Both the position numbers and the translations under genes were made by a program. The notes below the pieces were generated by a model that was given only the letters and a program-made list of their open reading frames with translations, searched no databases and was not told the DNA's origin. Source: Vreelandella zhuhanensis (GTDB lineage Bacteria > Pseudomonadota > Gammaproteobacteria > Pseudomonadales > Halomonadaceae). From it: 64,000 bases of DNA. The stretch covers positions 310,001-374,000 of the forward strand of contig NZ_WTKP01000002.1 in NCBI RefSeq assembly GCF_009793355.1, written 5' to 3'. Below, piece after piece: positions 1-64,000 of this stretch (within the stretch, counting starts at the first letter, position 1; each line of letters begins with the position of its first letter).

Positions 1-209
1 GAATCTGGCTGCCATGTGAAATCGAAGATCGGGAAGACTCAAGTAAGAACCGCGAGTATAGACCGCAGGTAAAAACCGAGAGTTCATCGGATCAGGCCAG
101 TGACCCGATGTTAGTCAAGCCTTGCAGGAAACGCAAGCCTCGGTATCAAGAGGAATTGACAACACCCGAACTCGCCCGCAACCTTGCCATAGCCAACCAA
201 GGATAGCCC
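1..209. other. upstream region of ppx, no gene seen
   Basis: No reading frame here carries a recognisable protein on either strand. A weak promoter-like pair (TTGCAG near 123 and TATCAA 16 bases later) lies ahead of ppx but is not convincing. A minus-strand gene could start just inside the left edge (an ATG at 15), but only five codons would be visible, so none is called. Confidence 0.4.
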
Positions 210-1754
210 ATGCTCCAGGACACCTCGTTTTCCACCGAGAGCTCTTTTTCTGCCGAGGGCACATCGGACGCCCCAAGCCGCTTAGCCGCCATAGACTTGG
301 GCTCCAACAGTTTTCACCTGCTGGTAGCCAATTATCAACATGAGCGGCTTCAGGTGGTCGCCCGTGAAGGCGAAAAAGTGCAACTCGCCGCCGGACTGGA
401 TGAACAGGGTTTTCTTGGGGAGGACGCCATCCAGCGCGCCCTTGACTGCCTGGGCCGTTTCGCCCCCTTTCTGGAAGACATTCCCCCGGCGAACTTGCGT
501 ATCGTAGGCACTAATGCCCTGCGTGATGCCGCCAACAGCCAGGCATTCATTGAACGCGCCGAAACCCAGCTGGGGCATTCGATCGAGATCATTGCCGGTC
601 GCGAAGAGGCACGCCTGATCTATCTCGGCGCCGCCCATGCCCTGGCGGAAAACGGCCGCCGTTTGATCGTGGATATCGGCGGCGGCTCCACTGAATTCAT
701 CATCGGCGAGCAGTTCGAGCCCAAGGCGCTGGAAAGCTTGCGCATGGGCTGCGTGACCTTTTCACGACGCTTCTTCCCTGAAGGCGAACTCAATGCAAAG
801 TGCTTGCGGCGTGCCGAACTCGCCGCCCTTTCCGAGCTCGCCAATATCCAACGTCCTTATCAGCGTTTGGGCTGGGAGGACCCGGTCGGCTCCAGCGGCA
901 CCATCAAGGCCGTCGCCAGCGTATTGAACGCCTATGGCGACAGTCAGCAAGAGGGTTTGATCACCCGCGAAGGCCTGCACAAGCTGCGTGAGCGGCTACT
1001 CAAGCACAAACATCTGGACAAGGTCGCTCTCGAGGGACTCAAGCCCGACCGTGCCCGGGTGTTTCCCGCCGGGGTGGCAATTTTATGCGCCATTTTCGAA
1101 GCCTTTTCACTCAAGCAAATGCGCTTTTCCGATGGCGCCTTACGAGAAGGCGTGCTGTACGACATGGCCGGGCGCCGCAATGCGGAAGATTCACGGCTTA
1201 AAAGCCTGGAGACCCTGAAACGTTGCTATGGCGTGGATAGCCGCCAAGCGGATAACGTCACGACAACGGCACACTTATTGTTTGAAGCCGTGCAGGAAAC
1301 CTGGAAGCTGAATGAACACCAGGGACGTTACCTGGCCTGGGCCTGCCAGGTGCATGAAATCGGCCTGGCGATCTCGCATAGCCAGTTTCATCGCCATGGG
1401 GCCTATTTACTCGAGCATTCGGACCTGGCGGGCTTTTCCCGCCCGGAACAGCAACTGCTGGCATTTCTGGTGCGCGCTCACCGGCGCAAGTTTCCGCTCA
1501 AGGAGTGGCAGGCATTGCCCAAATCGCTGCAACCCAGCTACGCAAGGCTGGCTCGCCTGCTGCGCCTGGCGGTGCTACTCAACCACTCTCGCCCGGAACA
1601 ACCCTCCACGCCACCGGCAGTTACACTCAAGGGTGACGTCATGCATCTTGCCCTACCGGAAACGGAGGAGCCCACCCTGCTGCTCACCGACCTGGAGCAG
1701 GAACAAAGCTACATGGAAGGCGCAGGGTTTGCGCTGTCGCTCAAGCAGGCCTGA
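210..1754 (+). CDS. ppx: exopolyphosphatase (Ppx/GppA family)
   Basis: Cytoplasmic enzyme that removes terminal phosphate from inorganic polyphosphate; GppA relatives hydrolyse pppGpp. The 514 residues show the ASKHA-type actin fold: phosphate-1 loop AAIDLGSNSF near residue 28, the catalytic-Glu region AGREEARLIYLGAA near 131, phosphate-2 loop DIGGGSTEFIIG near 154 and GSSGTIKAV near 230. A C-terminal HD-like helical half follows, including FSDGALREGVLYDM. Length fits the Ppx class. The first 25 residues before the ATPase core are Ser/Thr-rich and may include an over-called start, though an AGGA element precedes the chosen ATG. It converges on tilS, and the two coding ends overlap by 14 bases. 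Choosing Ppx over GppA rests on length only. Confidence 0.93.
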   Translation: MLQDTSFSTESSFSAEGTSDAPSRLAAIDLGSNSFHLLVANYQHERLQVVAREGEKVQLAAGLDEQGFLGEDAIQRALDCLGRFAPFLEDIPPANLRIVGTNALRDAANSQAFIERAETQLGHSIEIIAGREEARLIYLGAAHALAENGRRLIVDIGGGSTEFIIGEQFEPKALESLRMGCVTFSRRFFPEGELNAKCLRRAELAALSELANIQRPYQRLGWEDPVGSSGTIKAVASVLNAYGDSQQEGLITREGLHKLRERLLKHKHLDKVALEGLKPDRARVFPAGVAILCAIFEAFSLKQMRFSDGALREGVLYDMAGRRNAEDSRLKSLETLKRCYGVDSRQADNVTTTAHLLFEAVQETWKLNEHQGRYLAWACQVHEIGLAISHSQFHRHGAYLLEHSDLAGFSRPEQQLLAFLVRAHRRKFPLKEWQALPKSLQPSYARLARLLRLAVLLNHSRPEQPSTPPAVTLKGDVMHLALPETEEPTLLLTDLEQEQSYMEGAGFALSLKQA

Positions 1755-3036
1755 AGCCCCAGCCCGCCGCCTGAGCGATGACCTCGCCCGGCGGGCGCAG
1801 CACCGCAACACAGACCCCCTGAAAAGTCACTATCAACAGGCGCTTGCGCTCCCAGGGCGGAAGCTCAGTTTCCTGAAGCAAGCGCTTGAGATCGCGTCGG
1901 CCACGTCCGGGCATCGTCAGTACCTCTCCCCCGCGACGCAGCCTGACCTCAAACGTCGTTTCACGAAGCGCTGGGGCATAAAGCGAGTGTTCACAAAATG
2001 AGGGCTCGGGAGCTTCATGCGCGACTAACGCCAGCGTCCCCAAGGGAGTGGCCAGTCGGGAGCGCCCATCCCAACCGGCCTGCCATCCTGCCGGCAAGGC
2101 TTGCAGCGGGGCTGATAGATACAGTCTCCCCTTCCAGACCCGTGCTTCTCCTTGCTCCCAGGCGACACGGGGCTGAGCGTCATGGCGCGCCTCAAGCTGT
2201 TCGAGCAAGGTGTCCATGCGTGCGCGTGGCGGCGTGGCGAGCCCCAGCTGCTGGCAGGCGTAACGTATCAGCAGACGCTGCCTTGCCCTGGAAAGCGTCA
2301 ACAAACTGGCCAGCATCAAGTGTGACGGTTCGCCTCCCGCCGCCTGAAGATCCATTTCAGCCAATTCATCGAGCAAGTCATCCGCCTCACTTGCCTGCTT
2401 GGCCGTCTGAGCCAGACTGCTCACCGCCTGCGGCCAATGCCGCTCCAGGCGCGGCAAAATCATATGGCGAAGAAAATTGCGAGACAGGCGCGTATCTTGG
2501 TTAGTCGGGTCTTCCATCCAGGCAAGCAATTCGATCTCGGCTTCGGCCTTTAGCCGTGCCCGGCTGATGGCAAGCCAAGGGCGCACCAGCCGGGCATCAC
2601 CCCACTGGCGGACAGCGGGCATTGCCGCCAAGCCCCGTACCCCGCTGCCGCGCAGAGCGGCCAGCAGAAAGGTTTCCGCCTGATCGGTCTGGTGCTGAGC
2701 CAACAGCAAGGTGTCACCGGTTCTCACACGCCGTGAAAAAGCGCCATAGCGGGCTTTGCGAGCAGCGTCCTCAACCCCTTGCCCGGCGGATTCCACCCGC
2801 ACATGCTCGACGTAAAGCGGCACCCCCAGCCGCGAACACAGACGCCGACAATGAACCTCGAACTCAGCCGCCGCCGCCTGAAGACCGTGATTGACGTGGA
2901 GGGCATACAAGGGCCGTGCATGACGATGGCAGGCATGTGCCGCCAAGGTCAAAAGCAGCGAGGAATCCAGGCCGCCGGAAAGCGCCACCCAGACAACACG
3001 CCCCGGCACGCTGTCGGCCAGGGCATCATCAATCAA
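1741..3036 (-). CDS. tilS: tRNA(Ile)-lysidine synthetase
   Basis: Attaches lysine to C34 of the CAU-anticodon isoleucine tRNA so that it reads AUA; it is essential in most bacteria. The 431 residues begin with the PP-loop SGGLDSSLLL at about residue 20, then HVNHGLQ, and the catalytic-domain signature GVEDAARKARYGAF near 107. The TilS substrate-binding and C-terminal domains follow (RRGGEVLTMPGRGRRDLKRL near 360). The gene lies 20 bases after accA, the usual gammaproteobacterial order. No ATG fits: the frame opens with TTG at 3036, which places the PP-loop at the expected distance from the N-terminus. The start is therefore tentative, the function secure. Confidence 0.93.
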   Translation of the reverse strand: MIDDALADSVPGRVVWVALSGGLDSSLLLTLAAHACHRHARPLYALHVNHGLQAAAAEFEVHCRRLCSRLGVPLYVEHVRVESAGQGVEDAARKARYGAFSRRVRTGDTLLLAQHQTDQAETFLLAALRGSGVRGLAAMPAVRQWGDARLVRPWLAISRARLKAEAEIELLAWMEDPTNQDTRLSRNFLRHMILPRLERHWPQAVSSLAQTAKQASEADDLLDELAEMDLQAAGGEPSHLMLASLLTLSRARQRLLIRYACQQLGLATPPRARMDTLLEQLEARHDAQPRVAWEQGEARVWKGRLYLSAPLQALPAGWQAGWDGRSRLATPLGTLALVAHEAPEPSFCEHSLYAPALRETTFEVRLRRGGEVLTMPGRGRRDLKRLLQETELPPWERKRLLIVTFQGVCVAVLRPPGEVIAQAAGWGFRPA

Positions 3037-3056
3037 GGCATTGATTACATCCGGCC

Positions 3057-4010
3057 TCAGACCGGCGCTCCGTAGCTCATCAAACGCTCATAGCGGCGTT
3101 TGAGTAGCGCTTCGGTGTCCATGGTTTCAAGGCGATCGAGGCTTGCCAACAGCGCTTCCTTGACCCTTGCCGCGGTATCTATCGGGTGCCAATGAGCACC
3201 ACCCAAGGGCTCCTTGATCAAGGCATCGACAAAGCCCAGCTCTTTCAAGCGTTCAGCAGTGATCCCCATGGCCTGTGCCGCCTCCGAGGCCTTCTCGGCG
3301 CTTTTCCACAGGATCGAGGCGCAGCCTTCCGGCGAGATCACCGAATAGGTCGAATACTGCAGCATGTGTAATTCATCACATACCCCGATGGCCAGAGCGC
3401 CGCCGGAGCCGCCCTCCCCGACTACGGTGGAAATGATCGGGGTCTTGAGCCGCGACATCACCGCCAAGTTATAAGCGATGGCTTCCGACTGACCACGTTC
3501 TTCGGCATCGATACCCGGGTAGGCACCCGGAGTGTCGATAAAGGTCAGTACCGGCATCTTGAAGCGTTCCGCCATTTCCATCAGACGGCAGGCCTTGCGA
3601 TAGCCCTCAGGTCGCGGCATACCGAAGTTGCGGCGCACTTTTTCTTTCACGTCCCGGCCTTTCTGATGGCCGATCACCATCACCGGCTTGTCGTCCAGTC
3701 GCGCAACGCCGCCCACGATCGCCGCATCGTCGCCGAAGTGACGATCGCCATGCAGCTCGTCGAAATCGGTGAACACAAGGTCCAGATAATCGAGGGTGTA
3801 AGGGCGCTGGGGGTGGCGCGATATCTGCGAAACCTGCCAAGGGCTAAGATCCTTGAAAATGGAATCGGTCAGCTTGCGGCTTTTTTCTTCCAGACGCGCC
3901 ACTTCGTCGGAAAGATTGATCTGGCTGTCGGAGTTGACGAGGCGCAACTCTTCGATCTTCGCCTGCAACTCGGCAATGGGCTGTTCAAAATCAAGATAAT
4001 TGGGGTTCAT
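3057..4010 (-). CDS. accA: acetyl-CoA carboxylase carboxyltransferase subunit alpha
   Basis: Alpha half of the carboxyltransferase that moves CO2 from carboxybiotin to acetyl-CoA, giving malonyl-CoA for fatty acid synthesis. It works as an alpha2-beta2 complex with AccD in the cytoplasm. The 317 residues match the family's usual length. Visible signatures include [31 protein letters not shown], the glycine-rich oxyanion region [13 protein letters not shown] and [14 protein letters not shown]. The ATG is preceded by AAGG at good spacing. It follows dnaE with 133 bases between and precedes tilS, as in Escherichia and Pseudomonas. Confidence 0.97.
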
Positions 4011-4143
4011 CGACTAGACCTTGTGAAACGAGCATTCAATGACGGCATTATCGCACCCTGACCCTGCCACGCAAGGAAAGGCAAAATCAGGCATGTTTGC
4101 CGACGTGACGATAAGCTGAAGCGATACGGTACAGCAGCAATGA

Positions 4144-7100
4144 TCATCGGTAGCGCAGCTGCACCCCGGTCTGGCCTTGGACCTCACGCAATATCAGCAG
4201 CAGGTCATCGCTGGGAGCCACCTTCCACTCTTCGGCCAGTTCCAGCCAACCGCTGGCCTCATGGTTACGGTATTTCAGCCGCACCGGCAATCCCTGGGCA
4301 TCGCGATGCGGGGTCAGATAATCGCGCAGGCTGTCCACCAGGCGTCCGTTGACCCTGCCGCCATCCAGCGCTACTTCCACTGCCTGGGCATAGCGTTTGC
4401 GCGCTTCGAGCATCGGGGTCACGTCCTTGCTGCGCAGGCGCAAGCCACCGGAGTAGTCATCGCTCGACACCTCGCCTTCGACGATCAATACCTGATCGGC
4501 GTCGATATAGCCGCGTAATTGCTCGAAAAGCTCGCCGAACAGCGACACTTCAATTCGTCCGGTGCGGTCGTCCAGGGTAAGAAACGCCATGGTGTCGCCA
4601 CGCTTGGACTTCATGGTGCGCATGCCCACCACCAAGCCGGCGACCCGCTGGGACTCACGCGATGGCTTGAGATCGGAAATACGGGTCGAGACGAAGCGCG
4701 CAAGCTCCTTCTCGTATTCATCGATGGGGTGACCGGTCAGGTACAGCCCCAGAGTGACTTTTTCCCCGGAAAGGCGCTCGCGGTCCGTCCATTCTCGGGC
4801 ATTCAGGTAATTGGCGTAAACGTCCGTGTCGTCCTGCTCCACGAAGGCCTCACCGAACATGTCGACCATGCCCCGGTTCTGGTTGCTATGGTTCTGTGCC
4901 GCTGCCTTGAGCGCATCTTCCAATGCCGCCGCCAGCACTGCACGGTTGGGACCGAGATTGTCCAGTGCGCCGGAGCGAATCAGTGCCTCCAGGGTGCGCT
5001 TGGTCAGACGTTTGGGGTCGATCCGGCGGCAGAAGTCGAACAGGTCGGTAAAGGCACCCCCGGTCTCGCGCGCTTGCACGATGGCATCGATCGGCCCTTC
5101 ACCCACCCCGCGAATGGCGCCCAGGCCGTAAACCACGCGCTTGTCTTTATCCACGGTGAACTTGTAACCACCCACGTTGACATCCGGCGGTGTCACGGTG
5201 AGTTTGAGCTGACGACATTCCTCGATCAACGGCACGACTTTGTCGAGGTTGTCCATTTCCGTGGACATCACCGCCGCCATGAACGGGCCGGGGTAATGCG
5301 CCTTGAGCCAGGCGGTCTGGTAAGACACCAGGGCGTAGGCCGCCGAGTGCGACTTGTTGAAACCGTAACCGGCGAATTTTTCCACCAGGTCGAAGATGTT
5401 GCCCGCCAGTTCCTTGTCGATGCCATGGTCAGCGCAGCCTTCCATGAAACCGGCACGCTGTTTGGCCATCTCCTCGGGTTTTTTCTTGCCCATGGCCCGG
5501 CGCAGCATATCGGCCTGCCCCAGGGAATAACCGGCCATCACCTGAGCGATCTGCATCACCTGTTCCTGATACAGGATGATGCCGTAGGTCGGTTCCAGCA
5601 CCGGTTTCAACAGGGCGTGCTGGTAATCCGGGTGTGGATAAGACACTTCCGCGCGGCCGTGCTTACGGTTGATGAAATCGTCCACCATCCCGGATTGCAG
5701 CGGGCCGGGGCGAAACAGGGCGACAAGGGCGATCATGTCTTCCAGCGAGTCCGGCAGCAGGCGCTTGATCAGCTCCTTCATGCCGCGGGATTCCAGCTGG
5801 AACACCGCCGTGGTCTCGGCGCGCTTGAGCATCTCGAAGGTCGGCGAATCATCCAGCGGAATGCTGTCGATATCCAGCGGGCCCCTGCCTTCAACGGCAC
5901 GCACCTTGTCGACCATTTCCAGCGCCCAATCGATGATCGTCAGGGTGCGCAGGCCCAGGAAGTCGAACTTGACCAGCCCGGCTTCCTCGATATCGTTCTT
6001 ATCGAACTGCACCATCAAGCCGCCGCCGTCCTCGTCGCACAGCAGCGGCGCGAAGTCGGTGAGCTTGGTGGGGGCGATCACCACGCCGCCGGCGTGCTTG
6101 CCGGTACCGCGGGTCACCCCTTCGAGCTTCTGGGCCATTTCCCAGATTTCATGGGCGTCTTCGTCGGCATCGAGAAATTCCTTGAGCGCCGGCTCAGCCT
6201 CGATGGCCTTGCCCAGGGTCATGCCCACTTCGAACGGAATCAGCTTGGAGAGCTTGTCGCCCAGCAGATAAGGCTTGCCCTGAGCCCGAGCCACATCGCG
6301 CACCACCGCCTTGGCCGCCATGGTGCCGAAGGTGACGATCTGCGAGACGGCATCGCGCCCGTAACGCTCGGCGACATACTCGATGACCTTGTCGCGCTTT
6401 TCCATGCAGAAATCCACATCGAAATCGGGCATGGAGACACGCTCAGGGTTCAGGAAGCGCTCGAACAGCAGGTCGTAGCCGATAGGATCGAGATCGGTGA
6501 TCTTCTGGGCATAGGCCACCAACGAGCCGGCACCGGAGCCACGCCCCGGCCCGACCGGCACGTCGTTGTCCTTGGCCCACTGGATAAAGTCCATCACGAT
6601 CAGGAAGTAACCAGGGAACCCCATCTGGATGATGATATCCAGCTCGAAATCCAGCCGCTTGCGGTAACGGGCATCGATTTCGGCATATTCCTCGCTATCT
6701 CTGGGATAGCGCTCGGCGGGAAACAGAAAATCCAGTCGCTGGTTCAGGCCGTCGTGGGAGACCTTGCGAAAGAACTCATCCTGGGTCAGGCCCTCGGGAA
6801 TCTCGAATTCCGGCAGGAATATCTCGCCTAGGCGTACATCGACGTTGCAGCGCTGGGCGATCATCACGCTGTTTTCCAGCGCCTCGGGAATATCGGCGAA
6901 CAGCTCAGCCATTTCCGCCGGGCTCTTGAGGTACTGTTCTTCGGTATAGCGCTGTTCGCGCCGGGGGTCGTCCAAGGCCCGGCCTTCACCGATGGAAACC
7001 CGAGTCTCGTGAGCCCAGAAGTCGTCGCGCTCAAGAAAACGCACATCGTTGGTAGCCACCACCGGCGTGCCGGTGGCCAGGGCCAGCTTGACGCTTTCAT

Positions 7101-7644
7101 GCACACAGGCTTCTTCCATCGAGCGCCCGGTACGTACCAGCTCCAGATAGAAGCGCTCGGGAAATGCCACTTGCCACTCCGCCAGCAGCGCTTCGGCTTC
7201 CGCATAGTGATCCGAGAGCAGGTGACGGCCGATTTCGCCATCGCGGCCGCCGGACAGCGCAATCAAGCCTGCGCTTTTCGCCAGCACCCATTGCCTGTCG
7301 AGAATCGCCTTGCCATGCCGTTGACCTTCCATCCAGCCCTGGGAGATCAATTCGGTGAGGTTACGGTAGCCGGTCTCGTCCATCGCCAACAGTGTCAGAC
7401 GATAGGGGTGCAGGGGGTCATGGGCATTGGCAAGCCACAGATCCGAACCGATGATCGGCTTGAGCCCGGCGCCCTGGGCACCCTTGTAGAATTTTACCAG
7501 ACCGAACAGGTTGGCTTCATCGGTAAGGGCCAGGGCCGGCATGCTGCGTTCGGCGGTGGTCTTGATCAGCGACTTGAGCCTAAGCAAGCCATCCACCAGG
7601 GAGTATTCACTGTGCAAACGCAGATGAACAAAAGGAACCGTCAT
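4144..7644 (-). CDS. dnaE: DNA polymerase III subunit alpha
   Basis: Catalytic polymerase of the chromosomal replicase. The 1166 residues show an N-terminal PHP domain ([17 protein letters not shown]), the polymerase palm with the catalytic aspartates in [10 protein letters not shown] around residue 400, and [15 protein letters not shown] just before it. Next come a helix-hairpin-helix region and an OB fold ([20 protein letters not shown]), then a C-terminal tail that in homologues binds tau. The open frame extends to a TTG at 7650, but the ATG at 7644 gives the family's N-terminus and is preferred. It sits between rnhB and accA. A long antisense open frame over the gene is a codon-usage shadow. 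Confidence 0.97.
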
Positions 7645-7681
7645 GGGCAACTCGGCAAAAAACAGGAAAAGAAAAGCAGCG

Positions 7682-8299
7682 CTAGAGCAGCGCTAGTTGC
7701 CGCTGTACCGGGGCAAAGCTGCGGCGATGTTCGGGTAAGGGGCCATGGGCTTGTAGCGCCGCCAGATGCTCGGGCGTGGAATAGCCTTTATGGCGAGCGA
7801 AGCCATATTCGGGATGGCGTGTATCCAGTGCCACCATTTGAGCATCCCTTGCCACCTTGGCCAGGATTGAGGCGGCGGCAATCGCCATGTGGCGTGAATC
7901 GCCCTTAATAACCGCCTGGCCAGGAAGCGCATGGCCGGGCAGTTTATTGCCATCCACCAGCAAATATTCCGCTGCCGGCGTCAGTGCATCGATGGCACGC
8001 CGCATGGCCAGGTGAGTCGCGTGGTAAATATTGAGAGCATCCACCTCTTCAGGCGATGCTTGTGCAACGGCAAACGCCAAGGCGCGAGCACGAATCTCTC
8101 GGTCCAATGCTTCACGCCGAGGTGCGACAAGCACCTTGGAATCCGCCAGGCCTACGATAGGGTCATCAGGGTCGAGGATCACCGCGGCGGCCACCACCGC
8201 TCCCACCAGCGGGCCACGGCCGACTTCATCCACCCCGGCCAACCAGCGTCCGGAATAGTCGATTACCAGGGGCTCGAAGCGCTCATTGGATGAAGTCAT
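7682..8299 (-). CDS. rnhB: ribonuclease HII
   Basis: Removes RNA from RNA/DNA hybrids and cuts 5' of single ribonucleotides misincorporated into DNA. The 205 residues carry the DEDD active site: the first acidic pair in [15 protein letters not shown] near residue 22, DSKVL near 54, and later acidic residues in [10 protein letters not shown] near 114. [12 protein letters not shown] is the conserved helix. The ATG at 8299 overlaps the lpxB stop by 17 bases, so the genes are probably translationally coupled. dnaE begins 37 bases downstream, a conserved lpxB-rnhB-dnaE order. Confidence 0.96.
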
Positions 8300-9464
8300 C
8301 GGCCACCTCCGTCAGCGGGCGCTTGGCCACCAGAGCATCAATCGCCTCGGCGGCGCGTGCACTGGCATTGCGCTGCAAGCCGGCATGCAACTCGGCAAAA
8401 CGTGTTTCCAGGGCGGCGCGGCCATCCGGATCATCAAGCATTCTGTTCATTTTCCGGGTAATCGCCGTGCTCGTGGCTTGCTCTTGTATCAGTTCAGGCA
8501 CCAAGGTTTCCCGAGCGATCAGGTTGGGCAAGGAGATCCATTCACTCTTGACCAGACGACTTAGCAGCCAGTACGACGCTGGCGCCAGCTTGTAGGCCAC
8601 CAGCATGGGGCGATGGCAAAGCATGGCTTCCAGGGCGGCGGTGCCCGAGGTCAACAACACGACATCCGAGGCCACCATGGCTTCGCGGGCCTGACCATCG
8701 AGCAAGCGAACCGCCGCGTTCAGTGTCGGGTACCGGGACAGCAGCGCTTCAAGCTCTTGATAGCGAGCAGGCGTTGCGGCAGGAATCACCACTTGCAGGC
8801 CTGGGCGGGTCTGGCAGAGCTGTTCGGCGGCTTCCAGAAAGGTCGCGCCCAAAAAACGAACTTCATTGGCGCGCGAACCGGGAAGCAATGCCAATACCGG
8901 CTGATCCTGCGCCAGACCCAGCGCTTCGCGCGCCTGAGAGCGGTCATTTTCCAGCGGCAGTTCATCGGCCAAAGGATGCCCGACAAAGACCACCGGTACC
9001 TGATGCCGTCGGTAAAAGGCGGCTTCGAACGGCAGTAACGTCAGCATCGCATCCACCGACTTGGCGATGCCCTTGACCCTGCCCTGGCGCCAGGCCCATA
9101 CCGTCGGGCTGACATAATGGGCAGTGGGAACACCCGCCTCGCGCAGTTGATGTTCCAGCCCCAGGTTAAAATCGGGCGCATCGATACCGATCATGACATC
9201 CGGCTGCCAGGCCAAGGCATCCGCCTTGAGAGCCCGTCGTACCTTGATCAGGCCGGGAAGGTGCTTGAGCACTTCGACAAGCCCCATGATCGACAGCGTT
9301 TCAAGGGGAAAGCGGCTGTCAATGCCTTGGGCCAGCATGCGCGGACCGCCAATACCGCGAAACTCGATATGGGGATGACGTGCCTTGAGTTCACGCATCA
9401 AGCCGCCGCCCAAAATATCGCCGGAAAGTTCGCCTGCCACTAGGTAGACACGCTTGATCGTCAT
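8283..9464 (-). CDS. lpxB: lipid-A-disaccharide synthase
   Basis: Glycosyltransferase family 19 enzyme that condenses UDP-2,3-diacylglucosamine with lipid X to form the lipid A disaccharide, peripherally at the inner membrane. Signatures are [18 protein letters not shown] at the N-terminus, [25 protein letters not shown] and [11 protein letters not shown]. The frame is open to 9488, but ATG 9464 gives the family N-terminus, follows the lpxA stop by 13 bases and has CAGGG upstream, giving 393 residues. It is followed by rnhB with a 17-base overlap. Confidence 0.96.
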
Positions 9465-9477
9465 AGAGGTGCCCTGT

Positions 9478-10245
9478 TCAGCGGACAATGCCGCGCGTCG
9501 AGACCTGGATGGAGTCAGCGAATGTCTGGGTCTCGGCCAAGCTGAAGCGCGAGCGAATTTCAGCTAACCCCTGTTCCACAGTAAGCCCTTGGCGATAGAT
9601 TAGCTTGTAGGACTCACCCAGTGCCTGGATAGCCTCACGGGAAAAACCACGCCGCTTGAGCCCCACTAGGTTCAAACCATGGGTTTTTGCCGGGTTGCCG
9701 TTGACCATTACATAGGCGGGGGTGTCCTTGGTGATGATGGAACCCCCACCGGCCATGGCATGCGTTCCGAAATGACAGAACTGATGCACCGCTGCCAGTC
9801 CGCCGAGAATCGCAAAATCGCCGACCGTGACATGGCCAGCCAGGGTCACCTGGTTGGCCAGTATGCAATCGCTGCCGATAACACAGTCATGGCCGACGTG
9901 TACGTAAGCCATGAACAGATTACGCGAACCGATGGTGGTTTCACCGCGATCCTGGACGGTGCCCCGATGCAGGGTTGCACACTCGCGAATGACGTTGTCA
10001 TCACCCATGACCAGACGGGTGGGCTCCCCGGCATACTTCTTGTCCTGGCAGTCTTCGCCTACCGAGGCAAACTGGAAAATACGGGTACGTTCACCCAGTG
10101 TGGTCGGCCCCTTGATGACCACATGGGGACCGATGTGTGAGCCGGCACCGATCGTCACATCCGGGCCGATCACGCTGAACGGCCCTACTTCGACGTCATC
10201 GGCCAACCGGGCGGCGGGGTCGACCAGAGCAGTAGGATGAATCAA
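9478..10245 (-). CDS. lpxA: UDP-N-acetylglucosamine acyltransferase
   Basis: First committed step of lipid A synthesis: transfer of an R-3-hydroxyacyl chain from ACP to the 3-OH of UDP-GlcNAc. The 255 residues are a left-handed beta-helix of hexapeptide repeats ([20 protein letters not shown] onward) with a C-terminal helical domain. The catalytic His lies in the HVGHDC region near residue 117. No ATG is available: translation seems to start at TTG 10245, which overlaps the fabZ stop as TTGA and has a strong AGAGGAAGG Shine-Dalgarno just upstream. Confidence 0.95.
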
Positions 10246-10685
10246 GCCACCTTCCTCTCGGCGCAGATGATTTCAGCTTCACAGGCCAACTCGCCATCGA
10301 CGGTCGCACGGCAGGCAAACTTCCAGATGCCACGTTTGCCGCGAATCACGTTAGCTTCGAGAACCAACTGATCTCCCGGCATGACAGGACGTTTGAAGCG
10401 CACCTTGTCGCTTCCCACCAGATAATAGACATAACCATCGGCAGGACGCTTGTTGACGGTCTTGAAGCCAAGGATGCCGCACACTTGCGCCAATGCTTCG
10501 AGCACCAGCACACCGGGCATGATCGGATGGTGCGGGAAATGGCCGTTGAAAAACGGCTCATTGATACTCACATTCTTGTAACCAACGATGGTTTCGCCTA
10601 CGACAAGCTGCGTTACCCGGTCCACTAACAAAAACGGATAACGGTGAGGCAGGTATTCGCGGATCTCGTTGATGTCCATAACCAT
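10242..10685 (-). CDS. fabZ: 3-hydroxyacyl-ACP dehydratase
   Basis: Dehydrates beta-hydroxyacyl-ACP in type II fatty acid synthesis and competes with LpxA for the 3-hydroxyacyl-ACP pool. Single hot-dog fold with the active-site His in [13 protein letters not shown] near residue 14 and the catalytic Glu in [20 protein letters not shown] near 51-67. The frame is open much further upstream, but ATG 10685 has AGAGGT seven bases away and gives 147 residues, the family norm. The stop overlaps the lpxA start. Two tandem hairpins lie in its leader. Confidence 0.96.
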
Positions 10686-10711
10686 CGTAGCAACCTCTGA
10701 AATGACAAGAT

Positions 10712-10753
10712 GCCTGGCCAGCTGCCAGGCGAGTGCCGGCAGCCCTGCCGGCA
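10712..10753 (-). repeat. two tandem GC-rich inverted repeats ahead of fabZ
   Basis: In the lpxD-fabZ gap, GCCTGGC/GCCAGGC (7-bp stem, 5-base loop, 10712-10730) is followed by TGCCGGCAG/CTGCCGGCA (9-bp stem, 2-base spacer, 10734-10753). Both would fold in the operon transcript about 30-70 bases before the fabZ start. Neither is followed by a T run on the minus strand, so they are not ordinary terminators. They may be processing or attenuation structures. Confidence 0.6.
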
Positions 10754-10821
10754 AAATGGCGGGGATTATAGCGCGCCTCCCCCTCGCTTCAATACGCAAA
10801 ACCCGCCGGACGACAGTGCTT

Positions 10822-11859
10822 TCATGGGGTGCGAGTACGTTTTTCCAATCGCGACAAGCGCTTGGCAATGTCATCCAACTGCTTGAAACGCACTGCGTTC
10901 TTGCGCCATTGAGCGTTGTTCATGGAACCGGTTCCCGACGAGTACACGCCTGGTTCATGAATCGAATTGGTCACCAGACTCATGCCGGTGACCTGAACGC
11001 CATCGCAAATCGTAAGATGCCCGGAAAGCCCCACACCGCCGCCCAGCATGCAATGCCTGCCGACTTGGGTTGAACCGGCAATGCCCACGCAACCCGCCAG
11101 TGCACTGTGCTCACCGATACGCACATTGTGAGCAATCTGCACCTGACTGTCGATCTTGACATCGTCGCCGATCACGGTATCTCCCAGCGCACCCCGATCG
11201 ATACTCGAGCAGCTGCCGACTTCCACGTCGTCTCCCAGCACCACGCCCCCCAGCTGAGCGATCTTGTGCCATCGGGCGCCGTCATGAGCAAAGCCGAAGC
11301 CATCGCCGCCGATCACGCATCCGCTGTGCAGAATCACACGCTTACCGATAACTACGCCATGGCACACCGTGACGTTAGGATAGAGGCGCGTTTCCTCTCC
11401 AATCATGGTGTCGGCTCCCACCACACTGCCTGAACCGATCACCACCTTGGCTTCCAATACCACTCCGGCCTCGACCACGGCATGCGGTCCGATACACACC
11501 TCAGCCCCTAGCGTGACGTCTTCGGCCACGATGGCGGAAGGATGAACTCCAGGGCGATCACGTGCGGGAACCGGGTCGAACAGCTGGGAGAGTTTGGCAT
11601 AGCCCAGATAAGGATTTTCCATTTCCAGGCGAGGTACCGGGCAGGTCTTGCCATGTTCGGGGTGCAGCAGCACAGCGGCTGCTCGTGTACTAGGCAAGTC
11701 CTTGAGGTAGGCGCGGTTGGCCACAAAGGCCACTTCATCCGGCTCGGCATCCTTGAGAGTTGCCAAGCCACGAATGGCTTGCCCGCCATCACCCACCAGG
11801 GTGGCGTCAAGATGTCGGGCGATGTCAGCCAGGGTCAGTTGGTCGAGAACGTGCGTCAT
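10822..11859 (-). CDS. lpxD: UDP-3-O-(3-hydroxyacyl)glucosamine N-acyltransferase
   Basis: Third step of lipid A synthesis: adds a second 3-hydroxyacyl chain, on the 2-amino group. The 345 residues have an N-terminal uridine-binding domain ([19 protein letters not shown]), a left-handed beta-helix of hexapeptide repeats from about residue 110, and a C-terminal helix. The catalytic His is expected in the [11 protein letters not shown] segment near 235. The gene follows skp by 72 bases and precedes fabZ, the conserved bamA-skp-lpxD-fabZ-lpxA-lpxB order. Confidence 0.96.
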
Positions 11860-11931
11860 GGGAGCCTGGGAAGCTGGAGGGGCGCTTTGGAAGCCGCCCC
11901 TTACGATGGACAGGATCGGGATGGACCCGTA

Positions 11932-12432
11932 TCAATTCAGAGAATCGAATATCTGGGTGACTTCATCGGTCAGGTTGGGCAGGTCGATGGCCGAATGCAG
12001 CACACCTTGGGGCTCCACCAGCACATCGATGGAGTGGCGCTCGATGACTTGCTCCACGGCCTGCTCCAGCCGAGTCTCCGCGCTTTCCAGAAACTGTTGT
12101 TCGGAGCGTTGCTGGGCCTGCATGACCTCTTGGCGCAACTGTTCGAAACGCCCACCTTTTTGCTGCAGTTCTTCGATCAATGCCTGACGTTCGGCCTGAG
12201 GCATGATCTCACCCTCGTTCTGCAGACGTTGCTGGAGTTGTTGCAACTCGTTGCCCAGCGACTGTGCTTCACGCTGCTGAGCACCGATCTCGCTCTCCAG
12301 CTGGCTCACCGACTGCTGAGCTGACTGGGTGTTCATCAACGCCGCTCGCCAGTCCAGCACGGCCACTTCTGCAGCATGGGCCGGTACTATCATGGCGCCT
12401 AACAAGCATATGGCTGCGGTCAGTTTGCGCAT
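11932..12432 (-). CDS. skp: periplasmic chaperone Skp (OmpH)
   Basis: Trimeric periplasmic chaperone that carries unfolded outer-membrane proteins to the BAM complex. The 166-residue precursor starts at ATG 12432 with AAGGAG at proper spacing. It has a clean signal peptide, MRKLTAAICLLGAMIVPAHA, cleaved before AEVAVLD. A long Gln/Glu-rich coiled coil follows (residues about 45-120) that would form the tentacle arms. The gene lies 28 bases after bamA, whose product receives its cargo. Confidence 0.92.
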   Translation of the reverse strand: MRKLTAAICLLGAMIVPAHAAEVAVLDWRAALMNTQSAQQSVSQLESEIGAQQREAQSLGNELQQLQQRLQNEGEIMPQAERQALIEELQQKGGRFEQLRQEVMQAQQRSEQQFLESAETRLEQAVEQVIERHSIDVLVEPQGVLHSAIDLPNLTDEVTQIFDSLN

Positions 12433-12460
12433 CGGTCTTTCTCCTTGTATCGAGGCTCGA

Positions 12461-14806
12461 TCAGAACGACTGACCCAGCGAGAACTGGAAGAATTGGGTA
12501 TCGTCGTCACTTTCTTCGTTCAGGGGCTCCGCTACACTGAAGGTCAACGGGCCCACCGGCGTCAGCCATGAAAGTCCCACCCCCACGCTATAGCGAAGAT
12601 CGCCCATATCCACTCCGGAACTGCAACGCTGCCGAGCGGCATCTTCTTCCAGAACATCGTAACAAGACGTCAAAAAAGTATTACCGGCATCGAAGAACAG
12701 CGATGTCTGTATCGAACGTCGGTCTTCAATGAACGGCATAGGGAACAGCACTTCAGCACTGCCCTCCACTACCACGTTACCGCCCATGGTGCGGTCACGT
12801 CCGCCTTCCCGAGCCGGTGTGGTCGGCTGCCCCAGGGTATTGGAGGTAAAACCGCGCACCGACCCCAGGCCACCGGAATAGAAATTTTCATAAAAGGGAT
12901 AAGGGTCGTTGCTGCCCAGCGTATCGGCATAGCCCAAATTGCCACTGAACTTCAGCGACCAGTCATCGCCCAGTGGGTAAAGCTTCTGGGCGCGAGCACG
13001 CAACTTGACGTACTCGGCATCACTTCCCGGTACGCCGGTTTCCAGAGAGAGACGCTGATAGCTACCCGCTGTGGGCATTATCCCGCGGTTGAGATTATTG
13101 CGTGTCCAGCTGGCGGTGAGCTTGAGGCTTTGGGCATCGGGGTCCTGATCTTCCACGTAGCGACGAATTTCCGAGGCCGTATCGGTATAGGTCTTGATCG
13201 AAAGATCTTCCACGCTGGCGCCGAAATTCAGCCGTGACAGCTCACTGGTCGGATAGCCGAAATTGATACCCGCGCCATAAGCATCGGTGGAATAAGTGGA
13301 GATATCCGAATCGGCGTAATCGGTTTCGCGATAGAAAAGATTATAGCCTCGCGAAATGCCGTCGATGGTCCAGTAAGGATCGGTGAAACCGAAGTTGACG
13401 CTGGTGAAGGTATCACTGCGTTGAGCGCCGATGTTGACCTGATTGCCGGTGCCCAGGAAGTTGTTCTGGGCCAGCGCCGCGCCATAGATCACGCCGGCGC
13501 TTTGTGAAAAGCCGACACTTGCCGAAACCGAGCCGGAGGGCTGTTCTTCGACGTTGTAAGCCACGTCCAGCATGTCCGGCTCACCCGGCACAGGGCGGGT
13601 TTCCACTTCCACCTGGCTGAAAAACCCCAGACGTTGGAGACGTTGGCGTGACTGAGTGATCGATTCGGTGGAAGCCGGCGCGCCTTCCATCTGAATCATT
13701 TCACGGCGTAACACCTCATCTTGGGTGGTGGTGTTGCCGGAGAATTCTATACGCCTGACATAAGCGCGCCGACCGGCTTCCACTGCCATCACCAGATCGA
13801 CCGTTTTACCGTCATCGGCAAGCTCGGGAATGCCTTCCACCTCGGCAAAGGCAAAACCGTCCGCGCCCAGCCGGGCACGCAATGCTTCCGCTGAAGCATT
13901 GACATCGCGACGCGAGAAGATTTCTCCACGCTCCACTTCGAGTAATTCGCGCGCCTCACGCTCGCTGATTTCCATGTCGCCGACAAAACGAATGTCACCA
14001 ACACGGTACTGATTACCCTCATCGACATTGATGGTAATGAAGATGTCCGATTTATCGGGGCTGATCGAGACCTGAGTCGAAGTCACCTCGAAATTGACAT
14101 AGCCACGATCCAGGTAATAGGAGCGCAGCCGCTCGATGTCACCGGCAAGCGCAGCCCGTGAATATTCGTCGCTCGAGAACCAGCCAAATAGAAGGCCCGG
14201 CTGATCTTCAAGCTCGAATACGTCACGTAAGGTCTGATCGTCGAAGGCCTCGTTGCCCACGATATTGATCTGACGAATCGTGGCTACCGCGCCTTCGTTG
14301 ATGTTGATATTGACCTGAACTCGGCCTTCGTCAACCTCTTCAACTTCGGTTTCGATGTTTGCGCTATAGCGTCCCTGGGATTGATAGAGACCTTCAAGCT
14401 CACGCTGGATCTCTTCCAAGGTGGAAAGCTGCAGCACCTGGCCGGCGGCCAAGCCGGATTCTCTTAACCCTTCACGCAGGTCATCTTCGGAGAGCTGTTT
14501 ATTGCCGGTGATATTAAGCCGTGCAATTGTGGGTCGCTCAACCACTTGGATGATCAACACATCGCCTTCGCGGGCAAGCGTCACGTCTTCAAACAGGCCG
14601 GTGGCAAAAAGATTGCGCGTTGCCTCGGCCAGTTCACGTTCGTCGACACGGTCGCGTGCACTCACCGGGAAGGCATTGAACACCGATGCAGCCGAAACCC
14701 GCTGCAATCCTTCAACACGAATATCTGAAACATCAAAGGGTTGTGCCTGTACGCTACCAGCGCTAGCCAGCACCAATGCCGCTATTCCAAAGGTCTTTAT
14801 TTTCAT
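12461..14806 (-). CDS. bamA: outer membrane protein assembly factor BamA
   Basis: Essential Omp85 core of the BAM complex, which inserts beta-barrel proteins into the outer membrane. The 781-residue precursor has a signal peptide ending VQAQ near residue 22, then five POTRA domains to about residue 420 and a 16-strand barrel. The VRGF motif appears in GGLGSVRGFTSNTLGQP, and the chain ends in Phe (FSLGQSF), the usual beta-signal. It is transcribed after rseP across a 221-base gap with a promoter-like sequence, and before skp. Confidence 0.97.
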   Translation of the reverse strand: MKIKTFGIAALVLASAGSVQAQPFDVSDIRVEGLQRVSAASVFNAFPVSARDRVDERELAEATRNLFATGLFEDVTLAREGDVLIIQVVERPTIARLNITGNKQLSEDDLREGLRESGLAAGQVLQLSTLEEIQRELEGLYQSQGRYSANIETEVEEVDEGRVQVNININEGAVATIRQINIVGNEAFDDQTLRDVFELEDQPGLLFGWFSSDEYSRAALAGDIERLRSYYLDRGYVNFEVTSTQVSISPDKSDIFITINVDEGNQYRVGDIRFVGDMEISEREARELLEVERGEIFSRRDVNASAEALRARLGADGFAFAEVEGIPELADDGKTVDLVMAVEAGRRAYVRRIEFSGNTTTQDEVLRREMIQMEGAPASTESITQSRQRLQRLGFFSQVEVETRPVPGEPDMLDVAYNVEEQPSGSVSASVGFSQSAGVIYGAALAQNNFLGTGNQVNIGAQRSDTFTSVNFGFTDPYWTIDGISRGYNLFYRETDYADSDISTYSTDAYGAGINFGYPTSELSRLNFGASVEDLSIKTYTDTASEIRRYVEDQDPDAQSLKLTASWTRNNLNRGIMPTAGSYQRLSLETGVPGSDAEYVKLRARAQKLYPLGDDWSLKFSGNLGYADTLGSNDPYPFYENFYSGGLGSVRGFTSNTLGQPTTPAREGGRDRTMGGNVVVEGSAEVLFPMPFIEDRRSIQTSLFFDAGNTFLTSCYDVLEEDAARQRCSSGVDMGDLRYSVGVGLSWLTPVGPLTFSVAEPLNEESDDDTQFFQFSLGQSF

Positions 14807-14854
14807 GCAGTCAGTTCGCTCGCGTTGGTCTGCCCACCTTGTTCAGACAGGCAC

Positions 14855-14882
14855 CATATACATTTGTGCGGGCAGCTGACAA
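14855..14882 (-). promoter_or_regulatory. candidate sigma-70 promoter for bamA
   Basis: On the minus strand TTGTCA (14882-14877) is followed after 16 bases by TATATG (14860-14855). Transcription would start about 40 bases before the bamA ATG. Similarity to consensus is good at -35 and moderate at -10. A sigma-E site, common ahead of bamA or rseP in relatives, was not identified. Confidence 0.45.
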
Positions 14883-14937
14883 GGCAGAAGCTGCTCGCGC
14901 GCGTCATCGTCACAGACTCAGTCTTCCCTGCTTCGGG

Positions 14938-14988
14938 TCATGACAGGCTGGTTCATGAAACACTTGCTCATGAAAAACTGAATCATCG
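14938..14988. repeat. 15-bp period TCATGA repeats between rseP and bamA
   Basis: The palindrome TCATGA occurs at 14938, 14953 and 14968, exactly 15 bases apart, and a degraded copy (TCATCG) falls on the same spacing at 14983. The unit is loosely TCATGAaacnnnTGC. It lies upstream of the bamA promoter candidate and outside any recognised gene. Function unknown. Confidence 0.55.
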
Positions 14989-15027
14989 CAGGCGTAGCCA
15001 TCCCAGGCATCGTCATTGCTCGCCTGG

Positions 15028-16386
15028 TTACCACAAACGCATCAGGTCGAAGTAAAGCGCCATCAGCATCAAGCTACCCACCAGAGCCAGGCCAATACGT
15101 AGCCCGATCGCCTGCACCTGTTCGGATACGGGACGTCCGCGTACCGCTTCAATGAAATAATAAAGTAAATGGCCGCCATCCAGTACCGGGATGGGCAAGA
15201 GGTTCAACACCCCAAGGCTAATCGAAAGATAAGCCAAGAAGGTGATGAAAGCTTCCACCCCCGTACGCGCCGAGTCCCCAGCCACCTGGGCGATGGTAAT
15301 CGGTCCTGAAAGATTGGAAGGTGAAATCAGGCCCACCAGCATCTTGCGAATGGCGCCCAGGGTCAACAATGTCATCTCGCCGGTACGCGAAAAGGCCTGG
15401 CCGACCGCTTCGACCGGTCCATAGCGTATTTCACGCCGGTACTCCTCCGGCCAGCTCACCGGTTCAACACCCGCGCCGATGTAGCCGATTTCCACCCCAG
15501 TTTCCAGCGTGGTGCGACCGGGGGTGAGCGTCATACTCTGGCGCTGGCCATCACGTTCAATCTCCAGCGATAGCGACTCACCGGGGTTACCGCGTACGAT
15601 ATTGACGAATTGCATCCAGTCATCCACCGGCTCGCCATTGACCGCTTTGATTCTATCGCCCGGCCGCAAGCCGGCTTCAGCGGCCGCTTCCCCGTCTAGC
15701 ACTTGGCCAAGTACCGGCGGAAACTCCGGCTGCCAGGGCGTAATACCCAGGGTCGAGAGCGGCTGCGGCGGGTCCTGGCGCACCAGGTAGTCGTCTACCG
15801 GCAGCCGATAATCGCGCGCACTCTGATCGATATCCTGACGGGCCTGGAGAACAAGCTCACCACTTTCGCCGATAGCAGACACCAGTTTGAGGTTGATTTC
15901 CCCCCAAGAGCTGACTTTCTCACCTTGTACGGCGGTTATTTCGTGGCCGCTTTGCAACCCGGCGTGAGCGGCGGGTGATTCCGGCTCCACGGCCCCAATC
16001 ACGGGGGACACCGTGGTGGTACCCACCACGAACAATGCCCAGTACGCCACGATGGCCAGCAGGAAATTGGCCAGAGGACCTGCAAAAACGATGGCGATGC
16101 GTTGCCAGACGTTCTTACGGTTAAAGGCCTGATCAAGCTGGTTTTCAGGCACCGGTGCTTCGCGTTCATCCAGCATCTTGACGTAGCCACCCAGTGGAAT
16201 GGCAGCTATCACGAACTCGGTGCCATGCCGGTCATAGCGCGACCACAGCGGCTTACCGAAGCCTATGGAAAAGCGCAAGACCTTGACACCACAACGTCGC
16301 GCCACCCAGAAGTGGCCATATTCGTGGAAGGTCACCAACAAGCCCAGCACCACGATGACGGCAAGAATGTTTTGAATCAGGCCCAC
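15028..16386 (-). CDS. rseP: site-2 zinc protease RseP
   Basis: Inner-membrane intramembrane metalloprotease that completes cleavage of the anti-sigma factor RseA, releasing sigma-E when outer-membrane proteins misfold. The 452 residues have the HEYGH zinc motif in the first membrane segment (residues about 22-26), two periplasmic PDZ domains (about 115-310) and the second metal-site motif in NLLPIPVLDGGHL near 395. It ends with further membrane segments. Lying between dxr and bamA places the stress protease beside the machine it monitors. Confidence 0.96.
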   Translation of the reverse strand: MGLIQNILAVIVVLGLLVTFHEYGHFWVARRCGVKVLRFSIGFGKPLWSRYDRHGTEFVIAAIPLGGYVKMLDEREAPVPENQLDQAFNRKNVWQRIAIVFAGPLANFLLAIVAYWALFVVGTTTVSPVIGAVEPESPAAHAGLQSGHEITAVQGEKVSSWGEINLKLVSAIGESGELVLQARQDIDQSARDYRLPVDDYLVRQDPPQPLSTLGITPWQPEFPPVLGQVLDGEAAAEAGLRPGDRIKAVNGEPVDDWMQFVNIVRGNPGESLSLEIERDGQRQSMTLTPGRTTLETGVEIGYIGAGVEPVSWPEEYRREIRYGPVEAVGQAFSRTGEMTLLTLGAIRKMLVGLISPSNLSGPITIAQVAGDSARTGVEAFITFLAYLSISLGVLNLLPIPVLDGGHLLYYFIEAVRGRPVSEQVQAIGLRIGLALVGSLMLMALYFDLMRLW

Positions 16387-16423
16387 ATTTGGCTCCTCAC
16401 AGGCATGTTTTTCCTCAGGTCGT

Positions 16424-17620
16424 TCACGTTTTTACGTCGAGCAGTTGCTGGGCGAGGTGGCGTGCCTGCCGGTTTGCCTCAAGTATGCCTTCCAGCGTAT
16501 CCGCAGAGGCCACCGTTTGGCGATCCAGGACGCGGGCTACCACCTCGCCGATCCCGGTAAAGCTCAGTCGGCCTTCAAGAAAAGCCTCGACCGCGACTTC
16601 GTTGGCAGCATTGAGAATCGCCGGTGCAGTACCCCCGGCCTTCATCGCCTCACGAGCGAGACGTAGACACGGAAAAGTGTCTTCATCCGGCACATCAAAA
16701 TCCAGTCGGGCCACAGCGAACAAATCCAGTGGTTTTACCCCGGCATCGATACGCTCGGGCCAAGCCAACCCATAGGCAATTGGAGTGCGCATGTCCGGGT
16801 TGCCCATCTGGGCGATGACCGAGCCGTCATGATAGGCCACCATGGAGTGAATCACGCTTTGCGGATGGACCACGACCTGAATTTGCTCCGGCGAAGCATC
16901 GAACAGCCAACAGGCTTCGATCAACTCCAGCCCCTTATTCATCAAGGTGGCACTATCCACTGAAATCTTTCTGCCCATCGCCCAGTTAGGGTGGGCACAG
17001 GCCTGTTCAGGGGTCACCCGAGCAATTTGCTCGGCACTCCAACCACGAAACGGTCCACCGGAAGCGGTCAGCAACAGCTGGGAGACACCGTGGCGAACCA
17101 ATCCATCCCGATGCTCGATAGGTAGACACTGGTAGATGGCATTATGTTCGGAATCAATCGGCAATAGCGTGGCACCGGAGCGCGTCACGGCCTCCATGAA
17201 CAGTGCACCACTCATTACCAATGCTTCCTTATTGGCCAGCAGCACCCGCTTGCCGGCCTCCACTGCTGCCAAGGTAGGCAGCAACCCGGCAGCACCGACA
17301 ATCGCTGCCATCACGATGGTGGCCTCATCGTCCCGGGCAACATCGATCAAGGCCTGAGTTCCGGCACGCACTTGGGTGGCAAGCCCAGCATCCGCCAATC
17401 GCTGGCGCAGCCAAGCTGCATCGGCTTCGGTTGCTAATACCGCGATATCCGGCGTATATAGTCGGCACTGTTCGAACAACGCCTCGCGCGAGCGGTGAGC
17501 GGTGAGCGCATGGACCCGGTAACGTTCGGGATGACGGCTGATCACATCCAGGGTACTGGTACCGATGGACCCCGTGGCGCCCATCACGGTAACGGCCTGT
17601 CTTCCTTGCGGTTGCATCAT
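16424..17620 (-). CDS. dxr: 1-deoxy-D-xylulose-5-phosphate reductoisomerase
   Basis: Second enzyme of the MEP isoprenoid pathway, converting DXP to MEP with NADPH. It shows the Rossmann motif [16 protein letters not shown] at the N-terminus, [12 protein letters not shown] near 125, [14 protein letters not shown] with metal-site residues near 150-160, and TASGGPFR. The frame extends to 17644, but ATG 17620 overlaps the cdsA stop as ATGATG and gives the family N-terminus (398 residues). The Shine-Dalgarno is weak for either choice. Its product feeds the undecaprenyl-PP made by the nearby uppS. Confidence 0.95.
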
Positions 17621-18420
17621 GGGGAAAGGGCCGTCAGGTAACATAGAGCAAACAAGGGAATCGCGGCAGTCAGGCTATCGATACGGTCGAGTACGCCACC
17701 GTGACCCGGAAGGAGATTGCTGGAATCCTTGAGCCCGCGATGGCGTTTAAGCATGCTTTCCAGCAGATCACCCAGTACCGAGACCAGCGTCACCAGAGCG
17801 GTGATTATCACCAACACCAGCGTACTGGCCATACCGAACCCCTGCCAGACGGCAAACCCCACCGCCAGAAGAAACGTTACCAGCATGCCGCCGAAGACGC
17901 CCTCCCAGGATTTCCCCGGGCTTACCCGTGGCGCCAACTTGTGTTTACCATAGGCACGGCCGGAGAAATAAGCCCCGATATCCGCGCCCCACACCAACAG
18001 CAGCACGAACAACAGCCACACTCCGCTGTCACGCAGCACATTAAACCCTACCCAGGCAGGCAGCAGCACCCACAACCCCATCAACAAGCGCCGCGGTACT
18101 GACTGCCACTGAGCCTTCGCCTCGGGATAGCGCGCTACCCAGTAAAGCGTTACCAACCAACCCAGGGCGGCAAGCCACAAAGGCCAAATGGCGAGTGCTG
18201 CATCAAGTATCCACATCAGCCCCATCAGCGCGATCATCAACCCCACCCAACCAAGCCGCTGTGGAGTCTCTTCGATACCGGCCAGGCGTGTCCATTCCCA
18301 GCCCGCCAACAATACGATGAATGCCGTGAACAGAGCGAAGGCAGCGCCCTCGAGGCCAAATAGCCCGGCCAGCATCAAGGGTGCCAGCCAGGCGGCGGTA
18401 ATGATTCGCTGTTTAAGCAC
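17617..18420 (-). CDS. cdsA: phosphatidate cytidylyltransferase
   Basis: Inner-membrane enzyme that makes CDP-diacylglycerol from phosphatidate and CTP, the precursor of all major phospholipids. The 267 residues are mostly hydrophobic with about eight membrane segments. The C-terminal signature is visible: KSWEGVFGG, then [20 protein letters not shown] with the conserved acidic residues. It overlaps uppS by 8 bases and dxr by 4 bases. Confidence 0.96.
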
Positions 18421-19201
18421 CTTGCGCCTCGATCTGTTCGTCCGTCATGCCAAAACGTCGCTGACGCCGGCAATAATCTACCAGCGCCGCATCAAAGGAT
18501 TCAGCATTGAAATCCGGCCACAGCTGGGGCGTGAAGTACAGTTCGGCATACGCCAGCTGCCACAGCATGAAGTTCGACACTCGCTGCTCACCGCTGGTGC
18601 GAATACACAGATCCACGGGAGGAATGTGATGGGTCGACAAGGATGACGCCATCAACTGTTCGTCGATGGCTTCCGGCGCCAATTCCCCGGCAGCGACACG
18701 CTGTGCAAGCTGACGCGCCGCCGCTGCGATATCCCATTGACCGCCGTAGTTGGCAGCAATCACCAAGTGCATGCCGGCATTATCGGCAGTCAATGTCTCG
18801 GCGCGCTCGATCTGCTTCTGGATGGCATGCGAAAATCCGTGCCGGTCACCAATGATGGAAAGCCGAATATCGCGCTCATGAAGTTTCTTCACTTCACGCT
18901 TGAGTGCAATCAGAAACAGTTCCATCAGAGCGTTGACTTCGGTTGCTGGACGCTTCCAATTTTCACTGGAAAAGGCAAACAGGCTCAGCGTTTCAATTTG
19001 CCGTTCGACGGCTCGGCGCACCACCGTTCTGACCGATTCGACACCGGCGCGATGGCCGCGCACGCCGGAAAGGCCACGGCCTTTCGCCCAGCGATTATTA
19101 CCATCCATGATAATGGCGACATGACCGGGTAAGCCGCCCTGATCACAAGCAAGGGAAAGGGCGCCGCCGGGCTGCTCGTCGGAAAGTTGCGATGGCGTCA
19201 T
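18413..19201 (-). CDS. uppS: undecaprenyl diphosphate synthase
   Basis: cis-Prenyltransferase that builds the C55 lipid carrier for peptidoglycan and O-antigen from FPP and IPP. Signatures are HVAIIMDGNNRWAKGRG with the catalytic Asp, SLFAFSSENWKRP, and DLCIRTSGEQRVSNFMLWQ with YAELYFTPQLWPDF near the C-terminus. The frame is open to 19249. ATG 19201 (262 residues) leaves a leader closest in length to homologues; ATG 19213 is an alternative. The end overlaps cdsA. Confidence 0.95.
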   Translation of the reverse strand: MTPSQLSDEQPGGALSLACDQGGLPGHVAIIMDGNNRWAKGRGLSGVRGHRAGVESVRTVVRRAVERQIETLSLFAFSSENWKRPATEVNALMELFLIALKREVKKLHERDIRLSIIGDRHGFSHAIQKQIERAETLTADNAGMHLVIAANYGGQWDIAAAARQLAQRVAAGELAPEAIDEQLMASSLSTHHIPPVDLCIRTSGEQRVSNFMLWQLAYAELYFTPQLWPDFNAESFDAALVDYCRRQRRFGMTDEQIEAQGA

Positions 19202-19305
19202 GGGTTCTCGCATCCAGGTGGATCGTTGACTCAAAGCTTGAACTCTCACTCAAACTCAAAAGCATGGCGGGTGACACCAAGCCACCCGCCGGATAGTCAG
19301 AACAG

Positions 19306-19863
19306 TTATACCTGCATCAGGTCGTGTTCCTTGGCCTCCAGCATCTTGTCGATTTCGGCAATATACTTATCGGTCAGTTTCTGAATGGCATCTTCGCCTT
19401 GGTGCTGCTCGTCTTCGCTGATTTCCTTATCCTTGAGCAAGGCCTTGAAATCGCCATTGGCATCGCGACGTATATTACGCACGGCAACACGCGCATGTTC
19501 AGCTTCACTGCGCGCCTGCTTGATGTAGCCCTTGCGCGTTTCCTCGGTCAGCATCGGCATGGGCACTCGAATCACAGTACCGGCGCTGGCAGGGTTCAAA
19601 CCCAAGTCGGAGGTCATGATAGCCTTCTCGATCTTGGGCACCATACCTTGCTCCCACGGCACCACAGCAAGCGTACGGGCATCTTCAACGTTGACCGAGG
19701 CCACTTGATTGAGCGGCACCTGGCTACCGTAATAATCCACCGTGACCGTATCCAGAATGCTCGGGTGAGCGCGACCGGTACGAATCTTGTTGAAGTTGCC
19801 ATGCAGCGCTTCAACGCTTTTCTTCATGCGGGCTTCCGCATCTTTCTTGATCTCGTTGATCAC
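19306..19863 (-). CDS. frr: ribosome recycling factor
   Basis: Works with EF-G to split post-termination ribosomes. The 185 residues match the family length exactly. Conserved parts are [35 protein letters not shown], the core [20 protein letters not shown] and, at the C-terminus, [16 protein letters not shown]. It follows pyrH by four bases, consistent with the rpsB-tsf-pyrH-frr operon. Confidence 0.97.
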
Positions 19864-19867
19864 AATA

Positions 19868-20638
19868 TTATCCTCTGTCTATCAGCGTGCCTTCCTTGCC
19901 CCCGACTACCAGGTTCAGCAGAGCACCAGACTTGTTCATGTCGAATACCCGCACCGGCATATCATGGTCACGTACCAGGCAGATAGCGGTCAAATCCATG
20001 ATCCCCAGTTTCTGATCCAGGGCATCATCATAGGATAGCTTTTCGTATTTGATGGCATCGGCATGTTTGACCGGGTCCTTGTCGTAGACCCCATCAACCT
20101 TGGTGGCCTTGATCACAACATCTGCGTCAATTTCGATACCCCGCAGGCAGGCAGCGGAATCGGTGGTGAAGAAGGGATTACCCGTGCCGGCGGAAAACAG
20201 CACCACATCACCCGAGGTCAGGTAACGAATTGCCGTGCGGCGATCGTAATGTTCCACCACACCACTCATGGGAATCGCCGACATCACTCTGGAGCGAATA
20301 TTGGAACGCTCCAGTGCATCGCGCATGGCCAGCGCATTCATTACCGTGGCCAGCATGCCCATATGGTCACCGGTGACCCTGTCCATTCCCGCAGCATTCA
20401 AGGCCGCGCCACGAAACAGGTTGCCACCCCCGATCACGATACCTACCTGAACACCTATTCCAACCAACTGGCCGATTTCCAGCGCCAAGCGGTCGAGTAC
20501 CTTGGGGTCGATCCCGAAATCGTGCTCACCCATCAACGCCTCACCGGAAAGTTTGAGCAAGATACGCTTGTATTTTGACTTGGAACTTGCCGGTTTGGCA
20601 TTGGGGGTGGGGAAAGTTTCCTGGGCATCAAGGGTCAT
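19868..20638 (-). CDS. pyrH: uridylate kinase
   Basis: Hexameric UMP kinase of the amino acid kinase fold, activated by GTP and inhibited by UTP in homologues. Signatures are [14 protein letters not shown] (lysine and glycine loop), [28 protein letters not shown] and [13 protein letters not shown]. The frame is open to 20737, but ATG 20638 has AGGAG upstream and gives 256 residues. The 20 residues before the kinase core are a little longer than in E. coli. Confidence 0.96.
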
Positions 20639-20718
20639 GGCATGTCTCCTGAAGTGTGCCTGAGAGCAGGCGGGCGGGGCAGCCCGGCACCGGAACGGGC
20701 AAGGGCCGGATACACGAA

Positions 20719-20740
20719 GGCGTGCGCTCGCGCGCACGCC
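20719..20740 (-). other. GC hairpin between tsf and pyrH
   Basis: A perfect 9-bp stem GGCGTGCGC/GCGCACGCC with a four-base loop lies in the 126-base tsf-pyrH gap. There is no downstream T run on the minus strand, so full termination is unlikely. It may act as an attenuator or a processing site that lowers pyrH-frr expression relative to rpsB-tsf. Confidence 0.45.
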
Positions 20741-20764
20741 ATTGTTACATTGGAACCTCAGACC

Positions 20765-21634
20765 TCAGCGACGGCCGGCCTGTTCCATGACTTCCTTGGC
20801 GAAGTCGACTTCTTCCTTCTCGATGCCCTCGCCCACTTCAAAGCGAGTAAAGTCGAGCACTTCACCACCCGCCGCCTTGACGTACTCGGCCACGGACTGG
20901 TTGGGATCCTTGACGAACGGCTGTTCGGTCAGGCTGTTCTCGGCCAGGTACTTCTTCAGACGGCCTTGCACCATCTTCTCGGCGATCTGCTCCGGCTTAC
21001 CGGCCATATCAGGCTGCCCCAGAATGATGGCCTTTTCTTGATCCAGCTGTTCCTGGGGCATCTGCTCCGGATGTGCAACCGCCGGGTTGATGGCTGCCAC
21101 GTGCATGGCAACGTCCTTGGCCACTTCCGAAGTACCACCCTTGAGCACAGTCAAGACGCCGATGCGACCGCCATGGACGTATTCGCCCACGATGCCGCCC
21201 TCGCCCGCTTCGACGACCACGGCACGACGCACACCGATGTTCTCACCAATCTTCTGCACCAGCTGCTCGCGTGCAGTTTCAAGCGCGCCTTCCATGACCG
21301 CGGCCACATCTTCGCTCTTGGCATCGAAGAAGGCACTGGCGATCTTGGCGGTGAACGCCTTGAAGTTGTCGTCGCGGGCGACGAAATCGGTTTCCGAGTT
21401 GATCTCGACCATCACACCGTAGGAGTTGTCGTCGGCCACTTTAGTGACCACGGCGCCTTCGGCGGCGGTACGGCCCGCTTTCTTGGCGGCCTTGAGACCG
21501 GAGCTTTTACGCAGGTTTTCGATCGCGACGTCGATATCACCCTCGGTTTCGGTAAGTGCCTTCTTGCACTCCATCATGCCGAGTCCGGTACGTTCGCGTA
21601 GTTCCTTGACCTGAGAGGCGCTGATAGCTGCCAT
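20765..21634 (-). CDS. tsf: elongation factor Ts
   Basis: Guanine nucleotide exchange factor for EF-Tu. The 289 residues start with the UBA-like domain ([19 protein letters not shown]), then the core exchange motif [13 protein letters not shown], two subdomains and the C-terminal module. Codon use is strongly G/C-ended, as expected of a highly expressed translation gene. It follows rpsB with a hairpin/T-run structure in the gap. Confidence 0.97.
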
Positions 21635-21817
21635 GGGATTTCACCTCTGAATGGTTCTATCTGACTGAGAATTTAAAAGCTGAGAGCTTGAAAGCAACAC
21701 TAAGTCCTCCAAAGCAAGACCCCGCAAGACCCCGCCACGCAGAGCTGAGCACTGCCCTGCCGGTACCGAAGCACCGGACTGAATACGTCCCACCACGGCA
21801 TTCACCGCAATTGGGGA

Positions 21818-21843
21818 AAAAAGGGGGCCATTGCCCCCTTTTT
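21818..21843 (-). terminator. hairpin with T run between rpsB and tsf
   Basis: On the minus strand the transcript carries AAAAAGGGGGC, a four-base loop, then GCCCCCTTTTT followed by more T. This is a classic intrinsic terminator form. Because tsf lies directly downstream in the same direction, it probably acts as a partial terminator giving more S2 than EF-Ts mRNA. Confidence 0.75.
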
Positions 21844-21887
21844 CTGGCACGACGCTTAACAGAGCCGCACCGACAAACGCTTGGCCG

Positions 21888-22646
21888 TTATTCCGCCGCT
21901 GCGTCTTTTTCCGGACTTTCAGTGCTTACGGCTTCTTCGCTCACTTCGACGAATTCGTCCGGGCGACCTTCCTTGGCACGTGCGCAGGCATCAGCGATGC
22001 CCTTGACGTAGATCTGGATGGCGCGGATGGAGTCATCGTTACCCGGGATCACGTAGTCAACACCATCGGGGTTGGAGTTGGTATCCACTACCCCAATCAC
22101 CGGGATGCCCAGCTTGTTGGCTTCGTTGATCGCGATGCGCTCGTGGTCGACGTCGATCACGAACAGGGCATCCGGCAAGCCGCCCATGTTCTTGATGCCG
22201 CCTACGGAGCGCTCGAGCTTGTCCTGCTCACGCGTGGCCATCAACACTTCTTTCTTGGTCAACTTCTCGAAAGTACCATCTTCATGCATGGTTTCCAGGT
22301 CGCGCAGGCGCTTGATGGAAACACGGATGGTCTTGTAGTTGGTCAGCATGCCGCCGAGCCAACGATGGTTGACGAAAGGTTGGCCGACGCGGTTGGCTTC
22401 TTCCTTGATGATCTTGCTGGCGCTGCGCTTGGTACCCACGAACAAGATCTTGTTGTTGGTGGCTGCCATCTTCTCGACCACATCAATCGCATCATTGAGC
22501 GCCGGCAAGGTATGCTCAAGGTTGATGATATGGATTTTGTTGCGCGCACCGAAGATGAATTTACTCATCTTCGGGTTCCAGTATTTGGTCTGGTGACCGA
22601 AGTGAGCGCCTGCTTTGAGCAGGTCACGCATATTGACGTGTGCCAT
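21888..22646 (-). CDS. rpsB: 30S ribosomal protein S2
   Basis: Small-subunit protein at the mRNA exit side. The 252 residues show [20 protein letters not shown] at the N-terminus, [46 protein letters not shown] and [13 protein letters not shown]. The C-terminal tail is acidic and Ala/Glu-rich. It heads the rpsB-tsf-pyrH-frr group and diverges from map, the usual gammaproteobacterial layout. A clear AAGGAG precedes the start. Confidence 0.98.
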
Positions 22647-22953
22647 GGATGACTCCTTAGACTTTACGGGTTAGGCCTCCACGCACCCCATGGATCCGAC
22701 CACGCGACCAATTCAGCCGCAGCGGCACCCGGGACCATGTGTCGGTGCATGTGTGTTTTCAAGGCGTTACTATCATTTACTACCGTGATTAACGCTTTCA
22801 GCATCGCAACGGCGGCCAGGCTTGCTCAGCAGGCATGGTGCAGGATGACGATTGCAGGAAAGCGCGCGGCTTTATACCATAGATCCTTGCCAAGATGAAG
22901 CCGCCTGCTGTTTACGGCGTGTTCCCCAAAGCGACTTCCCACATCGAGACGCC
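22647..22953. promoter_or_regulatory. divergent rpsB/map intergenic region
   Basis: 307 bases without a gene separate the two divergent starts. The rpsB side is an untranslated leader of roughly 100 bases or more, rich in GC and short inverted segments. In E. coli the rpsB leader mediates autoregulation by S2, but I could not match its structure by eye. AT-rich blocks with TAGTAA near 22768-22782 are the best place for rpsB -10 elements. No convincing -35 was found. Confidence 0.4.
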
Positions 22954-23745
22954 ATGAACGTTCCCATCAAGACGCCTTCAGAAATCGAGAAAATGCGCGA
23001 AGCCGGTCGCCAGGCAGCCAGCGTACTGGAAATGATCACTCCTCATGTCGAGGCCGGGGTAAGCACCGGCAGACTCGACCAGCTGTGTTACGACTATATC
23101 GTCAATGAGCTCGGCTCGACGCCCGCACCGCTCAATTACCATGGTTTTCCCAAGTCGATCTGCACCTCGATCAACCACGTGGTCTGCCATGGCATTCCCG
23201 ATGACGCCAAGAAGCTCAAGAAAGGCGATGTCATGAACATCGACATCACCGTGAAGACCGCCGACGGCTACCATGGCGATTCGAGCATGATGTTCATCGT
23301 CGGAGAAAACATTCAGGGTGAGCGCCTGTGTCGCATTACCCAGGAGTGTCTTTACAAGAGCATCGCCTTGATCAAGCCGGGCGTGCGCCTCTCCGAACTG
23401 GCCCGCGTCATCCAGGCCCATGCCGAAGCCAACGGCTATTCGGTGGTGCGTGACTTCTGCGGCCATGGCATCGGCGCCGACTTTCACGAAGAACCCCAGT
23501 TTCTCCACTATGACGGCTATGCCCCGGAAGCCGACATTGCCCTTGCTGCCGGCATGTGTTTTACCATCGAGCCGATGATCAACGTCGGCGAGTATAAAAC
23601 CAAGGTATTGCGTGATGGTTGGACCGCCGTGACCAAGGATCGCAGCCTGTCCGCTCAATGGGAGCACACCCTGCTGGTCACCGAAACCGGGGTGGAAGTG
23701 CTCACCGCGCGAGGCGAGGAAGACCTCGGCTTTCTCGACCGCTAA
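22954..23745 (+). CDS. map: methionine aminopeptidase, type I
   Basis: Removes the initiator methionine from nascent proteins; dinuclear metal enzyme. The 263 residues have the pita-bread fold: HGFPKSICTSINHVVCHGIP near residue 66, metal-ligand Asp residues in DITVKTADGYHGDSS near 97-108, GHGIGADFHEEPQ near 171 with a ligand His, FTIEPMI and the final Glu in WEHTLLVTETG. The frame opens further upstream at TTG 22852, but ATG 22954 gives the family N-terminus. Its TAA overlaps the glnD ATG as TAATG. Confidence 0.97.
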   Translation: MNVPIKTPSEIEKMREAGRQAASVLEMITPHVEAGVSTGRLDQLCYDYIVNELGSTPAPLNYHGFPKSICTSINHVVCHGIPDDAKKLKKGDVMNIDITVKTADGYHGDSSMMFIVGENIQGERLCRITQECLYKSIALIKPGVRLSELARVIQAHAEANGYSVVRDFCGHGIGADFHEEPQFLHYDGYAPEADIALAAGMCFTIEPMINVGEYKTKVLRDGWTAVTKDRSLSAQWEHTLLVTETGVEVLTARGEEDLGFLDR

Positions 23746-26420
23746 TGCTACTTCATCATTACCATTTCATCCCCGATACCTCGCTGTTCGATGTCCAGCG
23801 CTTTCACAATGAACTCGCCGGCAGCCGCTCGCCCATCGCGCCGTTCAAGGCAGCGTTGCGACAGATTCAGGCGCGCCTGGATGAGCGCTTTCACGCCGGC
23901 GCCGACATTCGGGATCTCGTCCATGGACGCGCCTGGTGCCTTGACCGCCTGCTGGCACTCGCCTGGGAACAACATAGTTGGCCGGATAACGGCATCGCTC
24001 TGCTCGCAGTGGGAGGCTACGGACGTGGCGAACTGCACCCCCACTCGGATGTGGATCTCTTGTTTTTGCTGGAGTTTGACGACGATAGGGCCTACCGCGA
24101 ACCCCTGACTGCCTTTATCACCTTTCTATGGGATATCGGCCTGGAAATCGGCCACAGCGTCCGCTCGCTCACCGATTGCGAACGCGAGGCCGAAGCCGAT
24201 GTGACGGTGATCACCAACCTGCTCGAATCGCGCCTGATAACCGGCCCCGAGCGGCTGCGTAACGCCATGCGCGAACGCTTGAGCAGCGAGCACCTCTGGC
24301 CGGCGGATCGTTTCTTTGAAGCCAAATGGCAGGAGCAGATTGCACGACATCACCGCTACAATAACTCCGAATACCACTTGGAACCCAACATCAAGAGTTC
24401 GCCCGGCGGGCTACGCGACATCCAGATGATCGGCTGGGTGGCCAAGCGTCATTTCGGTACCGAACGCTATGAAGACATTGTCGCCAACGGCTTCATGAAC
24501 GATGCCGAACTGCGTATTCTGAGCCAGGGGCAGGCCTTTCTGTGGCAGGTGCGCTATGCCCTGCACATGCTCACCGACCGCGCGGAAGACCGCCTGCTGT
24601 TCGACCACCAGCGCACCATTGCGCAGCTGTTCGGCTTTCGCGACACGCCCGAGCGCCTGGCCGTCGAACAGTTCATGAAGCGCTATTATCGTCATGTCAC
24701 GGCATTGGCCGGACTCAACGATATGCTATTGCAGCACTTCGATGAGGTGATATTGCGTGGTACCCAGGCGCTGTCCACGGTCAAGCTCAACGCTCGCTTT
24801 GAAACCAAGGGGGGCTACATTCAGGCGCGCAGGCGCAGCCTGTTTCGTGATCACCCCGAGGCCATGCTGGAGCTGTTTTTGCTGATGGCCAAGCACCCCG
24901 AAATCGAGGGCGTGCGTGCCGATACCATTCGCTTGATCCGCGACCACCGCCATCAGATCGATGACCACTATCGCGATGAACCCCGCCATCAACGCCTGTT
25001 CATGGCGCTGTTACGTTCGGGAGGCAACGTTCCGCGGCAACTGCGTCGCATGAACCGTTACGGCATTCTCGGCAAGTACCTGCCGGAGTTCGGCCGCGCG
25101 GTGGGGCTAATGCAACACGACCTGTTTCACATCTATACCGTGGATGCCCACACCCTGCGCCTGTTGAAATTCATTCAGGGCTTTCGTAACCTCGAGGCGC
25201 GTGAAGAGTTTCCGGTCGCCGTTGCATTGATTCCGCAGCTTCCCCGGCTGGAGCTTCTGTGGATCGCCGGGCTGTTTCACGATATCGGCAAGGGACGCGG
25301 CGGCGACCACTCCTTGATCGGCGCGGTTGACGTCGAGCACTTTTGTATCCGCCACCATGTTCCCCAACACGACACCCGCCTGGTGCGCTGGCTGGTGGAA
25401 TACCATCTGCTGATGTCGATGACCGCTCAGAAACGCGACATTACCGACCCGGACGTGATACGTGACTTTGCACGAATCGTGCGCAACGAAATGCGGCTGG
25501 ACTATCTGTACGTACTCACCGTGGCTGATATCAATGCCACCAACCCCACGCTGTGGAACGGTTGGCGGGCCTCGTTATTGCGTCAGCTGTATACCGAAAC
25601 CAAGCGTGCCTTGCGCCGCGGCCTCAACAACCCGCCCGATCGCGATGACTGGGTGCGTGAAACGCGCAATGAAGCCCGTTCACTGCTGATCAGCATCGGC
25701 GTCGACAGCACGCATATCGATCACCTCTGGGATTCATTGGGCGAAGATTACTTTCTTCAGTACGCCCCCAGTGAAATCGTTTGGCAAACGCAGGGCATTC
25801 TTGCCCATGGCGACTCCCAACTACCCTTGATATTGATCAGCGCACCGACCGATGACATGGCCGAAGGTGGTACCAAGGTGTTTATTTACACGCGTTCGGT
25901 GGAAGATCTTTTTGCCGCGACCGCTGCCGCCATGGAACAGCTGGGTCTGTCGATCCATGACGCCCGAATCGCCACGTCACGCAACGACTGGACGCTCAAT
26001 ACCTTCATTGTGCTGGATCACCAGGGACAGGCGATACGCGACCCCGAACGCATCGAGGAAATGCGTAGCCATCTGGTGGAGGAACTCGACGACCCGGAGG
26101 ATTATCCCCAGATCGTCACTCGTCATACACCGCGCCAGCTCAAGCATTTCAAGGTGCCCACGGAAGTACTGATCGAGCAGGACCCGGCCAACGACCGTAC
26201 CCTGCTGGAGCTTACCGCCCCTGACCGCCCGGGGTTGCTGGCGCGGGTGGGGCAGATTTTCATGGAGCAGGACATCGCCCTTTCCGCCGCCAAGATCGCC
26301 ACTCTGGGGGAACGAGTGGAAGACGTTTTCTTCATTACCACTAAGGCTGGAAGCCCCCTTCTCGACCTTGAGCGCCAGGAGAAACTACGCGCTCGCCTGA
26401 TCGACGTGTTAGACGTGTAA
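23745..26420 (+). CDS. glnD: bifunctional uridylyltransferase/uridylyl-removing enzyme GlnD
   Basis: Cytoplasmic nitrogen sensor: uridylylates PII proteins when glutamine is low and removes UMP when it is high. The 891 residues contain a nucleotidyltransferase domain with GGYGRGELHPHSDVDLLFLL (catalytic Asp pair, about residues 90-110), a PII-uridylyl helical region and an HD domain (GLFHDIGKGRGGDHS near 508). Two C-terminal ACT domains follow (ELTAPDRPGLLARVGQIF in the second). The start overlaps the map stop, implying coupling. The map-glnD-dapC-dapD order is common in relatives. Confidence 0.97.
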   Translation: MLLHHYHFIPDTSLFDVQRFHNELAGSRSPIAPFKAALRQIQARLDERFHAGADIRDLVHGRAWCLDRLLALAWEQHSWPDNGIALLAVGGYGRGELHPHSDVDLLFLLEFDDDRAYREPLTAFITFLWDIGLEIGHSVRSLTDCEREAEADVTVITNLLESRLITGPERLRNAMRERLSSEHLWPADRFFEAKWQEQIARHHRYNNSEYHLEPNIKSSPGGLRDIQMIGWVAKRHFGTERYEDIVANGFMNDAELRILSQGQAFLWQVRYALHMLTDRAEDRLLFDHQRTIAQLFGFRDTPERLAVEQFMKRYYRHVTALAGLNDMLLQHFDEVILRGTQALSTVKLNARFETKGGYIQARRRSLFRDHPEAMLELFLLMAKHPEIEGVRADTIRLIRDHRHQIDDHYRDEPRHQRLFMALLRSGGNVPRQLRRMNRYGILGKYLPEFGRAVGLMQHDLFHIYTVDAHTLRLLKFIQGFRNLEAREEFPVAVALIPQLPRLELLWIAGLFHDIGKGRGGDHSLIGAVDVEHFCIRHHVPQHDTRLVRWLVEYHLLMSMTAQKRDITDPDVIRDFARIVRNEMRLDYLYVLTVADINATNPTLWNGWRASLLRQLYTETKRALRRGLNNPPDRDDWVRETRNEARSLLISIGVDSTHIDHLWDSLGEDYFLQYAPSEIVWQTQGILAHGDSQLPLILISAPTDDMAEGGTKVFIYTRSVEDLFAATAAAMEQLGLSIHDARIATSRNDWTLNTFIVLDHQGQAIRDPERIEEMRSHLVEELDDPEDYPQIVTRHTPRQLKHFKVPTEVLIEQDPANDRTLLELTAPDRPGLLARVGQIFMEQDIALSAAKIATLGERVEDVFFITTKAGSPLLDLERQEKLRARLIDVLDV

Positions 26421-26442
26421 AGGGCACCCACCCCGGTTAGGT

Positions 26443-26471
26443 TTGAGACCGACCCGGGGCTTGCCTATAAT
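26443..26471 (+). promoter_or_regulatory. sigma-70 promoter ahead of dapC
   Basis: TTGAGA at 26443-26448 and a perfect TATAAT at 26466-26471 with a 17-base spacer lie in the 95-base gap after glnD. This is one of the clearest consensus promoters in the window. It should drive the dapC, ArsC-like and dapDE group separately from map-glnD. Confidence 0.75.
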
Positions 26472-26515
26472 CGACGGTCTGTTCGCCACCTATTACTCAA
26501 CAGCCGGTAAGCCCC

Positions 26516-27715
26516 ATGAACCCAGATCTCGACGCCTTGCATCCGTATCCGTTTGAAAAGTTGGCGGCGCTGAAGGCAGGCTTGAGCCCGCCGCCGGGAC
26601 TGCCGCACATTCCCCTGACCATCGGCGAGCCTCAGCATGCCCCTTTCAGCGGGGCGCTTCAGACACTCGTCGCCTATCAGCACGAAATGGGCCGCTACCC
26701 GGCCACCGCTGGGCTGCCCGAGCTGCGCCAAGCGATTGCCGACTGGACTGTGCGTCGCTTTGCGCTGGCCGGCCTGGACAGCGAACGCCAGGTGCTGCCG
26801 GTCAATGGCACCCGGGAGGGAATCTTTGCCTTCATCCAGGCGGCACTCGACCGCACCCGACCGGCAAAGGTGGCCATGCCCAATCCCTTCTATCAGATAT
26901 ATGAAGGCGCCACTCTGCTTGCCGGCGGCGAGCCGCTATACCTCGACTGCACCGAACGCAACCACTTTCGCCCGGACTTCAGCGCAATTTCCGCGGATAC
27001 CTGGCGCGAGGTACAGATGGTATTTCTCTGTTCGCCGGGCAACCCCACCGGGGCGGTCACACCGCTGGAAGATTTCAAGAAACTGATCGAGCTTGCCGAC
27101 GAGTACAACTTCATCATCGCCTCGGACGAGTGCTATTCGGAGCTTTACCTGGATGAAGCGGCGCCACCCCCCGGCCTGCTCCAGGCCTGTGCCGAGCTTG
27201 GTCGCCACGAATACCAGCGCTGCCTGGTGTTTCATTCTCTGTCCAAGCGCTCCAACCTGCCGGGGCTGCGCTCCGGGTTCGTTGCGGGGGATGCCGCTCT
27301 CATTACGCCATTCAAGCGTTACCGCACCTACCATGGTTGCGCCATGTCGCTGCCCTTGCAGCGTGCCTCCATCAGCGCCTGGCAGGACGAAATTCATGTG
27401 CGCGCCAACCGTGACGCTTATCGGGAAAAGTTTGCTGCCGTCACTAGCATCCTTTCGCCAGTACTGGATTTCCCCACTCCCGTGGCGGGTTTCTATCTCT
27501 GGCCCGCGGTACCCGACGGTGACGACGAAGCCTTCACTCGGCGCCTATTCGAGCGGGCCCATGTCAGCGTACTGCCGGGGTCTTACATGGGCCGGGCTGG
27601 CGTGACAGGCATCAATCCCGGCGAGGGGCGCCTGCGACTGGCACTGGTGGCCGAACTGGAACCGACGGTACAGGCCGCCCAACGTATTCGTGATCTGCTG
27701 GAAGGAAAGCTTTAA
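26516..27715 (+). CDS. dapC: succinyldiaminopimelate transaminase
   Basis: Class I/II PLP aminotransferase converting N-succinyl-2-amino-6-oxopimelate to N-succinyl-LL-2,6-diaminopimelate in the lysine/peptidoglycan pathway. The 399 residues start MNPDLDALHPYPFEKLAALK, typical of the DapC class. They show the SPGNPTGAV loop near 170 and the PLP-lysine segment HSLSKRSNLPGLRSGFVAG near 240. Placement directly before dapD and dapE supports this over a general aspartate aminotransferase role. Confidence 0.92.
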   Translation: MNPDLDALHPYPFEKLAALKAGLSPPPGLPHIPLTIGEPQHAPFSGALQTLVAYQHEMGRYPATAGLPELRQAIADWTVRRFALAGLDSERQVLPVNGTREGIFAFIQAALDRTRPAKVAMPNPFYQIYEGATLLAGGEPLYLDCTERNHFRPDFSAISADTWREVQMVFLCSPGNPTGAVTPLEDFKKLIELADEYNFIIASDECYSELYLDEAAPPPGLLQACAELGRHEYQRCLVFHSLSKRSNLPGLRSGFVAGDAALITPFKRYRTYHGCAMSLPLQRASISAWQDEIHVRANRDAYREKFAAVTSILSPVLDFPTPVAGFYLWPAVPDGDDEAFTRRLFERAHVSVLPGSYMGRAGVTGINPGEGRLRLALVAELEPTVQAAQRIRDLLEGKL

Positions 27716-28060
27716 ATGCTGACGCTCTACATGATCAAGAACTGTGACACCTGCCGCAAAGCGCTCAAGGCACTGGATAGCCGAGGCATCCCGTTCAACA
27801 CCCATGATCTGCGTGAAGATGGCCTTTCCGCGGCGTTACTCGAACATATCCTGCACCGTGTGCCCCTGGTGAATGTGCTCAACAAACGCAGCAAGACTTG
27901 GCGCGACCTGCCTCAGGCGGACAAGGACAGACTTGACTCCAACGCCGCCCGCCAACTGATCATGCGATACCCCACGCTGCTCAAGCGCCCTTTGCTGGAA
28001 AACGCTGACGAAATTCGCGTGGGGTATCGCGAGGGTGACTATGACGATCTAAAGGGCTGA
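27716..28060 (+). CDS. ArsC/Spx-family thioredoxin-fold protein (YffB-like)
   Basis: Small cytoplasmic protein of 114 residues with the arsenate-reductase-like thioredoxin fold. It has an N-terminal CxxC in IKNCDTCRKALKAL near residue 8, HDLREDGL near 30, and NKRSKTWRDLP and LIMRYPTLLKRPLLE toward the end. It begins one base after the dapC stop with AGGAAAG upstream, so it is co-translated with dapC. The E. coli homologue YffB is likewise next to dapE. The YffB class is not known to reduce arsenate; a glutathione-dependent thiol role has been suggested for relatives. Physiological role unknown. Confidence 0.85.
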   Translation: MLTLYMIKNCDTCRKALKALDSRGIPFNTHDLREDGLSAALLEHILHRVPLVNVLNKRSKTWRDLPQADKDRLDSNAARQLIMRYPTLLKRPLLENADEIRVGYREGDYDDLKG

Positions 28061-28197
28061 ATATCGGTTTTCATCCCTCGGGATAGTCACGTTATTCACG
28101 ATACCTTTTTCTTCACTGACCATTTTTTTCACTACCCATTGCGAGTTTGAAGCCAACCTTTAGGCTCCGACCACATCTTGAACAAGGACATCACCTC

Positions 28198-29223
28198 ATG
28201 CTGAGCTTTGCGCTTGGAATCGGCACCCAGAACACTCAGGGCGACTGGCTGGAAATTTACTACCCCACTCCCTTGCTCAACCCCGACGCCAGCCTGGTCG
28301 CTGCGGCCAGGCAGGTGCTCGACGCGCCGGAAGGCAATGCTTCCGTGAGCTTCTTGCCGGAACATTGCACCGCCCTGGCAAAGGCGCTGGAAGCCGCCGG
28401 CCACAGTATACAGGCCGAACTTGCCGAAGCCCTGGCACATAGCCAGCGCCCCTTGGTGGCCATGTTCCTCGATACCGACTTGCCGCCGCAGAGTGCGCCG
28501 GAGGTCTACCTCAAGCTGCACCTGCTCTCGCATCGTCTGGTCAAGCCTCACGATCTTGACCTGACCGGCATGTTCGGCTTGCTGCGCAACATCGCCTGGT
28601 CCAACGAAGGCCCCATCGACATCGAAGAGCTTCCCATGCGTCGCCTCAAGGCGCGTCTCGCCGGGCGTTCGCTTTCGGTGGACTGCGTCGACAAGTTCCC
28701 CAAGATGACCGACTACGTGGTACCCACCGGCATCCGTATCGGCGATACCAGCCGGGTACGCCTGGGCGCTTACCTAGGCGAAGGCACCACGGTGATGCAC
28801 GAAGGGTTCGTCAACTTCAATGCCGGTGCTGAAGGACCGGGCATGATCGAAGGCCGCATTTCGGCAGGCGTCATGGTGGGTAAAGGCTCGGATCTGGGCG
28901 GCGGCTGCTCCACCATGGGCACGCTTTCCGGCGGCGGCAATATGATTATTTCCGTAGGGGAAGGCTGCTTGATCGGCGCCAACGCCGGCATCGGGATTCC
29001 GTTGGGCGATCGCTGCACCGTGGAAGCCGGGCTTTACATTACCGCCGGCGCCAAGGTCACGCTGCTCGACGACCAGGGCCAAGAGGTCGAGACCGTTGCC
29101 GCACGCACTCTAGCCGGACAACCGGACCTGCTGCTGCGTCGCAACTCCCAGAATGGCCGCATCGAATGCTTGACCAACAAAAGTGCCGTGGCGCTCAACG
29201 AGGCACTGCATGCCCATAACTGA
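28198..29223 (+). CDS. dapD: 2,3,4,5-tetrahydropyridine-2,6-dicarboxylate N-succinyltransferase
   Basis: Succinylates tetrahydrodipicolinate in the diaminopimelate/lysine pathway. The 341 residues are the longer DapD type seen in Pseudomonas and relatives rather than the shorter E. coli type. An alpha/beta N-terminal domain precedes a left-handed beta-helix from about residue 175 ([20 protein letters not shown], then [18 protein letters not shown]). The frame opens upstream at 28147, but ATG 28198 has AAGGA ahead and the family N-terminus [12 protein letters not shown]. Its stop overlaps the dapE start by 14 bases. Confidence 0.95.
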
Positions 29224-30385
29224 GCCTCAAGGCCTATCACCGACGCTGGCGCTGGCGTTCGACCTGATGCGCCGACCTTCGGTAACCCCCGATGACGAAG
29301 GCTGCCAGGCGCTGATGATCGAACGCCTGGAGCGGATCGGCTTTCACGTGGAACATCTACCGTTTGGTGACGTGGATAACTTCTGGGCGGTACGCGGCCA
29401 TCACGGCCCGGTTCTGGCCTTTGCCGGGCATACCGATGTGGTGCCCAGCGGGCCGCACACCAATTGGGAATTTCCCCCTTTCATTCCCTGCATCGACGAC
29501 CAGGGCATGCTCTGCGGACGCGGCGCGGCGGACATGAAAGGCAGCCTGGCCGCCATGCTCACCGCCGTGGAACGCTTTGTTGCCGAACACCCGGATCATG
29601 ACGGCCGGATTGCCTTCCTGATCACCTCGGATGAAGAAGGCCCGGCGATGGATGGTACCCGGGCGGTGGTCGAGCACCTGCGCGAAGCCCACGAACGCCT
29701 GGATTACTGCATCGTGGGGGAACCTTCCTCCACGGCAGTGCTGGGGGATGTGATCAAGAACGGTCGACGCGGCTCCTTAGGCGGCGTTCTCCACTTGACC
29801 GGGGTGCAGGGTCATGTGGCCTATCCGCATCTGGCACGCAACCCCATTCATCAGGCCATGCCGGCACTCGACGCCCTAGTCACCGAGCACTGGGACGCGG
29901 GCAATGATTTCTTCCCCGCCACCAGCTTCCAGATCTCCAATTTCCGTTCGGGCACCGGTGCCACCAATGTAATTCCCGGTGAAGTGGAGGTTGTGTTCAA
30001 CTTACGTTTTTCCACGGAAGTGACCCATACCCAACTGCGTGAACGCACCGAGGCGATTCTGGATCGTTTCGGGCTCAGCTATCACATCGACTGGACACTC
30101 AATGGCGAGCCCTTCCTGACCGCCGAGGGCGAGTTGGTGGATGCCGTTCTCGGCGGAGTGAAAGAAGCCCTCGGCCGACGACCAGTCCTTTCCACCAGTG
30201 GTGGCACCTCCGATGGCCGTTTCATTGCCACTCTGGGCGCCCAGGTGGTGGAAGTCGGCCCTCTCAACGCTACCATCCACAAGGTCAACGAACGCGTTCT
30301 CGCGAGCGACCTGGATGACTTGAGCCGGGTATACGAAGCGACCCTGCGCCATCTATTTATTCCATCAGCCAGCGTGACGCCATGA
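29210..30385 (+). CDS. dapE: succinyl-diaminopimelate desuccinylase
   Basis: Zinc M20 hydrolase releasing LL-diaminopimelate and succinate. The 391 residues show [13 protein letters not shown] (first metal His and Asp) near residue 70, [15 protein letters not shown] (bridging Asp) near 103 and [13 protein letters not shown] (catalytic Glu) near 139. The inserted dimerisation domain follows, then [12 protein letters not shown]. The ATG lies inside the end of dapD. The next gene starts on the dapE stop (ATGATG), so four genes appear coupled. Confidence 0.96.
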
Positions 30386-30771
30386 TGCAACGTTATCCGG
30401 ATATCGAGATCTACCTCGCCCAAGCATCATTGCCGGCGCTGAATTGCTGGCTGGAGCAGACAATGGATGCCCCACCACTGAGCCCTGCAGGCAGAGGCCA
30501 GTGGAAGACTCAAGGTACCTACCAAGGCCAGCGCATTCCCGTCTTGCTGGTGGAAAAAGCCGCCGAAGGCTTTGCCAGCCTGTGGTTCGATAGCGGCGAG
30601 ACGCCCTGGATCACCGACCAGGACTGCGCCCAGCAGGCCGCCGAGCAACTGGCGGTGGAAGTGCGCTGCTCGTTAGGCGGCTGGCACCCGGGTGACGATC
30701 CGGATCGTTTCTGGCAGGTACTGCCTGACGGCCGGGAAGGGCCCATCGAATGGCCCGACTCAGGCCGCTAA
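30382..30771 (+). CDS. conserved hypothetical protein coupled to dapE
   Basis: I do not recognise a named family. The 129-residue product has no signal peptide or membrane segment, is rich in Trp and Gln, and includes [18 protein letters not shown] and a C-terminal [15 protein letters not shown]. Its ATG overlaps the dapE stop by four bases and a strong terminator lies ten bases after its stop, so it is the last gene of the dap transcript. The tight coupling suggests a link to diaminopimelate synthesis or simply shared expression; the sequence does not decide. Confidence 0.8.
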
Positions 30772-30780
30772 GCCAAAAAC

Positions 30781-30807
30781 AAACGGCCCCGCTTAGCGGG
30801 GCCGTTT
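30781..30807. terminator. bidirectional intrinsic terminator
   Basis: A perfect 12-bp inverted repeat, AAACGGCCCCGC and GCGGGGCCGTTT around a TTA loop, lies between the converging dap transcript and the cold-shock-domain gene. A-rich sequence on the left and TTT on the right make it usable from both sides. Confidence 0.85.
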
Positions 30808-30845
30808 GCAACTGCTTCGATCAAGATGACACTGCCAGCAAAAAT

Positions 30846-31406
30846 TCACTCGATAATACTGACATCGTCCGCTTGAAGGCCGCGTTCATTATGAATCACC
30901 TGATAACGCACAATCTGACCTTCGGTCAGCATCCGGTTTCCGCGTCCACGAATCGCACGGAAGTGCACAAACACATCATCGCCGTTATCCCGCGTGATGA
31001 AACCGTAGCCCTTGTTGGTATTGAACCATTTGACCTCTCCTTCTTCTCGGCCATCGTTGTAATCGATGATATCGACTTCATCATCGTCCTCTTCATCAGC
31101 CAGTGTTTCTTGCCTCTGCTGGGCAGGTTCGGGCGCCTCTGCTTGCCCGACTCTTCTTTGGGTGGGCAAGGCCGCAGGCAACGGCGCCAAGGCGGCAGCA
31201 GCTAAAGTACCCACAAGTAAAATAACGAAGCTACCCAAAGCCATGGCAAAATAGATACTCGCCACACCACTGACCAGAAACTCGGCAAACACTTGTTTGG
31301 TAAGCAACGGGTCGGCCAAGTGGGCAAATCCGGCAAGCAGTAGCGGTGCCGGAGCGGCGAGAAGCAGGCTGATTAATATGCAGCGAAACACAACTTTTAG
31401 ATTCAT
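30846..31406 (-). CDS. membrane-anchored cold-shock-domain protein
   Basis: The 186-residue product joins an N-terminal membrane region to a C-terminal cold-shock domain. Hydrophobic stretches span about residues 7-26 and 41-75. An acidic linker (including ADEEDDDEVDIID) leads to a full cold-shock domain from about 123, with RNP1 as KGYGFITRD and RNP2 as DVFVHFRAI, ending GLQADDVSIIE. By family knowledge the domain binds single-stranded RNA or DNA; here it would be held on the inner face of the cytoplasmic membrane (inference). ATG 31406 is chosen because the extension to 31445 uses TTG; its own Shine-Dalgarno (AGAGAG) is distant. It is divergent from slyX across an AT-rich gap. Confidence 0.85.
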   Translation of the reverse strand: MNLKVVFRCILISLLLAAPAPLLLAGFAHLADPLLTKQVFAEFLVSGVASIYFAMALGSFVILLVGTLAAAALAPLPAALPTQRRVGQAEAPEPAQQRQETLADEEDDDEVDIIDYNDGREEGEVKWFNTNKGYGFITRDNGDDVFVHFRAIRGRGNRMLTEGQIVRYQVIHNERGLQADDVSIIE

Positions 31407-31518
31407 GATTAATAAAAGCTCTCTTGTTGTAGCAATAACAGACAAAGGACAATACCCAGTCTATCAGGCCCACGCCCAACAGAACCGGGCATAATATACA
31501 CAAGGTTGCGATGTTATC

Positions 31519-31782
31519 ATGAGCGAACACTTCTCGCCCGCCGAGCTTGACAATCGTCTTGAAGCACTAGAAAGCCGTATCGCCTACCAGGAGCACTGGC
31601 TGGACAGCCTGGATCAGGCCACCGCGCAACAAGAGAGGCGCCTGGCACACCTGGAACAGCTTAGCAGTATGATGAGCGAGCGCCTGCGCGAGCAGCATCA
31701 GGCCTTGCAAGACGCGGATACGACAGCGGCACCCAACACCGAGGGATTCAATCCGCAGGATGAGGTGCCGCCGCATTATTGA
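31519..31782 (+). CDS. slyX: SlyX family protein
   Basis: Small coiled-coil protein of unknown biochemical role. The 87 residues are almost entirely a heptad-rich helix (LDNRLEALESRIAYQEHWLDS onward) and end in the family's characteristic PPHY. It stands alone between the divergent cold-shock-domain gene and the converging ald. Confidence 0.88.
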   Translation: MSEHFSPAELDNRLEALESRIAYQEHWLDSLDQATAQQERRLAHLEQLSSMMSERLREQHQALQDADTTAAPNTEGFNPQDEVPPHY

Positions 31783-31831
31783 GCCGTAAATAATAATGTG
31801 AGCCGTCGTTAACGACGACAGCGTTGCGTGC

Positions 31832-32947
31832 CTAGCCGACCACTGAGGCCGGATCGGTGTACTCCAGGCCGAAGGCATCGGCGACCGCCTGATAAGTTAC
31901 TCGACCATCATGCACGTTCAGCCCTGGCAGGAAATGCGCATCATCGGCCAGAGCCTTCTGCCAGCCCTTGTCGGCCAGGGCGATCACGAAGGGTAACGTG
32001 GCATTGGTCAACCCCAGGGTAGAAGTGCGCGCCACCGCCCCCGGCATGTTGGCGACACAATAATGCACGATACCCTCGACGATATAGGTGGGGTCGGCGT
32101 GGGTGGTGGGCTTGCTGGTTTCAAAACAGCCGCCCTGGTCGATCGCCACATCCACCAGTACGCTGCCGGGCTGCATGTCAGCAAGCATTTTGCGAGTGAT
32201 CAGCTTGGGCGCAGCGGCACCGGGGATCAACACTGCCCCGACGATCATATCCGAGTCGCGCACCGCCTCATCCAGCGCATCGGCAGTCGAATAGACGGTC
32301 TTGATGCGTCCTTGGTAACGATCATCCAGCACTTCCAGGCGTGCAAGAGATTTATCCAGAATGGTGACGTCCGCCCCCAGCCCCAGCGCCATGCGTGCCG
32401 CATTTTCCCCGACCACACCGCCACCGATCACAGTCACCTTGCCCGGCGAGACGCCCGGCACCCCGGGCAACAATACACCGGCACCGCCTTGGGCCTTTTC
32501 CAAGCTATGCGCCCCCGCCTGCACAGCCATGCGCCCGGCCACGGTACTCATCGGCGCCAGCAGCGGTAAACCACCGCGGGAATCGGTGACAGTTTCATAG
32601 GCGATACAAGTAGCGCCGCTCTCCAGAAGCCCAAGCGTCAACTTTTCTTCCGCAGCCAAGTGCAGGTAAGTGAAAAGCGTCTGCCCGGAACTCAATCGCG
32701 CCACTTCTTCCGCCTGCGGCTCCTTGACCTTGAGTATCAGCTCGGCACCTTGCCACAAAGCGTCCACATCCGCTTCTACATGCGCGCCGGCAGCCTGATA
32801 GTCGGCATCGGTGAAGCCCGCACCTTCACCGGCGGCGGCCTGAACACTTACCTGATGACCACGTCCGGTCAGCTCACGAACACCGGTGGGGGTCAAGGCA
32901 ACACGATATTCATGATTCTTGATTTCCTTGGGCACGGCGACTTTCAT
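31832..32947 (-). CDS. ald: alanine dehydrogenase
   Basis: NAD-dependent enzyme interconverting L-alanine with pyruvate and ammonia; used for alanine catabolism or ammonium assimilation. The 371 residues start [20 protein letters not shown] and contain the substrate Lys/His regions, then the Rossmann core [21 protein letters not shown] near 170. [20 protein letters not shown] lies near 270. AGGAGAG precedes the ATG. It is separated from rlmI upstream by a terminator, so it probably has its own promoter. Confidence 0.95.
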
Positions 32948-33045
32948 GAAGGCTCTCCTGATGCATGCAATGCTGTTGGGGATGACATTTCGCCCCTATT
33001 ACAGCATAGCTCGTCCGCTCACCCATCCCCTTGAGAGTAAAACAA

Positions 33046-33068
33046 GAAAAACGCCGTTTAAGGCGCTT
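33046..33068 (-). terminator. intrinsic terminator after rlmI
   Basis: On the minus strand AAGCGCC and GGCGTTTT form a seven-pair stem (one G-U) with a short TTAAAC loop, followed by a T-rich tail. It lies in the 192-base gap between rlmI and ald. That gap contains nothing else recognisable. Confidence 0.6.
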
Positions 33069-33139
33069 TCCAGAAGAAAAATCTACTGAAATGCGGAACG
33101 ACACAATAAAAAACTAGCGTCATTCCACATTCAAGCAAC

Positions 33140-34330
33140 TCAGTCGCGGAATATCCGTACGCCCAATGCCTTGAGGTAAGACGTTTCCGGGATGGCGGGA
33201 TGTACTGGGTGATCCGGACCCTGATGCCCCTGGAAGATCACCTGACCATGGCGGTCCTGATGGCGCACGGCGCCACGCACCACCTCCATCAGACGCTCGG
33301 GCGCCAGGTGCATGGAGCACGAGGCGCTGACCAGCAACCCATCGCGTCCCAACAGGCGAATGGCTTCACGGTTAAGACGCGAATAAGCACGCTCGCCGTT
33401 AGGAATATCCTTGCGCTTGCGGATGAATGCCGGCGGATCCAGGATCACCACATCGAATTCCTCACCCTCGGCCTTGAGTGCCGCCAGTACCTCGAAGGCA
33501 TCGCCTTCGCTGACCGACACCTGCTCGCTTACCCCGTTGAGCGCAGCATTATAAGCCACCTGTTCCAGGGCACTGCTCGAGGCATCGACGCATAGCACTT
33601 CAGAGGCGCCATTGACGGCTGCCTGAACGCCCCAGCCACCCACGTAACTGAACACATCCAGCACGCGCTTACCGGCCACCAAGCCGTTGAGCCAGGCACG
33701 GTTGGCCCGGTGGTCATAGAACCAGCCGGTTTTCTGACCATCCAGGATCGGGATGGCGAAACGTACGCCGTTTTCCACCAGTAGCACTTCATCCGGAAGG
33801 GTGCCCTTGACCACTTCGACCTTGGCCTCCAGCCCTTCCTGGCGGCGCCCCCCGGTATCGTTGCGGAACACGATCACCTCGGGGTCAAGGACTTTTTCCA
33901 GCGCATCGACGATTTCGTCAGCCAGGGCCTGCATGCCGGCGGTATTCAGCTGCACAACCACCACATCGCCGAAACGGTCAATGATCAAGCCCGGGAGCAA
34001 ATCGCCTTCGCCGTGAATCAAGCGATAGAACGGCTCGGCGAACAAGCGTTGACGCAGCCCCAACGCTTGGTTAAAACGATGCACGAAAAGCGAGCGATCC
34101 AGGCGCATGGCCGGGTCGCGCGACATCAGGCGTGCACTGATCAGGGAGTGAGGGTTGACGTAAGCGACCCCCATCGGCCTGCCGTTGGACGCTTCGACCA
34201 GCGCCGGCTCACCGGCGGCAAAGTTTTTCAGCGGAGTTTCCTGGATATCCACTTCATTGGAGTAGATCCATAGATGACCGGCCTTGAGGCGGCGGTCGGC
34301 GTTCTTGTTCAGGCGCAAGCGTTGGGTCAC
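33140..34330 (-). CDS. rlmI: 23S rRNA (cytosine-C5)-methyltransferase, RlmI type
   Basis: SAM-dependent methyltransferase of the RlmI family, which makes m5C1962 in 23S rRNA in E. coli. An N-terminal PUA domain (LKAGHLWIYSNEVD near residue 18) and an EEHEE region precede the Rossmann domain, with VLDVFSYVGGWGVQAA near 222, VILDPPAFIRKRKD near 293 and the catalytic Cys region LVSASCSMHL. No ATG suits: the GTG at 34330 has GGAG six bases upstream and gives 396 residues. It follows mutM by 31 bases. Confidence 0.9.
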   Translation of the reverse strand: MTQRLRLNKNADRRLKAGHLWIYSNEVDIQETPLKNFAAGEPALVEASNGRPMGVAYVNPHSLISARLMSRDPAMRLDRSLFVHRFNQALGLRQRLFAEPFYRLIHGEGDLLPGLIIDRFGDVVVVQLNTAGMQALADEIVDALEKVLDPEVIVFRNDTGGRRQEGLEAKVEVVKGTLPDEVLLVENGVRFAIPILDGQKTGWFYDHRANRAWLNGLVAGKRVLDVFSYVGGWGVQAAVNGASEVLCVDASSSALEQVAYNAALNGVSEQVSVSEGDAFEVLAALKAEGEEFDVVILDPPAFIRKRKDIPNGERAYSRLNREAIRLLGRDGLLVSASCSMHLAPERLMEVVRGAVRHQDRHGQVIFQGHQGPDHPVHPAIPETSYLKALGVRIFRD

Positions 34331-34361
34331 AACAGTCTCCACAATCAATTGGGCCGACAGA

Positions 34362-35189
34362 TCAATGCTGGCAGCCGGGGCAAAACACACTGGCACGTTG
34401 GCCTAGCGTCACCCTGATAAGTTCATGTTCACAGCGGGGGCATGGCTGGCCATGGCGACCATAGACATTCAGCCGCTGAGCGAAATAGCCCGGCTCACCC
34501 CGACCACTGACAAAATCACGCAAGGTGGTGCCGCCCTGAGTAATCGCCGCAGCCAAAACCTCGCGAGCGGCGTCGGCGAGCCGTTCATAGCGTTCTTGCG
34601 AAATCTGCCCGGCGGCTCGGCGGGGGTCGATACCCGCCATGAACAATGCCTCGGAGGCATAGATATTCCCCACCCCGACCACCACCCGGTTATCCATCAG
34701 GAAGGGCTTCACCGCTATTCGACGGCCGCGCGACATCTCGTATAACCGTCTACCGTTGAAGGCCTCGGAAAGCGGTTCGGGACCCAGGTGAACCAAGCGC
34801 TTGTCGCTATGCTCGTCGCCCTGCAGCCAATCGACGAAACCAAACCGGCGCGGGTCGTGATAGCGCAGCATCCAGCCATTATCCAGCACCAGATCCACAT
34901 GGTCGTGCTTGCGTGGAAGCTCTCCCACCCGGGAAATACGCAAGCTACCGGACATGCCCAGGTGCCACAGCAAGGTGGCGCTTTCCTCAGGCGAATCCAG
35001 GGGCATCAGCAGGTATTTTGCCCGGCGGGAAAGTGGCTCGATGCGTGCACCGATCAGACGCTCAACAAGGTCCGAAGGCACCGGCACGCGCAAGCGTGAC
35101 TGACGCACCCGAACCTCGGTAATTTCGGCACCTTCCAGGTAGGGTGCGATACCGCGACGCGTGGTTTCGACTTCGGGCAGCTCAGGCAT
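34362..35189 (-). CDS. mutM: formamidopyrimidine-DNA glycosylase
   Basis: Base-excision repair enzyme removing 8-oxoguanine and formamidopyrimidines, with AP-lyase activity. The 275 residues begin [14 protein letters not shown], supplying the catalytic Pro2 and Glu3. They contain the H2TH region with NIYASEALF and end with a Cys4 zinc finger (CPRC ... CPGC). A Lys in the early beta region (RRAKYLLMP) fits the conserved Lys57. The right flank contains the rpmG terminator. Confidence 0.96.
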
Positions 35190-35247
35190 GATAGCGGCCT
35201 ATAATGACAGTTTCTGCATACAGCGATTTTACATACAGCGGACATGC

Positions 35248-35274
35248 AAGAACCCGGCGGCTAGCCGGGTTCTT
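35248..35274 (-). terminator. terminator of the rpmB-rpmG transcript
   Basis: AAGAACCCGGC and GCCGGGTTCTT form a perfect 11-bp stem around a five-base loop, 46 bases after the rpmG stop on the minus strand. The stem itself ends in TTCTT. It also separates the ribosomal genes from mutM. Confidence 0.75.
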
Positions 35275-35320
35275 CAACAGGCACTCGCCTGCGGTGAAAG
35301 CGCAATCAACAAGCAAATGC

Positions 35321-35476
35321 TTACTTGATTTTAGCTTCCTTGTACATCACATGCTTACGCACTACCGGGTCGTATTTCTTGAATTCGAACTTATCCGGCG
35401 TGTTGCGCTTGTTCTTATCAGTGGTGTAGAAGTGGCCGGTACCGGCACTGGACACCAGCTTGATCTTGTCGCGCAT
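35321..35476 (-). CDS. rpmG: 50S ribosomal protein L33
   Basis: A 51-residue large-subunit protein too short for usual gene-length cutoffs. The translation begins [19 protein letters not shown] and ends MYKEAKIK. It has no cysteines, so it is the zinc-independent C-minus form. GGGAG precedes the ATG at good spacing. It follows rpmB by 45 bases, the conserved rpmB-rpmG pair. Confidence 0.96.
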
Positions 35477-35521
35477 GGTTTTAATCTCCCAAAAACGTCT
35501 GCTTGCAGCCGTAGCTCAAGC

Positions 35522-35758
35522 TTAAATGGTTTCGCCGCGCTTGCGGATATCAGCCAGAACCGTGTCGATACCTCTCTTGTCAATGATACGCATGCCCTTG
35601 CTGGAGACGCGCAACTTGACGAAGCGATTTTCGGCTTCCACCCAGAAACGGTGGCTGTGCAGGTTAGGCAAGAAGCGACGACGCGTCTTACGCTGGGAGT
35701 GAGAAACGTTATTTCCAGTCACCGGACGTTTGCCGGTAACCTGACATACTTTGGACAT
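35522..35758 (-). CDS. rpmB: 50S ribosomal protein L28
   Basis: A 78-residue large-subunit protein starting [20 protein letters not shown], with the family core [16 protein letters not shown] and [15 protein letters not shown]. Only one Cys is present near the N-terminus, so this is not the zinc-ribbon form. The open frame runs on to 35839, but the ATG at 35758 gives the standard protein. Confidence 0.97.
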
Positions 35759-35895
35759 GAGAGCCTCCAACCGCTTGGCGAGTAGTTCAAAACCTGTCGG
35801 GCAAACCGGAAAAGGGCGCGCCGGATAACCTCGTAACATCCGTTACCGCGCGACTCAGCCCTGTCCGTGATTCGACCCAAGTTCAAAGGGGGAAC

Positions 35896-35924
35896 TTTAT
35901 ACCAGAGAGACTCCCGCCGGGCAA
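35896..35924 (-). promoter_or_regulatory. sigma-70 promoter for rpmB-rpmG
   Basis: On the minus strand TTGCCC (35924-35919) and TATAAA (35901-35896) are separated by 17 bases. Transcription would start near 35889, leaving a leader of about 130 bases before rpmB. The rest of the 228-base gap back to the radC stop holds nothing recognisable. Confidence 0.65.
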
Positions 35925-35986
35925 GCAAAGCCGCTAAATACCTTTGAAAAAGCCCCGAAACCGCTTTATTCTTCATATTCAATTTT

Positions 35987-36661
35987 TTAGACCCAGCCGC
36001 GCTCGGCGAACGAAACCACCTCGCCGTCACCGACCACAAAGTGATCCAGCACCCGCACCTCGAACAACGCCAAGGCTTCCTTGAGCCTCTCGGTGATGCG
36101 CCGGTCGGCATCGCTCGGCTCGGCGATACCGGAAGGATGATTGTGCGCCAGGATGACCGCCCCCGCGCCTAGCTCCAGCGCACGCTTGGCGACCTCCCTC
36201 GGGTACACCGAGGCGCTGTCCAGGGTGCCGCGAAACAGCGATTCGTAACGGATAATTCTGTGCTGCGTATCCAGAAACAACACGGCAAACTCCTCATGGC
36301 CGAGATGGCGCATCTGAGAGCTCAGGTAGTGCTTGACCAAGGCCGGTGACGTCAGTGCATTGCCCCGTGCCAACTGGCTGGCCAGATGACGCCGGGAAAG
36401 TTCGAGTGTCGCCTGCAGCTGGGCATATTTGGCGTTACCCAGGCCGTGCGCTTCACAAAAACGCACTTGGTCGGCCTCGAGAAATTGGCGTAGACCACCA
36501 AAGGCACTCAGCAAGTCGCGTGCCAGATCCACCGCCGAGCGCCCCTGCACGCCCACCCGAAGAAAGATTGCCAAAAGCTCGGCATCGGATAATGCCTGAG
36601 CGCCCAGGTTGAGCAATTTTTCCCGGGGCCGCTCACCTTCCGGCCAATGATTGATTCCCAT
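35987..36661 (-). CDS. radC: RadC/MPN-domain protein
   Basis: JAB/MPN+ domain protein; once linked to DNA repair, but its true role is unsettled. The 224 residues have an N-terminal helix-hairpin-helix-like region ([21 protein letters not shown]), then the metalloprotease-like motif HNHPSG followed by Ser and Asp in the expected positions near residue 175. ATG 36661 has a strong GGAGG eight bases upstream and is preferred over the longer open frame. It is divergent from coaBC. Confidence 0.93.
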
Positions 36662-36857
36662 TCTATCCGCCTCCCTGCCTGATTGTCCCTGGCTTGCCAG
36701 GCGGGCCTCGTGACACCGCCCTTCATTATTTTTAGTCCCACCAGTATACCCAGTTGTTTTAGTGAGATAACACTCAGGATAATCCGCGCACTGCCTACGC
36801 AAGGCATGGCTGTGGTGGTATGGTAAAATCCCTCAATTAACGATGCGGGAACCCCAC

Positions 36858-38093
36858 ATGCTCCCCTTTGCTGGAAAGCGCATCCTGCTCGGCGTGAGCG
36901 CCGGCATTGCCGCTTACAAAAGCGCGCTGATCATTCGCCTGCTCAAGCAGGCGGGTATGGAGGTGCGCGTGGTCATGACCGACGGTGCCCAGGCATTTAT
37001 TACCCCCTTGACGCTGCAAGCCCTTTCCGGCGAGCCGGTGCGCACCTCACTGCTCGATCCCAACGCCGAGGCCGGCATGGGCCATATCGAACTCGCCCGC
37101 TGGGCCGACTTGATCTTGATCGCTCCGGGCACCGCCGACTTGATGGCCCGCCTGGCCCATGGCATGGCGGATGACTTGCTCACCACCCTGTGCCTGGCCA
37201 GTGAAGCCCCAAGGCTGATGGCCCCGGCAATGAACCAGGCCATGTGGCGCCACCCGGCGACCCAGCGCAACCTTGAGCAGCTTTCCCGCGATGGCTGGCA
37301 ATGGGTTGGCCCCGATGCAGGGGACCAGGCCTGCGGCGATACCGGCCCCGGGCGCATGAGCGAGCCGGAAGCCGTGGCCGAGGCCGTGTTCAATATCTTT
37401 CGCCCCACCCAATCGAGTCGTTCGCGTCACATCGTGATCACCGCCGGCCCCACCCGTGAAGCCCTGGACCCGGTGCGCTACTTATCCAATCACAGCTCCG
37501 GGAAGATGGGCTATGCCCTGGCTGGCGCAGCCGCCAGAACCGGCGCCCGGGTCAGCCTGATCAGCGGGCCGGTCAACCTGCCCACCCCTGCCGGGGTGGA
37601 GCGCATCGATGTGGACAGCGCCGCCCAAATGCATTCTGCCGCCCAGCGGCTCGCTCAGGGTGCAGATATCTTCATCGGCTGCGCCGCAGTGGTGGATTTT
37701 CGCGTTGAAATGCCCGCCGAGCACAAGATAAAAAAACGCCAGAACGAAGACAGCTTGACGCTCATCCTGGTGAAAAATCCTGACATCATCGCGGATATCG
37801 CCGCCCTGCCCACCGCCTCACGCCCACTGGTAGTCGGCTTTGCTGCAGAAACTCAGGATGTTGAACACTACGCGCGCGACAAGCTGGCTCGCAAGGGACT
37901 GGACATGATTGTGGCCAATGATGTGTCCCAGGCGGGGGGTGTCTTCGGCAGCGATGACAACGCCGCCTGGCTGCTGTGGAAGACACCCGATGGCCAAGCC
38001 AGCGAAGCGCTACCATCGCAACCCAAGACACGACTCGCCAGCGATATTATCCAGCGCGCCCTGAATCTGCTAGCTTTTGGAGAGACCCCATGA
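36858..38093 (+). CDS. coaBC: phosphopantothenoylcysteine decarboxylase/synthetase
   Basis: Bifunctional enzyme of coenzyme A synthesis. The N-terminal CoaC flavoprotein ([30 protein letters not shown] near residue 127) decarboxylates 4'-phosphopantothenoylcysteine. The C-terminal CoaB ([20 protein letters not shown] near 193) joins cysteine using CTP. ATG 36858 has GGGA at good spacing and gives 411 residues; ATG 36843 has no ribosome site. Its stop overlaps the dut start as ATGA. Confidence 0.96.
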
Positions 38094-38557
38094 CTGCCTC
38101 GGCTTCAGCGCCACGCCTGCAACTCAAACTGCTTGATGAACGCATGCGTGAGTATCTGCCGCATTACGCGACCCAAGGCTCGGCAGGCATGGACCTTCGC
38201 GCCCTGCTCGATGCCCCGCTGACGCTTGCTCCGGGGCAGTGCGAGCTGGTTCGCACGGGCCTGGCCATTCATATTGCCGACCCCGCTCTTGCCGGCATGA
38301 TCCTGCCACGCTCCGGCCTGGGGCATAAACACGGCATCGTGCTGGGCAACCTGGTGGGGTTGATCGACTCCGACTACCAAGGCGAGCTGATGATTTCAGT
38401 GTGGAACCGGGGCACGCAAGCCTTCACGCTGGAGCCTTTCGAACGGTTGGCGCAGTACGTGCTTGTGCCCGTGGTGCAAGCCAAGCTTGAACTGGTGGAC
38501 ATGTTCACCGACAGCCTTCGCGGCAGCAGCGGCTTCGGTAGCACCGGCTCTCACTGA
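38090..38557 (+). CDS. dut: dUTP diphosphatase
   Basis: Trimeric dUTPase that removes dUTP and supplies dUMP for thymidylate synthesis. The 155 residues show the five family motifs: [10 protein letters not shown] near 30, [11 protein letters not shown] near 74, [14 protein letters not shown] near 88, [11 protein letters not shown] near 115 and the C-terminal arm [15 protein letters not shown] precedes the ATG, and it is coupled to coaBC. Confidence 0.97.
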
Positions 38558-38570
38558 GGTATTTGCCAAT

Positions 38571-38631
38571 AGCTTTTTTGCCAAGAGCGTTACCAAGGGC
38601 TTTACCAAGGGCTTTGCTCAGCCCTTTTCAC
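38571..38631 (+). repeat. degenerate 12-bp tandem repeat between dut and algC
   Basis: The gap holds about four imperfect copies of a 12-base unit: GCCAATAGCTTT, GCCAAGAGCGTT, ACCAAGGGCTTT, ACCAAGGGCTTT (the last two identical), then a decayed GCTCAGCCCTTT. The period is a multiple of three, so a frame through it would read tetrapeptide repeats. No start with a ribosome site supports translation outside dut. Confidence 0.6.
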
Positions 38632-38654
38632 TGACACATTCTGCAGGGACGATC

Positions 38655-40975
<2,321 letters not shown>

Positions 40976-40994
40976 CCGCAAACGAGACTGAAAA

Positions 40995-41028
40995 ACCCGC
41001 TTCCCCGGCCAAGGCCGAAGAAGCGGGT
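40995..41028. terminator. bidirectional terminator between argB and rpoH
   Basis: ACCCGCTTC and GAAGCGGGT make a nine-pair outer stem enclosing GGCC-AA-GGCC. Runs of A lie on the left and TATATTT on the right. It would end both converging transcripts. Confidence 0.75.
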
Positions 41029-41047
41029 ATATTTCAACCTAAAGCCG

Positions 41048-41914
41048 TTATGCTGCCATGGTATCGCCCATCTTTTGACGAATCTTCTTCATCGCATTCT
41101 TTTCCAGCTGACGAATCCGCTCGGCACTGACCCCGTAGATATCCGCCAGGTCATGCAAGGTCGCCTTGTCTTCGCTCAACCAGCGACGCTGAAGAATATC
41201 CTGCGAACGCTCGTCCAAGGTCTCCAGCGCCAGCTGCAAGCGGCGCGTGGCATCACCGGCAAAGTCGCTGTCTTCAATCTTGGTAGCCGGATCGGAGGCG
41301 GCATCATCCAGATAATGCGCCGGCGACTGATAAACGCTGTCTTCATCGTCGCTGGGTGAGGCATCGAAGCCAGCGTCATAGGCCGAGAGACGCCCTTCCA
41401 TGTCGCGCACCACTTCCGGCTTGACGTCAAGATCCTTGGCGATGGCCTCGACTTCACTGTTGTTCAGCCATGCCAGGCGTTTTTTCGCGCCGCGCAGATT
41501 GAAGAACAGTTTACGCTGAGCCTTGGTGGTGGCGATCTTGACGATACGCCAGTTACGCAGCACGAATTCGTGGATTTCCGCCTTGATCCAGTGCACCGCG
41601 AAGGACACCAGCCGAACGCCCTGGTTGGGGTCGAAACGCTTGACGGCTTTCATCAAGCCCACATTACCTTCCTGGATCAGGTCTGCCTGGGGCAGGCCGT
41701 AGCCGGAATAGCTGCGTGCGACATGCACCACAAACCGCAGATGCGACAATACCAGACGACGCGCCGCTTCCAAATCGCTTTCATCGTATAAGCGAAAGGC
41801 CAGCTCGCGCTCTTCATCAGCGCTAAGCACTGGAATTCCGTTCACGGCCTGGATGTAGCCGCCCAAGTCATGCCCCGGAGAAATCTGGCCTATCGGTAGA
41901 AGACTTTTACTCAT
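41048..41914 (-). CDS. rpoH: RNA polymerase sigma-32 factor
   Basis: Heat-shock sigma factor. The 288 residues show region 2 ([53 protein letters not shown]), the RpoH box QRKLFFNLR near 135, and region 4 ending in a helix-turn-helix ([20 protein letters not shown]). The frame is open to 41962, but ATG 41914 gives the family start [17 protein letters not shown] upstream is somewhat distant. It follows ftsX, as in E. coli, with an AT-rich 231-base gap likely to hold its own promoters. Confidence 0.96.
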
Positions 41915-42145
41915 GTGACGTTTTGTCTCCCTATAAACCTGTTCCATAATATATTTGACCACGAATCAAGCATTGCGATCACTTAAACTGACCCTGCATC
42001 TATCTATTTCTGACACTCGATACCATTTTATGCCACTCGATACCGCTGGCTCTGATTACCGATGACAATCGCTGCCCTGCTGGCATTCCTACTGAAATCA
42101 ACACGACTTGAAATCCAGACATGGACATCACCAGGATGCCTTGCA
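41915..42145. other. rpoH upstream region with a duplicated 11-mer
   Basis: The ftsX-rpoH gap holds two copies of CACTCGATACC at 42014-42024 and 42034-42044, exactly 20 bases apart. An AT-rich block (AAATATATTATGG on the minus strand near 41945) is a probable -10 region, but no good -35 was seen. Heat-shock or sigma-E promoters expected here could not be confirmed by eye. Confidence 0.4.
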
Positions 42146-43117
42146 CTAACGCGACCGGATACTCGACAGATGTCGCCCTACCGCAAGCCAAGCGCCCAAC
42201 CAGCCAAGCAGTGTACTGCAAGATAGCAGAATTGTAGAGCCTGCCAAGTCAAGCTGAGGCAAGCTGAAGCTAGCGCCGTAACTGGCAGCTAGCGCACTCA
42301 CCGGCAGCGACAGCCAGTGATTGCCCAACGTCAAAAGCCCCAGCGCCAGCAGCCCGCCTCCCACGCCGTACCAGGCACCGCTATACAGAAAAGGACGCCG
42401 TACGAAAGCATGGGTGGCGCCGATCAGCATTACCACCTCGATTTCCCGGCGCCGGCTCTCCACCGCCAGACGGATGGTATTGCCCACCACCAGCAACACG
42501 CCCAGCCCGAACAGCACCGCCAACGCCAACGCCAAGCGCCGCCCCAATTCTGCAAGATGGCGCAATCGTTCGATCCAGGCAAGGTCCAGGCGTACGTCAT
42601 CCACGCCGTTCAACTCGCTCAGTACCTGCGAAAGCCGCTGCATCGCCGCCGGCTCGGGTGATGCCGGATGCACGACGATACTTGCCGGTAGAGGATTATC
42701 GGCAAGCCCCACCAAGGCGTCATCCAGCCCCAAGGCTTGCTGGAATTCAGCCATCCCTTCTTCCGCACTGATCAAGCGGGTAGCGGCTACCTCGGGTTGC
42801 GCCTGGACCGCTTGTTCGATGCGATTTGCCTGCATCTCGTCCACTTCCTGGGCCAGGTAAACGGTGAGGGTGGCACTCTCTTCCAGCTCGGCATCCAACA
42901 GCCGCGCGCTGTCCAGCGTCAGCCACAGGGCCGCGGGCAACACCAAGGCGATAGCGATTGCCAGCATTGTCAGAAGGTTACCCAGTGGGTGACGTACCAG
43001 CCGCCAGGCGCTGTCCACCAACATGACGCGATGATGTCTCGCCCAGGCACGCAAACGACTGGATAAGCGGGTCTTGTGGCTCCGGGCTCCGCGCTGGGAA
43101 GGAGGTATTTGGGTCAT
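42146..43117 (-). CDS. ftsX: cell division protein FtsX
   Basis: Inner-membrane partner of FtsE in the divisome; the complex controls periplasmic amidases through EnvC-like activators. The 323 residues have a cytoplasmic N-terminus, a first membrane segment (NLLTMLAIAIALVLPAALWL), a periplasmic domain of about 120 residues and three further C-terminal membrane segments, with RRREIEVVMLIGATHAFVRR between. It overlaps ftsE by four bases. Confidence 0.95.
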   Translation of the reverse strand: MTQIPPSQRGARSHKTRLSSRLRAWARHHRVMLVDSAWRLVRHPLGNLLTMLAIAIALVLPAALWLTLDSARLLDAELEESATLTVYLAQEVDEMQANRIEQAVQAQPEVAATRLISAEEGMAEFQQALGLDDALVGLADNPLPASIVVHPASPEPAAMQRLSQVLSELNGVDDVRLDLAWIERLRHLAELGRRLALALAVLFGLGVLLVVGNTIRLAVESRRREIEVVMLIGATHAFVRRPFLYSGAWYGVGGGLLALGLLTLGNHWLSLPVSALAASYGASFSLPQLDLAGSTILLSCSTLLGWLGAWLAVGRHLSSIRSR

Positions 43118-43782
43118 GTAGCCCTCTCATCCGCGACCAGGCGGCCGTCGCGCAGGCGCAGGGTGCGATGGCGCAGCCGAGCAATCAATGCCAGGTCGTG
43201 ACTGGCAATCATCAAGGTCGTGCCGATGCGATTGAAATCCTCGAACAGGGCCATGATATCGGCGGAAAGCTGGGGGTCCAAGTTACCGGTTGGTTCATCG
43301 GCAAGCAGTAATGCCGGCTTGTTGACCACTGCGCGAGCAATGCCGATTCGCTGCTGTTCACCGCCGGAAAGCTCGATGGGCAGGGCTTTCTCGCGGTGCA
43401 AGAGCCCTACCTTGTCCAGTGCCGCCCGTACCCGACGTGCCGACTCGCGTGGCTCTACGCCCTGAATTTCCAGAGGCAGTGCCACGTTATGAAAGACACT
43501 GCGATCGAACAACAACTGGTGGTCCTGAAACACCACCCCGATCTGGCGTCGATAAAAAGGCACTTGGCTGGCATGCAGCCGGGCAATATCATGTCCCGCC
43601 ACCATCACGCGCCCGCGGCTGGGCTGCTCCAGGCGCATGATCAGGCGCAATAGTGAGCTTTTACCGGCCCCCGAATGGCCGGTAAAAAACACCATTTCAC
43701 CACGCGCCACACCAAAGTCGATATTGGCCAGGGCTTCGAAACGCCCGCCGTAACGCTTGCCCACGTGTTCGAACGCAATCAT
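43114..43782 (-). CDS. ftsE: cell division ATP-binding protein FtsE
   Basis: ABC-type ATPase paired with FtsX at the septum. The 222 residues contain Walker A GHSGAGKSSLLRL near residue 36, the Q-loop region IGVVFQDHQLL, signature LSGGEQQRIGIARAVV near 138, and Walker B LLLADEPTGNLDP near 158 with the switch His in ASHDLALI. It overlaps both ftsY and ftsX by four bases. Confidence 0.97.
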   Translation of the reverse strand: MIAFEHVGKRYGGRFEALANIDFGVARGEMVFFTGHSGAGKSSLLRLIMRLEQPSRGRVMVAGHDIARLHASQVPFYRRQIGVVFQDHQLLFDRSVFHNVALPLEIQGVEPRESARRVRAALDKVGLLHREKALPIELSGGEQQRIGIARAVVNKPALLLADEPTGNLDPQLSADIMALFEDFNRIGTTLMIASHDLALIARLRHRTLRLRDGRLVADERAT

Positions 43783-45068
43783 GCGTTAGTATCGCCTCGC
43801 TGCCGGCCATCCTTGTCGAGCGAGTCTTTCTCGAGCGGGTCTTTGGAAAACAAGGCCTCGACGAAATCCCGCGCCGCGAATGGCCGCAGATCATCCAGAC
43901 CTTCGCCGACGCCAATAAAGCGAATCGGCATGTTGAGCTGTTTGGCCAAGGCGAAGATAATCCCGCCCTTGGCGGTACCATCGAGCTTGGTCAGGGTAAT
44001 CCCGGTGACCGGCACCGCTTCATTGAAGGTGCTGGCTTGAGAAATCGCGTTCTGGCCAGTGCCGGCATCCAGCACCAGCATGACTTCATGCGGCGCTTTT
44101 GGATCCAGCTTGCCCATGACGCGATGGACTTTTTTCAACTCTTCCATCAGATGGCCCTTGTTGTGCAACCGGCCAGCAGTATCGGCGATCAATACATCCA
44201 CGCCCCGCGAGGTGGCGGCAGCCACGGCATCGTAGATCACCGAGGCGCTATCCGCCCCGGTATGCTGAGCGATCACCGGTACTTTATTGCGCTCGCCCCA
44301 CACCTTGAGCTGTTCGACGGCGGCGGCACGGAAGGTATCCCCGGCCGCCAGCATGACGCTCTTGCCTTCACGCTGAAAACGCTGGGTCAGCTTACCGATG
44401 GTGGTGGTCTTGCCCACCCCATTGACGCCCACCACCAGAATCACGAAAGGCCCCGGACCTTGCTTGGTAAGTTCAAGCGGTACGGCAACGGGTGCCAACA
44501 TCGCTTCCAGTTCTTCCTGGAGCGCACGATAAAGCGCCTCGGGCTCGTTGAGTTCCTTGCGTGAGACACGCGCAGTCAGGCTATCGATGATATCGCTGGT
44601 CGCCTCGATACCGACATCCGCCATCAGCAGTTGCGTCTCGAGGTCCTCCATCAACTCATCGTCAATCTGCTTCTTGCCCAGAAACAGACCCGCCAGGCCT
44701 TCCGTAAAATTGGCGCGGGTCTTGCCTAGCCCGGACTTGATGCGTGCAAACCAACCCTTCTTTTCCGCTACCGGTTTTTCCTGCAATGCCGGTTTGGCCG
44801 GTTCAGCCTCAGGCGCGGGGGCAGGTTTTATTTCGGGTTCGGGTTCAGGCTCGGGCACCTTTTCCGGCAGCGGCACTTCCACCTTCGCGGGTGGCGATGG
44901 TTCATGCGAGGGCTCAAGAGAGGTCTGCGTCTCCTCGGCAGGCGCTTTTTCCGGCTGTTCACCGGTTTCGTCGCGTTGCTGTTTTACTTCACGCTCTGCT
45001 TGCTGAGCGTTTTCCTTGGACTTGGCGTCCTCGTCCTGCTTCTTCTTGCGCTTGAAAAAACCGAGCAT
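43779..45068 (-). CDS. ftsY: signal recognition particle receptor FtsY
   Basis: Membrane-associated SRP receptor GTPase for co-translational insertion of inner-membrane proteins. The 429 residues have a charged N-terminal A domain with Glu/Lys and a Pro-Glu repeat stretch (about residues 65-95). An N domain follows, then the G domain with GVNGVGKTTTIGKL near 225, DTAGRLHNKGHLMEEL near 307 and TKLDGTAKGG near 375. First gene of ftsY-ftsE-ftsX; divergent from rsmD. Confidence 0.97.
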   Translation of the reverse strand: MLGFFKRKKKQDEDAKSKENAQQAEREVKQQRDETGEQPEKAPAEETQTSLEPSHEPSPPAKVEVPLPEKVPEPEPEPEIKPAPAPEAEPAKPALQEKPVAEKKGWFARIKSGLGKTRANFTEGLAGLFLGKKQIDDELMEDLETQLLMADVGIEATSDIIDSLTARVSRKELNEPEALYRALQEELEAMLAPVAVPLELTKQGPGPFVILVVGVNGVGKTTTIGKLTQRFQREGKSVMLAAGDTFRAAAVEQLKVWGERNKVPVIAQHTGADSASVIYDAVAAATSRGVDVLIADTAGRLHNKGHLMEELKKVHRVMGKLDPKAPHEVMLVLDAGTGQNAISQASTFNEAVPVTGITLTKLDGTAKGGIIFALAKQLNMPIRFIGVGEGLDDLRPFAARDFVEALFSKDPLEKDSLDKDGRQRGDTNA

Positions 45069-45159
45069 CTAGGGAATCCCACTTCAAGGAGTGAACATTT
45101 GCTCCATCCTACCATTGCCCATCGAGACTTTGGACAATCAGACCGCTACAATCCCCGCC

Positions 45160-45783
45160 ATGAGACCAAAACGCTCCCCTTCCAAAAATTCCTCTCGTCC
45201 GTCGCGAGACCCTCGCGCCAGCGCACCCGACAAGAGTGGGAAATTGCGCATCATCGGCGGAAAATTTCGTCGCCGCCAATTACCGGTGCTGGAAAGCCCG
45301 GGGCTGCGCCCCACGCCGGACCGCGTGCGGGAAACACTGTTCAACTGGCTGGCGGCATATGTGGAAGGCGCCCAGGTGCTGGATTTGTTCGCCGGCACCG
45401 GTGCACTGGGTATTGAAGCGCTATCGCGTGGGGCGACAAGCGCCTGTCTGGTGGAGCGCGATTCGAAAGTGGCTGCGCAATTGAGTCATAACCTGGCGCT
45501 GCTTGAAGTGGAGAACGCCTCGGTGATCAGCCGTGATGTGTCGGCATTTCTCACCACACCCCCCAGCACAGCCTTTTCATTGGTATTCCTTGACCCGCCC
45601 TTTCATCAAGCGCTGGTCGAGCCTTGCTGCCAGGCACTGGAAAACGGCTGGCTTACTCCCCAGGCAATGATTTATGTGGAAACCGAGGCCGGCCTGTCAC
45701 CGCCAGTGCCGAATTGCTGGTCACTGCACCGCGAAACCCGAGCGGGAGAAAGCATTGGCCGTCTTTATCAGCGCCTTTTGTAA
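45160..45783 (+). CDS. rsmD: 16S rRNA (guanine(966)-N(2))-methyltransferase
   Basis: SAM-dependent methyltransferase modifying G966 of 16S rRNA. The core begins LRIIGGKFRRRQLPV, then RPTPDRVRETLFNWL, VLDLFAGTGALGIEALSRGA and the catalytic LDPPFH. The frame is open from 45091, but ATG 45160 gives 207 residues with a basic Ser/Arg-rich leader. No clear ribosome site supports either start. Divergent from ftsY, as in E. coli. Confidence 0.94.
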   Translation: MRPKRSPSKNSSRPSRDPRASAPDKSGKLRIIGGKFRRRQLPVLESPGLRPTPDRVRETLFNWLAAYVEGAQVLDLFAGTGALGIEALSRGATSACLVERDSKVAAQLSHNLALLEVENASVISRDVSAFLTTPPSTAFSLVFLDPPFHQALVEPCCQALENGWLTPQAMIYVETEAGLSPPVPNCWSLHRETRAGESIGRLYQRLL

Positions 45784-45903
45784 CATTGGCCAGCTTTTTG
45801 TTCCCTTTATCCTCTTGCCGCGCCACGCCCCCGGCGTTACGCTCGCCGCTGTCAATCATTCGGCGAGCGCTACGCACTTGCCTTGGCCCTTTTGGAGGTA
45901 TCG

Positions 45904-46092
45904 ATGAGTCTGGAACTGTTCAATAAGCTTGAGCAAAAAGTCACTAACGCTGTAGAAGCGTTGGAAATGATGAAAATGGAAAATGACGAGCTGCGTGATG
46001 AAAACACCAAGCTCAAGCAGGAACGTGAAGAATGGGAACAGCGCCTGAGTGCCTTGCTGGGCAAGTTCGATAGCATCGACGACCAGAGCTAG
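45904..46092 (+). CDS. zapB: cell division protein ZapB-like
   Basis: A 62-residue, entirely coiled-coil acidic protein starting MSLELFNKLEQKVTNAVEAL and continuing with heptads through LRDENTKLKQEREEWEQRL. Known ZapB stabilises the Z-ring through ZapA and MatP. GGAGG lies five bases before ATG 45904. The 120-base gap after rsmD contains an 8-bp inverted repeat without a T run. The assignment rests on size, composition and coiled-coil character. Confidence 0.78.
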   Translation: MSLELFNKLEQKVTNAVEALEMMKMENDELRDENTKLKQEREEWEQRLSALLGKFDSIDDQS

Positions 46093-46100
46093 GCCCCGAG

Positions 46101-46559
46101 CTAGAGTAAGTTTGGCGCCATAGGCAAAAGCACCCGCGACATCAATAAGGCATCCTCGCGCCCGGAGCGGCTTGAGTAGTAGCCCTTGCGTCGCCCGTCA
46201 AGCTGAAAGCCACAGCGGTGGTAGAGCGTGACAGCCGCTGTGTTGCCGGCCCGGACTTCAAGCAACAGCCGCTCGCTTTGCCACGCCTCCGCGATACTGG
46301 CTACCTCTTCCAGCAAGCCTTGCCCCAGCCCTTTGCGCCGATGAAGCGGCGAGACACCCAGCGCCTGAAGCTCGGCATCGAACGGCAGACGCGCCAGCAA
46401 GGCGTAACCGCCCAGCTGAGCGCCTTGCCAAACGCCGATCAGCCGGCAGTCAGCGTCGGCCAGTGCCGTGGCCAGCTGATTGGCGCTTGCGCCACTGCCG
46501 GCCTCGGCCTCGAGGGCTAGCAACGCCTCCAGGTGTTCGGATGAGAGTTCAATGATCAT
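46101..46559 (-). CDS. rimI: ribosomal protein S18-alanine N-acetyltransferase
   Basis: GNAT acetyltransferase that modifies the N-terminus of ribosomal protein S18. The 152 residues contain the acetyl-CoA loop VSPLHRRKGLGQGLLEEV near residue 70, LLLEVRAGNTAAVTLYHRCG near 98 and GRRKGYY. ATG 46559 overlaps the end of the upstream gene by 11 bases. In E. coli rimI follows holD, which supports the assignment of that neighbour. Confidence 0.93.
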   Translation of the reverse strand: MIIELSSEHLEALLALEAEAGSGASANQLATALADADCRLIGVWQGAQLGGYALLARLPFDAELQALGVSPLHRRKGLGQGLLEEVASIAEAWQSERLLLEVRAGNTAAVTLYHRCGFQLDGRRKGYYSSRSGREDALLMSRVLLPMAPNLL

Positions 46560-47451
46560 CCGACTTTTCCCGTGCCGCCTCTTCCCGCGCGTCATCCTCT
46601 TTGGCTGCCAGCTGTCGCCAGCGGGTACCAAGTTCGACCAGCTCAGGCCACAAGGCTCGCTTGGCCCCGGCACTTTCAAGTAGCTGTAAAAGGCTCGGCG
46701 CCTGCCACACGGGTAAACCTAACGCCTGGCTTTGCACCTGCCCCTGGGCGCTGCTAGCGATATCCAGCACTTCTGCCAAGGTGGCGTGTGTTTCATCGTC
46801 TGATGACGACCCACTCCACCACAACACTTGGTTCAATGACCAACCATGGCGCGCGGCGCAACCGGCGATATAAGCCTCCAAGCCCTCACGGGCTTCTTCC
46901 AGGGGGTCATCCGCAGGCAGTCCTTCCACCATCGGCCAGTAAAAGGTTTCGATGACCAGCGGCGTGGCTAGCTGAATCCCCGCCGCCTTCAGCATGGCGC
47001 TCAGCAGGCGCTGCTCTTCCGTGCTTATCTCACCCGACTGAAGGCTCAGCCAGCGCCCCTCCAGGCAGATCAACGACAGCTGAAAGCGCAGCGGCTGGGC
47101 CGGGTCTTGCACGGCTTTCACGCTATCAGCGGCGGGCACTTGTTCCAAGACCGGCGGCTTCTCGCCAGTGGGTGCGCCGGCATCTCCCAGCAACGCCCGC
47201 ACGTCCCCCAGCTTTACGGGGTTGTCCGTTTTCTTCTGGACAGATGCTTGCTCTTCCTGGCGACTAGAGGCCGTTTGCTGCGCTTCATCGAGCAGAGCAT
47301 GCAGCTTGGCGCTGGCGTGCTGCGTCTCGAGCTCGGGCGCTTCCCACTCACAGGCGGGAGTGGGCCGGGCATTGGGCAGGCGGTAACGACTGGCCCAGGC
47401 GGTAATGCCCATGGCCTGAAGGTATTGCAGACGTTGGACGTCGCCGGTCAC
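46549..47451 (-). CDS. holD: enlarged DNA polymerase III psi subunit candidate
   Basis: Proposed psi subunit, which joins chi to the clamp loader. The GTG at 47451 overlaps the bolA stop (GTGA) and gives 300 residues, over twice E. coli psi (137). Residues 8-19 read LQYLQAMGITAW against LQQLGITQW near the same place in E. coli psi. The C-terminal SAGAKRALWPELVEL resembles the TARAALWQQI end of psi. Between lie an uncharged-to-acidic linker (about 35-110) and a middle domain. The gene directly precedes rimI, as holD does in E. coli. I recall that pseudomonads carry a 'cryptic', larger psi; this seems the same kind. Start, identity and chi binding are inferred. Confidence 0.72.
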   Translation of the reverse strand: MTGDVQRLQYLQAMGITAWASRYRLPNARPTPACEWEAPELETQHASAKLHALLDEAQQTASSRQEEQASVQKKTDNPVKLGDVRALLGDAGAPTGEKPPVLEQVPAADSVKAVQDPAQPLRFQLSLICLEGRWLSLQSGEISTEEQRLLSAMLKAAGIQLATPLVIETFYWPMVEGLPADDPLEEAREGLEAYIAGCAARHGWSLNQVLWWSGSSSDDETHATLAEVLDIASSAQGQVQSQALGLPVWQAPSLLQLLESAGAKRALWPELVELGTRWRQLAAKEDDAREEAAREKSDDH

Positions 47452-47756
47452 TGCCCGCCGCCACGACAATCAGGGGAAGCCGGACGCTCGCCCCCACGCG
47501 CCTGCCATTCCAGCGGGGTATAGAGATGCAAGGCCAGGGCGTGCACCGGGCCGGAAAGCTCATCGGCGAGCAAGGCGTACAGCTGCTGATGGCGCTTGAC
47601 TGGCATCATGCCCTCAAAGCGCTCGCTCACCAAGGTGACCTTGAAGTGCGTTTCAGAATTTTCCGGAACGTTATGCCGATAGCTTTCGTTTTCAACCTGA
47701 ACATACTCCGGCGCCAGCGCCTGGAGTTTTTCTTCAATCAGTGCCTGCCACTTCAT
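47448..47756 (-). CDS. bolA: BolA family protein
   Basis: BolA-type protein; homologues bind monothiol glutaredoxins with a 2Fe-2S cluster and also act as morphogene regulators. The 102 residues align well with E. coli BolA: ESYRHNVPENSETHFKV near 24, LVSERFEGMMPVKRHQ, VHALALHLYTPLEW and a C-terminal SPDCRGGGQ. The stop overlaps the start of the HolD candidate, implying a bolA-holD-rimI transcript. Confidence 0.94.
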   Translation of the reverse strand: MKWQALIEEKLQALAPEYVQVENESYRHNVPENSETHFKVTLVSERFEGMMPVKRHQQLYALLADELSGPVHALALHLYTPLEWQARGGERPASPDCRGGGQ

Positions 47757-47795
47757 GCCACTTCTCCTATAAAACCAAACCTCAATTATACGCTT

Positions 47796-49199
47796 TTAGT
47801 CAGGACGCGACGATGCCTGACGTTCCAGCATGGCACGCCTGGCCAGGGGCATTCGGGCAAGGCTTGTTCCCAAGGCCAGCAAGGTGGTAAAGGCGCCCAA
47901 CCAGAGAGTGGCTTGCACCGGTGACCCTGCCGCCAACGCCGCCCCCACCAATGCCACACCCAACGACTGCCCCACCGTACGGGTGGTGCTCATCACGCCG
48001 GACACATTGGCACTGCGCTCCGCCGGTAGGCTGGCCATCATTTCGCGATTGTTGGGCGGCTGGAAAAGACCGAAACCCACGCCACACAGGGCCATCCGCC
48101 ATAACCCTCCCAGCACGCCGGTGGTTTCATCCACCAACGCCAAGGCGACAAACCCCGCGATCAGCAGCAGCAGTCCTGTGCTCGACAACACGCTGGGATT
48201 GATACGGTCCGCCAGACGTCCGGCAATCGGCCCGACCAGCATGGTGGCCAGCGGCCAGGGTGTGAACAACCAGGCGGTCTGCAGGGGTGAAAACCCCAAT
48301 TCCTGTTGATACAGGAACGACAGCGCAACGAAGGCCAACCCTTGACCGACGAAGGCCAGCCCCGAGGTGGAGACCGCCAGGGTGAAGCGGCGCTCGCGAA
48401 ACACCATCAACGGCAACAGGGGGAAAGGTGCTCGTTTCTGACGCACCACAAACCCCACCCCGGCGGTTAACGACAGCATCGCCCAGCCGCCACTCTGCCA
48501 GGGGAGTGCGGTATGCCCCAAGGCATCCATGGCCAGAAAGAAGCTTGCCAACATGCTGATCGACAGCATGGCGCCGAGGAAGTCGAAACTTCCCTGGCGC
48601 GGCGTTTCGCGCGGCAAGGCGCGAAAGCCGAAGAACAGGGCGCAGGTGCCCAGAGGCACATTCAAGGCAAATAGCCACGGCCAATCGGCGAAGGAGAGAA
48701 TCACTCCGCTCAGGGTGGGTCCCGCCGCGTAGCCTCCGGCCACCACCAGGGCGCTCAGGCCCAGGGCGCTACCCAATAGCCGCGAAGGAAAGATCGAGCG
48801 ATAGATCGACGGCCCAATAGAAAGGGTCGCGGCGGCCCCCAAACCTTGCAGGGCGCGAAACACCAGCAGTGTTTCCAAGCTAGTCGAAAAGGCACTGCCG
48901 ATGGAGGCCAGCACGAACAACCCGATGCCGAATAGGTACAGGCGGCGCCGCGTGACCAACTCACTGATCGCGGCAAACACCAGCAGGAAAGCGGCGCACG
49001 TCACCTGAAAAAGGTTGGTTACCCACACCACTCGGGAGGCGGAAACATTCAGGTCCTGCGCAATGGAAGGCAGCGCCAGGTTGATCATGGTGGTGTCGAC
49101 CACCGCCATCAAGGTGCCGGTGATCAACGCCAATACCGCCAAGGCCCGTTCATGTCCGGGCAGGCCATCATCACCGGGGCGGGTTTCAAACAATCGCAT
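47796..49199 (-). CDS. MFS transporter, DHA2-like drug exporter
   Basis: Major facilitator superfamily permease of 467 residues with about 14 hydrophobic segments. Early motif D region MAVVDTTMINLALPSIAQDL and the antiporter motif near GYAAGPTLSGVILSFADWPW point to a proton-coupled drug or metabolite exporter (DHA2, EmrB/QacA-like). Substrate unknown. No adaptor or outer-membrane partner is adjacent, and no regulator gene sits beside it. It is preceded by a terminator that closes the neighbouring minus-strand gene, so it likely has its own promoter. Confidence 0.88.
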   Translation of the reverse strand: MRLFETRPGDDGLPGHERALAVLALITGTLMAVVDTTMINLALPSIAQDLNVSASRVVWVTNLFQVTCAAFLLVFAAISELVTRRRLYLFGIGLFVLASIGSAFSTSLETLLVFRALQGLGAAATLSIGPSIYRSIFPSRLLGSALGLSALVVAGGYAAGPTLSGVILSFADWPWLFALNVPLGTCALFFGFRALPRETPRQGSFDFLGAMLSISMLASFFLAMDALGHTALPWQSGGWAMLSLTAGVGFVVRQKRAPFPLLPLMVFRERRFTLAVSTSGLAFVGQGLAFVALSFLYQQELGFSPLQTAWLFTPWPLATMLVGPIAGRLADRINPSVLSSTGLLLLIAGFVALALVDETTGVLGGLWRMALCGVGFGLFQPPNNREMMASLPAERSANVSGVMSTTRTVGQSLGVALVGAALAAGSPVQATLWLGAFTTLLALGTSLARMPLARRAMLERQASSRPD

Positions 49200-49221
49200 G
49201 CGGATAGGCTTCGTCTAAAAC

Positions 49222-49247
49222 AAGAAACCGGCCGCAGCCGGTTTCTT
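49222..49247 (-). terminator. intrinsic terminator after the small acidic gene
   Basis: AAGAAACCGGC and GCCGGTTTCTT pair perfectly over 11 bases with a four-base loop. On the minus strand the tail reads TTCTTGTTTT. It ends the transcript from 49656 and insulates the MFS gene. Confidence 0.8.
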
Positions 49248-49275
49248 ATGGTTCATCGAGAGCCGGCGCCTGATG

Positions 49276-49656
49276 CTATTCATTATCCAGCAGCAGCGCA
49301 TCATCCACTTCGGAAATTTCCAGAGCGGTTTCATCATCCAGATCGATGGCCAGATAGCTGTGTTCCACTTGAAGAAAGCGCTGAAACAGCGACCAATCGA
49401 GGCTGTCCGGCCACTGTTCTTCGTCTTCTTCCCAAGCACGCAGCTCGTTTTCCAGGATTTTCGGGTAGCGCTCGCGAACGAAGGTGGCCAGCGCTTCCGG
49501 CGTATCCATCTCGGGAATCAGGTAAATCGTGCTTTCACGCTCGACGTCGTCCAATGTCAGGTCGTCGTCTCCCATGGTGGGTTCGAGCGCATTGATCCAG
49601 TCTACAAAGTCCTGGGTCGGCCTGACGCTCAGGGCGGAGCGGTTAAGCAGTTTCAT
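49276..49656 (-). CDS. conserved hypothetical acidic protein
   Basis: Not a family I can name. ATG 49656 with GGAG upstream gives 126 residues: MKLLNRSALSVRPTQDFVDW, then a strongly acidic body with ESTIYLIPEMDTPEALATF, many Trp and Asp/Glu residues, and a C-terminus EISEVDDALLLDNE. No signal peptide, membrane segment or cysteine is visible. It follows lysS on the same strand by 81 bases and is closed by its own terminator, so it may be the last gene of the prfB-lysS unit. Confidence 0.8.
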   Translation of the reverse strand: MKLLNRSALSVRPTQDFVDWINALEPTMGDDDLTLDDVERESTIYLIPEMDTPEALATFVRERYPKILENELRAWEEDEEQWPDSLDWSLFQRFLQVEHSYLAIDLDDETALEISEVDDALLLDNE

Positions 49657-49737
49657 GGGAACTCTCCTCGCCGTCGAAACGCCGACCATTATGGGCGTTT
49701 GAAGCACTCCTTACCAATTATTCCGCGACTTTCCAGT

Positions 49738-51291
49738 TTATTCCGGCGCTTCGGGACGCATCGCCGGAAACAGCAGCACATCGCGGATCGAGGCGCTGTC
49801 GGTGAACAGCATGACGAGCCGGTCGATGCCGATGCCCTCGCCGGCGGTGGGCGGCATGCCGTACTCCAGCGCGCGGACGTAGTCGGCATCGTAGTACATC
49901 GCCTCGATGTCGCCGGCCTCCTTCTCGGCCACCTGCTCGCGGAAGCGCTCGGCCTGGTCCTCGGCGTCGTTGAGCTCCGAGAAGCCGTTGGCGATCTCGC
50001 GCCCGCCGACGAAGAACTCGAAGCGCTCGGTGACCAAGGGGTTGCTGTCCTTGCGCCGCGCCAGCGGGCTCACCTCGGTGGGGTATTCGGTGATGAAGGT
50101 CGGCTGTTTCAGGCGGTGCTCGACGGTCTTCTCGAAGATCTCGATCTGGATCTTGCCGAGCCCCCAGCCATCCTTGACGTCGATGTCCAGCCGCTCGGCG
50201 ATCTGGCGCGCGGCGGCCTCATCGGCCAGCGCCTCGGCGTGGATGTCGGAATTGTACTCGAGGATGGCGTCGAACACGGTGATGCGCTTCAGCGGGCTGC
50301 CGAAGTCGTATTCGAAGGTCTCGAGCACCTCCCCTTCGCTGTTGCGCACGGTATTGACCACGGTGGTGGTGCCCAGCACCTGCAGGGCCACGCTGCGCAG
50401 CATCTCCTCGGTGAGGTCCATCAGGTCATTGTGGTTCGCATGGGCCTGGTAGAACTCGATCATGGTGAACTCGGGGTTGTGCCGGGTGGAGAGCCCCTCG
50501 TTGCGGAAGTTGCGGTTGATCTCGAAGACCCGTTCGAAGCCGCCCACCACCAGGCGCTTGAGGTAGAGCTCCGGGGCGATGCGCAGGTACATGTCGATGT
50601 CCAGCGCATTGTGGTGGGTAATGAAGGGGCGCGCGGTGGCGCCGCCGGGAATCGGCTGCAGCATGGGAGTTTCCACCTCCATGAAGCCGAGCTCCTCGAA
50701 GAAGCGGCGCATGGCGCTGATCACCCCGGCCCGGGTCTCGAACACCTTTCGCGAGTCGGGATTCATGATCAGATCGACGTAGCGCTGGCGGTAGCGCGCC
50801 TCCATGTCGGTCAGGCCGTGGAACTTATCCGGCAAGGGACGCAGGCTCTTGGTCAGAAGCTGGGCCTCGACCATCATGACGTAAAGATCGCCCTTGCCCG
50901 ATTTATGCACCGGCCCGCGCGCGGCAACAATGTCACCGATGTCCCAGCTCTTGATGTCTTCCAGCATGTCCGCCGGTAGGCCTTTCTTGTCCACGTAAAG
51001 CTGGATCTGTCCGGCCACATCCTGGATCACGATGAAAGGCCCACGCTGGCGCATGATACGTCCGGCGACGGATGCCTTCCGGCCAAGGGTTTCAAGCTCG
51101 GGCTTGTCCTTGTCGCCCAACTCTTCATGTAGCTCGACGGTCAGGCTATCGCGGCGAAAATCGTTGGGAAAGGCACTGGTACCGGTGGCAGCGGCACGCT
51201 CGCGACGCGCGGTCAGCTTGGCCCGGCGCTCGGCGATCAGATGGTTCTCGTCATGCTGCGGACTATTGGAGGAAGCGTCCTGATTGGCCAT
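49738..51291 (-). CDS. lysS: lysyl-tRNA synthetase, class II
   Basis: Charges tRNA-Lys. The 517 residues show an N-terminal OB-fold anticodon domain (about 75-160: [20 protein letters not shown]) and a class II catalytic core with motif 1 ([20 protein letters not shown]), motif 2 ([20 protein letters not shown]) and motif 3 ([11 protein letters not shown]). Roughly the C-terminal two thirds look richer in G+C than the N-terminal third and neighbouring genes. It follows prfB, as in E. coli. Confidence 0.97.
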
Positions 51292-51342
51292 GTCATACCC
51301 TATCGGAAAAATTACATACCCGGGCTCGGGAAGAACTTAAAT

Positions 51343-51396
51343 AATCAAAAGTGCTTATATAATTAAAAGTACTTGGAAAATTAAGAGTGTTTAGAA
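51343..51396. repeat. three 18-bp AT-rich tandem repeats between prfB and lysS
   Basis: The gap contains three adjacent 18-base units: AATCAAAAGTGCTTATAT, AATTAAAAGTACTTGGAA and AATTAAGAGTGTTTAGAA. They share AATtAAaAGTgcTTagaa and are far richer in A+T than the surroundings. Function unknown; they could serve as a promoter-proximal or DNA-bending element for lysS on the minus strand. Confidence 0.7.
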
Positions 51397-51406
51397 AAAA
51401 AGAAGC

Positions 51407-52505
51407 TCACAAGCCCTGTTTCAGGCTGGCAACGATAAACTGATCCAGGTCGCCGTCGAGCACCTTTTCACAGTTGCTCGATTGCACGCCGGTACGCAGA
51501 TCCTTGATGCGCTGATCGTCCAGCACATAGGAGCGGATCTGGCTGCCCCAGCCGATATCGGCCTTGGCATCTTCGGCTTCCTGCTTGGCGGCATTGCGCT
51601 TTTGCATCTCATGCTCCCACAACTTGGCCTTGAGCTGTTTCATGGCGAAGTCACGGTTGGCATGCTGGCTGCGCTGGCCTTGACAGGCCACCACGATGCC
51701 GCTCGGCTCGTGGGTAATCCGCACCGCAGAATCGGTGGTATTGACGTGCTGACCGCCGGCACCGCTGGAACGATAGGTGTCAACGCGCAAGTCCGAAGGA
51801 TTGATCTCGACCTCGAAGCTGTCATCGATCTCTGGCGACAGAAACACCGAGGCGAACGAGGTATGGCGGCGGCCGCCGGAGTCGAACGGACTCTTGCGGA
51901 CCAGACGATGCACCCCGGTTTCGGTGCGCAGCCAGCCGAAGGCGTAATCGCCCTGGATGTGGATCGAGGCCGACTTTATCCCCGCCACATCACCGGCGGA
52001 CACCTCGGTAATATCAGCCTTGAAGCCGTGGCTTTCGGCCCAGCGCAGGTACATGCGCAGCAGGATGTTGGCCCAATCCTGGGCCTCCGTGCCTCCGGAA
52101 CCCGACTGGATATCCAGATAGGCATTGTTGGCGTCCATCTCACCGGAAAACATGCGCCGAAATTCGAGCTTTTCGAGCGAAGCCGCCAGGCCATCAAGCT
52201 CTTTACGCACTTCTTCTACAGTGCCTTCGTCGTCTTCCATCTCGGCGAGCTCGAGCAGGTCGCGGCCATCGGCCAGTCCTTGGTCCAATTCATCGATGGT
52301 GGCCACGATGGCTTCCAGGGAGGCGCGTTCCTTGCCTAGCTTCTGCGCGTAGGCCGGGTCGTTCCAGATAGCGGGGTCTTCAAGTTCACGGGTGACTTCT
52401 TCTAGCCGATCCTGCTTTTCGGCATAGTCAAAGATACCCCCTAAGAACGTCTGTCCGCTCAGACAGGTCCTTGATGAGGTTATGAATCGGGTTGGTTTCC
52501 AGCAT
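51407..52505 (-). CDS. prfB: peptide chain release factor 2, with programmed +1 frameshift
   Basis: Recognises UGA and UAA stop codons. The gene begins at ATG 52505 ([14 protein letters not shown]) and reads 25 codons to an in-frame TGA at 52430-52428. The slippery context CTTAGGGGGTATCTTTGAC is as in E. coli: a Shine-Dalgarno-like AGGGGG three bases before CTT-TGA. A +1 slip continues at GAC to give 365 residues, the E. coli length. SPF ([11 protein letters not shown]) and GGQ ([16 protein letters not shown]) motifs are present. RF2 thus controls its own synthesis. The downstream frame alone extends to 52549 in a false frame. Confidence 0.97.
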
Positions 52506-52692
52506 GGGTTCGCCCTGATTGAGTGACTGATAACGTTGCGGGGAAGCATTCGCCGCCACAGCGCTTGCTCAGGCCAGGTTCAAGAAAGCCCTGTCTCCAA
52601 GACTTGTCCCCAAGAAAGCAGCGTGGCGTGCGGAAAAGGCAGGCATTGTACCCAAATTGGCGATTACTCGCATCCATTGCCCTACTGCAAAA

Positions 52693-52722
52693 CAGACAAC
52701 CCGGCGAATACCGGGTTGTCTG
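52693..52722 (-). terminator. terminator of the fadL gene
   Basis: CAGACAACCCGG and CCGGGTTGTCTG form a perfect 12-bp stem around a six-base loop, 28 bases beyond the fadL stop on the minus strand, followed by TTTT. The 244-base gap up to prfB holds nothing else recognisable apart from possible prfB promoter sequence. Confidence 0.85.
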
Positions 52723-52749
52723 CGAGCGAAACGTTTCAGACGTCAGGCG

Positions 52750-54093
52750 TTAGAAGCGGTAGGTCAGCTGCGCGCCGAAACCGTGGGCTTCGTTCTTGTA
52801 GTCGGCGGAATAATTCGAGGTGATCGGTGGTGTGCTCTGCCCCGCCACCTTGAAACTATCCGTTTTAGACTGCTCTATATGAGTACTACGTTCGGTCAGG
52901 TAGGAATACGCCACGTCGATGGTCAGATCAGGGGTCGGCGACCAACCGGCACCCAAGGAAAAGATGCGGCGATCATCCGAAGGGATGCGCACACTTCGGG
53001 TATCATTGTTGGTCGGCGTGAAGTCCAGTGCGACACCGGCACGCAAGGCAAGCTCTGGCGTCAGCTGATACTCACCCCCTGTCGACAAGGCCCAGGCATT
53101 GCTGTAATCCTGCTTTTCCAGCGTGATGGCATCTCGCTCGCGCCCATCCACGCGAATCTGCTCGAAACGACTCCAGCGTGCCCAGGAAGCACCGAACATG
53201 AGTTTGAGGTTATCGCTCATCTGTTGGGTCAAGGAGAAGTTGACAGTTTCCGGCGTGGTCAAATCAAGAGTGGCATCGTCGGTGACAGTGCCGATGCCCA
53301 ATTGATCTAGCACCGGCGAAGTTGCTGTAAAATCGCCTTCCAGGTTGTAGTCGACCTTAGAGCGATATGTCAGCCCGAACGTCGTTTCCGGAACCGGCTG
53401 GTAGATTATCCCCAGGTTATAGCCCCAGGCCTCGTCCTCACCATCCACGCGGGAATCCGCTTCGGTGAGACCAAGAGGAGTCGCCACCGGCACTTGGCGA
53501 TGCAGCTCACCCTCGACACGGTTATAAGTCACCCCCGCCCCCACTGACCACTGGTCGTTGAAGCGGTAGGAGACGGTGGGCTGAGCGCTAATGACCTTCA
53601 CTTCGGTATAGTTGCCCTGATTGCGACCTTGGAAACCGCCTTCATAGTCGGTCTTGGAGCCAAAAGGAGCGTAGACGCCAAAACCGAAAGCCAAGTTGTC
53701 ATCGACTGGATGAGCGTAAAACGCATAGGGAATCAACGTTCCCGGCACCATGTCGCCATTGTTGGAACCTGTGACTGGCAATGTATCGGTCTGCCCTCCC
53801 GTGGCCTGAAGAAATGCCGGGCTACTCTGGGATGCCTGGGCATTGGAAATGCTGCTGTTCACATTCAGGTAAGTACCGCCCGCACTGAGCTGTGCACGAT
53901 CGAGAAACGACATCCCCGCCGGATTGCCGAAGACGATAGTGGCATCGTTGACGTTGGAACTGCGCCCAGCATGACCGTAACCCTGTCCACTGACACTTTG
54001 CTCATTGATTTGATAGCCACCGGCATGAGCCTGGCTGGCGAAGGCTGTGGCAACGGAGACTACCAAGGCAAGCTTGTGGAAATTGTTTTTCAT
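52750..54093 (-). CDS. fadL: FadL/OmpP1 family outer membrane transporter
   Basis: Outer-membrane beta-barrel for uptake of long-chain fatty acids or other hydrophobic compounds. The 447-residue precursor has a signal peptide cleaved after SQAHA (about residue 24), then GGYQINEQSVSGQGYGHAGR, the family's N-terminal hatch segment, and NDATIVFGNPAGMSFL. The chain ends in Phe (FGAQLTYRF), the outer-membrane signature. AAAGGG precedes the ATG. Two operator-like repeats resembling PsrA sites lie upstream, which supports a fatty-acid role. Substrate range not provable here. Confidence 0.9.
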   Translation of the reverse strand: MKNNFHKLALVVSVATAFASQAHAGGYQINEQSVSGQGYGHAGRSSNVNDATIVFGNPAGMSFLDRAQLSAGGTYLNVNSSISNAQASQSSPAFLQATGGQTDTLPVTGSNNGDMVPGTLIPYAFYAHPVDDNLAFGFGVYAPFGSKTDYEGGFQGRNQGNYTEVKVISAQPTVSYRFNDQWSVGAGVTYNRVEGELHRQVPVATPLGLTEADSRVDGEDEAWGYNLGIIYQPVPETTFGLTYRSKVDYNLEGDFTATSPVLDQLGIGTVTDDATLDLTTPETVNFSLTQQMSDNLKLMFGASWARWSRFEQIRVDGRERDAITLEKQDYSNAWALSTGGEYQLTPELALRAGVALDFTPTNNDTRSVRIPSDDRRIFSLGAGWSPTPDLTIDVAYSYLTERSTHIEQSKTDSFKVAGQSTPPITSNYSADYKNEAHGFGAQLTYRF

Positions 54094-54213
54094 GATGAAA
54101 CCCTTTTGCTAATGAACCAACATGCTTATTTTTTTAATGCTGGCCGCACTAATTACCTACTGTGCTTGTGTGTACCTGCATGTTTTCTCGCACCTGGCCA
54201 AAAGGTTCAAGGG

Positions 54214-54268
54214 CAAACGTTCGTTTTATTTTGTTTAGCCCCCAGACATTAGTCTAACGTTCGTTTTA
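54214..54268. promoter_or_regulatory. two PsrA/FadR-like operator repeats upstream of fadL
   Basis: CAAACGTTCGTTTT at 54214-54227 and TAACGTTCGTTTTA at 54255-54268 share AACGTTCGTTTT and lie about 40 bases apart. The first fits the general PsrA pattern (GAAAC-N4-GTTTC type). They lie 120-175 bases from the fadL start and 105-160 bases from the divergent merR start. Confidence 0.5.
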
Positions 54269-54311
54269 AATTATTGTTTTATTCCACCCTCACCTCACCT
54301 CAAAAAGTCGC

Positions 54312-54343
54312 TTGACCTATGGGTAACCCATAGGTTTTACACT
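54312..54343 (+). promoter_or_regulatory. MerR-type promoter and operator for merR-copA
   Basis: TTGACC (54312-54317) and TACACT (54338-54343) are 20 bases apart, the overlong spacing typical of MerR-regulated promoters. The spacer is filled by a perfect dyad, ACCTATGGGT-A-ACCCATAGGT (54315-54335). Regulator binding would bend and untwist the DNA to align the elements. The operon carries its own activator, so it should be self-regulated. Confidence 0.8.
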
Positions 54344-54373
54344 AGGTACACTCTCCACCCACCGAGGCCGCCG

Positions 54374-54787
54374 ATGAAAGTCAGTGAACTTGCCAAGCGT
54401 TCCGGGGTCACCGCTGAAACCGTACGTCACTACAGCCGGGAAGGGCTGCTCTCTCCCCGGCGTCATCCGGACAACGGTTACCAGCTGTTCAGCGACACCG
54501 ACCTGCAGCGCCTGAACTTTATCCAACGCGCACGCACCCTGGGCTTCAGCGTGCACGAAATTCGCGACATTCTTCTGCATGCCGACCAAGGTGACTCCCC
54601 CTGCCCGCTGGTGCGGGACCTGATGGCCGAGCGTTTGCCTCAAATACATGCACGTATTACCGAACTCCAAGCACTTGCGGCGCGCATGGAACAGGCCCTT
54701 GAAACCTGGGCCGACATGCCCGACGGCACACCGGACGGCCACAGCCTTTGCCGCTTGATCGAAAACTTTCCCGAGGACACTCCATGA
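54374..54787 (+). CDS. MerR family metal-responsive regulator
   Basis: The 137-residue activator has an N-terminal winged helix ([22 protein letters not shown]), the DNGYQLFS wing, a dimer helix and a short C-terminal loop. Aligned to E. coli CueR without gaps through residue 100, it has Cys at 77, where CueR has Ser and divalent-metal sensors have Cys. In the metal loop the CueR second ligand is matched by Cys126 (CRLIENF against CPIIENL), but the first CueR Cys seems replaced by Met115 (MPDG). GAGG precedes the ATG. The stop overlaps the copA start. Likely inducer is Cu(I), from context; the ligand set is unusual. Confidence 0.88.
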
Positions 54788-57369
54788 GCCATACCCTTGA
54801 GCGCACGGTTCCCGGCATGAATTGCCAAGGCTGTGTCAAACGCATGCGTGAAGCGATCCAGGCGCAAGACCCCACTGCCGAGGTTATCGGCACACCCGCG
54901 GAGAAACGCCTGGATGTGACCAGTAGCCTGGATGAAGCCAGCTTGGATCAGGTACTGGTCGATGCAGGCTTCCCCCCAGGCGAGATTGAGTCACCACCTG
55001 TCACGGACTCTTCAGAGCCGGCTTTGGAAGCGGCTTCAAGACAGACTTCAGATAGCTCAGCGTCAGCGCCAACCGACTCGAAAGCGCCTTCCGAGAGCGA
55101 GCCTACTATTCGCCTGGCCGTTTCCGGCATGACCTGCGCCGGCTGTGTCAGTAATGTGCAAAAAGCCTTGGAAAAAACACCCGGGGTAACATCCGCCGAG
55201 GTCAATTTCGGCACCCACACCGCGCAAGTGCGCGGCAATGCCGACACCCAGGCGCTTATCGCTGCCGTGGACAGTGCGGGCTATTCCGCCGAACCCATTG
55301 TCGACATGCGTGAAGCCGAACGTCTGCGTGCGCAAAAGGATGCCGTAACCTACCGGCAACGCCTCAAGGGCAGCGCCTGGTCGCTGGCGCTAGCGGTACC
55401 GCTGATGGCTGGAATGTTCATCTATCACCCTCACCCGACGGGGATGGGGCGGCTTTTCTGGTTGGTTATCGGCCTGCTTACTTTGGCGATCCTGATGGGG
55501 CCGGGGCGCCACTTCTTCATTAACGCCTGGAGGAATTTTCAACATCATCAAGCCAACATGGATACCCTGATTGCCATGGGCACCGGAACCGCCTGGCTCT
55601 ACTCCATGATGGTGGTGATATTTGCTCCTTGGCTGCCGGAGATGGCGCTGGGTATCTATTTTGAAGCCTCGGCGATGGTCATTGGCCTGATACTGCTGGG
55701 CAATGCACTGGAGTTACGCGCTCGCGGGCGCACCAGCGACGCCCTCAAACGCCTGCTGGATCTGCAAAGCCGCACCGCCCGGGTGATTCGTGACGGTGAA
55801 GAGCGTGAGCTCGACATCGATGCGGTACGCGAGAACGACCACATCCGTGTGCGCCCTGGCGAGCGCCTGCCGGTGGACGGGGAGGTTACCGAGGGCAAAA
55901 GTCATATCGATGAATCCATGCTTACCGGTGAGCCATTACCGGTGACCAAGCAACCAGGCGACGAGGTCAACGCCGGTACGGTCAACGGCAAGGGATCCCT
56001 GGTGTATCGCGCCACGCGCGTGGGTGCCGACACGCGCCTGGGTCAAATCACCGAGCAGGTCGCCAGCGCCCAGAACTCGCGCCCACCCATCGGCCATCTG
56101 GCCGACAAGGTCTCGAGTGTTTTCGTGCCTTCGGTGATGATCATCGCCGTGCTAACCGCTTTGGCCTGGTTCAATTTTGGTGCCGAACCCCGGGTGCTGC
56201 ATATGCTGATCACCGCCACCACGGTGCTGATCATCGCCTGCCCTTGTGCACTGGGCCTGGCCACACCGATCTCCACCATGATCGGCGTGGGCAAGGCCGC
56301 CGAGCATGGCGTGCTGGTACGCAGCGGCGATGCCCTGCAGACCGCCACCAAGCTCACCACCCTGGTCGTCGACAAGACCGGCACCCTGACTCAGGGCAAG
56401 CCCACCGTGACCGACACACGGATATTTCACGAGGATAGCAGCCAAGTATTAGGGTACGTCGCCGCCCTGGAGCGTAGCTCCGAGCACCCCCTGGCCAATG
56501 CCCTGCTCGTCCATGCCGAAGACCAGGGCGCCAGCGCCTCTGAGATTGCTAATTTCGACAGCGTGACCGGGGGTGGGGTAAAAGCGCAGACGACTCAGGG
56601 AACTGAATTGCTGCTGGGTAATGCACGCTTGCTCGAGCAGGCGGGGATCGACCTGACTGATGCAGGCGACGTCTCGCGGGAGTGGGAGGAGAACGCTCGC
56701 ACGGTGGTCTATCTGGCCATGGACGGTCGCCTGGCAGCGGTTTTCGGCATTAGCGACCCCTTGCGTCACGACACCATCGAGGCCGTCAAACGCCTGCAAG
56801 CGGACGGTCTGAGCGTGGTGATGTTGACCGGCGACAACCGTCACACCGCCGCCGCCATTGCCCGAGAAGTGGGAATCGATGAGTTTCGCGCCGGCCTGTT
56901 ACCGGAAGACAAGCACGCCGAAATTGAGCACCTGCAGCGTTCAGGTGCCATCGTGGGCATGGTGGGAGACGGCATCAACGACGCGCCGGCACTGGCCCGG
57001 GCGAATGTCGGCTTTGCCATCGGCCAAGGCACCGATGTGGCGATCGAAAGCGCGGGCATCACGTTGATGCGTGGGTCGCTACACGGCGTTGCCGATGCTA
57101 TCGAGATCAGCCGGGCTACCCTCACCAATATCAAGCAGAATCTGGTGGGCGCCTTTGGTTATAACGTCCTGTGCATCCCGATTGCCGCCGGGGTGCTTTA
57201 TCCCTTCACCGGCATGCTGCTTTCACCGATGATCGCGGGGGCGGCCATGTCGCTCTCTTCGATCACCGTGGTGAGTAATGCCAACCGCTTGCGCTTGTTC
57301 AAGACAAGCTCGGCATCGACGGCCCCCAAAGCCCCTATCTCTACTAAAGCACAGGAGGCGACCTCATGA
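54784..57369 (+). CDS. copA: Cu(I)-exporting P1B-type ATPase
   Basis: Inner-membrane pump exporting Cu(I) from the cytoplasm. The 861 residues have two N-terminal metal-binding domains (GMNCQGC near 11-18 and GMTCAGC near 115-121) joined by a Ser/Pro-rich linker. Eight membrane segments follow, with the CPC motif at 486-488, the actuator TGEP near 380, phosphorylation DKTGTLT near 530, [15 protein letters not shown] near 728, TM7 GYNVLCIP and TM8 MSLSS. The last two define the P1B-1 Cu(I) class. ATG 54784 overlaps the merR stop. The stop overlaps a 25-residue membrane peptide gene. Confidence 0.96.
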
Positions 57370-57443
57370 GCTGGCTGATAAATCTTGCAGGCTTGGGTCT
57401 AATCGTGGCGATTGTCTGGTGGTTCTGGCTGAGTGACGCCTGA
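57366..57443 (+). CDS. 25-residue membrane peptide coupled to copA
   Basis: A tiny frame starts with the ATGA that overlaps the copA stop and ends 17 bases before the terminator stem. Its product begins [20 protein letters not shown] and ends in LSDA: one membrane segment, no cysteine or His. The WWFWL pattern after a short membrane anchor resembles, from memory, the N-terminus of small membrane-anchored cupredoxin-domain proteins found with copper ATPases, but the periplasmic domain is absent. It could be a reduced remnant or a real pump-associated microprotein. Confidence 0.6.
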
Positions 57444-57460
57444 GGCACCCTTCACAAAAA

Positions 57461-57491
57461 AGCCGCCCGCCAGTTGAACTGACGGGCGGCT
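57461..57491. terminator. bidirectional terminator after the copA operon
   Basis: AGCCGCCCG and CGGGCGGCT pair, extended inwards after one mismatch by CAGTT and AACTG. Five or more A precede and TTTTTATTT follows. It separates the copper operon from the converging YitT gene. Confidence 0.88.
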
Positions 57492-57502
57492 TTTTATTTG
57501 AC

Positions 57503-58138
57503 TCAACTCTCTCCGATATAGCGCCCCGGCTTGTGGTTGAGCGCGATGATCAGGTTCAGGATCAAGGCGCCCAGCACCGAGTAAGCCACCCGGTCCGGCG
57601 GCAGCAACGCCAGGGCCACCAGCAGAATCACCCCATCGATGCCCAACTGGACATAGCCCGCACGCAGGCCATAACGCTGCTGCAGATACAACGAGAGAAT
57701 ATTGATGCCGCCGAGGCTGGTACGGTGACGAAACAGCATCAGCATGCCGATACCCATCAGGGCACCGCCCATTACCGCCGCATACAGAACCGGCACTTGC
57801 TCAAACTGCACCCAACGCTGGGTCAGCTCGGAAAACAACGAGACCAGCCCGATGGCGACGAACGTGCGTAGCGTGAAACTCCACCCCATGCGCTTGATCG
57901 CCAGGTAATAAAACGGCACGTTGATCAGAAAGAACCAGGCGCCGAAACCAAGGCTCGACACCCCCGCCGCTTCGCTGGCATAGGTCAGCAATAGCGCCAT
58001 GCCTGCGGTGCTTCCAGTAAGCAGCACCACATGGGTATAGAACGTCACCCCCAGGCCGACGAACAGCGTACCCAGCAACATCGCCATGATATCTTCGTAG
58101 GGCCGATGCGGGTCCCGAGGCAAGTTATCCTCGTGCAT
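57503..58138 (-). CDS. YitT family membrane protein
   Basis: Inner-membrane protein of unknown function (YitT/DUF161 class). ATG 58138 with AAGGA gives 211 residues: a short cytoplasmic N-terminus rich in Pro/Asp, then five to six membrane segments including MAMLLGTLFVGLGVTFYTHV, TGSTAGMALLLTYASEAAG and RTSLGGINILSLYLQQRYG. The TGSTAG and SLGG segments are the family's conserved loops. It is 50 bases downstream of nothing in its own direction except recJ's far side, so it appears to be a single gene. Confidence 0.82.
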   Translation of the reverse strand: MHEDNLPRDPHRPYEDIMAMLLGTLFVGLGVTFYTHVVLLTGSTAGMALLLTYASEAAGVSSLGFGAWFFLINVPFYYLAIKRMGWSFTLRTFVAIGLVSLFSELTQRWVQFEQVPVLYAAVMGGALMGIGMLMLFRHRTSLGGINILSLYLQQRYGLRAGYVQLGIDGVILLVALALLPPDRVAYSVLGALILNLIIALNHKPGRYIGES

Positions 58139-58188
58139 GAAAAACATCCTTTTATGCTGTTTTAACAACGGAGGCCAGGCGGGAAGAC

Positions 58189-59985
58189 CTAGCTCGGCTC
58201 TGCGTGCTCGACCATCAACTGCAGCGTCTCACGGCCTCGCCAGCGGTTGCGATTGAGCTTGTAGGCACAGTGGAGACTGTCTCCCACGCCGAAGGCGGGC
58301 AGCTCTCCCGGCGTCAGCGCCCGAAACCAGATCGCCCGATGCGTCACGGCCCCACTGGACAGCTCCAGCATCAGGTGGGTGCCATCGGCCCCTACCGGCT
58401 TGAGCGCTTCGACCAGAAACTCGCCTTCGAACAGGGGGGAGTCGAACTCCCTCCCGTAAGGGCCGAGAGCATCGAGTTCGATCAGCGTTGCCAGATCCAG
58501 CTGGGCCGGTGTCAACTGCCCATCGGTCCAGACGCGCGGATAAAGTTGCGTATCCCCCAGCTGCTCGCCAACGGCCTGCAAGAAAGCCTCACGGAAACGT
58601 TCCAGCTGCGCTACCGGCACCCCCACTCCCGCCGCGCCTCGGTGGCCGCCGAAACGCGGTAACGTTTCCGGCGCCAAGGCGAAGGTGCGTTGCAGGGCAT
58701 CACGCAAATGCAGCGCATCGATGGAGCGCCCGGAGCCGGTGAGCATGCCGGGTGCCGAGGCGGGGGTCAGCACCATGGCCGGGCGACCGTAAGCCTGCAC
58801 CAGACGCGAGGCGACGATTCCCTGAACGCCGGGGTGGCCGTCTTCCAGAAACACCACCAGCGCCGGGTCGCCCGCTGCCAAGGGAACCGCCGCCAGGGCG
58901 CGCGCCTCTTCCGCCATGTCCAGCTCGATTGCCTTGCGCGACTGGTTGTCCTGGTCCAAGACCTCAAGCTGGCGCTGCGCTACGGCATCGCTTTCCGCGA
59001 GCATGAAATGCAGCGCCGCATAGGGGTCATCCAGGCGCGAACGGGCATTGATTCGCGGCCCCATCTGGAACGCCAGCGTTTCGGCGTTGAAGGGCACACT
59101 GTCGGCGCCCAGCCGTGCCGCCATGGCCCGCCAGCAGGCGGCATCCATGCGATTGATCAATTGCAGGCCGAAATTGACCACGGCCCGGTTGGCGGGGCTT
59201 TCACCCAGAGAGACACAGTCGGCCACGGTGCCCAGGGCCACATAGGAAAGCCAGGGCGAAAGCTTGGGCGTGGTTGCCGACAGCACCCCCCATTCGATCA
59301 GCACGCCCCGCGCCAGCGACATGACCAACCAGGCCACCATGCAGCCGGCGATGGTGGGGTCGGGATAGGCGCAATCGTCCCGGGTGGGGTTGACCACCGC
59401 ATGCGCGGAGGGTGGCGGGCCTTCCACCGGCAGCGCATGGTGATCGCTGACCACCACATCGATGCCCGCCGCTTTAAGCCGGGCGATACGCGGCTCATCG
59501 GAGCTGCCACAGTCGGCGGTAATCACCAGGCTGGGTACCGGCCTGAGCGCCAGGGTACGTTCGACCAGCGGCAGGCTGATGCCGTAACCATCGTGAATAC
59601 GGTGACCGATCAGGCTGTGCAACTTGCTTTCCGGCACCCCGAACAGCTCGACCAGGGTACGCCGGATCACCACGTGCGACGTAATCCCATCGACGTCGTA
59701 ATCGGTGAGGATACCGATGTGCTCGCCGTCCACCACCGCCTGGGCGATACGCTCGGCGGCGCGGCGACCATCGGCGAGTTTTTCCGGATGCGCCAGGTAG
59801 CGCAAACTGGGGGTCACCAAGGGAGCCAAGTCGCCCACGTAGCCATTCAGCCGACCAGCCAGGATGCGTGCCTGGAGCTCGGAAAGCCCCTCGGCCTGGG
59901 CACGGGCGTAAATATTCGCATCACGCAGACGCGGCTCCAGACGGGGCCGCGTCGCACTGTAGTGCGGGTTGCCGGAAGCCGTCAT
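58189..59985 (-). CDS. recJ: single-stranded-DNA-specific exonuclease RecJ
   Basis: 5'-3' exonuclease for single-stranded DNA in recombination and mismatch repair. The 598 residues show the DHH phosphoesterase core: GILTDYDVDGITSH near residue 90, ADCGSSDEPRI near 160, VVSDHHALP near 186 and GTVADCVSLGES near 255. DHHA1 follows, with RFGGHRGAAGVGVP near 480, then a C-terminal OB fold. The frame is open further upstream inside thrC; ATG 59985 lies 7 bases after the thrC stop and gives the family N-terminus. Confidence 0.95.
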   Translation of the reverse strand: MTASGNPHYSATRPRLEPRLRDANIYARAQAEGLSELQARILAGRLNGYVGDLAPLVTPSLRYLAHPEKLADGRRAAERIAQAVVDGEHIGILTDYDVDGITSHVVIRRTLVELFGVPESKLHSLIGHRIHDGYGISLPLVERTLALRPVPSLVITADCGSSDEPRIARLKAAGIDVVVSDHHALPVEGPPPSAHAVVNPTRDDCAYPDPTIAGCMVAWLVMSLARGVLIEWGVLSATTPKLSPWLSYVALGTVADCVSLGESPANRAVVNFGLQLINRMDAACWRAMAARLGADSVPFNAETLAFQMGPRINARSRLDDPYAALHFMLAESDAVAQRQLEVLDQDNQSRKAIELDMAEEARALAAVPLAAGDPALVVFLEDGHPGVQGIVASRLVQAYGRPAMVLTPASAPGMLTGSGRSIDALHLRDALQRTFALAPETLPRFGGHRGAAGVGVPVAQLERFREAFLQAVGEQLGDTQLYPRVWTDGQLTPAQLDLATLIELDALGPYGREFDSPLFEGEFLVEALKPVGADGTHLMLELSSGAVTHRAIWFRALTPGELPAFGVGDSLHCAYKLNRNRWRGRETLQLMVEHAEPS

Positions 59986-59992
59986 ATCACGC

Positions 59993-61381
59993 TCAACGCC
60001 GATTTTCCGCGACGAAGCGCTGCACCGCGGCCAGATCAGCGGGCAGTACCGTGTAACGTTCTTCGCGTTCCAGCAGGTCTTCCATGTGCGGTGGCAATGG
60101 CACCCCGGGGAAACCGGCCTTGACCACGGCTTCGGCAAATTTGGCCGGATGCGCCGTAGCCAGGGTGATCACCGGCGTGGACTGATCGGCACGCGCACGT
60201 TCGGCGGCGCGATAGCCGGTGGCAGTATGAGGATCAAGCAATTCACCGGTGCGATGATGGGCCTCGCGAATCACTTCCAGAATCGTCGTGTCATTCACGC
60301 TATGACTGGAAAACAGCTCGCGCAGCTTGGCCAGGGGCGCATCGGCCAAGGCCGTCGGTTCTTTCTGGAAGCGTTCGAGAAGGTCCGCCACGGCTTTGCC
60401 ATCACGTCCGTAGGCATCGAACAGCAGGCGTTCGAAATTGGACGACACCACGATATCCATCGAGGGCGCGAGCGTCGCCGCCAGCTCCTTCTTGGAAAAA
60501 TCGTTGGCCGCCAAGGTGCGATGCAAGATGTCATTGGTGTTGGTGGCAATGATGAACTGCTTGACCGGCAAGCCCATCTGGTGAGCCATGTAGCCGGCGA
60601 AGACATTGCCGAAGTTGGCCGAGGGTACGCTGAAGCTGACCTGGCGATGCGGCGCACCCAGTGCTACGGCGGACGCGACGTAGTAGACGATCTGCGCCAT
60701 GATGCGCGCCCAGTTGATCGAGTTCACCGCCACCAGCCGAGTACCGTTCAGGAAACCCTGATCGGCAAAGCTGGCCTTGACCATCGCCTGGGCGTCATCG
60801 AAGTTTCCTTCGATGGCCACATTGAAGACATTGTTGGCCAGTACGGAAGTCATCTGGCGACGCTGGACTTCCGAGACACGGTTGTGCGGGTGAAGAATGA
60901 AGATGTCGAGGTTATCGCAATGGCGACAGCCTTCGATCGCCGCGGAGCCGGTGTCGCCGGAGGTCGCGCCCATGATCACCGCGCGCTCGCCGCGCTTTTT
61001 CAGGAAGTGATCCAGAATCCGTCCGAGCAATTGCAGGGCCACGTCCTTGAACGCCAAGGTCGGCCCATGAAACTGTTCGAGCAGGAAATGATTGGCATCC
61101 AGCTGCTTGAGCGGCACCACGGCGTCATGATTGAAGGTGGCGTAAGCCTCGCGCACGATCTCGCGGAAAGTGTCGTCGTCGATCTCGCCGCCCACGAACG
61201 GCTGCATCACCTGAAAGGCGATCTCGGCGTAGGAGAACCCGGCCATGGCGGCCAAGTCATCATGGGAAAGCTGCGGGATGGTTTCCGGCACGTACAGGCC
61301 GCCATCACTGGCCATGCCAGTCAGCACCACGTCTTCAAACGACAGCGCCGGCGCCTGGCCGCGTGTACTGATATAGCGCAT
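59993..61381 (-). CDS. thrC: threonine synthase
   Basis: PLP enzyme converting O-phosphohomoserine to threonine. The 462 residues begin MRYISTRGQAPALSFEDV and contain the PLP-lysine segment HGPTLAFKDVALQLLG near 110, ATSGDTGSAAIEG near 142 and SFSVPSANFGNVFAGY near 250. ATG 61381 has AGGAG five bases upstream and follows the hom stop by two bases. This is the long threonine synthase type of E. coli and Pseudomonas. Confidence 0.96.
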   Translation of the reverse strand: MRYISTRGQAPALSFEDVVLTGMASDGGLYVPETIPQLSHDDLAAMAGFSYAEIAFQVMQPFVGGEIDDDTFREIVREAYATFNHDAVVPLKQLDANHFLLEQFHGPTLAFKDVALQLLGRILDHFLKKRGERAVIMGATSGDTGSAAIEGCRHCDNLDIFILHPHNRVSEVQRRQMTSVLANNVFNVAIEGNFDDAQAMVKASFADQGFLNGTRLVAVNSINWARIMAQIVYYVASAVALGAPHRQVSFSVPSANFGNVFAGYMAHQMGLPVKQFIIATNTNDILHRTLAANDFSKKELAATLAPSMDIVVSSNFERLLFDAYGRDGKAVADLLERFQKEPTALADAPLAKLRELFSSHSVNDTTILEVIREAHHRTGELLDPHTATGYRAAERARADQSTPVITLATAHPAKFAEAVVKAGFPGVPLPPHMEDLLEREERYTVLPADLAAVQRFVAENRR

Positions 61382-61383
61382 GT

Positions 61384-62700
61384 TCACTCCTGCTCGTCGA
61401 GGCTTTCCACGCGAATCCGCATCACCGACCCGGCGATATCGGCCATCGCTTCGATCTGACGAATGGCTTCGTTCATCTGCTTTTCCTTGGTGCGGTGGGT
61501 CAACAGAATGATCGGCACCAGCTCACCTTCGGTGGCTTCCTTCTGGATTAGAGCCTCGATCGAAATGCCCTGCTCAGACAGGATGGTCGCCACTCGCGCC
61601 AGCACACCCGGACGATCCACGGCCAGCAAGCGCAGGTAATAGGCCGTGATGATATCTTCCATGGGCATGATCGGCAGGCTGCCGACATCTTCGCCGATGC
61701 CGCTGAAGGCCAGGTATGGCACCCGATAATGGTGGTCGGTGGTGATGTCCCGCGCCACATCGAGCAGGTCTGCCACGACTGCCGAAGCGGTAGGCTCGGC
61801 ACCGGCACCGGCGCCGTAATACAGGGTCGGCCCTACGGCATCCCCCATGATGGCGATGGCATTCTTGACCCCATGCACATTGGCCAGCAGACGTTCCTTG
61901 GGAATCAGCGTGGGATGCACGCGCAGCTCAAGGCCGTGATCGGTGCGCTTGGAAATCCCCAGATGCTTGATCACATAGCCCAGGTTGTCGGCCTGCTGGA
62001 TATCTTCAGCGGTAATCCGTGAAATGCCTTCGGTGAAGGCCTTGTCGAATTGCAGCGGCACGCCGTAAGCGATGGACGCCAGGATGGTGAGCTTGTGCGC
62101 AGCGTCGATGCCCTCCACGTCGAAGGTAGGGTCAGCTTCGGCATAGCCCAGCGCCTGCGCTTCGGTCAGGACGTCTTCGAAGGTGCGCCCTTCATCGCGC
62201 ATGTGGGTAAGAATGTAATTGCCGGTACCGTTGATGATGCCCGCCACCCACTCGATACGGTTGGCGCCCAGGCCTTCACGCAGCGACTTGATCACCGGGA
62301 TACCCCCGGCCACGGCCGCTTCGAACGCCACGATCACGCCCTTTTCATGAGCGGCCTTGAAAATCTCGTTGCCGTGTACCGCAATCAACGCCTTGTTGGC
62401 GGTGACCACATGCTTGCCATGGGCGATCGCGGTCAGCACCAATTCACGGGCGATATCATAGCCGCCGATCAGCTCGACAACGACATCGATGTCCGGGTTG
62501 GTGGCCACTTCAAACACATTGCTGGTGGCCTTGATACCGGTGATATCGCAGTCAGGGTGAATGCTGCGGTGAGCGACCTGTTCAATGACGATCGGCCGTC
62601 CGGCGCGGCGAACAATGTCGTCCGCATTCCGGGTCAATACGTTGAAGGTACCGCCACCGACAGTGCCCAATCCACAGATACCTACTCTCACCGGTTTCAA
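61384..62700 (-). CDS. hom: homoserine dehydrogenase
   Basis: NAD(P)H-dependent reduction of aspartate semialdehyde to homoserine for threonine and methionine. It shows the Rossmann motif VGICGLGTVGGGTFNVL, VTANKALIAVHGNEI near 105, GIINGTGNYILTHM near 175 and EADPTFDVEGIDAAHKL near 205. A C-terminal ACT domain (DRPGVLARVATILSEQGIS) suggests threonine feedback. The best start is TTG 62700, with AAGGGG six bases upstream and the family N-terminus (438 residues). ATG 62718 is an alternative. This is the monofunctional, separate enzyme, not fused to aspartokinase. Confidence 0.95.
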   Translation of the reverse strand: MKPVRVGICGLGTVGGGTFNVLTRNADDIVRRAGRPIVIEQVAHRSIHPDCDITGIKATSNVFEVATNPDIDVVVELIGGYDIARELVLTAIAHGKHVVTANKALIAVHGNEIFKAAHEKGVIVAFEAAVAGGIPVIKSLREGLGANRIEWVAGIINGTGNYILTHMRDEGRTFEDVLTEAQALGYAEADPTFDVEGIDAAHKLTILASIAYGVPLQFDKAFTEGISRITAEDIQQADNLGYVIKHLGISKRTDHGLELRVHPTLIPKERLLANVHGVKNAIAIMGDAVGPTLYYGAGAGAEPTASAVVADLLDVARDITTDHHYRVPYLAFSGIGEDVGSLPIMPMEDIITAYYLRLLAVDRPGVLARVATILSEQGISIEALIQKEATEGELVPIILLTHRTKEKQMNEAIRQIEAMADIAGSVMRIRVESLDEQE

Positions 62701-62795
62701 TGTCTTTCCCCTTTGCATAACGTGAACATACGAGTGATTTGGCATAATGCGACGGCTGCTACGACAGGCCGCGTGCTCATTGTTGGTCGTGGCGA

Positions 62796-63533
62796 TCAGT
62801 CGTCAAGACCCAGCATGTCGGCTAGCCGCTGGGGCGGCACATAGCCCGGCACTAGCCGTCCGTCAGGTAAAATCAATGCCGGCGTACCCTGAACCCCGAG
62901 TTGCATGCCTAGATCATACTGGGCTGCAACCGGATTGTCGCAGCTCGATGCGTTAGTCAGTGCCTCGCCTTGCTTGGCACGCGTCATTGCATCGCCTGAA
63001 TTATCCGCGCACCAGATTTGCTGCATGGTTCTGGCGGCGGCTCCGTTCATTCCGCTGCGTGGAAACGCCAAGTAATGAATTTCGATGCCGCGCTCGTTGA
63101 GCTCGGGCACCTGTTCATGCAGCTGAGCGCAGTAGGGGCAAGTCGGGTCGGTAAATACCACCACGGTGGCCCGGGTCGGCTGGGTGCCACGAAATACCAC
63201 GCGTTCGCTTTCGGGTATTTCCTCAATCGCCGTGGCGCGCTCCTGGTTGCGCGATTGTTCGGTCAGGTTGACCAACCCTTCACCGCTATTGTCGTAAAGA
63301 TCGCCCACCAGAAAATGACTGCCCGAGGCATTGGAATAGAAAGTTTCGCCACTTTCCAGGCGCACGGAAAAAATACCCTCGAGCGGCGTGGGCTCGACCC
63401 GTTCGACCGGCATGCGCTGGCCGTTGACGCTCAGGGTTTCCGTGAGTTGGTCGGGCACCGTATCGGCATTGGCCGACAAAGGCAAAATGGCAGTCGCCAG
63501 CGCCAGAAAAAATACAGAGGAACGACGAATCAT
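62796..63533 (-). CDS. dsbC: thiol:disulfide interchange protein DsbC
   Basis: Periplasmic disulfide isomerase. The 245-residue precursor has a signal peptide (MIRRSSVFFLALATAILPLS then ANA), an N-terminal dimerisation domain and a thioredoxin domain with the active site CPYC in FTDPTCPYCAQL near 118, plus the cis-Pro loop GVQGTPALILPDG near 215. A second Cys pair (WCADN and SSCDN) matches the structural disulfide of DsbC. It starts four bases after the xerD stop; xerD-dsbC-hom is a conserved order. Confidence 0.95.
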   Translation of the reverse strand: MIRRSSVFFLALATAILPLSANADTVPDQLTETLSVNGQRMPVERVEPTPLEGIFSVRLESGETFYSNASGSHFLVGDLYDNSGEGLVNLTEQSRNQERATAIEEIPESERVVFRGTQPTRATVVVFTDPTCPYCAQLHEQVPELNERGIEIHYLAFPRSGMNGAAARTMQQIWCADNSGDAMTRAKQGEALTNASSCDNPVAAQYDLGMQLGVQGTPALILPDGRLVPGYVPPQRLADMLGLDD

Positions 63534-63537
63534 CAGC

Positions 63538-64000
63538 TCAACCTCGTGGGTGATGTTCGGCATGTAACGCTTCCAGGCGAGCCTGGGCGACATGCGTGTA
63601 AATTTGTGTGGTCGACAGATCACTGTGACCCAGTAACAACTGCACCACGCGTAGATTGGCCCCATGATTCAACAGATGCGTCGCGAATGCATGGCGCAAG
63701 GTATGCGGTGACAACGGCCGGCTGATTCCGGCGCAAGCGGCATGCACCTTGATCCGGTGCCAGAAGGTCTGCCGGGTCATCGACTTGTCACCTCGCCCGG
63801 GGAACAGCGCCGGACGTGTGACATCCGCCATCAGCGCGGGGCGCGCCCTGTCCAGATAACGACCCAACCAATATCCGGCTTCTTCGCCCAAAGGCACCAG
63901 GCGGTCTTTATCGCCCTTTCCTCGCACCCGAACAACCCCTTGCCGCAAGTTGAGCGCATCGGTGGTCAAGCCGACCAACTCCGAGACGCGCAGGCCGCAG
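63538..64000 (-). CDS. xerD: site-specific tyrosine recombinase XerD, 5' end outside the window
   Basis: Partner of XerC in resolving chromosome dimers at dif under FtsK control. Only the C-terminal half (about 154 residues) is present; the gene continues past base 64000. Visible catalytic residues are Arg in [10 protein letters not shown] at the edge, Lys in [13 protein letters not shown], the HxxR box [15 protein letters not shown], the next His in [10 protein letters not shown] and the nucleophile Tyr in IYTHV. The dsbC neighbour supports XerD over a mobile integrase. Confidence 0.93.

Follow-up and report, generated by a model that had tools for sequence, protein, structure and literature searches.

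A long psi subunit of DNA polymerase III in Vreelandella zhuhanensis and its likely kinship with family-4 uracil-DNA glycosylases

The 64,000-nucleotide stretch of Vreelandella zhuhanensis DNA analysed here (hereafter, the window) contains a minus-strand gene that, judged by its sequence, is holD, encoding the psi subunit (HolD) of DNA polymerase III. The product is a long psi of an already known type that is barely detected by the family models. The explanation that best joins the observations, and which we regard as very probable, is that the protein is a HolD forming a three-part bridge between the clamp loader and SSB, the core of which is dead, related to uracil-DNA glycosylases (UDGs) and descended from a tethered UDG. 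The N-terminal peptide would dock on the DnaX (tau) trimer at domain III, the rest of psi would be spaced from it by some 90 residues of flexible linker, and the C-terminal domain would hold chi (HolC). Since chi held by psi grips the SSB tail, the clamp loader would be tied to SSB-coated lagging-strand DNA. These binding steps, to DnaX, chi and SSB, most likely operate as in E. coli and P. aeruginosa, from which they are extrapolated. The present analysis directly observed the homology of the peptide and of the core, the neighbouring genes, the presence of one detectable copy and the partner genes.

A further-reaching reading, which we hold to be likely, concerns the origin of psi in general. 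According to it, psi would be a retired family-4 UDG, and a motif-intact UDG, tethered to DnaX by the psi peptide, would still occupy the place of holD in many genomes of the class. The replisome would thus carry, or have carried, a uracil remover as the chi-psi bridge, and the "missing" psi would be this enzyme.

The holD locus and the identification of psi

The open reading frame of 300 residues (46549-47451), for which the preliminary description named no strand, starts from a GTG at 47451, and stops interrupt the same frame on the plus strand (Table 1). The gene order in the window is bolA-holD-rimI, with the holD GTG overlapping the bolA stop by 4 bases (GTGA). As noted in the preliminary description, rimI lies directly downstream of holD, as it does in E. 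coli; a rimI start at 46559 gives an overlap of 11 bases, and the corresponding E. coli holD/rimI overlap is 32 bases. The rimI model TIGR01575 matched the longer 192-residue frame with an E value of 5.6e-22 and 78.3 bits, the curated cut-off being 86.4.

Table 1 Features of the holD locus and of its product, in window coordinates.
Feature	Position	Strand	Basis
holD, DNA polymerase III psi subunit, long pseudomonad type; GTG start, 300 residues	46549..47451	-	Open reading frame; PF03603; collinear with Pseudomonadaceae-type psi
rimI; its start overlaps the holD end by 11 bases	46101..46559	-	TIGR01575 match
bolA-family gene; its stop overlaps the holD start (GTGA)	47448..47756	-	PF01722, E 1.3e-27
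N-terminal psi peptide, residues 1-22 (VTGDVQRLQYLQAMGITAWASR); predicted to bind DnaX domain III	47386..47451	-	N-peptide profile comparison
Low-confidence linker, residues 30-117	47101..47364	-	AlphaFold block pLDDT of about 46-72
Linker motif 1, KLHALLD, residues 49-55 (family consensus RLHALLD)	47287..47307	-	Near-invariant columns of the family profile
Linker motif 2, RALLG, residues 85-89 (family consensus ARALLG)	47185..47199	-	Near-invariant columns of the family profile
Folded psi core, residues 118-300; alpha/beta domain resembling UDG but lacking its catalytic motifs	46552..47100	-	AlphaFold; profile matches

A relative was found in 58 of the 61 genomes of the window's family, which we take to be (probably) Halomonadaceae; the class sampled is presumably Gammaproteobacteria. 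Homologues of bolA and rimI are both present in all 30 fetched loci of the family (30/30), the window's own included. The start codon occupies the same residue in 26 of the 30 loci, window included (19 GTG, 7 ATG); it is found at the next codon in three, and the gene is frameshifted in one. In G010, a genome of the same genus, holD is split over two reading frames; L029 (1113-2043) and L039 are both records of this one gene. The split may reflect a frameshift, an assembly error or decay.

The family profile consists of 26 rows, namely the window and 25 of the 29 other family loci (L005, L011, L013 and L029 were left out). Of 194 genomes sampled from the order, 95 contain a relative by this profile and 99 gave no match at E<=0.01; among these 99, the Pseudomonadaceae-type genomes were examined further. 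The order-wide set of long psi comprises 146 open reading frames with an N-terminus, drawn from these relatives, the Pseudomonadaceae-type set, 22 of the 23 named Alcanivorax-type loci and the family loci. It includes duplicates of a few genes, and was reduced to 144 by dropping L029 and L039; L086, at a contig end, was left out. The 146 products have a median length of 269 residues (5-95% range, about 232-301), and rimI lies directly downstream in 144 of them, the 2 exceptions being one frameshifted gene seen twice. The label Pseudomonadaceae refers to 7 genomes, all of one family, featuring PrrF over cut-off, and their psi proteins are used as stand-ins for those of Pseudomonadaceae. A scan of named genomes yielded Alcanivorax-type genomes and one Pseudomonadales MAG. 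Weaker PrrF-like RNA matches, at about 36-65 bits where the gathering score is 90, occur in four genomes of the window's family (G015, G036, G003 and G020).

The psi model PF03603 matched the 306-residue frame with an E value of 6.6e-4 and 20.4 bits (curated cut-off, 22.2); two stretches were counted, the best of which is N-terminal, and the C-terminal stretch scored alone is weak (E 1.19). At E<=0.01, the same model matches 13 of the 26 family members (best 1.7e-7). NCBIfam psi models gave weak scores with the window protein alone (E 0.02-0.06). Searching the whole genome with PF03603 at E<=10, we matched this reading frame and no second psi.

The profile of 144 long psi aligned with that of 31 short psi, E. 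coli included, at 96.3% (E 1.8e-9); 60 column shuffles did not exceed 2.1%, and alignments of RimI and BolA gave 0.5% and 0.1%, respectively. The family profile alone reached 86.9% against short psi, over the C-terminal helix only, and the order-wide profile was needed for more. Compared by hhalign with the 7 Pseudomonadaceae-type psi, a profile of the window's family gave 98.7% (E 3.9e-16) and was collinear over nearly the full length, with 40 column shuffles at 2.3% or less. All 7 adjoin rimI and have a TTG immediately before the first aligned residue. The partner genes for chi (HolC), DnaX domain III and one SSB ending in DDEIPF are found in the same genome. The proposal of the preliminary description that the gene is holD is therefore upheld: profile similarity is present, both to PF03603 and in the comparison of order-wide long psi with short psi, and no second holD was detected in the genome at E<=10.

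The psi core and family-4 uracil-DNA glycosylases

Profile comparisons suggest that the folded domain of the window protein is a catalytically dead relative of family-4 UDG. The order-wide profile of the psi core matched the family-4 UDG domain over its whole length at 98.9% (E 2e-17), the best of 60 shuffles reaching 0.7%. Against a larger set of UDGs encoded mostly beside rimI (rimI-type UDGs) the figure was 98.8%, versus 1.9% against paralogous UDGs, which match rimI-type UDGs at 99.8%. Likewise, the rimI-type UDG profile detected 25 of 183 psi at E<1e-3 (best 3.8e-13) and none of the shuffled psi, and the paralog profile detected 0 of 183. At the level of order-wide profiles, the family-4 UDG (TIGR00758) of the rimI locus and long psi share a homologous full-length domain.

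A UDG-family search of 94 genomes of the class matched the same reading frames in which PF03603 had found a psi peptide (L095-L097). PF03603 was found in 10 of 185 genomes of the class, and 3 of these 10 matches lie inside UDG reading frames. Three rimI-side UDGs scanned with NCBIfam were assigned to family 4, and to UDG only. Among the matches listed, 68 PF03167 rows have an E value of 2.2e-31 or lower (hand count); 66 were fetched, and the two left out are a row truncated by a contig end and an additional copy from a genome already represented. The psi N-peptide was called when at least one of two profiles, both built from psi sequences exclusively, scored E<0.01 (54 and 51 calls by each alone). 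Among the matches listed, it is present in 57 of the 67 strong UDG loci (L200-L266), equal to 56 of 66 distinct genes as L226 and L266 are the same gene, is not significant in the other 10 of 67, and occurs in 0 of 23 paralogs, a hand-picked part of the weaker rows. Again among the matches listed, rimI lies directly downstream of UDG in 49/67 strong loci and 0/23 paralogs, and both peptide and rimI are found in 44/67 and 0/23, respectively.

Excluding 7 bridging forms, motif A (GExPGxxED) and motif B (HPAYLLR) are each present in 61 of 66 rimI-type UDGs and the CxxC pattern in 65 of 66; we take these to correspond to motif A, motif B and the Fe-S cysteines of family-4 UDG. In contrast, long psi proteins lack the catalytic motifs (0/144 for both A and B) and the Fe-S cysteines (CxxC in 1/144), and none of the three occurs in the 32 short psi (0, 0 and 0). 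The window protein lacks all three and, as catalytic motifs A and B are absent, is not filed as a UDG enzyme. The single UDG-family match in the window's own genome (E 2.8e-17) is far weaker than the rimI-type UDGs.

L088, L092, L093 and L094 are short rimI-side proteins, each composed of a psi peptide and a decayed UDG-like domain, and appear to bridge UDG and psi. Motif A, motif B and CxxC are all missing from the 7 bridging forms. L092 and L093, both PF03603 matches, score 2.6e-9 and 3e-12 with the UDG profile, and L092 shows weak NCBIfam matches to psi (7e-4) and to UDG_fam4 (0.004). When the sequences are aligned jointly, HPAYLLRSPxxKxKAWxDL at the C-terminus of UDG falls on the C-terminus of the window psi (LLESAGAKRALWPEL), and L092 (HHPSHLLHHPSDKRHAWEAL) is intermediate. 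A chain of two steps also connects the families: the family profile detects L042 (genome G195) at 7e-18, and L042 matches the rimI-type UDG profile at 3.1e-11.

Order-wide profiles, the shared peptide and synteny argue well for the link to UDG, which cannot be seen when only the window's family is used. With the rimI-type UDG profile, the window protein is not detected. The core of the 26-row family profile aligned with rimI-type UDGs at 1.4% (E 0.037), collinearly over 139 columns, and the 7 Pseudomonadaceae-type psi, also collinear, at 3.2%; neither value is significant. Since both fail against UDG on their own, the link runs through the long psi of other families.

Structure comparisons were made with predicted models. 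For the window model, the best row listed by VIA is the Thermus UDG 1ui0 (Z 7.0, 129 aligned, 4.2 A), a middling Z according to the tool's own note, as models without a clear match reach the same level. For a short-psi model, 1em8 (E. coli psi, Z 17.0) is followed by family-4 UDGs (4zbx, Z 7.0) and by 1ui1 (Z 6.7). Rows for UDG and for Argonaute MID occur in the lists of both models; 1em8 is absent among the VIA matches listed for the window model, an absence that proves nothing. With Foldseek, the window model gave no match at E<=0.001, and the first rows were mixed (RNase H2, TDG, DnaK and MreB).

Ancestry of psi

On the most economical reading, psi would descend from a UDG tethered to the clamp loader, in which the Fe-S cysteines and the active site were lost. 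Long psi would retain more of the UDG-sized fold, and E. coli psi would be the shrunken end of the series. The direction, from UDG to psi, is inferred because UDG relatives occur beyond the class, for instance on an Azospirillum plasmid; the UDG of that plasmid has no score in the peptide profiles.

Alternatively, psi and UDG may share only a general alpha/beta fold, and the peptide may have been grafted at the rimI locus by a later gene fusion. Such a short peptide could move, and some comparisons agree with this history: the short psi core aligns weakly with the UDG domain (27.6%, or 60.6% with more UDG rows; shuffles at 4.9% or less), the window's family alone has no UDG match, and the tree, poorly supported (0.235), does not resolve. 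We consider this history unlikely, however, as a shared fold and a moved peptide sit poorly with an order-wide psi core that matches rimI-type UDGs, and not their paralogs, collinearly over the full domain, with the same locus beside rimI, and with bridging sequences such as L092 and L093.

Descent from a tethered UDG would bear on a known gap in the distribution of psi. In a 2012 review, chi genes are described in more proteobacterial classes than psi genes, and two options are offered, namely that psi has diverged beyond detection or that chi acts without psi (PMC3290774). Many bacteria have chi but seem to lack psi, and for them the UDG carrying a psi peptide in the holD position is a candidate psi. 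If this is true, uracil excision would be coupled to the clamp loader, and the larger size of long psi would be explained by reduction from an enzyme, not by domain addition. In a search that mostly covered journals outside subscription, we found no publication that mentions uracil-DNA glycosylase along with both the psi subunit and the clamp loader, or along with both HolC and DnaX. Word searches found neither glycosylase, homolog nor evolution in PMC13213242, and no glycosylase in PMC11981726. Psi may already be classed among the UDG folds in structural databases.

In Mycetohabitans and Candidatus Vallotia (Betaproteobacteria), the gene order is tsaB-rimI-UDG. The N-terminus of these UDGs (LEELGIAPLWVRR or similar) looks psi-like by eye, and two of them score E 0.3-3.5 with the peptide profiles; it is not counted as support. 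In L291, a 66 kb plasmid of the insect endosymbiont Candidatus Vallotia cooleyia, tsaB, a rimI homologue and a family-4 UDG are found together.

Domain layout and comparison with known psi subunits

In the AlphaFold model of the window protein, confidence is low up to about residue 115, and one high-confidence domain extends from about residue 120 to the C-terminus. The pLDDT of this core is mostly 87-97, with one weaker block (73) at residues 211-220. The order-wide core profile aligned with the short psi core at 97.2% (E 3.4e-11; shuffles at 1.5% or less), window residues ~134-281 corresponding to residues 39-135 of E. coli psi. The middle segment alone (118-246) aligned with residues 38-69 of E. 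coli psi at 77%, the best of 60 column shuffles reaching 0.7%. Since this segment aligns with the E. coli psi core, the "middle domain" of the preliminary description is the psi core. When inspected by eye, the AlphaFold models of the window protein and of short psi feature strands and helices in the same order. In the window model the loops and helices are longer, notably the second helix, an extra strand is present at the N-terminus, and an insert precedes the last strand.

The true surplus over E. coli psi consists of about 90 residues of disordered linker together with extended loops. The ~160 surplus residues had been divided into a disordered linker, which is confirmed, and a middle domain without counterpart in E. 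coli, which is not, as residues 118-246 align with the E. coli core. It is very improbable that the protein is a HolD with an extra, lineage-specific folded domain inserted between the peptide and the C-terminus. The window protein is indeed about 160 residues longer than E. coli psi, and its model shows helices and strands missing from short psi; they belong, however, to a single high-confidence domain, the middle of which aligns with the E. coli core, and long psi is widespread in the order and has been published for P. aeruginosa (PMC3197488). A novel extra domain was rejected on the alignment of long and short psi core profiles. The suggestion of an additional domain peculiar to this lineage is accordingly withdrawn, residues 118-300 forming one domain and an oversized psi being on record for P. 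aeruginosa.

The two terminal segments noticed initially are both found at places matching those of E. coli psi. The N-terminal segment LQYLQAMGITAW, at residues 8-19, corresponds to LQQLGITQW, and the C-terminal AKRALWPEL, at residues 263-271, corresponds to ARAALWQQI. The profile of long N-peptides (LxxMGITxW type) aligned with the short-psi N-peptide profile at 97.3% (E 2.3e-11; 40 shuffles at 8.5% or less); the psi N-terminus is described as binding tau domain III (PMC3290774). A PDB sequence search with the window protein gave no match, and a search with the 26-row profile gave six rows, of ATP synthase b and a SIR2 protein, none of them with an E value below 1.1. Chance matches at both ends were rejected on profile comparisons with shuffled controls. 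That the gene encodes an unrelated hypothetical protein, as the sub-threshold Pfam score and the empty PDB sequence search might hint, is scarcely credible in view of these shuffle-controlled comparisons, the synteny and the single-copy status.

Like E. coli psi (HolD, PF03603), the window protein has an N-terminal peptide, a core, a C-terminal helix and a downstream rimI gene with overlapping ends. E. coli psi, with 137 residues, lacks the long linker and has a shorter core. The resemblance to P. aeruginosa psi (PA4679, HolD; the cryptic psi of pseudomonads) is closer in length, as the functional protein there has 278 residues, compared with 300 in the window, and its depletion strongly reduces growth (PMC8879598). 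The P. aeruginosa protein is described as about twice the size of E. coli psi, with an E. coli-like core carrying loop extensions and an unstructured N-terminal region that binds ssDNA at low salt, for which a conserved stretch with basic residues has been suggested (PMC3197488). The disordered N-terminal region and the E. coli-like core with loop extensions are features shared with the window protein (PMC3197488, PMC8879598). The start codon is non-canonical in both, UUG (TTG) being reported for P. aeruginosa psi (PMC3197488) and GTG being found in the window.

Unlike the ssDNA-binding N-terminal region of P. aeruginosa psi, the window linker has no strong basic patch; its net charge is -5 over residues 38-117 and does not exceed +2 in any 15 residues. 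Linkers of the window's family have a median length of 81 residues and a net charge of -5. DNA binding of the P. aeruginosa kind is uncertain for the window linker given its low positive charge; as the 7 Pseudomonadaceae-type linkers also have a median net charge of -2, charge does not decide ssDNA binding.

The window linker also differs from those of the 7 Pseudomonadaceae-type psi in carrying the KLHALLD and RALLG motifs, which look like putative binding sites. With patterns chosen after inspection, motif 1 is found in 32 of 32 family linkers and motif 2 in 30 of 32; a helix is predicted over residues 46-58, around motif 1, at low confidence. The patterns used for the two motifs match none of the 7 Pseudomonadaceae-type or 25 Alcanivorax-group linkers. 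The pattern RxLL occurs in 30 of 32 family linkers (shuffle mean, 1.4), in 0 of 25 Alcanivorax-group linkers and in 0 of 7 Pseudomonadaceae-type linkers. Outside the window's family, a relaxed linker pattern matches 10 of 80 linkers, where shuffling gives a mean of 0.7, a result that is suggestive only.
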